DNA of 38,573 bases. Origin: Deltaproteobacteria bacterium (lineage in GTDB: Bacteria; Myxococcota_A; Polyangia; DRWM01; JAAZOP01). The notes under the pieces were generated by a model. The model saw only the letters and a list, made by a program, of their open reading frames with translations, searched no databases and was not told the origin of the DNA. Numbering within the stretch: position 1 is the first letter of the stretch; each line of letters opens with the position of its first letter. The position numbers were made by a program, and so were the translations under genes. Shown piece by piece: positions 1 through 38,573 of this stretch. Location: assembly GCA_016930215.1 (NCBI GenBank), contig JAFGHH010000292.1:1-38573 (forward strand), written 5' to 3'.

Positions 1-1097
1 AACCACATTGCGTGGTGACACCGCGCCGGAGGCTCGCGCGACGTTGCGACCTGGGTCCACGCAGCGCCGTCGTACTCCCAGGTGTCGCCATAGAAAAGCT
101 CCCCCGACCCACCAAAATGCGACCCACCGAAAAGAACGATGACGCCGCGCGACGAATCGTAGGCCATCGCGGCGCCCCTCCGGCCGGGCGACTCATCCAC
201 CGGAACGCCAACAGGGCTCCAGGTCGTGCCGTCGTACTCCCACGCGTCGTTGAGATCGTGAGCCCCTCGGCCGCCGAGGAGCATGACGACGCTGCGCGCC
301 TCGTCATAGACCATCGCGCCGTCGGTCCGGGCAGGGGGCGAAGTCGTGGGGGAGATTTCGGACCAGTCCGTGCCGTCGTACTCCCAGGTGTCGGCCAGCA
401 TCCCTTCCGCTCCGATACCGCCAAACAGCACGACGACACCGCGGTCCACGTCGCACGTCATCATGCATTCCCTCCGGCCGGTGGGAGAAACCGTCGTCAC
501 GATCTCCCTCCAGTTCGTGCCGTCGTACTCCCAGGTGTCCGCCAGCGTACCATCCGCTCCGACACCGCCGAAGAGCACGACGACGCCTCGGGTCCGGTCG
601 TAGGCCATCGCGGCCCCCGATCTGCCCGAGGGTGAGACCGTCGGTGCGACCTCGGTCCAGGTCGTCCCGTCGAACTCCCAGGTGTCGGCCGGGTAATCCC
701 CGGCGTCGGGCGTGCCCCCGAAGAGCACGAGCACCGAGCGGCCCGAGTCGTACGCCATGGCACCCGACGGGCGAGGCGGCGGCGGTACCTCGACCCACCC
801 GCGTGCCGCAACGCACTCGCCTGGAGGCGTACGACAGACCTCTCCATCGCTGCAACCGGGCGGACAGGTTCCGCCGCACCCATCGTCCCCGCATTCCCGA
901 CCCTCGCAGTTCGGAACGCAGGCGTCGGCGGCGGCTTCCGAATCCCCCCCATCGCCGCCCTCGTCTCGTTCAACATCCTCGGCGTCGGCATCGGTGCCGC
1001 CATCCCGTTCGCCGAGCACGGTCTCCCCTCCGGAACACCCGCCGAGAAGGAGCAGCGCCAGTCCCATCACAGCGAGCTGAACTCCTATCGAGCGCAT
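1..1097 (-). CDS. Kelch-like repeat lipoprotein, 3' end cut by window edge
   Basis: This gene is not in the ORF track because its stop lies outside the window; I read it by hand from the minus strand. It opens MRSIGVQLAVMGLALLLLGGCSGG, a lipoprotein signal with lipobox Cys at about residue 21, then an Asp/Glu/Ala-rich linker (GTDADAEDVERDEG). A small Cys-rich module follows (CVPNCEGRECGDDGCGGTCPPGC), then about six repeats of roughly 49 residues with the pattern AMAYD..RGVVVLFGG....DTWEYDGT.W, typical of Kelch or galactose-oxidase-like beta-propeller blades. About 365 codons are visible. A good ribosome site (GGGAGGGGAAG) precedes the ATG. The repeats are also alike at DNA level, with ACACCTGGGAGTACGACGG recurring about every 145-160 bp. 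The protein is probably anchored outside the cytoplasm; its ligand or enzymatic role cannot be told. Confidence 0.9.
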   Translation of the reverse strand, partial: MRSIGVQLAVMGLALLLLGGCSGGETVLGERDGGTDADAEDVERDEGGDGGDSEAAADACVPNCEGRECGDDGCGGTCPPGCSDGEVCRTPPGECVAARGWVEVPPPPRPSGAMAYDSGRSVLVLFGGTPDAGDYPADTWEFDGTTWTEVAPTVSPSGRSGAAMAYDRTRGVVVLFGGVGADGTLADTWEYDGTNWREIVTTVSPTGRRECMMTCDVDRGVVVLFGGIGAEGMLADTWEYDGTDWSEISPTTSPPARTDGAMVYDEARSVVMLLGGRGAHDLNDAWEYDGTTWSPVGVPVDESPGRRGAAMAYDSSRGVIVLFGGSHFGGSGELFYGDTWEYDGAAWTQVATSREPPARCHHAMW

Positions 1098-1142
1098 CTT
1101 CCCCTCCCATCGAACCAGAGCAGCTCTCCATTGAGTCGCCAT

Positions 1143-1151
1143 ACGATACCA
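1143..1151 (-). promoter_or_regulatory. Possible extended -10 promoter for the Kelch lipoprotein
   Basis: On the minus strand TGG-TATCGT fits an extended -10 element (TGn plus four of six TATAAT bases). It lies about 45 bases upstream of the ATG at 1097. No convincing -35 element is present at the usual distance. The rest of the 335-base gene-free stretch 1098-1432 holds only two small hairpins (1299-1316 and 1409-1427); the ORFs drawn across it have no recognisable protein content. Confidence 0.35.
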
Positions 1152-1408
1152 GTCGCACGTCGCGGCCGAAACCGATCACTTCCGCGTCCGGGTCCAACCG
1201 TTGGCGACCCTGCTCCGCATGACGTCGGTCACGGGCCACAGCATCGCGACGGTCCCCAAAGATGAGATTCTCGTAGGAGCAGACCGTTCCGGGCACGCGG
1301 GCCCAGGCCCTGGCCCGTTCCACGGCTGCGGACAGATGATCGGTTTCGGTCCCGGCATGCGACCGGCAGTCCGAGGCCGGAGCCGCATCGGATGCGAATG
1401 CGGACGAT

Positions 1409-1427
1409 GGCCCCCGCCGTCGGGGCC
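1409..1427 (-). terminator. Possible hairpin terminator after the methyltransferase gene
   Basis: GGCCCC-N7-GGGGCC forms a 6-bp all-GC stem starting about six bases past the methyltransferase stop. There is no T-run, so intrinsic termination is uncertain. Confidence 0.3.
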
Positions 1428-1432
1428 TCCCA

Positions 1433-2359
1433 TCATCGGTCCGCCGGGCCAAGCGCGAGCCGGACGGCCCACTGCAGACGGCGGTACGACTGGATGCGGC
1501 CGAACAGGCGCATCAGGCCCAGGCGCGGCTCGTCGTCGTCGAAGTAGGTCCACTCCTCCAGCAGACGGACGCCGGGAGCCCAGCCCTCCAGCTCCCGCCC
1601 CTCGGCAATGCCGGAGATGAACCGCACGCTGGGGTCGAGGAACAACTGCTTCTGGAACTTCCAGCGCAGCCAGCGGAAGTCCATGCGCGGCACCCAGGAC
1701 CTGGCAAAAACTTCCGCGACCAGCTCCGAACCCGGGAAGCGCCCGGCGAGCGCCTGCACCAGGCTCTGCACGCCGTCCGCCGGGAGGTACATGAACAGGC
1801 CCTCGGCCAGGAAGAGCCGGGCCGCACCTGGTGCCGCCGGCAGGGCATCCAGCCAGGCGAGGTCCAGCACGGACCGGTCGATGCTCGTCACCCGGGGGTT
1901 TTCCGCGATCAGGTTCCGGCGCAGGGCCATCACCGCGGGCAGGTCCAGGTCGACCCAGAGGGCGCGGCCGTTGTCCAGCCGCGCCCGGCGCGTGCACAGC
2001 CCACAGCCCAGCGTGACGACGCTCCCGCCGGGGTGGGCCTCCAGGAACGCCCGGGTCACCCGGTCGAAGTAGCGCGTGCGCATGGCGAGCGAGAGGGGCA
2101 GCTTGGCGGGCAGCTTGCGCGCGGCCAGCTTGCGGTGCAGGAGCTTGGGAGACGCAACGAAGTGCGGATCGAGTGCCCGCGTCAGGCGTTCCGCCTCGGG
2201 ATCGGGCAGCACGGTCCGCGGATGCCGGCTCTCGACGGCGCGGGCGTACAGCGGGAAGAACAGCGTTTCGGAGACGGCGGCCAAGGCGCCGAGGTCGAGC
2301 GCCGGCGCGGCGGCCGTTCGCCCGTCCGATCCGGACCGCGATCCTCCATCTTCGGCCAC
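1433..2359 (-). CDS. Class I SAM-dependent methyltransferase, leucine carboxyl methyltransferase (LCM/PpmA-like) family
   Basis: About 308 aa. The SAM-binding loop reads VVTLGCGLCTRRARL, matching the family's VVxLGAGLDTRxxRL pattern. It is followed by WVDLDLPAVMALRR (acidic residue of strand 2) and LFLAEGLFMYLPADGVQSLVQAL, the AEGLxMYL motif of this family (COG3315-type O-methyltransferases). The ORF track extends it to 3271, but that extension is antisense to the next gene. I chose the GTG at 2359 because it lies seven bases after a TTGACG-N17-GACCCT promoter-like element and gives a normal family length. The substrate is unknown; relatives methylate carboxyl or hydroxyl groups of small molecules. 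It is divergent from the phosphodiesterase gene at 2480. Confidence 0.85.
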   Translation of the reverse strand: MAEDGGSRSGSDGRTAAAPALDLGALAAVSETLFFPLYARAVESRHPRTVLPDPEAERLTRALDPHFVASPKLLHRKLAARKLPAKLPLSLAMRTRYFDRVTRAFLEAHPGGSVVTLGCGLCTRRARLDNGRALWVDLDLPAVMALRRNLIAENPRVTSIDRSVLDLAWLDALPAAPGAARLFLAEGLFMYLPADGVQSLVQALAGRFPGSELVAEVFARSWVPRMDFRWLRWKFQKQLFLDPSVRFISGIAEGRELEGWAPGVRLLEEWTYFDDDEPRLGLMRLFGRIQSYRRLQWAVRLALGPADR

Positions 2360-2366
2360 GACCCAC

Positions 2367-2395
2367 AGGGTCTGCCCGCCCGACGGTCTCGTCAA
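2367..2395 (-). promoter_or_regulatory. Promoter for the methyltransferase, probably leaderless
   Basis: Minus strand: TTGACG (2395-2390), 17-base spacer, GACCCT (2372-2367), seven bases, then the GTG start at 2359. The -35 is close to consensus and the -10 is weak. There is no Shine-Dalgarno sequence. The arrangement mirrors the divergent promoter on the plus strand at 2443. Confidence 0.5.
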
Positions 2396-2442
2396 GTCCC
2401 GCCCTCCCGCCCTCCCGCGCCCTACAGCCGTGGCCCCGCCCC

Positions 2443-2471
2443 TTGACGCCGTCGCGCAGACCGGACACGGT
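2443..2471 (+). promoter_or_regulatory. Promoter for the phosphodiesterase-glycosyltransferase pair, probably leaderless
   Basis: Plus strand: TTGACG (2443-2448), 17-base spacer, CACGGT (2466-2471), eight bases, GTG at 2480. It has the same architecture as the opposing promoter at 2395-2367. The -10 is poor, so the call rests mostly on the -35 and the repeated spacing. Confidence 0.45.
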
Positions 2472-2479
2472 TCCGGGCC

Positions 2480-4150
2480 GTGGCGGAACGGAAGCCGGCA
2501 CTGCTGTTCCTGGGCCTCGACGGGGTCGATCCGACCGTCGTCGACCGGCTGCGCGGCGACGGCGAGCTGCCGGTGCTGTCGCGACTGGCCGAGGCGGGGA
2601 CGCTGCGGCCGATCGAGTCGACCGTGCCCGCGGCCACCTGCCCCGCCTGGGCCACCTGCCTGACCGGCGTCAACCCCGGCCGCCACGGCGTGTTCGACTT
2701 CACCGTCGCCGACGGCTACGAGGTGCGGTTCGGCTCCCCTCGCCCCGCCGTGCCGACCTGGCTCGAGATGCTCGGGGAGCAGGGGTTGTCCGTCGGCGCG
2801 CTCGGCTTCCCGGGGCGGCTCCACGGCACGCGCCTCGCGGGCTTCCACGTCGCCGGCTGGGACACGCCGCTGGAGACCGAGGCCGGACTGCGCCACGTCT
2901 ACCCGCCCTCGCTGTACCACCGGATCCGCGAAAAACTCGGGCCCGACGTCCTGCAATTCGCCGCGGCCGACGAGTTCGCCGCGCGGGCCGCAGACGACCC
3001 GGACGAATTCGTCGCGCGCCTCGCCGAGGGGCTGGACCGTCGCGTGGCCCTGGCCCTGTTCCTGTCCCGCGAGCGCCCGGTCGACCTGCTGGCCGTCCAC
3101 TTCCAGGCCGCCGACACCGCCGGTCACCACCTCTGGCCGCGCGCCGCCGAGGCGGGTGCGGCGGACACCGTCCCCGACGGCCTGCGGCGGACGATGCGGA
3201 TGCTCGACGCCGCGGTCGGCCGCCTGCTCGACGAGCTGGCGCCGGCGGCCGTCGTCGCCGTCTCCGACCACGGGATGGGGCCGACCGCGGACCTGGTGGT
3301 CTCGCTCAACGCGCTGCTCGCCGCCGGCGGCTTCCAGGCGCGCGGCGCCGAGGGTGCGCTGGACCAGACCGCGGCCTACGTGCGAGGCAACATCCTGCGG
3401 CTCCTGCCCCGACCGGTGCGCGACCTGGCGCTGCGCACGGCCGGCACCCTGCTCCCCGATCTGCTCGAGTCCCGCTCGCGCTTCGCCGGGATCGCCTGGC
3501 CGCAGACCCGCGCCTTCTCCGACGAGCTGACCTACGCCCCGTCCGTGCGCCTCAACGTCCGGGGCCGCGAGCCGGAGGGAATCGTCGAGCCGGCCGGCCG
3601 CGGCGCGGTCGCCGCCGAGGTCGCGGCGTTCCTACGCGAGGCGCGCCGCCCCGACGGCGGGCCGCTGTTCGCTCGCGTTCGGTCCCGCGAGGAAATCTAC
3701 GACGGGCCGCTCGTCGACCGCGCCCCGGATCTGCTGCTCGAGCCGGCGCTCGACGCCGCGGGTCGCACCCCACTGCTCTGCCCGCCCCACCTGCGACCGC
3801 GCCTCGACGGCGGCTGGTGGATGCCGATCCCCGCGGACGGGCGGGCCGGCGGCAAGGGCGGCCTGCTGCGCGGCGCCCATCGGCCGCAGGGCATCGTGCT
3901 CGCGGCACCGGCTCCGGCCTGGCTGCGCAAGGCCGGGCCACTCGACCTGCGCGACGTCGCCCCGCTGGTCCACGGGCTACTGGAACGCGACGAGCCGGCG
4001 CACCTCGAGCGGCCGCGCCGACGCGCGCCCGCGCCGCCGGCCGCCGAGGCACCCCTCGATCCCGCCGACGACGGACTGACCAACGCCGACCGGCGCGCGC
4101 TGTCCCGCCGGCTCGCCGCGCTGGGCTACATCGAGGAGCCCGACCGGTGA
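2480..4150 (+). CDS. Type I phosphodiesterase/nucleotide pyrophosphatase-like (alkaline phosphatase superfamily) protein
   Basis: 556 aa, GTG start. The motifs follow the alkaline phosphatase superfamily order. LFLGLDGVDPTVV at the N-terminus carries the first metal-binding Asp. TCPAWATCLTGVNPGRHGVFDF holds the likely catalytic Thr and the usual TGxxPxxHG block. DTAGHHLW (about residues 213-220) and SDHGMG (about 263-268) give the remaining metal-binding Asp/His residues. There is no signal peptide or membrane helix, so it looks cytoplasmic. Its stop overlaps the start of the glycosyltransferase gene (GTGA), so the two are translationally coupled and probably act in one pathway, perhaps handling a nucleotide-sugar or phospho-substrate. 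The exact substrate cannot be read from the sequence. Confidence 0.85.
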   Translation: MAERKPALLFLGLDGVDPTVVDRLRGDGELPVLSRLAEAGTLRPIESTVPAATCPAWATCLTGVNPGRHGVFDFTVADGYEVRFGSPRPAVPTWLEMLGEQGLSVGALGFPGRLHGTRLAGFHVAGWDTPLETEAGLRHVYPPSLYHRIREKLGPDVLQFAAADEFAARAADDPDEFVARLAEGLDRRVALALFLSRERPVDLLAVHFQAADTAGHHLWPRAAEAGAADTVPDGLRRTMRMLDAAVGRLLDELAPAAVVAVSDHGMGPTADLVVSLNALLAAGGFQARGAEGALDQTAAYVRGNILRLLPRPVRDLALRTAGTLLPDLLESRSRFAGIAWPQTRAFSDELTYAPSVRLNVRGREPEGIVEPAGRGAVAAEVAAFLREARRPDGGPLFARVRSREEIYDGPLVDRAPDLLLEPALDAAGRTPLLCPPHLRPRLDGGWWMPIPADGRAGGKGGLLRGAHRPQGIVLAAPAPAWLRKAGPLDLRDVAPLVHGLLERDEPAHLERPRRRAPAPPAAEAPLDPADDGLTNADRRALSRRLAALGYIEEPDR

Positions 4151-5340
4151 GCGCGCCCCGACCGTTGCGGCTGCTCGAGGTAGCGGCGCTGCCGTTCCCG
4201 TCGCGCCAGGGGACCCAGGTGCTGCTCGACGCCATCGCTCGCGGGCTGGCCGCGCGGGGCCACGAGGTGCACCTGCTGGTCTACGCGCACGGCGCCTTTC
4301 CGGTGGACGTGCCGTACCGGATCCACCGGCTCCCCGACCGTCCACGGTTCCGCTCGCTGCGCTCCGGACCGCACTGGCGCCGCGCGGCGCTCGACCTGGT
4401 GCTGGCCGTCGAGCTGCGACGGTTGGCTCGCAGGCTGCGCCCGGACGTGGTCCACCTGCACAACGTGGAGGCCAGCGCGGCGGCGCTGCTGGTGCCCGGG
4501 CGGCCTGCGCCGCCGTGCGTGTACCACGCGCACAACCTGATGCAGCACGAGCTGCCGACGTACGACCCGCTGTTCGCGGCCCCGGTGGCCCGTCGCTTCG
4601 GCCGGCTGCTGGACCGCGAGCTGTCGCTCCGGGCCGACCGGACGTTCGCGGTGTCCGAATCGACCCGCGCCGGGCTGCTGGCGCTGGGCGTGCCGGACGA
4701 GCGGGTGGTCACGGTGGAGCCCGGCGTCGACCTCGAGGAGCTGGCGGCGCCGCCGACGCCTCCCCCCTGTCCGTTCTTCCCCTCGGGTCGGCGCGAGCCG
4801 CACAGCCCCGAGGCGCTGCGCGTGGCCCATCTGGGCAATCTCGACCGCTACCAGGGGGTCGATCGGATCCTCGACGCGCTGGCGGTGCTGCGCCGCTCCG
4901 GCTGGCCGGCCGAGCTGGTCGCGATCAGCGACTCGGACCCCGCCTGGGTCCGGCGGCTGGCCGACCGGCTGCACGTGCCGGCGAGCTTCGTGCCGCACGG
5001 CTCGCTCGCCGGGGCGATCGATTGCGCCCGCTCGTGCCACGTCGCGGCGCTGGCGCGCGACGTGCCGGGCGGGTTCCCGATCAAGCTGATCGCGCTGTTG
5101 CACGCCGCCGTCCCGCTCGCCGCCACGCGGTCGGCGGTCGACGGGCTGCGCGTCGACCCCGTCGTGTGGGTCGCGGACCGGGAGGGTCCGAGCGGGCTGG
5201 CCGACGCGATCCTGTCCGCGGCGACGCACCTGCGGGCGGAGCTGCGCAGCGCCGCGGGAATGCAGCTCGCCGCCGAGCGCTTCTCCGCCGCCGCGGCCGC
5301 CGAGCGACTCGAGGCGGCGCTGCTCCCGCTCGTACGGTGA
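4147..5340 (+). CDS. GT-B fold glycosyltransferase, family 4-like
   Basis: 397 aa, starting at the GTG that overlaps the upstream stop (GTGA). The ORF track merges it with an upstream shadow to 2173; only this part is real. Family features are the N-terminal loop PFPSRQGTQVLLDAIARGLAARGHEVHLLVY, the RPDVVHLHNVEASAAALL segment, VYHAHNLMQHELP (acceptor-domain His region), VSESTRAGLLALGV....VEPGVD, and LGNLDRYQGVDRILDAL at the start of the nucleotide-sugar domain. The usual E-x7-E motif is not canonical here (ARDVPGGFPIKLIALL). It should transfer a sugar to an envelope or secondary-metabolite acceptor. It is coupled to the phosphodiesterase-like gene and convergent with the PAP2 gene, 25 bases away. 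Confidence 0.85.
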   Translation: MSAPRPLRLLEVAALPFPSRQGTQVLLDAIARGLAARGHEVHLLVYAHGAFPVDVPYRIHRLPDRPRFRSLRSGPHWRRAALDLVLAVELRRLARRLRPDVVHLHNVEASAAALLVPGRPAPPCVYHAHNLMQHELPTYDPLFAAPVARRFGRLLDRELSLRADRTFAVSESTRAGLLALGVPDERVVTVEPGVDLEELAAPPTPPPCPFFPSGRREPHSPEALRVAHLGNLDRYQGVDRILDALAVLRRSGWPAELVAISDSDPAWVRRLADRLHVPASFVPHGSLAGAIDCARSCHVAALARDVPGGFPIKLIALLHAAVPLAATRSAVDGLRVDPVVWVADREGPSGLADAILSAATHLRAELRSAAGMQLAAERFSAAAAAERLEAALLPLVR

Positions 5341-5365
5341 GCCCGAACACCCTCTTTCCCGGAGC

Positions 5366-6196
5366 CTAGAACACCATCCCGAACGACAACGGCGGCCCCA
5401 GCGCGAGGGACGTGCGCTCCGTCTCCTCGGGACCCGCATCGTCCCACAGGCTCGCGCGGTGCAGCCACGGCACCGCCCAGCCGACCAACGCCCCGACCGC
5501 CGCGCCGACGAGCACGTCGGACAGGTAGTGCCGGTCGGCCGCGATGCGCAGGTAGCCGGTGCCGAGGGCCATCAGCCCGCCGATGACCCACAGGTACGGC
5601 GCCGTGTCGTAGCCCCGCAGCGTCGCCACCGTCGCGCCCGACACCGCCGCCGCGAAGGCCAGCGTGGTGTGTCCCGAGAAGAACGACAGGTTGTTGTCCG
5701 ACGGATGGTCGGTCCGCAGCTTGTCCTCCTCGTCCAGCGCGTGGACGAACGGACGCTCGCGCCCCACGAGGAACTTGGTGGTCTGGTTCAGCGCCGAGGC
5801 GAACGCGATCGCCTCGGCCACCAGCAGCAGGTCCTCGGCGCCCTGCACCGCCGCGCCCGCGTCCCGCGCGGAGGCGGCGTTGACCCCGAGCATCAGCGCC
5901 GGCAGCAGGGCGAAGCCCAGGACGTAGGAGGTCGCGTCGGCCGCCGCGATGTCGTCCCAGCGCAACGCGCCGCGCACGCCGTCGTCGAACGCGTTGCCCT
6001 CGCACCAGCGGCAGGTGTCCGGCGCCAGGTACCCCTTGAGTGTCTCGGTGAGGATCCAGGCCCCGCCGACACCGAGGGTCAGCCCGAGGTCCCAGCCGAG
6101 GTCGATGCGCAGCTCGTCGGCCCGCGCCGCGGGCGCGGCCGCGACGGCCAGCGCGGAGGCCAGCAGCACCGGAGCCGAGAGCCTGCGGAACCCCAT
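5366..6196 (-). CDS. Exported PAP2-superfamily phosphatase
   Basis: About 276 aa from the ATG at 6196, chosen over the ORF-track start at 6259 because GGGAGGCG sits just upstream and a signal peptide (MGFRRLSAPVLLASALAVAAAPAARA) then begins the protein; the longer start would also overlap the GlpB-like gene. All three PAP2 motifs are present: KFLVGRERPF, FFSGHTTLAF and RIAADRHYLSD (R-x5-H-x3-D). Several hydrophobic segments (YVLGFALLPALMLGV, YLWVIGGLMALGTGY, VLVGAAVGALVGWAV) suggest a membrane-embedded enzyme with its active site at the outer face of the inner membrane. Likely substrates are lipid phosphates such as undecaprenyl pyrophosphate or phosphatidic acid. It is the last gene of the minus-strand run from 12569. 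Confidence 0.85.
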   Translation of the reverse strand: MGFRRLSAPVLLASALAVAAAPAARADELRIDLGWDLGLTLGVGGAWILTETLKGYLAPDTCRWCEGNAFDDGVRGALRWDDIAAADATSYVLGFALLPALMLGVNAASARDAGAAVQGAEDLLLVAEAIAFASALNQTTKFLVGRERPFVHALDEEDKLRTDHPSDNNLSFFSGHTTLAFAAAVSGATVATLRGYDTAPYLWVIGGLMALGTGYLRIAADRHYLSDVLVGAAVGALVGWAVPWLHRASLWDDAGPEETERTSLALGPPLSFGMVF

Positions 6197-6230
6197 TTCG
6201 CCTCCCGGAACGCGGCTCGACGCCGGCCCC

Positions 6231-7430
6231 CTACGAACGCGCGTCCAGCACCTTCGCAACGAGCGCCGCGGCGCGCAAGCCCGAGGCCAGCGCCCAGGCC
6301 AGGCCCGTCGCCCGCCCGTCCGGCGGCACCGCGAGCGCGCCGGCGAGCATCAGACCCGGCGCGGCGCCCGCGGGACGGAGCTCGTCATCGACGGCGATGC
6401 CGAGCGACCGGATCGCCGGCTCATCGAACAGTCGCGGCGGCAGGAAGGCGTCCGCGGCAGGGCCGTGGGGCGCCGACTGCTGCTCGAGCAGCGCCGTGCC
6501 CCACGCCAGCCGGCCCGCCGCGGGCTCCGCGAACAGGCGACCCTCGCGGCGCACGCCGCCCCCGGCCGCGCCGCCGGTGGCGACGATCGCCGTCCGGCCG
6601 GCGCCAAGCATGGTGCCGTCTTCCGCGAGGGCGACCCAGCGGTCGCCGCGACGTTCGAGCGTCCGGACGCGGCCGGCGACGGAGCCGGCACCGGCCCGTT
6701 CCATCGCGGAGCGCAGCGCCGCCGCCAGCTCGCGCCCGGCGCCCGACGTCCCGTAGGTCCCGAGCAGCCGCCCGGTCGGCACCTCGGCCGCCGCCGCGGC
6801 CGCCGCGGCGGTCGCCGGCGGCACGTACGACGGCAGCAGCGCCGCATCGACCTCCGCCTCGCGCACGGCGCGCGCCACCCCGGCCGCGAGGTCCCGCGCC
6901 AGGCCGGCGTCGGACGCGAGCAATCCGCGCAGCGTCCCCGCCGAGTGCAGCGCGAGGGCGTCGGGCACGGCGAGCGGCACGGCCAGCGGCACGAACCGCG
7001 GCGTGCCGCCGACCGCCTCCTCGAGCAGGGCGGCGAGGCCGGCGAGCGAGGGCGCGCCCGAGACGTCGGCCCCGAGAACGCCGACGCGCCGGAACGGCAG
7101 GCGTCCGAGGTCCAACGACGCCGCGGGCGCCGCCAGCGCCTCGACGAGCCGGCCCGCCATCGTCGCCAGCCGCCACGTCCCGCCGTCGGGCGCCGCGGTC
7201 ACCGCCTCCGGCACGACCGAGGCCAGCCAGTGCAACGCCGCGCCCGGCAGCCGCTCGTCGGGCTCGATAGCCCCGGTGGCGAACGCCGTGGCGCCGTCGC
7301 CGTCGGCCAGCACGAGCACGCTGCGGCCGGCCTCACGCAGACGCAGGGCGGCCGCGGCGCCCGCGAGGCCCGCGCCGACCACGAGCGCATCGCGCGTTTC
7401 TGACCCTGGCGCCGGCGCCTGCATCCCCAT
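6231..7430 (-). CDS. glpB: FAD-dependent oxidoreductase resembling anaerobic glycerol-3-phosphate dehydrogenase subunit B
   Basis: 399 aa. ALVVGAGLAGAAAALRLREAGRSVLVLADGDG is an N-terminal Rossmann FAD-binding motif. The rest follows the GlpB pattern: ATGAIEPDE after the first strand, DAALLPSYVPP mid-protein, AIVATGGAAGGGVRREGRLFAEPAAG and a C-terminal SLGIAVDDELRPAGAAPGLMLAGALAV. GlpB is normally part of a GlpABC complex feeding electrons to quinone; no glpA or glpC is visible here, so the partner is elsewhere or this is a stand-alone relative. It begins 13 bases after the protease gene and probably shares its transcript. The fold is clear; the glpB name is less certain. ATG at 7430 or 7424 are both possible. 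Confidence 0.7.
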   Translation of the reverse strand: MGMQAPAPGSETRDALVVGAGLAGAAAALRLREAGRSVLVLADGDGATAFATGAIEPDERLPGAALHWLASVVPEAVTAAPDGGTWRLATMAGRLVEALAAPAASLDLGRLPFRRVGVLGADVSGAPSLAGLAALLEEAVGGTPRFVPLAVPLAVPDALALHSAGTLRGLLASDAGLARDLAAGVARAVREAEVDAALLPSYVPPATAAAAAAAAEVPTGRLLGTYGTSGAGRELAAALRSAMERAGAGSVAGRVRTLERRGDRWVALAEDGTMLGAGRTAIVATGGAAGGGVRREGRLFAEPAAGRLAWGTALLEQQSAPHGPAADAFLPPRLFDEPAIRSLGIAVDDELRPAGAAPGLMLAGALAVPPDGRATGLAWALASGLRAAALVAKVLDARS

Positions 7431-7443
7431 CTCCGAGCCCCCG

Positions 7444-8652
7444 CTAGTGCAGCGTGTGGTAGCGGCCGTCGTGGTAGACGATCGGGCCCTTGCCCGCCTC
7501 GGGCTTGCCCCCCGGCGGCCCCTGCCCGTGCGTCGGGCGGATCCCGCCCCACGGCTTGGGGTCCGGATCGGGCCAGACCTTGGGCTCCGCCGGCGCCGCG
7601 GCGCGTTCGGCCGCGACCTCCTCGCGGTCCCACTCCGCGTACAGCGCCTGGCGGCGCCGGCGCTGCCGCAGGTAGGCCCAGGCCAGCAGGAACGAGATCA
7701 GGGCCCACAGCGTCGTGCCGCTCACCAGCGCCGGCAGCCAGCGGTACCAGACGCGAATGTCCTGCCGCCACTGTTCCTCGAGCCGCGCCACGGTGGTGCC
7801 GAACGCGTTCAGGAACGCCTGGCGGAACGGCGTGCCCTCCCCCACCTCGCGGAGCGCCTGCCGCAGCGCGGCGCGGCCGTGGCGGTCCACCAGGTACGAC
7901 ACCACGTCGAGGCTTTGCGCGTAGGCCAACGGCACCTGCTCCGGGTCCGACGGGTAGCCGCGCTCGATCGATTCCAGCGGGAGCAGGTGGTCGCGCATCG
8001 CGGCGTTGACCAGCTCCTCCTGCCGGCCCGCGTAGTCGTCGCCGGCCGCCCACAACGCGATCCCCTCGTCGAACCAGCGCGGGATCGGGCGGCCGCCGGT
8101 GATGCGGTCCACCACCAGGTGCGCCAGCTCGTGGCGCAGCACGGCGAACAGCGGGATGAACCGCCCGCTGCGCGGGCTGGTCAGCGACAGGACGATCAGG
8201 TCGTGGTCCCCGTACATCACGGCGGTGGCCCACCCGGGCGGGGGCGAGCCGGGCGGCGCGACGGCCGCCAGCTCCCGCGCGTTGGACACCACCCGCAGCT
8301 CGACGCTCGGCCCCGGGGCCGGCCCGAGCAGCCGCTGCAGGACGTCGAAGCCCCGCTCGGCCTCCAACGCCAGCCGACCGGCGTACGCCGTCAGCTCCGG
8401 CTCCGCCCGCACGACGAACCGCTCGGTGCGCACGACGAGAAACCCGTCGAGCGCCCCCGGGGAGAACGAGGGCGCGGGCGCGCCGGGCGTCGTCTCCACC
8501 GGCACCACGCGGGCCACGATCGGCGCCGGCTCGTCGACGAACGTCGCCAGGGCGACGTCGCCCCGCTCCTCCGGCGACAGGAACGGCAGCAGGACGAGCA
8601 GGGCCGCCCCGAGCCATCGCCACCGGAATCGTCCGCGAGTCCTCAATCGCAT
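7444..8652 (-). CDS. Membrane-anchored peptidase MA-like metalloprotease
   Basis: About 402 aa from the ATG at 8652, which has GGGACGGG upstream and starts directly into MRLRTRGRFRWRWLGAALLVLLPFL, a signal anchor; the ORF-track start at 8706 lacks this logic. The catalytic zinc motif is LRHELAHLVVDRITGGRPIPRWFDEGIALWAAG: HELAH followed by the distal Glu in DEG, the gluzincin arrangement of peptidase MA-like proteins. A second helix (LVSGTTLWALISFLLAWAYL) lies near residue 300, followed by a basic then Pro/Gly-rich cytoplasmic tail ending YHDGRYHTLH. The protease domain should face the periplasm. It lies between manB and the GlpB-like gene in one transcription unit. Confidence 0.85.
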   Translation of the reverse strand: MRLRTRGRFRWRWLGAALLVLLPFLSPEERGDVALATFVDEPAPIVARVVPVETTPGAPAPSFSPGALDGFLVVRTERFVVRAEPELTAYAGRLALEAERGFDVLQRLLGPAPGPSVELRVVSNARELAAVAPPGSPPPGWATAVMYGDHDLIVLSLTSPRSGRFIPLFAVLRHELAHLVVDRITGGRPIPRWFDEGIALWAAGDDYAGRQEELVNAAMRDHLLPLESIERGYPSDPEQVPLAYAQSLDVVSYLVDRHGRAALRQALREVGEGTPFRQAFLNAFGTTVARLEEQWRQDIRVWYRWLPALVSGTTLWALISFLLAWAYLRQRRRRQALYAEWDREEVAAERAAAPAEPKVWPDPDPKPWGGIRPTHGQGPPGGKPEAGKGPIVYHDGRYHTLH

Positions 8653-8712
8653 TCCCGTCCCGGGCCCGCCGCCCGGAACGACCTCCCGGGCTTCAGCATA
8701 ACCCACGCGGCG

Positions 8713-10086
8713 TCAGACACAACCCGGTTCCCCCCGCTTGGCCCGGGCGATGGCCCGCTCCAGGTCGTCCCGGATCGCCTGCAGGTTGCGCTCGGTGTCC
8801 GCCTCAAAGCGCAGCACCAGCACCGGCTGGGTATTCGAGGCGCGGACGAGCCCCCAGCCGTTCGGGAAGTGCACGCGGGCGCCATCGATATCGATCAGGC
8901 TGACGTCCGAGCGCCCGCGGTAGGCCTCCTGGACCCGCCGTACCACCTCGAACTTGGTCTCGTCCGGGCAGTCGAGGCGGATCTCCGGCGTGGTCACCGT
9001 CCGCGGAACGTCGGCCAGCAGGGCGGACAGCGGCCTGTCGGAGGCGGCGACGAGCTCGAGCAGGCGCAGCGAGGCGTAGATCGCGTCGTCGAAGCCGAGG
9101 TAGCGGTGGGCGAAGAACAGGTGCCCGCTCATCTCTCCCGCCAGCGCCGCCTGCTCCTCCTTCATCTTGGCCTTGATCAGCGAGTGGCCGGTGCGCCACA
9201 AGATGGGCCGGCCCCCGTGCCGTCGCACGTCGTCGAACAACGTCTGCGAGCACTTGACCTCGGCGATCACCGCGGCCCCGGGCTGCTCGGCCAGCACCTG
9301 GCGCGCCAGCAGCAGCAGCAGCTTGTCGCCGTAGATGATCCGCCCCGCCTCGTCGACGGCGCCCAGCCGGTCGCCGTCGCCGTCGAACGCCACCCCCAGC
9401 TCGGCCTTCTCGGCCTTGACCCGCGCGATCAGATCCTCGAGGTTCTCCGGGACCGTCGGGTCGGGGTGGTGGTTGGGGAACGTGCCGTCCGGATCGCAGT
9501 ACAGCTCGATCGGGGACAGCCCCAGCGCCCGCATCAACGGAATCGCCACCGGACCCGCCACGCCGTTGCCGGCGTCGACGACGACCCGCAGGCCGCGCCG
9601 CGCGAACCGGATGTTCCCCTGGACGTACTCGAGGTACGGCCCGACGACGTCCAGCACCCGCCGCGCGCCGCTCCCGGAAACGAAATCGCCGCGCTCGATG
9701 CGCCCGCGCAGCTCCTGGATCCCCTCGCCGTGGAGCGAGTCGGTCCCGAGCTGGACCTTGAAGCCGTTGTACTCGGGCGGGTTGTGGCTGCCGGTGATCA
9801 TCGCCCCGGCGTCGGCCCGGAAGTGCTGCACGGCGAAGTAGAGCAGCGGCGTCGGGACCTGGCCCACGTCGAGCACCTCGAGACCGGCCCGGGCCAGCCC
9901 GTCGGCGAAGTCGTCGGCCAGGCGCGGCGAGGAGAGCCGGCAGTCGCGGCCGAGCGCGCAGGTCCGGGCGCCCCGCTCGGCCGCCAGGCTGCCGAAGGCC
10001 CGCCCCAGCGTCCGCACGGTGTCGGGCGGCAGGTCCCGCTCGACGATCCCCCGGATGTCGTATTCGCGAAAGATGCTCGGGTTCAT
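8713..10086 (-). CDS. manB: Phosphomannomutase/phosphoglucomutase
   Basis: 457 aa, normal length for the bacterial AlgC/ManB type. The start reads MNPSIFREYDIRGIVERDL, the usual FREYDIRG opening. ITGSHNPPEYNGFK holds the catalytic phosphoserine, FDGDGDRLGAVDE is the magnesium loop, EMSGHLFFAHRYLGFDDAIYASLRLLE is the sugar-binding loop, and RASNTQPVLVLRFEA is the phosphate-binding C-terminal domain. It interconverts mannose-6-phosphate and mannose-1-phosphate (often glucose phosphates too). It starts 13 bases after manC, so the pair makes GDP-mannose from mannose-6-phosphate for polysaccharide, O-antigen or glycan synthesis. algC would be an equally valid name. Confidence 0.93.
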   Translation of the reverse strand: MNPSIFREYDIRGIVERDLPPDTVRTLGRAFGSLAAERGARTCALGRDCRLSSPRLADDFADGLARAGLEVLDVGQVPTPLLYFAVQHFRADAGAMITGSHNPPEYNGFKVQLGTDSLHGEGIQELRGRIERGDFVSGSGARRVLDVVGPYLEYVQGNIRFARRGLRVVVDAGNGVAGPVAIPLMRALGLSPIELYCDPDGTFPNHHPDPTVPENLEDLIARVKAEKAELGVAFDGDGDRLGAVDEAGRIIYGDKLLLLLARQVLAEQPGAAVIAEVKCSQTLFDDVRRHGGRPILWRTGHSLIKAKMKEEQAALAGEMSGHLFFAHRYLGFDDAIYASLRLLELVAASDRPLSALLADVPRTVTTPEIRLDCPDETKFEVVRRVQEAYRGRSDVSLIDIDGARVHFPNGWGLVRASNTQPVLVLRFEADTERNLQAIRDDLERAIARAKRGEPGCV

Positions 10087-10099
10087 GCGTCGTCCCTCG

Positions 10100-11167
10100 T
10101 CACAACAGGTCCTTGCGCCCCCGCGCCTTCAGCTCGTCGACCACCGCCCGTACGTCCTGCGACGATCCTCTCCGGCACACCAGGAGGGCGTCCTCGGTGT
10201 CGACCACGATCACGTCGTCCACGCCGACGACCGCCACGATCTTCCGGGCCGCGGCCTCGGCCCGCACGTAGGCCCGCGGCGCGTCCTTGAGGAACACGAG
10301 CGGTCCGTCGGCGGGAACGCCCGCCGGGACCCGGTCGGCGACCGCGTCCCAGGAGCCGACGTCGGACCAGGAAAAGGCCGCCGCGACGACGGCCACGCGC
10401 TCCGCCCGCTCCATCACGCCGTAATCGATCGAGATCGCCTCGCAGCCCGCGAACCGCTCGGCGACGAGCCGCGCCTCGCCGGCCGGGTCCACCGCGGCGA
10501 CGGCATCGGCGAACCGGCCGGTCTCGGGCAGCCGCGCCCGCAGCTCGTCGAGCATCCGGCCGACGGAGAAGACGAACATCCCGCTGTTCCAGAAGACGCC
10601 GCCGTCCGCCAGCAGCCGTTCGGCCTTCGCCCGGTCCGGCTTCTCGAGGAATCGCGCGACGGCGAAGGCGTCGTCGCCCAGCGCGGCGCCGGCCTGCACG
10701 TAGCCGAAGCCGGTCTCGGGACGCGCCGGCGGGATGCCGAAGGTCGCGATCCACCCCTCGCGCGCCAACGCCGTCGCCCGGGCGAACGCGGCCCCGTACG
10801 CCGCCTCGCCCTCGATCAGCTGGTCGGAGGGCACCGCCGCCAGCGGCACGTCGCCGAACTCGCGCCGCACCCGCGCCGCGGCCCAGCCGATGCACGGGGC
10901 GGTCGACCGCGGCGTCGGCTCGGCCAGGATCTGCGACCGCGGCAGCCCCGGGAGCTGCGCCGCCACCGCCTCGACCAGCCGCTCCCCGGTCACCACCAGG
11001 ATCCGCCCGGGCGGGAACAGCGCCCGGGCGCGCTCCCAGGCGAGCTGCAGCAGCGAGCGTCCGCCGCCCGTCAGCGCCAGCAGCTGCTTGGGCCGGGCCA
11101 GCCGCGAGAGCGGCCAGAAGCGGGTCCCCGCGCCGCCGGCCATGATCGCGCACGCCGCATCGAGCAT
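10100..11167 (-). CDS. manC: Mannose-1-phosphate guanylyltransferase
   Basis: 355 aa. The N-terminal nucleotidyltransferase signature is IMAGGAGTRFWPLSRLARPKQLLAL, matching the GGxGTRLWPLSRxxxPKQ motif. Further family marks are PRSTAPCIGWAAA, VPSDQLI, FGIPPARPETGFGYVQ, FLEKPD, GVFWNSGMFVF, SIDYGVMERAERVAVV and FSWSDVGSWDA. The length fits the single-domain enzyme without the C-terminal isomerase domain of type II proteins. It makes GDP-mannose from mannose-1-phosphate and GTP in the cytoplasm. AGGTGA precedes the ATG. The overlapping ORF 10083-11246 is a shadow. Confidence 0.93.
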   Translation of the reverse strand: MLDAACAIMAGGAGTRFWPLSRLARPKQLLALTGGGRSLLQLAWERARALFPPGRILVVTGERLVEAVAAQLPGLPRSQILAEPTPRSTAPCIGWAAARVRREFGDVPLAAVPSDQLIEGEAAYGAAFARATALAREGWIATFGIPPARPETGFGYVQAGAALGDDAFAVARFLEKPDRAKAERLLADGGVFWNSGMFVFSVGRMLDELRARLPETGRFADAVAAVDPAGEARLVAERFAGCEAISIDYGVMERAERVAVVAAAFSWSDVGSWDAVADRVPAGVPADGPLVFLKDAPRAYVRAEAAARKIVAVVGVDDVIVVDTEDALLVCRRGSSQDVRAVVDELKARGRKDLL

Positions 11168-11273
11168 CCGTCACCTCGAGCGGGCGCTCCCCCCGGCGCC
11201 CCGTCCGCGAATCGTGCCGGTTCGCCGCGTCCCGGGCAAGAGGCAACCCGCGTGGTCGCCCCGCCGCCGCCCG

Positions 11274-12569
11274 TCAGATCAGCGGCGCGGTGCAGACGCC
11301 GATCTCCATGATCAGGTAGATCAGCACGTACTCCTGGGGCAGGATACCGACGTGTCCGGGCGACGAGCCCTCGCCGACGGTGTGGTAGGTCGAGAACAGC
11401 ACCTTGCCGCCGCCGTGCTGGAAGGTCAGCGTCAGCGGGACGATCCGGCTCGGCTCGAGCACGAAGTCGCCTTCGACCCAGATCTTCGGGCCGGCCGACT
11501 CGCCCGGCTCCGGGTCGAGCCGCACGAGGTAGTCCTCGATCCAGACGAAGTTCCCCAGGAAGTCCAGCTCCTCGTGCCCGGCGCCGATCGCGTCGAGCCA
11601 GGCCGACAGGTCGGCGTCGACCGAGTAGCCGTGGGAGGTCCAGCCGTGCATCGTCTCGCCGTACGACCAGGCCTCCTCGTCGCCGTCGTCGAGCACGGCG
11701 TCGTCGCCGCAGATGTCGACGTACTCCGGCAGCGCCACCTCGAACACGTCGTACATCATGTCGGTCGCGTAGATCCGTCCCCCCGCTTCGATGTAGGAGC
11801 GGATGTTCTCCTGCACCGCCGGATCGGCGAGCGGCGCGGTCGGATCGCTGAGCTGCGGCGAGCCGGCGATCGTGCAGGGGAAGAAGATGATGTGGTACGT
11901 CATCAGGAGCGACAGGTCGCGCAGGAGCGTGTCGCTCGACGGATACGGGGCGATGTTGTAGATGTCGAACGGCTCGGTGCTGCGCACGAGGCGGTTGTCG
12001 AAGTCGACGTCGCCCATCGTCAGCTTGGCCAGCACGTCCTCGATGTGGTCCCCGGCCTCGAGCGCGAACGACAGCGCGATGTTCGGGATCGTGTCGCCGT
12101 CGGCGAGCCGCGCCGGCAGCGTCGTCGGCTCGTCGGGGATGTCGACCGGCCCCGTCGCCGGCACGGTGATCGGGCGCACGCGCCGGAACTGCCCCTTCTG
12201 CACCACCAGCCGGTAGTCGCCCGGGGCGGCGTTGACCGAGAAGCTGCCGTCCGGCGCGCTGAACGCGAAGTACGGCGACGGCGGGTCGATGCAGGTCTCC
12301 GGGTAGGCGTGGTCGGGGATCGGCGGCGGGTCGGCCAGCGCGAAGTAGACCAGCGCGCCCGAGATCGGCACGACGTGCCCCGGGCTCCAGACCACCCCGC
12401 GCATCGTCGTCAGGATGCCCGGTACGTCCCAGCCGTCCGAGCCGCCGTCGGTCCCGCGGTCCCCTGCGATGTCCCGCGGCAGCGGATCGTCCTCCGGCTG
12501 CTGACACGCCGCGAGACCCGGCAGGACCACTGCCGCGACGGTCGCCCACCACAGTCTGCTCGTGTTCAT
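11274..12569 (-). CDS. Lipoprotein with carboxypeptidase-regulatory-like domain and C-terminal ThuA-like region
   Basis: 431 aa. MNTSRLWWATVAAVVLPGLAACQQ is a lipoprotein signal with Cys near residue 22. A short Asp/Gly linker is followed by a beta-rich segment resembling a carboxypeptidase regulatory-like fold (MRGVVWSPGHVVPISGALVYFAL ... APDGSFSVNAAPGDYRLVVQKGQF). The C-terminal half (MTYHIIFFPCTIAGSP ... VQENIRSYIEAGGRIYATDMMYD ... GGGKVLFSTYHTVGEGS) looks like the Rossmann-like ThuA/DUF4159-type fold, with no evident catalytic residues. SD GGGAGGAG precedes the ATG. It is the first gene of the minus-strand run into manC but is separated from it by 106 bases, so cotranscription is uncertain. 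Function unknown; domain names are by pattern only. Confidence 0.8.
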   Translation of the reverse strand: MNTSRLWWATVAAVVLPGLAACQQPEDDPLPRDIAGDRGTDGGSDGWDVPGILTTMRGVVWSPGHVVPISGALVYFALADPPPIPDHAYPETCIDPPSPYFAFSAPDGSFSVNAAPGDYRLVVQKGQFRRVRPITVPATGPVDIPDEPTTLPARLADGDTIPNIALSFALEAGDHIEDVLAKLTMGDVDFDNRLVRSTEPFDIYNIAPYPSSDTLLRDLSLLMTYHIIFFPCTIAGSPQLSDPTAPLADPAVQENIRSYIEAGGRIYATDMMYDVFEVALPEYVDICGDDAVLDDGDEEAWSYGETMHGWTSHGYSVDADLSAWLDAIGAGHEELDFLGNFVWIEDYLVRLDPEPGESAGPKIWVEGDFVLEPSRIVPLTLTFQHGGGKVLFSTYHTVGEGSSPGHVGILPQEYVLIYLIMEIGVCTAPLI

Positions 12570-12598
12570 CGTCTCCTCCCGCGCGATTCCGCAGCCTC

Positions 12599-12627
12599 AT
12601 GATAGCCCGGTCGGGGACCCCGGGGAA
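12599..12627 (-). promoter_or_regulatory. Possible sigma-70-like promoter for the lipoprotein at 11274
   Basis: Minus strand: TTCCCC (12627-12622), 17-base spacer, TATCAT (12604-12599; five of six). The ATG lies 29 bases downstream with a good Shine-Dalgarno between. The -35 is weak. Confidence 0.4.
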
Positions 12628-12642
12628 GCGCGCCGCCGGACG

Positions 12643-12668
12643 CCCGGGACTAGGAGCCTCCTCCCGGG
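12643..12668. other. Inverted repeat in the divergent lipoprotein/TonB intergenic region
   Basis: CCCGGGactAGGAgccTCCTcCCGGG pairs as a two-part hairpin (outer six, inner four). It sits between the divergent starts at 12569 and 12739 and could be an operator; no regulator can be assigned. Confidence 0.3.
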
Positions 12669-12693
12669 TGTTGCAGGCCTCGAAACGGGTCGC

Positions 12694-12721
12694 TCGACTT
12701 TGATCGGCGAGGGATTAGACT
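12694..12721 (+). promoter_or_regulatory. Possible promoter for the TonB-like gene
   Basis: TCGACT (12694-12699), 16-base spacer, TAGACT (12716-12721), 17 bases before the ATG at 12739. An alternative reading is TTGATC at 12700 with TACCCT at 12721, 15 bases apart. Neither is strong. Confidence 0.3.
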
Positions 12722-12738
12722 ACCCTGCGGAGCGACGG

Positions 12739-14610
12739 ATGAACGACGGACGCCGCCAGGAACGGCCCCCCCGACTCGACGCGCAGCAGCGCGCGCTGCT
12801 GGCCGCCGTCGTCGTGTCGCTCCTCGCCCACCACACCATGCTGTCGGTCCTGCCGGCGCCCCGGGCCGAGATCGAGAAGCGTCCCCGGCCGGTCGAGGTC
12901 GCGCTGTACGAGCCCGCGACGCCCGTTCCCGCGGCCCCCGCGGCCGAGCCCGAGCCGCCCGTGCCGCCGCCGCTGGCGGCGGTCGCTCCGCCCGAGGTCG
13001 CGCCGCCGCCGGACGAGACGCCCGCGGAGCGGCAGGAGCGTCGGCAACGCGACCTGGAGGAGTTCCGGCCGCCGCGGCTGGCGCAACGGCCGCCGCAACC
13101 GACGCCGACGCCCGAGCCGGAGCCCGAACCGGAGCCCGAGCCCGCGGAGGAGCGCCGGGCGGAGCCCCGCCCCGCGCCCGACCTCGAGGCGCTCAACATG
13201 CACTTCGTGCAGCTTCCGCCGCGCGTGGACGAGCCGGAGACGATGCCGGACCGGGTCCGCTTCTTCGCCCAGCGCACCCAGGACGTCGAGGAGGAGACGC
13301 GGGCCGCCGTCACGACGCTCGACGACGCCCGGGAGTCCGAGACCGCACACGCCGCCGCGCGGCCCGACGAGGCGCCGGCGCCGCGGGACGGCGTGCACGA
13401 CGGCCGGCCGCAGGTCGACGAGCGCGAGGGCTCGACGGAGCCGGACCGGCAGGCGGCAAGCGCGGCGACCCCGCGACCCCGGGTCGCCGAACAACGGGCC
13501 GGCGCGAGGGCGGGCGAGCGCGGGGACCCGCGGGAGACGTTGCCGGAGCCGCCGCCGCAACCGGAGGCCCGGCCGGGCGGCGAGCGCGGGACCGGCGCGA
13601 CGACGCCGGTCGTCGCGGTGACCGGCGTGCGGGCGTCCGAGCGCCCCGACGGGACGCTCGCCGCCGAGGAGCTGCGGGAGGTCCGACCGGGAAGCCCCGG
13701 CGACGAGCTGCCGGTTCCCGGCGGTCCGCCGATGGAGCCGACGCCCTCCCCGGCGCTCGCCGCGGCCGGCGCCGGCGGGGAGCAGGGCGCGGGAGGCTCC
13801 GGCGGCACGACCGGCGCCGACACCGCCACCTCGCCCGCCGACCCGACGCTCGACTGGGCGACCTTCGAGGAGCTGTTCCACGAGCAGCTCGATCGCGAGC
13901 GCGAGGCGTTCCTCGAGCGGCGGCGCGAGCGGCGCCGGATGGGCGGCGCGATGGACCGGATGGACCGCGCGACCGCCCAGCTCGAGAACTTCAATCCCGA
14001 CGTCCGCCCGGGCAACCAGACCGCGCTCGACACGCTGTACCACCCGTTCGCGCTGTACATCACCGCCTTCCACCGCAAGCTGCACCCGCAGTGGGGCGAC
14101 GGCTACATCGTCTCCCTGATGCGGTTTCCCGACAACCACCCGCTCAACGACATGACGTTGTGGGTCAAGCTGGAGATCGTGGTCAACGGCGACGGCACGA
14201 TCCACAAGATCACGATCGTGCGTTCGAGCGGCAACGTGGTGTACGACGTGGCGGCGATCGATGCGGTGTTCCAGGGCGAGCCGTATCCTCCGCCGCCGGC
14301 GGAGCTGCAGTCGGGGGACGGCCGGCTGTACATGCGCTACGCGTTCTTCCGCAACCACTCGCAGTGCGGCGTGTGGAACGCCGAGCCGTACATCCTGCCC
14401 GACCCGCCATCGTTGCACGAGCCCGGAGAGGAGCCGGGGACCGAGCATCCGACGCCCGGGGACGGCGCGACGCGGCCGCCGGCCGACTCCGCACCGGCGA
14501 CGACCGCCCGTCACGCGCCGTCGTCCGCCGCGGCGGAGCGCCTGCGCTTCGCGGCCGGCCGGTTCAGGCCGGCTTGTAGCGCCGGACGAAGTGCAGGTTC
14601 TCGTAGTTGA
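12739..14610 (+). CDS. TonB-like energy-transducing protein with long Pro/Glu-rich spacer
   Basis: About 623 aa from the internal ATG at 12739; the ORF-track start at 12562 would place 59 non-conserved residues before the membrane anchor and overlap the divergent gene's start. Architecture: short basic N-terminus, single anchor (LLAAVVVSLLAHHTML), about 400 residues rich in Pro, Glu, Ala and Arg including EPEPEPEPEPEP, a coiled charged segment (REAFLERRRERRRMGGAMDRMD), then a TonB C-terminal-like domain (LHPQWGDGY ... LNDMTLWVKLEIVVNGDGTIHKITIVRSSGNVVYDVAAIDAV ... PPPPAELQSGDGRLYMRYAFF). The family spans the periplasm to pass energy or contact outer-membrane partners. No exbB/exbD is nearby. 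Its last 47 bases overlap the 3' end of the opposing CPBP gene. Confidence 0.85.
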   Translation: MNDGRRQERPPRLDAQQRALLAAVVVSLLAHHTMLSVLPAPRAEIEKRPRPVEVALYEPATPVPAAPAAEPEPPVPPPLAAVAPPEVAPPPDETPAERQERRQRDLEEFRPPRLAQRPPQPTPTPEPEPEPEPEPAEERRAEPRPAPDLEALNMHFVQLPPRVDEPETMPDRVRFFAQRTQDVEEETRAAVTTLDDARESETAHAAARPDEAPAPRDGVHDGRPQVDEREGSTEPDRQAASAATPRPRVAEQRAGARAGERGDPRETLPEPPPQPEARPGGERGTGATTPVVAVTGVRASERPDGTLAAEELREVRPGSPGDELPVPGGPPMEPTPSPALAAAGAGGEQGAGGSGGTTGADTATSPADPTLDWATFEELFHEQLDREREAFLERRRERRRMGGAMDRMDRATAQLENFNPDVRPGNQTALDTLYHPFALYITAFHRKLHPQWGDGYIVSLMRFPDNHPLNDMTLWVKLEIVVNGDGTIHKITIVRSSGNVVYDVAAIDAVFQGEPYPPPPAELQSGDGRLYMRYAFFRNHSQCGVWNAEPYILPDPPSLHEPGEEPGTEHPTPGDGATRPPADSAPATTARHAPSSAAAERLRFAAGRFRPACSAGRSAGSRS

Positions 14611-15133
14611 TCGTGAAGTGCGCGGCCATCGGGGCGGCGAGCTGCCCACCGACCCAGAACAGCCCGCCGAGCGCGAAGCCCATCACGACGGCCTCGAGCG
14701 TCCAGACGATGAAGCGCTTGTTCACCGGGACGTGCATGCCGCCGAAGACGAGACTGGCGGCGACCAGCCCGACCGTGGGCTGCAGCGCCCCGCGGAAGAA
14801 GCACTCCTCCGCCACCGCCGACAGCACCGCCAGGAGCAGGATGTCCGAGTCGGAGAGCCGTCCGAGGAGCGCCTGGAACTCCGTGTGCAGCCCGGCGGCC
14901 CAGCGCGTACGCCGCACGGCCCAACGGCTCAACCGGGAGACGATCAGCCCGAACACGACGCCGGCGAGCAGGCCGCCGACGAACCCCAGCGCGAACGGGA
15001 TGTGCAGCAGCGGCGCCGGGTGACGCCAGAGATCGATCGTGCCGCGGTCCGCCAGGACCCAGGTCACCGCGCCGACCGTCAGCAGCCCGTACAGCAGCAC
15101 GGCTCCGCGCGCCGGATTGGACGTGCCGCTCAC
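14564..15133 (-). CDS. CPBP-family (CAAX-protease-like) intramembrane metalloprotease
   Basis: 189 aa from a GTG at 15133, seven bases after the ftcD stop and preceded by GGGGGG-rich sequence that serves as the ribosome site; the longer ORF-track version is antisense/out-of-frame padding over ftcD. Motifs: AEECFFRGAL (EExxxR), FGGMHVPVNKR (FxxxH) and AHFTINYEN (HxxxN), the CPBP/Rce1 active-site set, within four to five hydrophobic segments. Members cleave peptides inside the membrane; in Myxococcota some relatives are proposed myxosortases that process MYXO-CTERM tails. It is translationally close-coupled to ftcD, with no obvious functional link, and overlaps the TonB-like gene tail to tail. 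Confidence 0.88.
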   Translation of the reverse strand: MSGTSNPARGAVLLYGLLTVGAVTWVLADRGTIDLWRHPAPLLHIPFALGFVGGLLAGVVFGLIVSRLSRWAVRRTRWAAGLHTEFQALLGRLSDSDILLLAVLSAVAEECFFRGALQPTVGLVAASLVFGGMHVPVNKRFIVWTLEAVVMGFALGGLFWVGGQLAAPMAAHFTINYENLHFVRRYKPA

Positions 15134-15140
15134 GAGCGCC

Positions 15141-16769
15141 CTACCCCCCTCCGCCCTTGCGCGAGCCGGCGGCCGCGGCCAGCATCCTGCGCGCACGGGC
15201 CGCGACCGCCGCCGCCCGGCGCAGCACCGCGCGACGCAGCGAGTCGGCCCGGCCGCGCTGCCGGGCGGTCCACCGCCGGTCGCCGATCCCCGGCAAGTTC
15301 GCCAGCACGTTCGCGTGGGCGGCGTCGGCCGCGGCGACCACCAGGGCCGCGGCGGCCAGGACGTCGGAGGTGCAGGCCGGATGTCCGCGGCGAACCAGCG
15401 TTTCGAGCGTCTCGACGACCTGCGGCAGCGCCGCCAGCAGCGCGAGCGGCGTTTGGGCCGCCCTGCGATTCGCCGCGTCCAGCGCGGCGGCCCTCGCCGC
15501 GGTCTCCTCCGGGGTCCGCCGGGGCAGGCGCGAGGCGGCCCGGACGGACTCGTAGGCCGCCGCGTCCTCATCGACCCCGCGCAGCGCGGTGCGCGCGGCT
15601 TCCTGCGCCGCCACGGCCAGCGGGTCCAACTCCGCCCGCAGCTCGGGCGCCGCCCCCTGCTGCTCGTAGGTCAGCCCGGCCACCATCGCCGCGAGCGCCG
15701 ACCCGCAGGAAGCGGCGAGCGCCGCGGCCGAGCCTCCGCCGGGAGTGGGCGTCACGGCGCCCAGCCGTGCGGCGAAGCCCTCGAGCGACAAGGCGGCGAG
15801 CCGGTCGGCCCGCAGCAGCCGCCGCTCGACGATCCGCTGCTGCGGATCGAACGGCGCCACGTCGCCCAGCCCCAGCGTGCGCACGGCCGTCTCGAGCAGC
15901 TCCTCGTGCGGCGCGCCGGGCGAGCGTCCCATCCGTCGCAGGTAGTGGCGGCCGGCGTCCAGCAGGGCGCGCTCGGGGACCAGCCCGACCAGCTCCGACC
16001 CGGTGACGCGCAGGCCCAGCTCGCCGGCGATCCGCTCGCAGGCGTCGAAGGCGTCGTGCAGCCCGGCCCGGTCCAGGTCGATCAGGTTCATCGAGACCTG
16101 GGCGCAGCGGTACTCGGGGATGACCCAGCCGATGGCGCGGATCGGCAGCCCCAGCTCGCGGACCCGCTTCGCCACCCGCACCGCGTACTTGCGCTCGGCC
16201 GTGTTGAGGTCGACGTTGTAGGCGGCGAGGAACTTGCGGGCGCCGATCGCGGTGGCGCCGGAGCGCGGGTTGAGCTTCGCGGGGCCGAAGTCCGGCTTCC
16301 AGGCCGGGTCGCGCAGCTTCGCCGCCAGACCCTCGTACTCGCCGGCGCGCACGTCCGCCAGCGACCGCCGCTGGGGCCGCGTCGCCGCCTGCTCGTACAG
16401 GTAGACGGGGATTCCGAGCTCCTTGGCCACCCGCGCGCCGAGCCGCCGGGCGAGCTGCACGCATTCCGCCATCGTCACGCCGGCGACGGGCACGAACGGG
16501 AAGACGTCGGTGGCGCCCATCCGCGGGTGTTCGCCGCGGTGCCGGCGCATGTCGATCCGCTCGGCCGCCGTCCGGATCGCCTGGAAGCCGGCCTCCAGCG
16601 CCGCCTCCGGCTCGCCGACGAAGGTCACCACGGTCCGGTGGGCGCCGGCGCCGGGGTCGACGTCCAGCAGCGTCGCGCCGTCGACGGCGGCGATCGCGGC
16701 CGCGATCGCGTCGATCACCTCGCGGTTGCGCCCGTCGCTGAAGTTCGGCACGCATTCGACCAGCCGCAT
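15141..16769 (-). CDS. ftcD: Glutamate formimidoyltransferase / formimidoyltetrahydrofolate cyclodeaminase, bifunctional
   Basis: 542 aa from the ATG at 16769 (GGGAGGCA upstream), matching the length of the fused FTCD enzyme. N-terminal formiminotransferase domain: MRLVECVPNFSDGRNREVIDAI, DVDPGAGAHRTVVTFVG, RRHRGEHPRMGATDVFPFVPV, AAYNVDLNTA, GWVIPEYRCAQVSMNL. C-terminal cyclodeaminase domain from about residue 350: RLGAVTPTPGGGSAAALAASCGSALAAMVAGLT ... ACTSDVLAAAAL. It moves the formimino group from formiminoglutamate (histidine breakdown) to tetrahydrofolate, then releases ammonia to give 5,10-methenyl-THF. No other hut gene is in the window. It is divergent from the RNase II-like gene and followed by the CPBP protease. 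Confidence 0.93.
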   Translation of the reverse strand: MRLVECVPNFSDGRNREVIDAIAAAIAAVDGATLLDVDPGAGAHRTVVTFVGEPEAALEAGFQAIRTAAERIDMRRHRGEHPRMGATDVFPFVPVAGVTMAECVQLARRLGARVAKELGIPVYLYEQAATRPQRRSLADVRAGEYEGLAAKLRDPAWKPDFGPAKLNPRSGATAIGARKFLAAYNVDLNTAERKYAVRVAKRVRELGLPIRAIGWVIPEYRCAQVSMNLIDLDRAGLHDAFDACERIAGELGLRVTGSELVGLVPERALLDAGRHYLRRMGRSPGAPHEELLETAVRTLGLGDVAPFDPQQRIVERRLLRADRLAALSLEGFAARLGAVTPTPGGGSAAALAASCGSALAAMVAGLTYEQQGAAPELRAELDPLAVAAQEAARTALRGVDEDAAAYESVRAASRLPRRTPEETAARAAALDAANRRAAQTPLALLAALPQVVETLETLVRRGHPACTSDVLAAAALVVAAADAAHANVLANLPGIGDRRWTARQRGRADSLRRAVLRRAAAVAARARRMLAAAAGSRKGGGG

Positions 16770-16814
16770 CGAGTCTGCCTCCCGGATGCGCGCTTCGTAG
16801 CACGCGCGCGGCGT

Positions 16815-16829
16815 GCGGCGCAACGCCGC
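16815..16829. other. Small hairpin in the ftcD/RNase intergenic region
   Basis: GCGGCG-CAA-CGCCGC, a 6-bp perfect stem with a 3-base loop, lies in the 94-base region between two divergent starts. It may be an operator for either gene; this is only a positional inference. Confidence 0.3.
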
Positions 16830-16846
16830 CCTCCCGCCCGCGGCTG

Positions 16847-16855
16847 TGGTAGGCT
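16847..16855 (+). promoter_or_regulatory. Possible extended -10 of the RNase II-like gene, leaderless
   Basis: TGG-TAGGCT reads as an extended -10 element ending eight bases before the GTG start at 16864. There is no Shine-Dalgarno. No TTGACA-like -35 is present. The short distance matches the other leaderless-type starts in this window. Confidence 0.35.
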
Positions 16856-16863
16856 CCGCACCC

Positions 16864-18981
16864 GTGGCGGAGAGCGGCCGGAGCGGACGGATCGTCGACC
16901 TCGTGGAACCCGGGCGCGAGCGGCTCGAGCTGGCCTGGGTCCGCGAGGAATCGAAAGGCAAGGCCCGGCTGCGGACCGCCGGCGGCCGCGAGCACGCCCT
17001 GTCGTCCAAGGCGCTCGACGAGGCCGTGGTGGTCGAGCACGGGCCGGCCGGCGGCGACCCCCTCGCCGCCCTGGCCCGCCGGACGACCGAGGTCGAGGCG
17101 CGGCGCGCGGACGCGACCACCGGGGAGCTCGACCTGCTCTGGGAAGCGACCGCCGAGGACGACGACCGGCGCCGGACGCTGGCCGAGCTGGCCGCGGAGC
17201 TGTGGGGTGCCGGCACTCCGGCGATCCGCGTCTCCGCGCTGGGTCGCGAGCTGGAAGCCGACGGCGATCGGTTCGGCCTGGCGGCCCGCGCCGCCGCGTT
17301 CACCGTCTTCGGCCGCCGCACGCGGGAGGCCCGCGCCCGCCGGGCCGAGGAGGCGCAACGGGCGCGGGAGGAGGCCGAGCGGCGGGAGACCGAGCGGGCG
17401 GCCGAGGCGCAGCGCCTGGCCGGACTGCTGCGGCCCGTGCTGAACGACGCGGGCGCGAGCTGGCCCGCCGCGCTGGACCCGTTCCTCGAGCGCCTGCTCG
17501 ACGCCGGACGCCTCGACCGCGAGCTGGCGGACGAGCGGCCCGGGGAGGAGGGCCGGGTCGTGCAGGCGGTGGCCGAGGCGCTGGCCGGCGACGGGCAGGC
17601 GCCGGCGCCGCGCGCGCTGGCCGACCGCCTGCTGCGCGTCCGTCACGCCGGCGCAAGCCGGACCTTCCGCACGCGCCGGATCCTCGGGCTGACGGCGGAG
17701 TTCCCGGAGAACGTCGAGGCGACCGCGCGCGAGCTCCCCGAAGACGCGCTGGCCGGCGCGCGCATCGACCTCACCGAGCTGCCGACCGTCGCGATCGACG
17801 ACCCGTGGACGCGCCTGCGCGACGACGCGCTGGCGGTCGTCGAGGACGGCGACGCGCTGGAGGCGTACGTCCTGATCGCGGACGCCGCCGCCGCGATCCC
17901 CCGCGACGGCCCGGTGGACCACGCCGCACGACGCCGCGGAGTGACCCACTACTGGCCGGACGGCATCGTGCCGATGGTCTCGCCGTCCCTGGCCGAGGCG
18001 CGCCTGTCGCTCGACGCCGACGGCGCGCCGCGCAACGTGCTGGCCGCGCACTTCCGCTGCGCCGGCTCGCCGGAGGCCCCGACGCTGGAGTTGCTGCGGC
18101 TGGTGCCGGCCCGCGTCCGCGTGGGAGCCAACCGGGAGTACGAGGAGGTGGACGCGGCGCTGCGCGACCCCCGCACGCCGGACGACGAACGGCTGGCGCG
18201 GCTCTGGCGCCGGCTCGCCGCGGTGCGGAAGGCCCGCGGCGTCCCGGAGGAGCCGCCGCGGCGCGAGGTGCGGCTGGTGGTCGAGGGAGACGGCGAGCGG
18301 ATCGAGATCCGGGAGCTGCAGGCCGGGACGCCGGCCCGCCGGGTGGTCGAGGAGCTGGCGCTGGCCACGGGCATGGCCGCCGCCCGCTGGGCGCTCGAGC
18401 ACGACACTCCGCTGGTCTACCGGGTCCAGGATGCCCCGCGGGACGACCGGGGCCCCGCCCGCGCCACCTACACGCTGACCCCGGACCGACACCACGCGAT
18501 GGGCGGGGCGCTCTACGCGCACGTCACCTCGCCGCTCCGCCGCTACGTCGACCTGCTCAACCAGCGCCAGCTCCTGGCCCGCCTCTCGGGCGGCGTGCTG
18601 GAGACCGCCCCGCAGGTGGACCTGCAGCGCGTCACCGTGGCGCTGCGCGACGTGCTCGACCGCGCCCGGGACCTCGAGCGCGAGGCGCACCGCTACTGGG
18701 GCCTCCGCTGGCTCGCGGCACGGGCCGAGGAGGTGTTCGACGCCGAGCTGCGGCTGGAGCCGCAGCTGCTGGGCGGCGCCCGCACCCCGCGGGTGCTGGT
18801 CCGGCCGCCGGCGGTGCTGCTGCCGATCGACCCGGCCGAGGAGGTGCTCGATCGCGCCCACTCGGCGATGGGGCGCCGCGAGGCCGACGGGCGGCCGCCC
18901 GCGGTGCTTCCGCTGCGGGTCCGCGTGGAGGTCCGGGACGCCGAGGCGCTGGCCGCCCGGGCCGTCTTGACCGACGAATGA
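16864..18981 (+). CDS. RNase II/RNB-domain exoribonuclease-like protein with altered active-site motif
   Basis: 705 aa from the GTG at 16864. The N-terminal third is charged (coiled segment REARARRAEEAQRAREEAERRETERA). The RNB domain spans about residues 300-575: IDLTELPTVAIDDPWTRLRDDALAVV, YVLIADAAA, HYWPDGIVPMVSPSLAEARLSL and HAMGGALYAHVTSPLRRYVDLLNQRQL, the last being the RNase II signature. A C-terminal beta domain follows. Canonical enzymes place four catalytic Asp in TIDxxxxxDxDDA; here the first Asp (312) and final DD (320-321) are kept but the intervening Asp is Leu. It may be a weakly active or RNA-binding homologue of the 3'-5' exoribonucleases. It is monocistronic and followed by a strong hairpin. 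Confidence 0.85.
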   Translation: MAESGRSGRIVDLVEPGRERLELAWVREESKGKARLRTAGGREHALSSKALDEAVVVEHGPAGGDPLAALARRTTEVEARRADATTGELDLLWEATAEDDDRRRTLAELAAELWGAGTPAIRVSALGRELEADGDRFGLAARAAAFTVFGRRTREARARRAEEAQRAREEAERRETERAAEAQRLAGLLRPVLNDAGASWPAALDPFLERLLDAGRLDRELADERPGEEGRVVQAVAEALAGDGQAPAPRALADRLLRVRHAGASRTFRTRRILGLTAEFPENVEATARELPEDALAGARIDLTELPTVAIDDPWTRLRDDALAVVEDGDALEAYVLIADAAAAIPRDGPVDHAARRRGVTHYWPDGIVPMVSPSLAEARLSLDADGAPRNVLAAHFRCAGSPEAPTLELLRLVPARVRVGANREYEEVDAALRDPRTPDDERLARLWRRLAAVRKARGVPEEPPRREVRLVVEGDGERIEIRELQAGTPARRVVEELALATGMAAARWALEHDTPLVYRVQDAPRDDRGPARATYTLTPDRHHAMGGALYAHVTSPLRRYVDLLNQRQLLARLSGGVLETAPQVDLQRVTVALRDVLDRARDLEREAHRYWGLRWLAARAEEVFDAELRLEPQLLGGARTPRVLVRPPAVLLPIDPAEEVLDRAHSAMGRREADGRPPAVLPLRVRVEVRDAEALAARAVLTDE

Positions 18982-19049
18982 GCCGACGAGCGTGAACGCG
19001 GGGACGGGGCCGGTCCACTAAGCGCGCGGCCGAACAGACAGGACCCTCC

Positions 19050-19080
19050 CGGCGGCCCGGTCGCCCCGACCGGACCGCCG
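19050..19080 (+). terminator. Strong hairpin between the RNase II-like and Cys-rich lipoprotein genes
   Basis: CGGCGGCCCGGTCG-CCC-CGACCGGACCGCCG forms a 14-bp stem with one mismatch and a 3-base loop. It lies 69 bases after the RNase stop and 85 before the next ATG. There is no T-run. It could terminate the RNase transcript, protect its 3' end, or be part of the lipoprotein 5' leader. Confidence 0.5.
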
Positions 19081-19164
19081 AGCGGAGCGGGTGTGTCCGC
19101 GGGTCCGTCGGCGGCCGGAATCCGCCCCCCGGGTGCGGTCGGGCGCGACGAAGGAGGGAACGCG

Positions 19165-20118
19165 ATGGAGGGGAGATGGGTGTGGTGTGCCCTGGCTCTG
19201 ACGGCGACGCTGTCGGGTTGTGCCGAGCAGGTGTCCGACGACCCCTCGGGGCCTTGCGTCGCGGCGGAGTGTCTGGCCGACTGCAACGCCGCCGGCTACC
19301 TGTTCGGCGGGTGCGAGGCGTCGGTGTGCGTCTGCCGCACGCCGGGCGGCGACGACGCCGGGACCGCCGATGACGGCGACGTGCCGGCCGACCGGGCCGC
19401 GGAGACGGAGACGGCAGCGGACGCCGAGGCCGATGCGGACGTCGCGGACGAAACGAGCCGCTGGGACGCCGGCGACGACGACGCGGACGCGGGCACCGAC
19501 CGCACGGACACGGGCGGCTGCCTGGCGGAGTTGGGCGGCGCCTGCAACCTGGTGTTGCAGTGCGGCTGCGGCGCCGGGCAGCGCTGCGTGCTCGGCGGCT
19601 ACGCCGAGGAGTGCGTGCCCGACGGGACGCTGCCGGAGGGGGCCTCGTGCAGCTACTCCGACGACTGTTCCGCGGGGAAGATGTGCCTGCCCGGGCTCGA
19701 CGACGAGCCGATCTGCATGCAGTTCTGCTACCACGACGCGGACTGCCCGGCGGGGCGGATGTGTCTGCTGCCGCTGATCGACGGGGTGGGCTACATGGTC
19801 TGCTCACCGCCGGGCGACGGTTGCGACCCGTTCACCGCGGCCGGGTGCGCGAGCGGCGACGGGTGTCTGGTCATGCCGGGCGGCCCGGACACGGCCTATT
19901 GCCTGCCGGCGGGGCGGGTGCCCCCGGGAGGCGACTGCTCGTACGACGGGTGCATGGTCGGCTCGGGCTGCTACGCCGCCGACCCCTACGGCGCTCCCGC
20001 GTGCCTGCAGTACTGCGACCTGGCCGGCGGGGCCCCGGACTGCTCGGCGGTGCCGGGCGCGACCTGCGAGGACGCGCTGGGGTCCTGGCCGGTCGGGGTC
20101 TGCTGGTCGGACTTCTAG
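19165..20118 (+). CDS. Cys-rich predicted lipoprotein with acidic linker
   Basis: 317 aa from the ATG at 19165, preceded by AAGGAGGG at 8-base spacing; the ORF-track start at 19093 lacks this. MEGRWVWCALALTATLSGCAEQ is a lipoprotein signal with Cys near residue 19. A linker of Asp, Ala, Glu and Thr (about residues 65-120) leads into Cys-rich modules of the type CSYSDDCSAGKMCLPG...CMQFCYHDADCPAGRMCLL, very like the N-terminal modules of the metzincin-like lipoprotein at 30267. It is probably a disulfide-bonded surface protein. No enzymatic motif is seen. Its TAG stop overlaps the TAG stop of the opposing oppF gene within a shared CTAG. Confidence 0.85.
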   Translation: MEGRWVWCALALTATLSGCAEQVSDDPSGPCVAAECLADCNAAGYLFGGCEASVCVCRTPGGDDAGTADDGDVPADRAAETETAADAEADADVADETSRWDAGDDDADAGTDRTDTGGCLAELGGACNLVLQCGCGAGQRCVLGGYAEECVPDGTLPEGASCSYSDDCSAGKMCLPGLDDEPICMQFCYHDADCPAGRMCLLPLIDGVGYMVCSPPGDGCDPFTAAGCASGDGCLVMPGGPDTAYCLPAGRVPPGGDCSYDGCMVGSGCYAADPYGAPACLQYCDLAGGAPDCSAVPGATCEDALGSWPVGVCWSDF

Positions 20119-21137
20119 GAATCGTGCGGGGCGGTCTCGACCGCGGCGGCGGGGCCGGCGGGGGCGACGCGCAGGCAGGCGGCGAAGCGCCCCGGCTCGA
20201 TCTCCCGCAGCTCGGGCACCTCCTTGCGACACGCCGGCAGCGCCTCGGGACATCGCGGGTGGAACGGGCAGCCCGAGGGTGGATCGATCGGGTTGGGCAC
20301 GTCCCCGCCGAGCACGATCCGCTTGCGGGCCTGCTCGGGATCGGGCACCGGCACCGCGGCCAGCAGCGCCTTCGTGTACGGGTGGAGCGGCTTGTCGAAC
20401 AGCAGCCGCTTCGGCGCCGTCTCGACGAACTTGCCGAGATACATGACGGCCACGCGGTCGGAGAGGTACTCGATCATCCGCAGGTCGTGCCCGATGAACA
20501 GGAAGGCCAGTCCCATCTCGCGCTGCAGCGCGCGCAGCAGGTTGACGATCTGGGTCTGGATCGAGACGTCGAGGGCCGCCAGCGGCTCGTCGGCGACCAC
20601 CAGCCGCGGGGAAAGCGCCAGGGCGCGGGCGATCGCGATCCGCTGGCGCTGTCCGCCGGAGAACTCGTGCGGGTAGCGCCACAGGGCGTCCTTCGGCAGT
20701 CCGACGCGCTCGAGCAGCTCGCGCACACGCTCCTCCATCGCGTCGGCGGAGCGGACCAGCTTGTGCACCAGCATCGCCTCGCCGACGATGTCCCGGACGT
20801 TGCGGCGGGGGTTGAGCGAGCCGAACGGGTCCTGGAAGATGATCTGCATGTGCCGGCGCAGGGGGCGCAGGCGTCGTTCGGAGAGCTTGGTGATGTCGGT
20901 GCCGGCGAAGCGCACCTTGCCCGCGCTGACATCGACCAGCCGCAGGACGGCGCGCCCCAGCGTCGATTTCCCGCAGCCCGACTCGCCGACCAGCCCCAGG
21001 GTCTCGCCCTCGGAGATCGTGAACGAGACGCCATCGACGGCGCGGAGCACGCCGCGGCGCCCGATGCCCCACCCCTCCTGGAGGCGGAAGTGCACGTGAA
21101 GCCGGTCGACCTGCAGCAGCACGGGGCTCCCGGTCAT
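20115..21137 (-). CDS. oppF: Oligopeptide/dipeptide ABC transporter ATP-binding protein (OppF/DppF type)
   Basis: 340 aa. Walker A GESGCGKSTLGRA, Q-loop IIFQDPFGSLNPR, signature FSGGQRQRIAIARAL, Walker B LVVADEPLAALDVS, and switch His in FIGHDLRMIEYLSDRVAVMYLGK. The C-terminal oligopeptide-type extension is present (HPYTKALLAAVPVPDPE ... GCPFHPRCPEALPAC). It should couple ATP hydrolysis to uptake of peptides or similar solutes. GGAGGG precedes the ATG. It follows oppD by 25 bases. No binding protein or permease genes are in the window, so this ATPase pair is an isolated fragment or pairs with distant genes. dppF is an equally reasonable name. Confidence 0.92.
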   Translation of the reverse strand: MTGSPVLLQVDRLHVHFRLQEGWGIGRRGVLRAVDGVSFTISEGETLGLVGESGCGKSTLGRAVLRLVDVSAGKVRFAGTDITKLSERRLRPLRRHMQIIFQDPFGSLNPRRNVRDIVGEAMLVHKLVRSADAMEERVRELLERVGLPKDALWRYPHEFSGGQRQRIAIARALALSPRLVVADEPLAALDVSIQTQIVNLLRALQREMGLAFLFIGHDLRMIEYLSDRVAVMYLGKFVETAPKRLLFDKPLHPYTKALLAAVPVPDPEQARKRIVLGGDVPNPIDPPSGCPFHPRCPEALPACRKEVPELREIEPGRFAACLRVAPAGPAAAVETAPHDS

Positions 21138-21162
21138 CGGCCGTCCCTCCGCCGGCGGCGAC

Positions 21163-22143
21163 CTACGCGTAGAGCAGGCATCGCACGCTCCGCCCGTCCG
21201 GCCGCGCGAGCAGCGGCACGGGCTGCTCGCGGCAGCGGTCGAAGACCCGCGGGCACCGCTCGGCGAACCGGCAGCCGGGCGGCAGGTGCCGCAGGTCGGG
21301 CACGACGCCGGCGATCGCCTTCAGCGGGGCGTCCCCCGTGCCCGGCCGCGGAAGCGACTCGAGCAATCCGCGGGTGTAGGGGTGCAGCGGCTCCGCAAAC
21401 AGCGGACGCACGTCCGACTGTTCCACCACCTGCCCCGCGTACATCACCACGACGCGCTGCGCGGTCTCCGCCACGACCGCCAGGTCGTGGGTGATGACCA
21501 GGACGGACAGCCGGAGGTCGCGGCGCAACTTGTCGAGCAGGTCGAGGATCTGGGCCTGGATCGTGACGTCGAGCGCGGTGGTCGGCTCGTCGGCGACCAG
21601 CAGCGCCGGCTGGCAGGCGATCGCCATCGCGATCATCACGCGCTGCCGCATGCCGCCCGAGAGCTGGTGCGGGTACTGGTCGAGCCGCTCCTCGGGCGCG
21701 GGGATGCCGACCAGCGCGAACAGCTCGGCGGTCCGGCGGCGCGCCGCGCCGCGGTCCAGCCGCTGGTGCACCTGGAACACCTCGACCACCTGCCGCCCCA
21801 CGGTCATCACGGGATTGAGCGAGGTCATCGGCTCCTGGAACACCATGGCGATCTCGCGGCCGCGCACCGACCGGTACTCCCGCTCGGAGAGGCCCCGCAG
21901 CTCGCGGCCGCGGAACTCGATCGACCCCTCGACGATCCGGCCCGGCGGGTCCACCAGCCCCAGCAGCGACAGCGCGGTCACGCTCTTGCCGCACCCCGAC
22001 TCGCCCACCAGCGCCACGGTCTCGGCCGTGCCGACCTCGAAACCCACGCCGTCCACGGCGCGCAACGAACCCTCGGCGGTCTCGAACACCGTCACCAGGT
22101 CGCGCACGCGCAGCAGCGGCGGCGTGGGGGAGCCTGCAGCCAC
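21163..22143 (-). CDS. oppD: Oligopeptide/dipeptide ABC transporter ATP-binding protein (OppD/DppD type)
   Basis: 326 aa from a GTG at 22143. Walker A GESGCGKSVTALSLLGL, Q-loop MVFQEPMTSLNPVMTVG, signature QLSGGMRQRVMIAMAIACQPALLVADEPTTALD, switch region VITHDLAVVAETAQRVVVMYAGQ. The C-terminus has the peptide-transporter Cys cluster CRFAERCPRVFDRC (conserved in this subfamily; some members bind an iron-sulfur cluster there). It forms the usual heterodimer with the downstream oppF product on the cytoplasmic side of the membrane. The upstream 149 bases (22144-22292) hold only a 10-bp palindrome, ACGACGTCGT at 22235-22244, and no clear promoter. Confidence 0.92.
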   Translation of the reverse strand: MAAGSPTPPLLRVRDLVTVFETAEGSLRAVDGVGFEVGTAETVALVGESGCGKSVTALSLLGLVDPPGRIVEGSIEFRGRELRGLSEREYRSVRGREIAMVFQEPMTSLNPVMTVGRQVVEVFQVHQRLDRGAARRRTAELFALVGIPAPEERLDQYPHQLSGGMRQRVMIAMAIACQPALLVADEPTTALDVTIQAQILDLLDKLRRDLRLSVLVITHDLAVVAETAQRVVVMYAGQVVEQSDVRPLFAEPLHPYTRGLLESLPRPGTGDAPLKAIAGVVPDLRHLPPGCRFAERCPRVFDRCREQPVPLLARPDGRSVRCLLYA

Positions 22144-22292
22144 GCCGGCATCCTAGCCGCGACGGGCCGGCAGGCCAAGATCGCCGCCCGGGCCGGTCCG
22201 GTCGCCGCGACGACCCCGCCGGGAGCCATCTGCGACGACGTCGTGGCGGCCGCACCGAGCGGCGAAGCTCGAGCGGCAGCCCGCCGTGACCA

Positions 22293-23978
22293 TCAGCGAC
22301 CGGGCGTCCTCGGAATCATCGGCGAACCTCCGTCCGGCTCGCCGAGTCCCGCGTCCAGGCCGTGCGCCTCCAGCAGGCAGCGTCGCGTCCGACGACGGAC
22401 CTCCTCCGTGGCCGGGAGATCCCCGGCCAACTCGTAGTTCAACCCGTTGCACACGGACAGCTCGAGCCCCGCTCGAGCGCAGGTCTCCTGCCACAGACGC
22501 ATGGTGTCTCTTCCCAGGGGCGGCTTCCCGGTACGCCGTGTCTCGTCGCTGACCGCGCAGATGAAGTCGGCCTGGACGCGGACCCACCGCGCGCGCCGCT
22601 GTTCCGGCGTGAGGTCTTCCGGCGCGACGACCTGCGCGGGAGCCGCAGCGGCGGGACCGGCGGGCGCGCCGTCGGTCGCGGCCGACGCCGCGGCGGGTCC
22701 GGGCGGCGCACCGTCGGGTCCGGCGGCGGCACCCCGCGGGTCGTCGCCGGCCTGCGCCGCGAGGAACCAGACGGCGGCGACGGCGACGCCGAGCACGAGC
22801 AGGCTGCCCAGCAGCCACGGCCAGGTCGGCGGTCGCTGCGGGGCGAGGCTCGGGGCGGCGGCCGGGACCGTCGGCGACCCGGTCGCCGGCGGGACGGTCC
22901 AGGGCCCCGGCCTCCCGGGGTCCGACCCGAGGCTCGCCGTGCCGAGAGTCCCGGGGAACGGCGGCCCCTGGGCCGGCGCCCACGAGGGCGTCGGTCCGCT
23001 CGCCGGCGACCAGTCGGGCACGCGGCCGCCGAGCGGCGCATCGGGGGTCGACATCACGGAGGCGGCCGCTTCGACCGTCGGGTCGGACGGCGGCGCGACG
23101 GCGGTCGCACCGGCGGCGGCCCGTCCGGGCTCCGCGGGCGCCAGCGCGGCCTTGAACGCGGCGACGTCCGCGAACCGCTCCGCCGGGTTCTTGGCCAGGG
23201 CGCGCAGCACGGCGGCGCCGAGCCGCGGCTCGATCTCGGGCCTGTACGCGGCCGGCGGGACAGGCGTCTGCTGCAGGATCGACGTCAGCGTGGTGGCGAG
23301 GTCGGGGGCGTCGAACGGCACGCGCCCCGTCAGGCACTCGTAGAGAATCACGCCGGCGGCCCACAGGTCGGCGCGCCGGTCGACGTCGCGCCGGCCCAGC
23401 ACCTGCTCGGGAGACATGTAGCGGGGCGTCCCGAGCAGCATGCCGGTGCGGGTGAGGTGCTGGGCGCGCGGGTCGTCCTTGGCCTTGGAGATCCCGAAGT
23501 CGAGAAGCTTGACGTCGTCGCGGGCGCCGGGCTCGCCGAGCAGGAACACGTTGTCCGGCTTGAGGTCCCGATGGACGATTCCGGCCGCGTGCGCCGCGGC
23601 CAGCCCGTCGAGGATCTGGCCGGCAAGGTCGATCGCCCGGGCGAGCGGCAGCGGGCCGTGGGACTCCAGCTCCGCCGACAGCGACCGGCCCTGGAGGAAC
23701 TCCATCACGAGGTACGGCGCGCCGCCGGGGGTGCGGCCGACGTCGAGGACATCGACGATGTGCCGGCTGCCGATGCGTGCCGCGGCCTGTGCCTCCTGCT
23801 GGAAACGCGCCAGCGCCGTCGGGTCCGACACCAGCTCGGGACGCAGCAGCTTGACCGCGAAGGGCCGTCCGAGCTGCACGTGCTCGGCCCGCCAGACGTA
23901 CCCCATGCCGCCGGCGCCGAGCGGGGCGGTCAGCCGGTACTTGCCCTCGAGGACCAGGCCGGTGAAGTCGGGCTGCAC
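22293..23978 (-). CDS. Transmembrane Ser/Thr protein kinase with exported Cys-containing tail
   Basis: About 561 aa from the GTG at 23978, 11 bases after the upstream stop with GGGAG in between; the 1386-aa ORF upstream is a shadow. Kinase domain at residues 12-270: GAGGMGYVW glycine loop, FAVKLLRPE (VAIK Lys), HRDLKPDN catalytic loop, DFGISK, GTPRYMSPEQVL. A Pro/Ala/Gly-rich linker (about 275-400) leads to one membrane helix (WPWLLGSLLVLGVAVAAVWFLA), a second Ala/Pro stretch and a small outer domain with several Cys (FICAVSD, TCARAG, VCNGLN, RCLL). There are no PASTA repeats. It likely senses an envelope signal and phosphorylates cytoplasmic targets. It is cotranscribed with the extensin-like gene, suggesting a link to the cell wall. 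Confidence 0.9.
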   Translation of the reverse strand: MQPDFTGLVLEGKYRLTAPLGAGGMGYVWRAEHVQLGRPFAVKLLRPELVSDPTALARFQQEAQAAARIGSRHIVDVLDVGRTPGGAPYLVMEFLQGRSLSAELESHGPLPLARAIDLAGQILDGLAAAHAAGIVHRDLKPDNVFLLGEPGARDDVKLLDFGISKAKDDPRAQHLTRTGMLLGTPRYMSPEQVLGRRDVDRRADLWAAGVILYECLTGRVPFDAPDLATTLTSILQQTPVPPAAYRPEIEPRLGAAVLRALAKNPAERFADVAAFKAALAPAEPGRAAAGATAVAPPSDPTVEAAASVMSTPDAPLGGRVPDWSPASGPTPSWAPAQGPPFPGTLGTASLGSDPGRPGPWTVPPATGSPTVPAAAPSLAPQRPPTWPWLLGSLLVLGVAVAAVWFLAAQAGDDPRGAAAGPDGAPPGPAAASAATDGAPAGPAAAAPAQVVAPEDLTPEQRRARWVRVQADFICAVSDETRRTGKPPLGRDTMRLWQETCARAGLELSVCNGLNYELAGDLPATEEVRRRTRRCLLEAHGLDAGLGEPDGGSPMIPRTPGR

Positions 23979-23989
23979 GCGCTCGCTCC

Positions 23990-24793
23990 CTACCGCAGGT
24001 AGAACCGCTCGTCCCCCGGCCGCACGTCCCAGTGGAAGTGGTTGCGGTGCCCCGCATTGTAGTTCGGGGTGATCACCGTGGACAGCACGTGCGCCTCGAA
24101 AAGCCGACAGGCCACCTCGCGCAGCACGCGCGCCCGCTCGCCGTCCGGCTCGGCCCCCGCACAGGTTTCCCGGTCCCCCTGGAGCTCGTAGTCGTCCTCG
24201 ACCACCAGCTCGGTCCCGTCGTCCAGCGTCAGCGCGTAGACGTCCAGCGCGAGGCCGAAACGGTGGTAGCTCTTGAGCGAGAAGCGCGCGGGCGGGCCGA
24301 CGCGCACGCGGGCCACGCCGGACTCCCGCAGCAGGCGCGCCAGCTCCGGCAGCCGGATCGCCAGCTCGCACCCGACCTCGATGGCCTCGGAGCGGCGGGA
24401 GCTCTGGAACGCGACGCCCTCCACCGGACCCGCGATCCGCACCTGCGCCGACATGCGGCAGGCCCGATCGGCGCGCGGCCAGTCGCGGCCGTCCGCCGCC
24501 AGGGCCGCCAAGCACTCCTCGAGCGGCCGGGCGGGCGGCATCCGCTCGCGGTCGGTCTCCCACACCTCGTGCGCGTGGCCCTGGCGCATGTTGCCGAAGA
24601 ACTCGCGGACCATCGCCCAGGCCCGCTCCGCGTCCTCGGGCGTCCGCACGGCGATGGCGCGCCACGGGGCGTACCACGGAGCCTGCTCGGCATCCTGGGC
24701 CGCGGACCGACCGGCCGCCAAGGCGAGGACGGCGGCGCACCACACCGCAAATCGTGCGCTCCGTCCTCGCCCGCTGACCGTTCCGTGACGCAT
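23990..24793 (-). CDS. Exported extensin-like C-terminal/M15-type peptidase-fold protein
   Basis: 267 aa from the ATG at 24793; the ORF-track start at 24955 would run through the regulatory region. A signal peptide (ARFAVWCAAVLALAAGRSAAQ) is followed by a domain with CELAIRLPELARLL, SLKSYHRFGLALDVYALTLDDG and TPNYNAGHRNHFHWDV, the H-x6-D and HxH arrangement of extensin-like C-terminal and D-Ala-D-Ala carboxypeptidase-like zinc proteins. Four to five Cys may form disulfides. It probably acts on or binds peptidoglycan in the periplasm. Its stop is 11 bases before the kinase gene, so the two share a transcript. Its upstream region carries the 11-bp phased repeat array, part of which overlaps its first codons if 24793 is the true start. 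Confidence 0.82.
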   Translation of the reverse strand: MRHGTVSGRGRSARFAVWCAAVLALAAGRSAAQDAEQAPWYAPWRAIAVRTPEDAERAWAMVREFFGNMRQGHAHEVWETDRERMPPARPLEECLAALAADGRDWPRADRACRMSAQVRIAGPVEGVAFQSSRRSEAIEVGCELAIRLPELARLLRESGVARVRVGPPARFSLKSYHRFGLALDVYALTLDDGTELVVEDDYELQGDRETCAGAEPDGERARVLREVACRLFEAHVLSTVITPNYNAGHRNHFHWDVRPGDERFYLR

Positions 24794-24910
24794 TCCGGAA
24801 GCCCTCGTGACACGCTCCCGACGCCCCGTTGACCCTCCGGGGACCGTCCGGTGACCCGCTCCGCCGCATGCTCGGACTCGCCCCGCGGCCGGTCCATTCT
24901 GCCGCGGGAC
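24774..24910. repeat. 11-bp phased GAC/TGAC direct-repeat array (possible regulator sites)
   Basis: In the divergent region between the extensin-like and radical SAM genes, GAC recurs in exact 11-bp phase at 24776, 24787, 24809, 24820, 24831, 24842, 24853, 24875 and 24908. Five of these are TGAC (24775, 24786, 24808, 24830, 24852). The fuller unit is roughly gTGACcgctcc. Spacing of one helical turn fits tandem binding by an OmpR/PhoB-family regulator (pho boxes are 11-bp direct repeats); a regulator of that class is encoded at 27499. The link is inferred. Confidence 0.6.
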
Positions 24911-24923
24911 GGGGAGAAAGACG

Positions 24924-26462
24924 ATGGCGAAGATCTGGATCGCGCGCGTCCGCACGAACCACGAGCTGGCGTGGCGGGTTCCGCCGCTGTTGCGCCGCGG
25001 TGCCCGTGCGTTGCGGCTGGGCTACATCGACCGCATCCTGAGCAGCATCGACGGCAAGCCGTTCCTGGCGCAGATGACGACGTACTACCTTGCGGCCCTG
25101 GGAGAGGCGACGGCGCGCGCGCGCGGGGTCGAGCACGAGTTCCACGTGGTCGAGGCGCCGGAGGCCTCGCTGCACATCCCGGACGACGCGGACGCGGTGC
25201 TGTTCACGGTCAACACGACGGCTGCGCTTGCGACCTACCGTGTGGCCGACGAGCTGCGTCGGCGCGGCATCCCGGTGGTGCTGGGCGGGATCCACGTCAC
25301 GATGCTGCCCGAGGAGGCGGCCGGGCACGCCGACGGCATCGCCACGGGGGAGGCCGAGGCGGTGTTCGACGAGCTGCTGGACGACCTCGAGCGGGTCGGG
25401 CGGCCCCGTCCGATCTACCGCGGCGGGCGCGTCGAATCGCTGGCCGGCCTGCCGCGGCCGTGCTGGCCGCGTCCCGAGGAGGACGACGTCTGTCCGTGGG
25501 TCATCCCGGTGCAGACCAGCCGCGGCTGCCGCAACGCCTGCGCCTTCTGTTCGACCACGCGCCACCAGGGGGCGCACCGGCGCCACCGTCCGGTGGAGGA
25601 CATCGTGGCCGAGATCCGGGCCTACCAGGAGAGCGGGTTCTACAACGGCGACAAGGCGTTCTTCTTGACGGACAACAACTCGGTATCCGACACGGACCAC
25701 CGTCACGGCCTGCGCGACACGACCTACGCCAAGCGCCTGTTCCGCGCCCTGGCGCCGCTGGGCGTCACCTGGTCGGGCCAGGGCGAGATCTCCGTCGCCG
25801 ACGACCCCGAGCTGCTCGACCTGCTCGCGGCGGCCGGCTGCCGCAACCTGCTGGTCGGCTTCGAGTCGCTCGACCAGGCCAACCTCGGCAACGTCGGCAA
25901 GGTCGGCAACCGCGTGGAGGACTACGTGCGGCGGATCGAGGCGCTGCACCGCCACAACATCCGCCTGATCGGGTGCTTCATGCTCGGCCTGGACCACGAC
26001 ACCCCGGCGGTCTTCGACCGCACGGCCGAGTTCGTGCAGCGCTGGATCGACATCCCGCAGATCTCCGTGCTCACGCCGTTCCCGGGCACCGCCCTCTACG
26101 CGCGGTTCGAGCGCGAGGGCCGGATCCTGAGCCGGGACTGGAGCCGCTACGACATCACGCACGTGGTCTACCGCCCCAAGCGGATGAGCCCCGACGAGCT
26201 GGAGCAGGGCTACCGCGACGTGCTGCGCCGGGTGTTCTCCTGGCCGAACATGGTCGGCCGCAGCACCCGCAACGCCCTGCACGGAACGGACCCCGGCATC
26301 CACCGGCCTTCGACCTGGGACCGCTGGGTCTCGACCCTCGCGCCCAACCTGGTCTACGGCTCCCTGGGCTGGGTCGACCCCGAGGACGCGGAAGCTGCGC
26401 GGACGCACCGCGCGAGGAGCGAGTCCGTCCGCCCCGCGGCCGACGCCGGTCACGCGGCCTGA
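24924..26462 (+). CDS. B12-binding-domain-type radical SAM protein
   Basis: 512 aa, ATG with GGGGAG upstream. The N-terminal 170 residues form a Rossmann-like cobalamin-binding-type domain (VLFTVNTTAALATYRVADELRRRGIPVVLGGIHVTMLPEEAAGHADGIATGEAE). The radical SAM core has TSRGCRNACAFCSTT (C-x3-C-x2-C, binds the 4Fe-4S cluster), then FFLTDNNSV, VTWSGQGEISV, LLVGFESLDQANL and SVLTPFPGTALYARFEREGRI, typical of the Elp3-like core of this class. The DxHxxG motif that binds B12 base-off is not evident, so cobalamin use is uncertain. Relatives act in hopanoid, pigment and methylation chemistry; the substrate here is unknown. It is transcribed away from the 11-bp repeat array. Confidence 0.88.
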   Translation: MAKIWIARVRTNHELAWRVPPLLRRGARALRLGYIDRILSSIDGKPFLAQMTTYYLAALGEATARARGVEHEFHVVEAPEASLHIPDDADAVLFTVNTTAALATYRVADELRRRGIPVVLGGIHVTMLPEEAAGHADGIATGEAEAVFDELLDDLERVGRPRPIYRGGRVESLAGLPRPCWPRPEEDDVCPWVIPVQTSRGCRNACAFCSTTRHQGAHRRHRPVEDIVAEIRAYQESGFYNGDKAFFLTDNNSVSDTDHRHGLRDTTYAKRLFRALAPLGVTWSGQGEISVADDPELLDLLAAAGCRNLLVGFESLDQANLGNVGKVGNRVEDYVRRIEALHRHNIRLIGCFMLGLDHDTPAVFDRTAEFVQRWIDIPQISVLTPFPGTALYARFEREGRILSRDWSRYDITHVVYRPKRMSPDELEQGYRDVLRRVFSWPNMVGRSTRNALHGTDPGIHRPSTWDRWVSTLAPNLVYGSLGWVDPEDAEAARTHRARSESVRPAADAGHAA

Positions 26463-26503
26463 CTCCCCGGGCGACCGGCGTACCGCGCGAGCGAGCCCCC
26501 GGG

Positions 26504-26532
26504 TTGAGCGTGCCGCCGCCCTGGGACATACT
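26504..26532 (+). promoter_or_regulatory. Promoter for the histidine kinase-response regulator operon
   Basis: TTGAGC (26504-26509), 17-base spacer, CATACT (26527-26532); four of six at each box. The leader to the ATG at 26564 would be about 25 bases and contains AGGAG at 26545. Confidence 0.45.
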
Positions 26533-26563
26533 CCCTCCCGGCATAGGAGCCGGACGTCGAGTC

Positions 26564-27502
26564 ATGGGTCGCCGGGAAGAGCTGCCGTACCTTTCGCAGA
26601 CCAGGATCCTGCTGCTGCTGATCCTCGGCGTGCTCACCCCCGTCGGGCTGATGTCCGCGGCCGGCGTGGTCGCCATCGTCGTCGGCGGCGGCATCGGGTC
26701 GATCGTCGTCGGCATCCTGGTCGTCAGCTTCGCCCTGGCGACCCTCGGCGCCGGCACCGCACTGCTGGTGATCTTCCAGCGCCGCACCCGCCTGGCGCAC
26801 CAGCAGGTGACGTTCCTGACCAACGTGACCCACGAGCTGCGCACGCCGCTGGCGGCGATCCGCCTCTACGGCCAGACGCTGCAGCTCGAACGGACCGAGG
26901 ATCCGGAGACGCGTCGGCAGTGCGTCGACGCGATCCTGCGGGAGACCGGACGCCTCGGACAGCTCGTCGACCGCGTGCTCGAGTGGCGCCGCATCGCCGA
27001 GGGCCGCCGCGTGTACCAGAAGCAGCGCGGCCGCATCGACGGCGCGGTGGACGAGGCGCTGACGAACTTCCAGGGGCTGCTGGCCGCCGGCGAGGTCGAG
27101 CTGCGGCAGGAGCGCTCGGCGACCCGCGAGGCGTACATCGACCAGCCGGCGCTGGCCGAGGCGGTGCTCAACCTGCTGGTCAACGCCCACAAGTACACCG
27201 GCGAGACGAAGCACATCGCGCTGCACACGCGCGACGTGGACGGCGGCGTGGAAATCGCCGTCGAGGACAACGGCGTCGGCATCCCCGAGAGCGAGCAGGC
27301 CCGCATGTTCAAGCCGTTCCGGCGCGGCGACGACCGGTTGCGTTCCCAGGCCTCGGGCGTCGGCATCGGCCTGTCGATCGTCCGCGACGTCACCCGCGCC
27401 CACGGCGGCAAGGTCCGCGTCGTCAGCGAGCCCGGCCGCGGCTCGACCTTCACCATCTTCCTGCCGGCGGCACCGCCGGCCGACACGGGAGGCAAGTCGT
27501 GA
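26564..27502 (+). CDS. Sensor histidine kinase without a large sensor domain
   Basis: 312 aa from the ATG at 26564 (the ORF track merges it with an upstream shadow). Two adjacent membrane segments (ILLLLILGVLTPVGLMSAAGVVAIVVG and SIVVGILVVSFALATLGAGTALLVIF) have almost no loop between them, so sensing is probably within the membrane or through a partner. H-box NVTHELRTPLAAIRLYG, N-box LNLLVNAHKYTGE, G1 VEDNGVGIPE, F-box MFKPFRRGDD and G2 GVGIGLSIVRDV are all present, so it should autophosphorylate on the His of THELRTP. It overlaps the response regulator gene by four bases (GTGA), so the two form a cognate pair. Confidence 0.93.
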   Translation: MGRREELPYLSQTRILLLLILGVLTPVGLMSAAGVVAIVVGGGIGSIVVGILVVSFALATLGAGTALLVIFQRRTRLAHQQVTFLTNVTHELRTPLAAIRLYGQTLQLERTEDPETRRQCVDAILRETGRLGQLVDRVLEWRRIAEGRRVYQKQRGRIDGAVDEALTNFQGLLAAGEVELRQERSATREAYIDQPALAEAVLNLLVNAHKYTGETKHIALHTRDVDGGVEIAVEDNGVGIPESEQARMFKPFRRGDDRLRSQASGVGIGLSIVRDVTRAHGGKVRVVSEPGRGSTFTIFLPAAPPADTGGKS

Positions 27503-28209
27503 CCTCGAAGCTGGTTCCGGGTCCCGAAGGCGAGAAGATCCTGATCGTCGAGGACGACCGTTCGCTCCGCGACGGACTCGCGCTGAACCTCAAGGCCGGC
27601 GGCTACCAGGTACTCACCGCCGGCGACGGCCCCGAGGGTCTGCGGCGCGCCTTCGACGACGCTCCCGACCTGCTCGTCCTCGACATCATGCTCCCCGGCC
27701 TCTCCGGCCTGGAGATCCTCCAGGAGCTGCGCGAGCGGCAGGTCGAGGTCCCGGTGCTGATCCTCTCGGCCCGCGACCAGCTGCCCCAGAAGCTCGAGGG
27801 CTTCGGGCTCGGTGCGGACGACTACGTCACGAAACCCTTCGACCTCAAGGAGCTGCTGGCCCGGATCGACGCCGCCCTGCGCCGCCGGCGGCTCAAGCAG
27901 CGCGAGGAGGCCACGCTGTCCTTCGCCGACGTGGTGCTCGACTTCCACGCCCGCACCGTCTCCCGCGGCGGCAAGGACGTCCCGATGACGCCGCGCGAGT
28001 TCGAGCTGCTGGCGCTGCTGGTCCGGAATCCGCGCAAGGCCTTCGCCCGCGAGCAGATCCTGCGCGAGGTGTGGGGCTACGAGTACGAGGGCACCACGCG
28101 GACCGTCGACAACTTCGTCGTCTCTTTGCGGCAGAAGCTCGAGCGGGACCCGCAGAATCCGCGCTACCTGGTCACCGTCCGCACCGTCGGCTACCGCTTC
28201 GATCCCTGA
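27499..28209 (+). CDS. OmpR/PhoB-family response regulator
   Basis: 236 aa, GTG overlapping the kinase stop. Receiver domain: ILIVEDDRSLRDGL (acidic pair), LLVLDIMLPGLSG (phospho-acceptor Asp), ILSARD and VTKPFD (conserved Lys). C-terminal winged helix: PMTPREFELLALLVRNPRKAFAREQILREVWGYEYEGTTRTVDNFVVSLRQKLERDPQNPRYLVTVRTVGYRF, the Trans_reg_C type that binds direct repeats spaced by about one helical turn. Targets are unknown; the 11-bp array at 24774-24910 is a candidate, and the LolC/E-like gene immediately downstream may be another. Confidence 0.94.
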   Translation: MTSKLVPGPEGEKILIVEDDRSLRDGLALNLKAGGYQVLTAGDGPEGLRRAFDDAPDLLVLDIMLPGLSGLEILQELRERQVEVPVLILSARDQLPQKLEGFGLGADDYVTKPFDLKELLARIDAALRRRRLKQREEATLSFADVVLDFHARTVSRGGKDVPMTPREFELLALLVRNPRKAFAREQILREVWGYEYEGTTRTVDNFVVSLRQKLERDPQNPRYLVTVRTVGYRFDP

Positions 28210-28248
28210 CCCGCCGCGGTTCCTCGCGCGCCGGCGGAGGCCCGGCTG

Positions 28249-28277
28249 TTGACCGCACGGCGTCCGGCTGCTACCAA
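28249..28277 (+). promoter_or_regulatory. Promoter of the LolC/E-like gene, probably leaderless
   Basis: TTGACC (28249-28254), 17-base spacer, TACCAA with TG one base upstream (28272-28277), seven bases, ATG at 28285. The same TTG is the ORF-track start and has GGAGG seven bases upstream, so an alternative reading is translation from TTG 28249. Confidence 0.45.
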
Positions 28278-28284
28278 CCGGCCG

Positions 28285-30243
28285 ATGCGCGCGTACGCGA
28301 TCCGGATTGCCGTCCGCTACCTGCTCGCCAAGAAGAAGGCGTTCGTCTCCTTCATCACGGTGATGGCGGTCGTCGGCGTGGCGATCGGCGTCGCGGCCCT
28401 GACCACGATCATCGGCGCCTCCTCGGGCCTCCAGGGGGCGATCACCGACAAGGTCGTCGGCGTGAACTCGCACGTCCTGGTGATGACCGGCGGCTGGGAG
28501 TTCGACCGGTACGAGGACGTCGTCCGCCTGTCCCAATCGATCCCCGGCGTGGCCGGCGCCGCCCCGTTCGTGATCAACGAGCGGATGCTGCTGAAGGGCG
28601 CGCGCACCCACGGGATCCTCGTCAAGGGCGTCGAGCCCGAGCGCTCCGGCCTGGTCCTCGACGTCGCCCGCCAGATCACCCGCGGGGACGGCCGCCCCGG
28701 CAGCCTCGAGGACCTCCGCCCGTCCGCGAACGCGGAGCGGCGCCTGGCCGAGCGCACGGCGGACGGCTCCGCGGCTTCGCACTCGTCCGGCGACCCGTTC
28801 GACGTCTGGGAGGGGCTCGACACGGGCGAACTTCCGCTCCCGGGACCGGGCGCCGCGGAGGACGGTCGGCCGCCGCCGACACCCGCACCGACAGAGCCCG
28901 CGTCGGAGGACGACCCGCCTGCGAGCCCCGCGCCCGAGGCGACGCGTCGGCCGGCAGCGTCGCCGCCGGTCCCGCCCGCCTTCCGCTCGCTGCTGCTTGC
29001 CGCCCTGCCCGGGCGGTTGCCCGCGGAGGACGATGCCGGCCACGACGCGGAGGCCGTGTCCGAGGCGGGCGGTGCGGAGGCCGCGCCGCCGCTCCCCGAG
29101 CTCGCCACCGTCGCGCCGCCGGGGAGCGGCCGCGTCGCGTCCGGCGGGCGGACCTCCGAGGACCTGTTCCACGACAGCGCCTACGACCCGTCGCTGTTCG
29201 ACGCGCCGCGCGACGAGCCCGATCCGCTGACGCACATCCTCGAACAGCAGGGGAACGACGTGGTCGGCACGACCGGGGACGCCGCGGCGCTCCCGACGAT
29301 CGTCGTCGGGCGCACGCTGGCGGAGAACCTGGGGATCGAGGTGGGGGACGTGGTCAAGATCGTCTCCCCGTCCGGCAGCCTCGGTTTCGGCTTCGGCGCG
29401 CACTCCGGGCCCTCGGACGTCGCGTTCCAGGTCGCCGGGATCTTCTACTCGGGGTTCAACGAGTACGACAGCCGGATGGTCTACATCCACCTGCACGAGG
29501 CGCAGGCGATGTTCCAGCGCGGGGACACGGTGACGGGCGTCGAGCTGCGGCTGGACGACCTGGAGCGGGCCGACGCCGTCGCCGACGAGCTGCGCGGGCT
29601 GCTGGCGGCCTACGACACGATCGAGGGGCTGCAGGGGGTGCGGGGCGGGTTCCTGCGCAGCGGCGCCGCCTGGGACCGCTTCCCCAGCCGGCGCTGGCTG
29701 CCGCGTCGGACGGCGGCGCTGGCGGTCCTGCCGGCCACCCTGCTGGCCGACGCCACGCACCAGGCGGCCTACCGGGTGATCACCTGGAAGGAACTGAACA
29801 AGAACCTGTTCACCGCCCTGTGGATCCAGAAGGTCGTGTTGACGATCGTGCTGGCCGTCGTCGTGGGCGTCGCCGCCTTCAACATCGTCTCCACGCTGAT
29901 CATGATCGTGCTGGAGAAGAAGAAGGAGATCGCGATCCTCAAGTCGATGGGCTCGCCGGACGGCGACGTGCGGACGGTGTTCGTGACCGTCGGCACGGTG
30001 ATCGGCCTGGTCGGGCTGTCGATCGGCCTGGCCCTGGGCTACGGGATCTCGGCCGCCCTGCGCGCCTACGCCTGGCCGTTGGACCCCAAGGTCTACATGA
30101 TCGACCACCTGCCGGTGGACGTCCGCCTGTTCGACTACGTCGCCTGCGCCGCCATCGCCTTCGGCATCTGCCTGATCGCCACCCTGATCCCCTCCTGGCG
30201 CGCCTCCCGGATGCGGCCCGTGGAAGGCCTGCACTACGAGTGA
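28285..30243 (+). CDS. LolC/LolE-family ABC permease with a large low-complexity periplasmic insertion
   Basis: 652 aa from ATG 28285 (664 from TTG 28249). N-terminus AIRIAVRYLLAKKKAFVSFITVMAVVGVAIGVAALTTIIGASSGLQ is the classic LolC/E opening. The periplasmic domain follows (GAAPFVINERMLLKG ... ILVKGVEPE), then resumes at PTIVVGRTLAENLGIEVGDVVKIVSPSG. Three C-terminal helices are present (LTIVLAVVVGVAAFNIVSTLIMIV, VFVTVGTVIGLVGLSIGLALGYG, VACAAIAFGICLIATLIPSW) with KKKEIAILKSMGS. Family members are about 400-415 aa; here some 190 residues rich in Pro, Ala, Ser, Glu and Asp are inserted in the periplasmic part. The family extracts lipoproteins for outer-membrane delivery. No lolD is nearby. 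Confidence 0.88.
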   Translation: MRAYAIRIAVRYLLAKKKAFVSFITVMAVVGVAIGVAALTTIIGASSGLQGAITDKVVGVNSHVLVMTGGWEFDRYEDVVRLSQSIPGVAGAAPFVINERMLLKGARTHGILVKGVEPERSGLVLDVARQITRGDGRPGSLEDLRPSANAERRLAERTADGSAASHSSGDPFDVWEGLDTGELPLPGPGAAEDGRPPPTPAPTEPASEDDPPASPAPEATRRPAASPPVPPAFRSLLLAALPGRLPAEDDAGHDAEAVSEAGGAEAAPPLPELATVAPPGSGRVASGGRTSEDLFHDSAYDPSLFDAPRDEPDPLTHILEQQGNDVVGTTGDAAALPTIVVGRTLAENLGIEVGDVVKIVSPSGSLGFGFGAHSGPSDVAFQVAGIFYSGFNEYDSRMVYIHLHEAQAMFQRGDTVTGVELRLDDLERADAVADELRGLLAAYDTIEGLQGVRGGFLRSGAAWDRFPSRRWLPRRTAALAVLPATLLADATHQAAYRVITWKELNKNLFTALWIQKVVLTIVLAVVVGVAAFNIVSTLIMIVLEKKKEIAILKSMGSPDGDVRTVFVTVGTVIGLVGLSIGLALGYGISAALRAYAWPLDPKVYMIDHLPVDVRLFDYVACAAIAFGICLIATLIPSWRASRMRPVEGLHYE

Positions 30244-30266
30244 CCGGCCCGGCGGGCTCGCCTCGA

Positions 30267-32165
30267 CTACGGGGTGCGGACGGTGGGGGAGCGGCGGATG
30301 ACCCAGCCCTGGCCGCTCGTCAGGCGGTCGCCGCCGGAGGCCTGCCAGTACATCAGGTTGTCGGCGTCGCCGTGCGCGGTGTCGGCCAGCGGGTCGCCGT
30401 CGTACGGCCAGGTGGTGTCGGGGTTCTCGGTCGGGTGGAACAGCCCCAGGTAGTGACCGACCTCGTGGCCGATCACCTGTCCGATGAACGCCGCGCCGGC
30501 GCCCCAGGCGCCGTCGAGGTTGACGAGCACGGCCGAGTGGGTCGTGCCGTGCACGGCCGGCGGACCGGGGATCCCGCCGGCGATCCCGAGCAGCCCCCAG
30601 CCGGCGAAGTCATGGATGAAGAACACGTTGACCGCGTGCTCGGTCCGTCCCGCCGACAACGCCATCAGCGGGCCGACCTCGCCGTTGTCGATGTCGTCGC
30701 CGTAGCTCACGGTGCTGTAGGTGGTGGCGGCCGAGCCGGTGATGTCGGTGTAGGTGTAGTCCCCGACCGTGATGCCGACCGTGGCGTAGATCCGCTCCCA
30801 TTCGCGCAAGGCGTTCTGGAACCGCGTCGAGGTGGGTGCGGAGCCGGCGTTGACCGTGCAGCCGACGAAGAACAGGTTGACCGACAGCCGCCCGGCCGTC
30901 GCGCCGCCCGGGTCGAGCTTGACGTAGCCGGTCCAATCGACCGTGTCGTCGAAGACGCTGGTCGCGTCGGGCGAGAACATCACCGGCGTCCAGAGGTAGC
31001 GGCCGGCGCGGAAGGTGACGCGGTTGGAGATCGGCACGTAGAAGCTGCCGGCCCGGGAGTCGGGCATGTGCCAGTTCGGCGTGTCGCGCCCCTCTACGAA
31101 ATCGTCGTAGGAGAAGACGTGCTCGTTGACCGGGTCGTAGACGTTGAGCACGCCGACGTAGGCCCCGCGGGTGCCCCGCTGGCGCGCGAACACCTGCAGC
31201 GAGACCGCGCCCGGCGGCATCCACAGCTCGGTGATCCGCCCCGTCGCGCCGGTGGACATGACCTGCGCGGCCAGCGGCACGGCGCGGATCTCCCCCGCGG
31301 TCACCGGCTCGAAACGGCAGATCGGGTAGGTCCCGGTGCCGTCGTCGAGCGGCAGGTCCTGGGTGCTGCAGGCGGTGAGCGCCGTGCAGTCCGCCGCCGC
31401 GCCGCACAGCCGCATGCAGACCCCGTCCGCGCACAGGTGCGACCGGCACTGCGTGTCGCCGCTGCAGGCCAACCCGTCCTGCAGCTGGTCGGAGGTCCAG
31501 TCGTAGCAGCCGTAGCCCACCCGATCCGTGCGGCCGTTGGCGTCCGAATCCTCCGCGAAGGGGACGCACGAGTAGCCGTAGTCGCAGGGGTCGGCCGGGG
31601 CGCAGCGGTCGGCGCAGACGCCGCCCAGCGCCGGCGGCAGGCACAGCCGCGACCGGCACTGGTCCGCCCGCGTGCACGGCGACCCGTTGGACAGGGGCCC
31701 GGTGTCCGCGTCGGCGTCCGCATCCGCGTCCGCATCGGCGTCGGCGTCCGCATCCGCGTCCGCCCCGTCCGGCGCGACTCCCTCGTCCGGCACGTCCTCC
31801 ACGTCCGCATCCGCGTCCGCCGGCGTCGGGCAGGCGGACGGCTCGAGCACGCACGGCACGCAGGCGCCGGCGGAGCCGCAACCCCATCCCTCGCGGCACT
31901 CGTCCGACGACCAGCACTGGTCGAAGCAGTAGATCTCGCCCCCCAGGTCCAGGCATTGCGAGCCGGAGGGGCAGGACCAGTCGTCGCCGCACCAGCGGGT
32001 GCAGAAGCCGCCCGGCCAGATGTCGCTCGGGAGCACGCAGTCGAGCTCGCAGTCCGAGGACCGTTCGCACGGATCCCCGACGGGCCGGCCGCCCGAGGGA
32101 TTCCCGTCGTCGTCGCATCCGACGGCGAGCAGCCCGAGCAGCGCGGTCCGCAGCCACCGACGCAT
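30267..32165 (-). CDS. Predicted lipoprotein with Cys-rich modules, DA-repeat linker and metzincin-like protease domain
   Basis: 632 aa from the ATG at 32165, which shares its A with the upstream stop (TGATG). MRRWLRTALLGLLAVGCDDDG is a lipoprotein signal with Cys near 17 and Asp after it. Cys-rich modules (CERSSDCELDC...CPSGSQCLDLGGEIYCFDQC) precede an (AD)n linker, then two more Cys modules and a beta-rich region (ITELWMPPGAVSLQVFARQRG). The C-terminal catalytic region has IGHEVGHYLGLFHP, the full HExxHxxGxxH metzincin zinc motif, followed by DNLMYW as the Met-turn. This is consistent with a pappalysin-like or related metzincin at the cell surface. It is translationally coupled to the CAP/MYXO-CTERM gene. 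Confidence 0.88.
   Translation of the reverse strand: MRRWLRTALLGLLAVGCDDDGNPSGGRPVGDPCERSSDCELDCVLPSDIWPGGFCTRWCGDDWSCPSGSQCLDLGGEIYCFDQCWSSDECREGWGCGSAGACVPCVLEPSACPTPADADADVEDVPDEGVAPDGADADADADADADADADADADTGPLSNGSPCTRADQCRSRLCLPPALGGVCADRCAPADPCDYGYSCVPFAEDSDANGRTDRVGYGCYDWTSDQLQDGLACSGDTQCRSHLCADGVCMRLCGAAADCTALTACSTQDLPLDDGTGTYPICRFEPVTAGEIRAVPLAAQVMSTGATGRITELWMPPGAVSLQVFARQRGTRGAYVGVLNVYDPVNEHVFSYDDFVEGRDTPNWHMPDSRAGSFYVPISNRVTFRAGRYLWTPVMFSPDATSVFDDTVDWTGYVKLDPGGATAGRLSVNLFFVGCTVNAGSAPTSTRFQNALREWERIYATVGITVGDYTYTDITGSAATTYSTVSYGDDIDNGEVGPLMALSAGRTEHAVNVFFIHDFAGWGLLGIAGGIPGPPAVHGTTHSAVLVNLDGAWGAGAAFIGQVIGHEVGHYLGLFHPTENPDTTWPYDGDPLADTAHGDADNLMYWQASGGDRLTSGQGWVIRRSPTVRTP
31711..31763 (-). 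repeat. In-frame 30-bp duplication in the ADADAD linker
   Basis: A 23-base exact match (31711-31733 and 31741-31763) recurs 30 bases apart inside a longer tract of GAC/GAT-GCN codons. All units are multiples of three, so copy changes would lengthen or shorten the linker without frameshift. Confidence 0.75.
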
Positions 32166-33370
32166 CAGCGACCTCCCTTCCGCGCCCGGCGACGCGACGC
32201 CGCCAGCGCGACGAGCAGCAGCGCCGCCGCGCCCACGACGCCCCGGCGGCGCCCGGACGACGCCACCGCGCAATCGCAGCCGTCGTCGCCGCCCCCGTCG
32301 TCGACGTTGCACGCGCCCTCGTCGGTCTGGCCGTCGCAGTCGTTGTCATGGCCGTCGCACAGGTCACGCTGCGGCAGCACGGCGCCGACGCACGGGCCCC
32401 ACGTGCCGTCGATGCACGACTGCGTGCCGAGCGTGCAGCGGCCGGCGGAGACCCCGCACTGCCGGTCCGGGGTCCCGACGGGGCACGGGCACCCGTCATC
32501 GACCACGCCGTCGCAGTCGTCGTCGTTGCCGTTGCACGCCTCGACGTCGGATACCGGCTCGCACTCGGGCCCGCAGACGCGGTTCTCGTCGACCACGGTG
32601 TCGCAGTCGTTGTCGCGCCCGTCGCACAGCTCGGTGGTGGGCACGCACGAGCCGCAGACGTCCTCGTCGGTGGCCCCGTCGCAGTCGTTGTCGTAGCCGT
32701 CGCAGATCTCGGTGCCGGCCGCCGGCACGTGGCACTCGTTCCACTGGCAGTGGTCGTCGCACTCCTGGATTCCGCTGCCGCAGGAGGGGGTGGTGCAGTC
32801 CCGGGTGGCCGCGAGGGCACAGGCACAACCGTCCTCGTCGAGGATGCCGCCGAAGTCGGTGGTCCAGTACCAGCCGTACGGCGACCCGGCGACGTAGGCG
32901 CGGCCGATGCCGATCGCCACGTAGTCCGCCGTGAGCATGTTGGCGTTGTGCCCGGGCGAGTGTCGCCAGCCGTCGAACGCCTCGTGGGCCGACTCCATCC
33001 CCGCCGCGATGTTCTCGCCCATGACCGTCGACCCGGCGCAGGCCGGCTCGTAGCCGCCCGCGCACATCCGGTCGAACGGGGTCCGGCCCTCGGGGTCGAC
33101 GTGGTCGAAGAAGCCGCGCTCCCCCATGTCGACCGAGAAGTCGTAGGCCGCCTGGTTGATCGTCGCCGACGACGCGAGCGCCCCCAGGTCGTTGGCCGCG
33201 CGGTACTCGTTGATCAACCGCAGGAACTCGGCTTCCTCGCGGTCGAGGTACCGGAGGCCGAACGACTCCCGCCCGTAGGTCCCCTCCTCGACCAGGCACG
33301 CCGCCGGCAGGAGCGCGACGGCCAGCACCAGCACGATCCCCCGCAGACCCGCGACGCGTCGAGACCTCAT
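32165..33370 (-). CDS. CAP/SCP-domain protein with MopE-type repeats and MYXO-CTERM-like tail
   Basis: 401 aa from the ATG at 33370. Signal LRGIVLVLAVALLPAACLVEEG ends in a possible lipobox. The CAP (YkwD-like) domain follows: FLRLINEYRAANDLGAL, GFFDHVDPEGRTPFDRM, GENIAAGM, WRHSPGHNANMLTADYVAIGIG and WYWTTDFGG. Then come four MopE-type repeats: CDGYDNDCDGATDE, CDGRDNDCDTVVDE, CNGNDDDCDGVVDD and CDGHDNDCDGQTDE, likely metal-binding. The C-terminus CDCAVASSGRRRGVVGAAALLLVALAASRRRARKGGR has Cys, a short membrane helix and an Arg cluster, the MYXO-CTERM sorting pattern. It is probably a surface protein cleaved and anchored through this tail. Having both a lipobox-like N-terminus and the C-terminal signal is unusual and may mean the N-terminal Cys is not lipidated. 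Confidence 0.88.
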   Translation of the reverse strand: MRSRRVAGLRGIVLVLAVALLPAACLVEEGTYGRESFGLRYLDREEAEFLRLINEYRAANDLGALASSATINQAAYDFSVDMGERGFFDHVDPEGRTPFDRMCAGGYEPACAGSTVMGENIAAGMESAHEAFDGWRHSPGHNANMLTADYVAIGIGRAYVAGSPYGWYWTTDFGGILDEDGCACALAATRDCTTPSCGSGIQECDDHCQWNECHVPAAGTEICDGYDNDCDGATDEDVCGSCVPTTELCDGRDNDCDTVVDENRVCGPECEPVSDVEACNGNDDDCDGVVDDGCPCPVGTPDRQCGVSAGRCTLGTQSCIDGTWGPCVGAVLPQRDLCDGHDNDCDGQTDEGACNVDDGGGDDGCDCAVASSGRRRGVVGAAALLLVALAASRRRARKGGR

Positions 33371-33423
33371 CGGCGCGACTCCCGCCGGCCCCCGGACCCC
33401 CGCCGGAAACCGCTCCCGGAAGG

Positions 33424-34569
33424 TTACTCCGCGCCTCCCGGAGTGTCCACCGTGCCCGCCGCACGGACCGCGCCGCCGTCCCGGGCGCGTGGTCGGGGCG
33501 CCGCCGCCTGCTCGCGGACCAGCGCCAGCAGCTCCTCCATCCGCTCCCGCTCCGCCGTCGGCAGCCCCTCCGCCGCACGGGCGTCCGCCGCCAAGCCCCG
33601 CTCGAGGTACTCGGTTGCCGCGACGTAGTCCCCGACCCACGCCGCCGCCAGCCCGGCCCCGAGCAGGGCCGGCACCTGCTCCGGGCCCGCCTCCAGCGCG
33701 TGCCGGAACACCTCCCGCGCCTCGTCCCACCGGTCGAGCTGCAGCAGCGCTGCGCCCAGCAGGCTCCAGGCGAAGCCGCCGAGGTCGGCCTGCGCCCCGA
33801 GCCGCAGGAACGGCTCGGACTCCGCCGCCCGCCCCTGCCGCAGCAGCACCCAACCCAGCGCGTACGCCGCCAGCGGCTGGTCCGGCCGCGCGGCCAGCGC
33901 CCGCGTCGCCCACTCGCTCGCGTCCTCGGGGCTGCCGCGCAGCGTGGCGATCCAGGCCAGCAGCGCCTGCACGCCCGGGTCGTCCGGGCTGGCCACGTCG
34001 AGCCGGAGCGCCTGCTCCCAGGCATCGTCGTCCCGGCCCGTCAGGCCGAGGGCCAGCACCAGGTTGTAGCGGGCGTCGAGCTGCCCGGGGTCGGTGCGCA
34101 GCGATTCCTCGAACGCGCCCACCGCCTCCTCCGGATCCCCCTGCCGGAGGCGGAGGTACCCGAGGTTGTTCCAGGCCTCCGCGAAGTCGGGGTTCAGCCG
34201 CAGCGCCTTGCGGGTCAACGCCTCCGCCTCGGCCAGCGCGCCGCGCCGCAACGCCACGACCGCCAGATTGTTGTACGGCTCGGAGAACCGGTCGTTGTAC
34301 TCGAGCGCCAGTCGGAACGCCGCGTCGGCCCCCGCGAGGTCGTTGGCGCGAAGCCGCAGGATGCCGGCGTCGTTGCTGGCCACCGCCCGCTCGTGCAACG
34401 AGGTCGTGGCCAGGCAGCCGAGGGCCGGCATCCCGAGCGCGACGACGGCCGCGGCCGCCGCCGCGACCCGCCGCCGGCGATTCCCGGTCGTCCTCCGCGC
34501 CGAGGTTCCGGCGCGACCGCCTCCTCGACCCGCGCCGTACATTCCCTGCTCCACCGAATTCCGTCGCAT
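33424..34569 (-). CDS. TPR-repeat lipoprotein
   Basis: 381 aa, ATG 34569 with GGGAGGTGGAGG just upstream. A long basic N-terminus precedes the signal (VAAAAAAVVALGMPALGCLATT, Cys near 52). About six to seven tetratricopeptide repeats follow, e.g. NDAGILRLRANDLAGADAAFRLALEYND, SEPYNNLAVVALRRGALAEAEALTRKALRLNPD, AEAWNNLGYLRLRQGDPEEAVGAFEESLRTDPG and LLGAALLQLDRWDEAREVFRHALEAGPE. The tail is Ala/Arg-rich. TPR lipoproteins in this phylum serve as scaffolds in envelope or motility complexes; no partner is identifiable. The 157 bases upstream (34570-34726) contain several GC-rich inverted repeats but no clear promoter. Confidence 0.88.
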   Translation of the reverse strand: MRRNSVEQGMYGAGRGGGRAGTSARRTTGNRRRRVAAAAAAVVALGMPALGCLATTSLHERAVASNDAGILRLRANDLAGADAAFRLALEYNDRFSEPYNNLAVVALRRGALAEAEALTRKALRLNPDFAEAWNNLGYLRLRQGDPEEAVGAFEESLRTDPGQLDARYNLVLALGLTGRDDDAWEQALRLDVASPDDPGVQALLAWIATLRGSPEDASEWATRALAARPDQPLAAYALGWVLLRQGRAAESEPFLRLGAQADLGGFAWSLLGAALLQLDRWDEAREVFRHALEAGPEQVPALLGAGLAAAWVGDYVAATEYLERGLAADARAAEGLPTAERERMEELLALVREQAAAPRPRARDGGAVRAAGTVDTPGGAE

Positions 34570-34726
34570 CCTCCACCTCCCGCCCGCGGCCGGTCGGCCC
34601 GCGGCGGCCCCTGCATCGCGCCCGGCGGCCCGGGTGTTGCGCGAGGAATCGGGCGACGTGGACGAATCCCCACGGAACCGCCCGAACCTCGGCCGGGCGC
34701 ACCCCCGAACGCGGTGCGGGGACGGC

Positions 34727-36913
34727 TCAGGGTTCGAGGCCGAGGTAGGGTCGGGCCTGCTTGACGACGATCCGGTCGTCCGCGGTCACCTCGACCTCGA
34801 GGTCCAGCCGGAGGTCGGCCGGCACGGGATAGACGTGGGCGGCGAAGTGGTCGTGCACGAGGAACAGCAGGCCGGACAACGTCTCCAGCTCGGGGTCGCT
34901 CCACAACCGCGCGCCGTCGGGGGACAGCGAGCTGGGAACCAGCAGGCGGACGTCGGCCGCTCCGGCGGCGCTCCGGCGGAGGGTCAGGGTCTCGGCGACC
35001 GCCGTCGGGTCGCTCGGCCGCACGACGCCGACCTCGCCGAGCTGCGTGACGATGCGGTACAGCGGGTCCCCCGCGTCCGGGCGGAGGTTGGTGATCGCGA
35101 CCGCCTCCTGCCGTTCCATCACGAACGCCGCCTGGACGGCGAGGCCCATGAACACCTGCGCGTGGTCGATGCCGTAGTACTCCCGCTCGTCGAAGGCCCG
35201 CAGGTTCCACAGGCTCCGCCAGACCTTGCGCACGGCGTCGAAGACGGTCTTCTCCTCGATCAGGTCCTGCTCGAGGTCGGCGACGAGGTCGGCCAGCCAC
35301 CAGCGCTCGGGATGCGCCGCCTGCTCGGTCCGCCGGCGGGCCAGCTCGGCCTCGAGATGCGCGCGGTGCGCGGCGGAAAGGCAGCGCGAGGGGCCGAACG
35401 CGTCGCCGTCGAGGTCGTCGGCGAGGCAGCCGGTGCGCGAGTCGTACAGGCCGGCGCCGCTGAACGCCTCGAGGTCCTCGGCGTTGGTGCTCGACCGGAA
35501 ACGCACGTACGTCGCGTCGGCGCCGAACACCTCCCGCAGCCGCGTCGTCAGCGTCTCGAAGAACCCGGGCGCGAAGGCGCCGTCCCGGATCCGGTCGCGC
35601 AGGTCGTCCAGCCTCGCGCCGCGGTACGCGCGGTCGGTGTAGACGCGCGGGTCGGCGAGCAGCGCCGCGATTCCCGCGTCGAGGCCGTTGTGCGCGATGA
35701 ATTCGACGTACGCGCGGAACGGGACGCCGAACCCTTCGACGCGGTGCTCCGGCGGCAGGATCCCGTGCAGCTCGCCGAGGTTGGCGGCCTTGGCGCCGTA
35801 GGCGGGCGCGTCGGTGGAATCGAGCGCGTCGAAGCCCGCGAACGCGGTCACGGTCAGGTCGCTGCGCACGGGGCCGACCGTCGGCCGGTGCTCCTCCCAC
35901 CAGCGCTCCGCATCCGCCAGACTCGCCGCCTCGAGCGCCAGCGAGGACTCGCCGGTCACGAGGTGCACGAGCCGGTCGGCGAGCGCCGCAATGCGGGAGT
36001 CCTCGTAGGCGCCGGCGAGCATCGCGTTCGGGAGCCCCTTCTCCCGCAGGCGCAGGTTGGCGTGGGAATGCACGTTCTGCGGGAGCGCGGTGAGCATGCC
36101 GCCGAGCGTCGTGACGTCGGTCGGGGCGAGCTCCAGCACCAGGATGTCGCGCGGACCGTACTCCTCCGGCGGGCGGGCCCCGCGCGGCGTCACGCTCAGG
36201 TAGCCGTAGCTCTCCCCCACGCTGTACGCCTCGTAGTCGCGTTCGATCAGCTCGACGGGAAACCGCACGGCCACGCCCCGCGCGTTCAGCTCGGGCACCA
36301 GCGGGCGCACGTGGTCCTCCTGCTCCGCCCCGGAGGGCACGAGAACCAGCTCGCTCGCGAGCAGCGGAGCGCAGGCCTTGAGCCGCCGGTCGACTTCGAC
36401 CAGCTCCTCGACCTCGAGGTTCTCGTCGGGTCCCCGCTCCTGGTACACGGTGTAGACCGCGATCCCCGGCCGGCCGCTGAGCGGATGCGTGATGCGCGCG
36501 TAGCGTTTCAGCTCGCCGCCCCACCAGCGCCGCGTGGCGCGGCGCAGGACGAGGTCGGTGTACGCGTCCATCCCCAGCTCGCCGAACTCGTCCGGGAACA
36601 CCGCCCGCAGGAACTGGATGTGGTAGGGGAAGCGCCGCGTGTTCTGGAACAGGCACTCCTGCGGCAACGGCCGCTCCCGGCCATCGACCACCGCCAGGTA
36701 CTTCACCTCGCGGCCCTCGGCCTCCAGGCCCGCATAGTCGGACTCGACTTCGATCCGCTCGAGGTAATCGGGGCCGGTGTCCGGCACATCGCCGGCATCG
36801 TCCGGAGCGGCGTCGTCCGGGCCGACCTCCAGTCCGACATCCGGCTCGCCTCCTCCGCCGCCGCAGGCCGCGAGGCACAGGACGAGCCACGGGAGCCGGC
36901 GCGCTTCAGCCAC
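34727..36913 (-). CDS. Predicted lipoprotein with phosphohistidine-like and PEP/pyruvate (PPDK-type) ATP-grasp domains
   Basis: 728 aa from a GTG at 36913 that overlaps the upstream stop by eight bases. LVLCLAACGGGGG is a lipobox (Cys 17), then an Asp/Ala/Pro linker. Region 65-240 has VKYLAVVDGRERPLPQECLFQNTRRFPYHIQFL, as in uncharacterised PEP/pyruvate-binding exported proteins. Region 254-320 (RDILVLELAPTDVTTLGGMLTALPQNVHSHANLRLREKGLPNAML) resembles the swivelling phosphohistidine domain of dikinases, with His 284 in SHANLRLRE. The ATP-grasp domain starts near 372 (YGAKAANLGELHGILP) and has VRFRSSTNAEDLEAFSGAGLYDS, RKVWRSLWNLRAFDEREYYGIDHAQVFMGLAVQ and a final VKQARPYLG. The order matches glucan water dikinase. 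Substrate and phosphate donor outside the cytoplasm are unclear. Confidence 0.85.
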   Translation of the reverse strand: MAEARRLPWLVLCLAACGGGGGEPDVGLEVGPDDAAPDDAGDVPDTGPDYLERIEVESDYAGLEAEGREVKYLAVVDGRERPLPQECLFQNTRRFPYHIQFLRAVFPDEFGELGMDAYTDLVLRRATRRWWGGELKRYARITHPLSGRPGIAVYTVYQERGPDENLEVEELVEVDRRLKACAPLLASELVLVPSGAEQEDHVRPLVPELNARGVAVRFPVELIERDYEAYSVGESYGYLSVTPRGARPPEEYGPRDILVLELAPTDVTTLGGMLTALPQNVHSHANLRLREKGLPNAMLAGAYEDSRIAALADRLVHLVTGESSLALEAASLADAERWWEEHRPTVGPVRSDLTVTAFAGFDALDSTDAPAYGAKAANLGELHGILPPEHRVEGFGVPFRAYVEFIAHNGLDAGIAALLADPRVYTDRAYRGARLDDLRDRIRDGAFAPGFFETLTTRLREVFGADATYVRFRSSTNAEDLEAFSGAGLYDSRTGCLADDLDGDAFGPSRCLSAAHRAHLEAELARRRTEQAAHPERWWLADLVADLEQDLIEEKTVFDAVRKVWRSLWNLRAFDEREYYGIDHAQVFMGLAVQAAFVMERQEAVAITNLRPDAGDPLYRIVTQLGEVGVVRPSDPTAVAETLTLRRSAAGAADVRLLVPSSLSPDGARLWSDPELETLSGLLFLVHDHFAAHVYPVPADLRLDLEVEVTADDRIVVKQARPYLGLEP

Positions 36914-37559
36914 CGCCGCCGCGCATCAGGCAATGGTTCGGGTCGACCGTCGGGATCGAACGGCAGTCGGTGAACGTCAACGGGAGCTCCGCTTCGCCAT
37001 CGATCGAGAGCGTGTCGGTCCACGCCGCCGTGGTCCCCGAGAAGTCGTAGACCATGCGCACGACGTAGGCGTGCGTGCCGGTCGCCTCGGCCCGCTCGTT
37101 CCAGTTGTGATGGCCGAAGTCGTAGGCGAGCGCGCCCGGGTCGGTCACGCAATCCACCGTGCCGTCCCGCTCGACGCCGAAGCGTACCAGGTCGTAGGGC
37201 AGCGTTTCGCCGACGAAGCTGCGCTCCCCGACCTCGCGCGCGAGCCGCACCCGCACCGCGCCCCCCTCCGCCTCGAAGTCCAGCAGGTTCACCGTCCGCG
37301 TGGCGACCCGGGGCGCCAGCCCGACGAAGCAGTCGTCCAGCGAGGCGGGGAGGTCGCCGTCGCCGTCGTCCGCCACGTCGACACCGGCCTCGTCGTCGGC
37401 GGCGTCCGCCGCATCCACTGCCGCCTCGACGTCGGCGACATCGGCGACGTCTGCGTCCTCGGCGTCCTCAGGGGCGACGGCATCCGTACCGGCGTCCGGC
37501 GAGGCCGGGTCTCCGGTATCGCAGCCGAGCAACAGGAGCAGCAGCGCCAGCGCACGCAT
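36906..37559 (-). CDS. Small predicted lipoprotein with acidic linker, partner of the dikinase-like gene
   Basis: 217 aa from the ATG at 37559, which has AGGAGG at good spacing; the ORF-track GTG at 37577 would place that site inside the gene. MRALALLLLLLGCDTGD is a short lipoprotein signal with Asp after the Cys. A linker of about 55 residues of Asp, Ala, Val and Glu follows. The remaining 140 residues (NLLDFEAEGGAVRVRLAREVG ... DLVRFGVERDGTVDCVTDPGALAYDFGHHNWNERAEATGTHAYVVRMVYDF ... DCRSIPTVDPNHC) look like a beta-rich domain with four Cys; no family is recognised. Its stop overlaps the next start by eight bases, so it is translated together with the dikinase-like lipoprotein. Confidence 0.85.
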   Translation of the reverse strand: MRALALLLLLLGCDTGDPASPDAGTDAVAPEDAEDADVADVADVEAAVDAADAADDEAGVDVADDGDGDLPASLDDCFVGLAPRVATRTVNLLDFEAEGGAVRVRLAREVGERSFVGETLPYDLVRFGVERDGTVDCVTDPGALAYDFGHHNWNERAEATGTHAYVVRMVYDFSGTTAAWTDTLSIDGEAELPLTFTDCRSIPTVDPNHCLMRGGGG

Positions 37560-37577
37560 GCCGGACCTCCTTCGCAC

Positions 37578-38573
37578 CTACGGTCGCTCCAGGGTATGGG
37601 AGACGACGGTCAGCTCCCGGACCCGCGCCAGCGCGCAGTCGATGACGAAGGCCTGGTCCCGCGCGTAGTCGTCCCAGGGTTCGAGGCCGATCACCTCCAG
37701 GCCGCAGGCATCCCCGATCGGCGAGTCGAAGAACACCGCGAAGTCGCGCTCGAAGTGGTGATGCGCCGGGTTGTAGACCAGGCGCCAGTAGTCGCGCTGG
37801 TCGAAATCGACGCCGCCGAGACGGCCCCAGGCGCGGACGAACGCGCCCGGCTCGGTGCTCGCCGGGCTCATCCCGATCCGCAACTCGAAGTGCACCTCGG
37901 CGCCCGCCTCGAGGACCAGGTGATGGAGCTGCGCCGGAGTGCCCTCGAAGGTGCACGAGTCGAACGAGCGCGACCCGTCCCCCCAGCACTCGCCGCCGCC
38001 GGGACAGTAGTTGAACTGGAAGCTCGAGGCATCGCCGAACGGCTCGTTCGCCGTACCGTCCAACACCATCGGCGGCGGTGTCCCGGCGTAGACCGGGTTG
38101 AGGGAGCCTTCGACGCGCCCGTCGGTGAGCGCAACGACGATGTTGTTGCGGTCGTAGTTCGACCCGCCGTAGCTGCTCGTCGAGTGCGTGACCGTGCCGG
38201 TGCCCGTCGTCGTCGGAGGCGAGCCGTCGCCGAAGTCGAGGCAGAGCGGCAGGAAGAAGGGCGCCTCGCCGGCCGTCGTCGGCAGGCGGTAGGAGCCGGG
38301 GACGACGCGCAGCATCGCCTTCGACTCGTACTCCTCCAGCAGCGTGCGGCTCTCGTTGAACCTGCCGCAGTAGACGGCGCCATCCGTCACGCGTAGCTCG
38401 AGCGTCCAGCCCGGGTCGCCGACGAACTCCGACGCGCTCGGGCAGTGGGCCCATGGGTCCGGTTCCGTCGAATCGGCCTCGGCGTCCACCGAGTCCTCCA
38501 CGTCGGCGTCGGCGTCCGCACCCACATCCGCGTCGGCGTCCGCACCCACATCCGCGTCGGCGTCCGCACCCAC
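37578..38573 (-). CDS. Secreted or lipoprotein with DA-repeat linker, 5' end cut by window edge
   Basis: At least 331 codons; the listed start is only the first in-frame GTG at the edge and lies inside the linker, so the true start and signal peptide are outside the window. The visible part begins with three GADADADV units, then a domain with PWAHCPSASEFVGDPGWTLELRVTDGAVYCGRFNESRTLLEEYESKAMLRVVPGSYRLP, FFLPLCLDFGDG, FQFNYCPGGGECWGDGSRSFDSCTFEGTP and HHLVLEAGAEVHFELRIGMSP. Cys pairs suggest disulfides. No known family is recognised. It ends 18 bases before the next start, so it belongs to the same operon as the small lipoprotein and the dikinase-like gene. Confidence 0.85.
   Translation of the reverse strand: MGADADADVGADADADVGADADADVEDSVDAEADSTEPDPWAHCPSASEFVGDPGWTLELRVTDGAVYCGRFNESRTLLEEYESKAMLRVVPGSYRLPTTAGEAPFFLPLCLDFGDGSPPTTTGTGTVTHSTSSYGGSNYDRNNIVVALTDGRVEGSLNPVYAGTPPPMVLDGTANEPFGDASSFQFNYCPGGGECWGDGSRSFDSCTFEGTPAQLHHLVLEAGAEVHFELRIGMSPASTEPGAFVRAWGRLGGVDFDQRDYWRLVYNPAHHHFERDFAVFFDSPIGDACGLEVIGLEPWDDYARDQAFVIDCALARVRELTVVSHTLERP
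38502..38573 (-). repeat. 24-bp in-frame tandem repeat coding GADADADV
   Basis: Minus-strand GTGGGTGCGGACGCCGACGC plus GGAT occurs in two exact copies and a third with two changes, running to the window edge; more copies may lie beyond. It encodes the acidic linker of the truncated protein. Confidence 0.8.

Follow-up and report, generated by a model that had tools for sequence, protein, structure and literature searches.

The gene described here appears to encode a lipid-anchored, histidine-dependent dikinase-type phosphotransferase which would act outside the cytoplasm together with partner proteins; catalysis, donor and acceptor are inferred, and we assign this reading a probability of roughly one half. 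The gene is the last of a tightly packed set of three on the minus strand, with two partners that look secreted at 36906–38573 of the window (the whole 38,573-nt stretch that was analyzed). In its product a lipobox with linker is followed by a new N-terminal domain, then by a phosphohistidine swivel domain and finally by a PPDK-type ATP-grasp domain, four parts in all (Table 1); as judged from domain content and key residues, the protein belongs to the dikinase superfamily. The known dikinases of this superfamily reside in the cytoplasm and in plastids, and the lineage predicted here to be exported occurs in at least eight phyla. If the reading is correct, ATP-dependent phosphorylation would take place at bacterial surfaces by a kind of enzyme unknown there. 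New here is the three-gene set, whose partners adjoin the dikinase in certain phyla and are joined to it in others; the first-pass annotation had mentioned neither the two partner genes nor the fusions. A literature search, mostly without subscription papers, found no paper on an exported PPDK_N lipoprotein.

Table 1. Features of the three-gene set (positions in the window) and loci with related fusions.
Feature	Position or loci	Strand	Basis
Exported dikinase-like lipoprotein gene (predicted)	34727..36913	minus	open frame, 728 aa, GTG start
Lipobox Cys17 (LAAC), followed by D/P/G-rich linker	36863..36865	minus	aligned Cys in homologues; upstream in-frame stop
N-terminal domain, residues about 58–225, holding His98 and Arg128	36239..36742	minus	conservation; pLDDT 94 model
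Phosphohistidine swivel domain, residues 226–345	35879..36238	minus	profile alignment, sub-threshold Pfam, AlphaFold2 and Foldseek
His284 in SHANLRLRE, predicted phosphohistidine	36062..36064	minus	95/95 homologues; aligned with PEP synthase catalytic His
PPDK-type ATP-grasp domain, residues 365–722	34748..35821	minus	PF01326 and Foldseek 5hv6
Lys375, equivalent of Lys22 of RPH and PPDK	35789..35791	minus	invariance and alignment
RSSTNAEDL motif, residues 473–481, Arg473 equivalent to RPH Arg117	35471..35497	minus	conservation and alignment
Insert with Cys496 and Cys511, predicted disulphide	35381..35428	minus	strict co-occurrence in homologues
QARP motif, residues 719–722, Gln719 and Arg721	34748..34759	minus	both conserved 87/87
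Partner 1, small lipoprotein with HHNWNE motif	36906..37577	minus	lipobox; relatives beside dikinase in L052, L054, L042
Partner 2, c2 family protein, N-terminus cut by contig end	37578..38573	minus	c2 relatives beside or fused to dikinases
Dikinases with c2-matching tails	L051, L111, L077, L049, L028, L076, L093, L048, L090, L045, L062, L057

A plus-strand reading of 34727–36913 was rejected as a gene, the open coding frame lying on the minus strand. Since the GTG is the only usable start, being preceded within a few codons by an in-frame TGA, the LAAC17 lipobox cannot be an artefact of a wrongly chosen start. The GTG overlaps the stop codon of the preceding gene by 8 bases, and a promoter and terminator scan of the three-gene set found nothing. 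With a short signal peptide and a lipobox cysteine at its true start, the protein qualifies as a bacterial lipoprotein, as the first-pass annotation had claimed; within a first set of 32 homologues the cysteine is aligned in 31, and the remaining sequence is truncated at a contig end. The residue numbers of that annotation (LAAC17, His284 in SHANLRLRE, RSSTNAEDL at 473–481 and QARP at 719–722) proved exact.

A simple rule applied to 95 homologues returned 55 with a lipobox, 27 with a signal-peptide-like stretch, 6 truncated sequences and 7 misses; at least 82 of the 89 untruncated homologues start with one or the other signal, and at least four of the seven missed have a signal-like start by eye. 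Members from other phyla are fused to FG-GAP repeats, a weak dockerin, CarboxypepD_reg, Por_Secre_tail (T9SS-type) or Lcl_C modules. Judged by their N-termini, nearly all untruncated members look exported, and a position at the surface or in the periplasm can be inferred from the signals and fusions, giving family-wide support to the extracytoplasmic location proposed earlier for the single protein. It is scarcely credible that we are dealing with a cytoplasmic PEP-synthase-like enzyme bearing a fortuitous lipobox: its characterized relatives are indeed cytoplasmic or plastidic, but the start is fixed, the lipobox cysteine recurs in the homologues at the frequency given above, and the extracellular fusion modules, paired cysteines and exported neighbors all speak against it.

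The family is widespread, with a match in 70 of the 189 Myxococcota genomes sampled. A search of genome contigs with the single protein as query gave no match; an alignment-based genome scan yielded at least 564 dikinase-like loci, of which the best 80 belong, as labelled in the records, to Myxococcota, Omnitrophota, Planctomycetota, Verrucomicrobiota, Bacteroidota, Fibrobacterota, Bdellovibrionota and Chloroflexota. His284, Lys375 and Arg473 are invariant in 95/95 distinct homologues from at least eight phyla, while Glu479, Asp480 and Ser492 are each found in 94/94, Gln719 and Arg721 each in 87/87 and Glu706 in 86/88. The free variation of His284 and the ATP-site residues that would have refuted the earlier reading is therefore absent. 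The invariance of Arg473 and its neighbors is partly selected, because the pattern used to scan for 80 of the loci, R[FL]RSS[ST]N[AVS]ED, fixed residues 471–480. His284, Lys375, Glu706, Gln719, Arg721 and His98 lie outside this pattern, and their conservation was not pre-selected.

The PPDK-type ATP-grasp domain, likewise anticipated by the first-pass annotation, is confirmed by a Pfam match to PF01326 (PPDK_N) at residues 372–722 (1.3e-17, 64.6 bits against a cut-off of 27) and by its predicted structure. The AlphaFold2 model (29 homologues; pLDDT 90, pTM 0.78) finds rifampin phosphotransferase (RPH), HpeI, PEP synthase and PPDK as its top Foldseek matches in the PDB, and the isolated RPH ATP-grasp domain (5hv6) is covered at TM 0.76 by target. 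In a profile alignment, Lys375, Arg473, Ser492 and Glu706 coincide with RPH Lys22, Arg117, Thr136 and Glu297. Lys22Ala leaves RPH inactive, Arg117Ala and Thr136Val each prevent the phosphate from reaching the drug, and Glu297Ala is tolerated (PMC4844700); all RPH nucleotide-site positions tested by mutation are retained or conservatively substituted in the family. The equivalents of Lys22, Arg117 and Glu297, Thr136 in the form of Ser, and the Gln and Arg of the QxRP motif together satisfy what defines the ATP-grasp domain of the superfamily. A viral fold search with the lipoprotein returned general ATP-grasp and dikinase matches only, and PHROGs gave no match.

The same swivel chemistry might be fed by a different donor in place of ATP, for instance pyrophosphate, polyphosphate or some other extracellular nucleotide. 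Such a donor would suit a location outside the cytoplasm, the presence of Ser492 where RPH has a Thr in contact with the alpha-phosphate, and the lysines typical of the family at positions 708 (Glu in the 728-residue protein) and 718; it is nevertheless unlikely given that every mutated position of the RPH ATP site is kept or conservatively replaced. Quite unlikely, too, is an ATP-dependent ligase or condensing enzyme of the PigC/RedH type, for which phosphorylation would merely activate a group that is then joined. PigC and RedH share the ATP-grasp domain and are not plain kinases, and weak NCBIfam similarity to both is seen, but these matches lie far below cut-off and are weaker than those to PEP synthase, and recurring biosynthetic neighbors are lacking at the dikinase-like loci.

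The swivel domain is less readily recognized by sequence, since the region gives no significant Pfam match in the 728-residue protein alone. A family profile aligns it to three PEP synthase swivel domains, with the SH placed on their catalytic His, at weak scores. PF22973 (GWD1_pHisD) is hit by 27 of 88 homologues, at 5.9e-5 in the best case and below cut-off where scores are shown, and not by the protein itself, whereas PF00391 matches none of the 88 scanned; used as a whole-genome query, PF22973 gave three sub-threshold matches and none above cut-off, being too insensitive. The AlphaFold2 model of residues 58–352 (88 homologues; pLDDT 94, pTM 0.88) has its best Foldseek matches in the swivel domains of PPDK and RPH (for RPH, rmsd 3.6 over 112 columns, probability 1.00), and also matches two pyruvate kinases with an extra C-terminal domain, aconitase X and UPF0107, all of which, like PPDK and RPH, we take to contain swivel-type folds. 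Residues 240–345, for which a swivel fold had been postulated, are thus predicted by AlphaFold2 and Foldseek to form one, and the invariant catalytic-type histidine on a swivel domain that marks the dikinase superfamily is supported by conservation (95/95), fold and alignment alike.

For the N-terminal domain no convincing solved relative was found, Foldseek returning only weak matches outside the swivel part. His98 is kept in 92/92 homologues and Arg128 in 90/92. Cys496 and Cys511 of the insert are both present in 53 homologues, both absent in 42 and never found singly, a strict pairing as expected of a disulphide, which is predicted here and would fit an oxidizing compartment.

Clustering the neighbors of dikinase loci revealed recurring families. 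Partner 1 likely starts at the ATG at 37559, behind GGAGG. In the case of partner 2 the contig ends before any signal peptide, and its c2 relatives are lipoproteins. The c2 family adjoins the dikinase-like gene in about ten loci, and does so in many Myxococcota; the core of c2 is also recognizable in the C-terminal tails of other dikinases (domain E 1e-21 to 1e-5, calculated against a small custom database), such fusions occurring in Omnitrophota, Planctomycetota, Verrucomicrobiota, Chloroflexota (Ardenticatenales) and a few others. A single His, within YW.LVY....H(H/N), is invariant in 23/23 c2 domains, and several fused c2 domains carry HHNWNE or RHNWNE at this position. HHNW or HHNF proteins flank the close relatives L039, L040 and L042 and also lie near the dikinase in L052 and L054; these motif counts rest on pattern matches, and a three-row HHNW alignment, too thin a model, brought up no further members at 1e-5 in the other Myxococcota genomes. 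In another sublineage c2 is replaced beside the dikinases by the Cys-rich c1 family; a merger of c1 and c2 into a single family was rejected (hhalign probability 0.7%). The c2 family accompanies the subtype with the Cys insert (20/20 typed), and c1 mostly the subtype without it (6/7 typed). None of the partner families matched a solved structure.

Overall, 37 of 81 loci have a c2, c1 or HHNW partner, adjacent or fused, a count that leaves out the HHNF gene of L042; 44 of the 81 have no recognized partner, some because contigs end. When 178 whole genomes were searched with c2, the core of the domain was matched 11 times. In five cases (G118, G000, G147, G084 and G003) a dikinase stands next to the c2 sequence or is joined to it, in one (G086, L152) c2 is fused to a dikinase N-terminal domain that comes without a kinase core, and one match sits at a contig end. 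For the remaining four, no dikinase appeared in the region inspected, which covered about 7 to 9 kb on most sides, one of the four lying near a contig end. Because of these four genomes, the link between c2 and dikinase is strong and not obligate. Matches limited to the Asp/Ala-rich linker (profile positions about 1–90) reflect composition and were discarded. The L152 lipoprotein (6437–8239) combines the dikinase N-terminal domain, with His98 and Arg128 kept, and c2, lacks both swivel and ATP-grasp domains, and is encoded divergently from a neighboring c1 gene. On sequence grounds, this argues for joint action of the N-terminal domain and c2, which may form the acceptor side.

The source genome holds a second dikinase-like paralogue (L119, contig C296), whose open frame spans 1879 aa and precedes two c1 genes in tandem. 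A further paralogue is found there in L122 (C28). In L061, L082 and L086, small lipoproteins which cluster together adjoin the dikinase, the L086 copy carrying a lamin-tail (LTD) domain.

Export signals, domain content and order, residue invariance and the recurring partners and fusions are direct observations on the family. The most likely mechanism is a two-step one with a swivelling domain, which remains an inference, as does the role of the N-terminal domain and partner in presenting or being the acceptor. The ATP-grasp domain would bind ATP via Lys375, Arg473, Ser492, Glu706, Gln719 and Arg721; His284 on the swivel domain would then take the beta-phosphate, with release of AMP and Pi, whereupon the swivel domain would rotate towards an acceptor that the N-terminal domain (His98, Arg128), the c2/HHNW partners or both would hold. 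ATP might come from lysed or prey cells or from export, both of which are guesses. Against an extracytoplasmic dikinase stands that ATP is not expected in the periplasm or outside the cell, and activity, nucleotide binding and acceptor are not known. This shortage of ATP would be no obstacle if the core were catalytically dead and merely bound nucleotides or surface polymers or acted as a scaffold for them, and L152, where the N-terminal domain and c2 occur without a kinase core, indicates that those parts have a role of their own. A dead enzyme is doubtful all the same, as it would not be expected to hold its His and its triphosphate residues constant across eight or more phyla. ATP-using phosphotransfer outside the cytoplasm is known from the secreted kinases CotH, Fam20C and VLK, whose fold is unrelated and which do not use phosphohistidine. 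For the phosphotransferase proposed here, the adjacent small secreted partners suggest a phosphate-transfer system outside the cell interior, so far unstudied. A more specific version, possible but tentative, is a widespread extracytoplasmic relay in which the exported dikinase would make phosphohistidine from extracellular ATP and hand the phosphate to its cognate secreted partner (c2/HHNW or c1) or to a partner-held surface polymer.

Among characterized dikinases, GWD has its swivel His domain ahead of the ATP-grasp domain, and the lipoprotein shares this order with GWD/PWD. The family's best Pfam hint for the swivel, though sub-threshold, is likewise the GWD domain PF22973, and a single conserved catalytic-type His is common to both, that of potato GWD being His992 (PMC12892837). 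Unlike GWD/PWD, the present protein is a predicted exported bacterial lipoprotein with a new N-terminal domain, an invariant His98 and partner lipoproteins; no Pfam match to a starch-binding module (CBM45 or CBM53) was found in it or in the homologues scanned, and no experimental GWD structure is available for comparison (PMC12892837). The earlier comparison with GWD stands for domain order and the nearest swivel family and not for function: the protein is GWD-like in order but, with no glucan module or other link to glucan and with swivel scores below cut-off, has not been shown to be a GWD.

With RPH, HpeHI, CreHI and PpsAB the protein shares an ATP-grasp domain and a swivel His without a PEP/pyruvate barrel, and with RPH also the positions of K22, R117, T136 (as S) and E297. 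Those enzymes are cytoplasmic, however, and relative to RPH the domain order is reversed. Order and length exclude the rifampin-binding domain that RPH carries between its ATP-grasp and His domains, and without a drug domain an RPH identity was rejected; NF041857 scores 31.6 bits against a cut-off of 999. PEP synthase and PPDK have homologous ATP-grasp and swivel domains in a different order, and a PEP synthase identity was rejected since the PEP/pyruvate-binding TIM barrel gave no match, the 728-residue protein ending at its ATP-grasp domain. Because the ATP-grasp and swivel domains of HpeHI (PMC12167813) and RPH (PMC4844700) serve small molecules via separate substrate domains, the acceptor of the family cannot be read from its core; by analogy, the N-terminal domain and partners may be where to look for it.

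Downstream of the dikinase, an ORF on the minus strand (32165–34702) carries a CAP domain and MopE-type metal-binding motifs, and a TPR protein (33424–34569) overlaps it in another frame. The dikinase family is also present in L060, a record labelled as a Bifidobacterium breve MAG; this label is probably wrong (cf. contig C19 of the Myxococcota genome G097).
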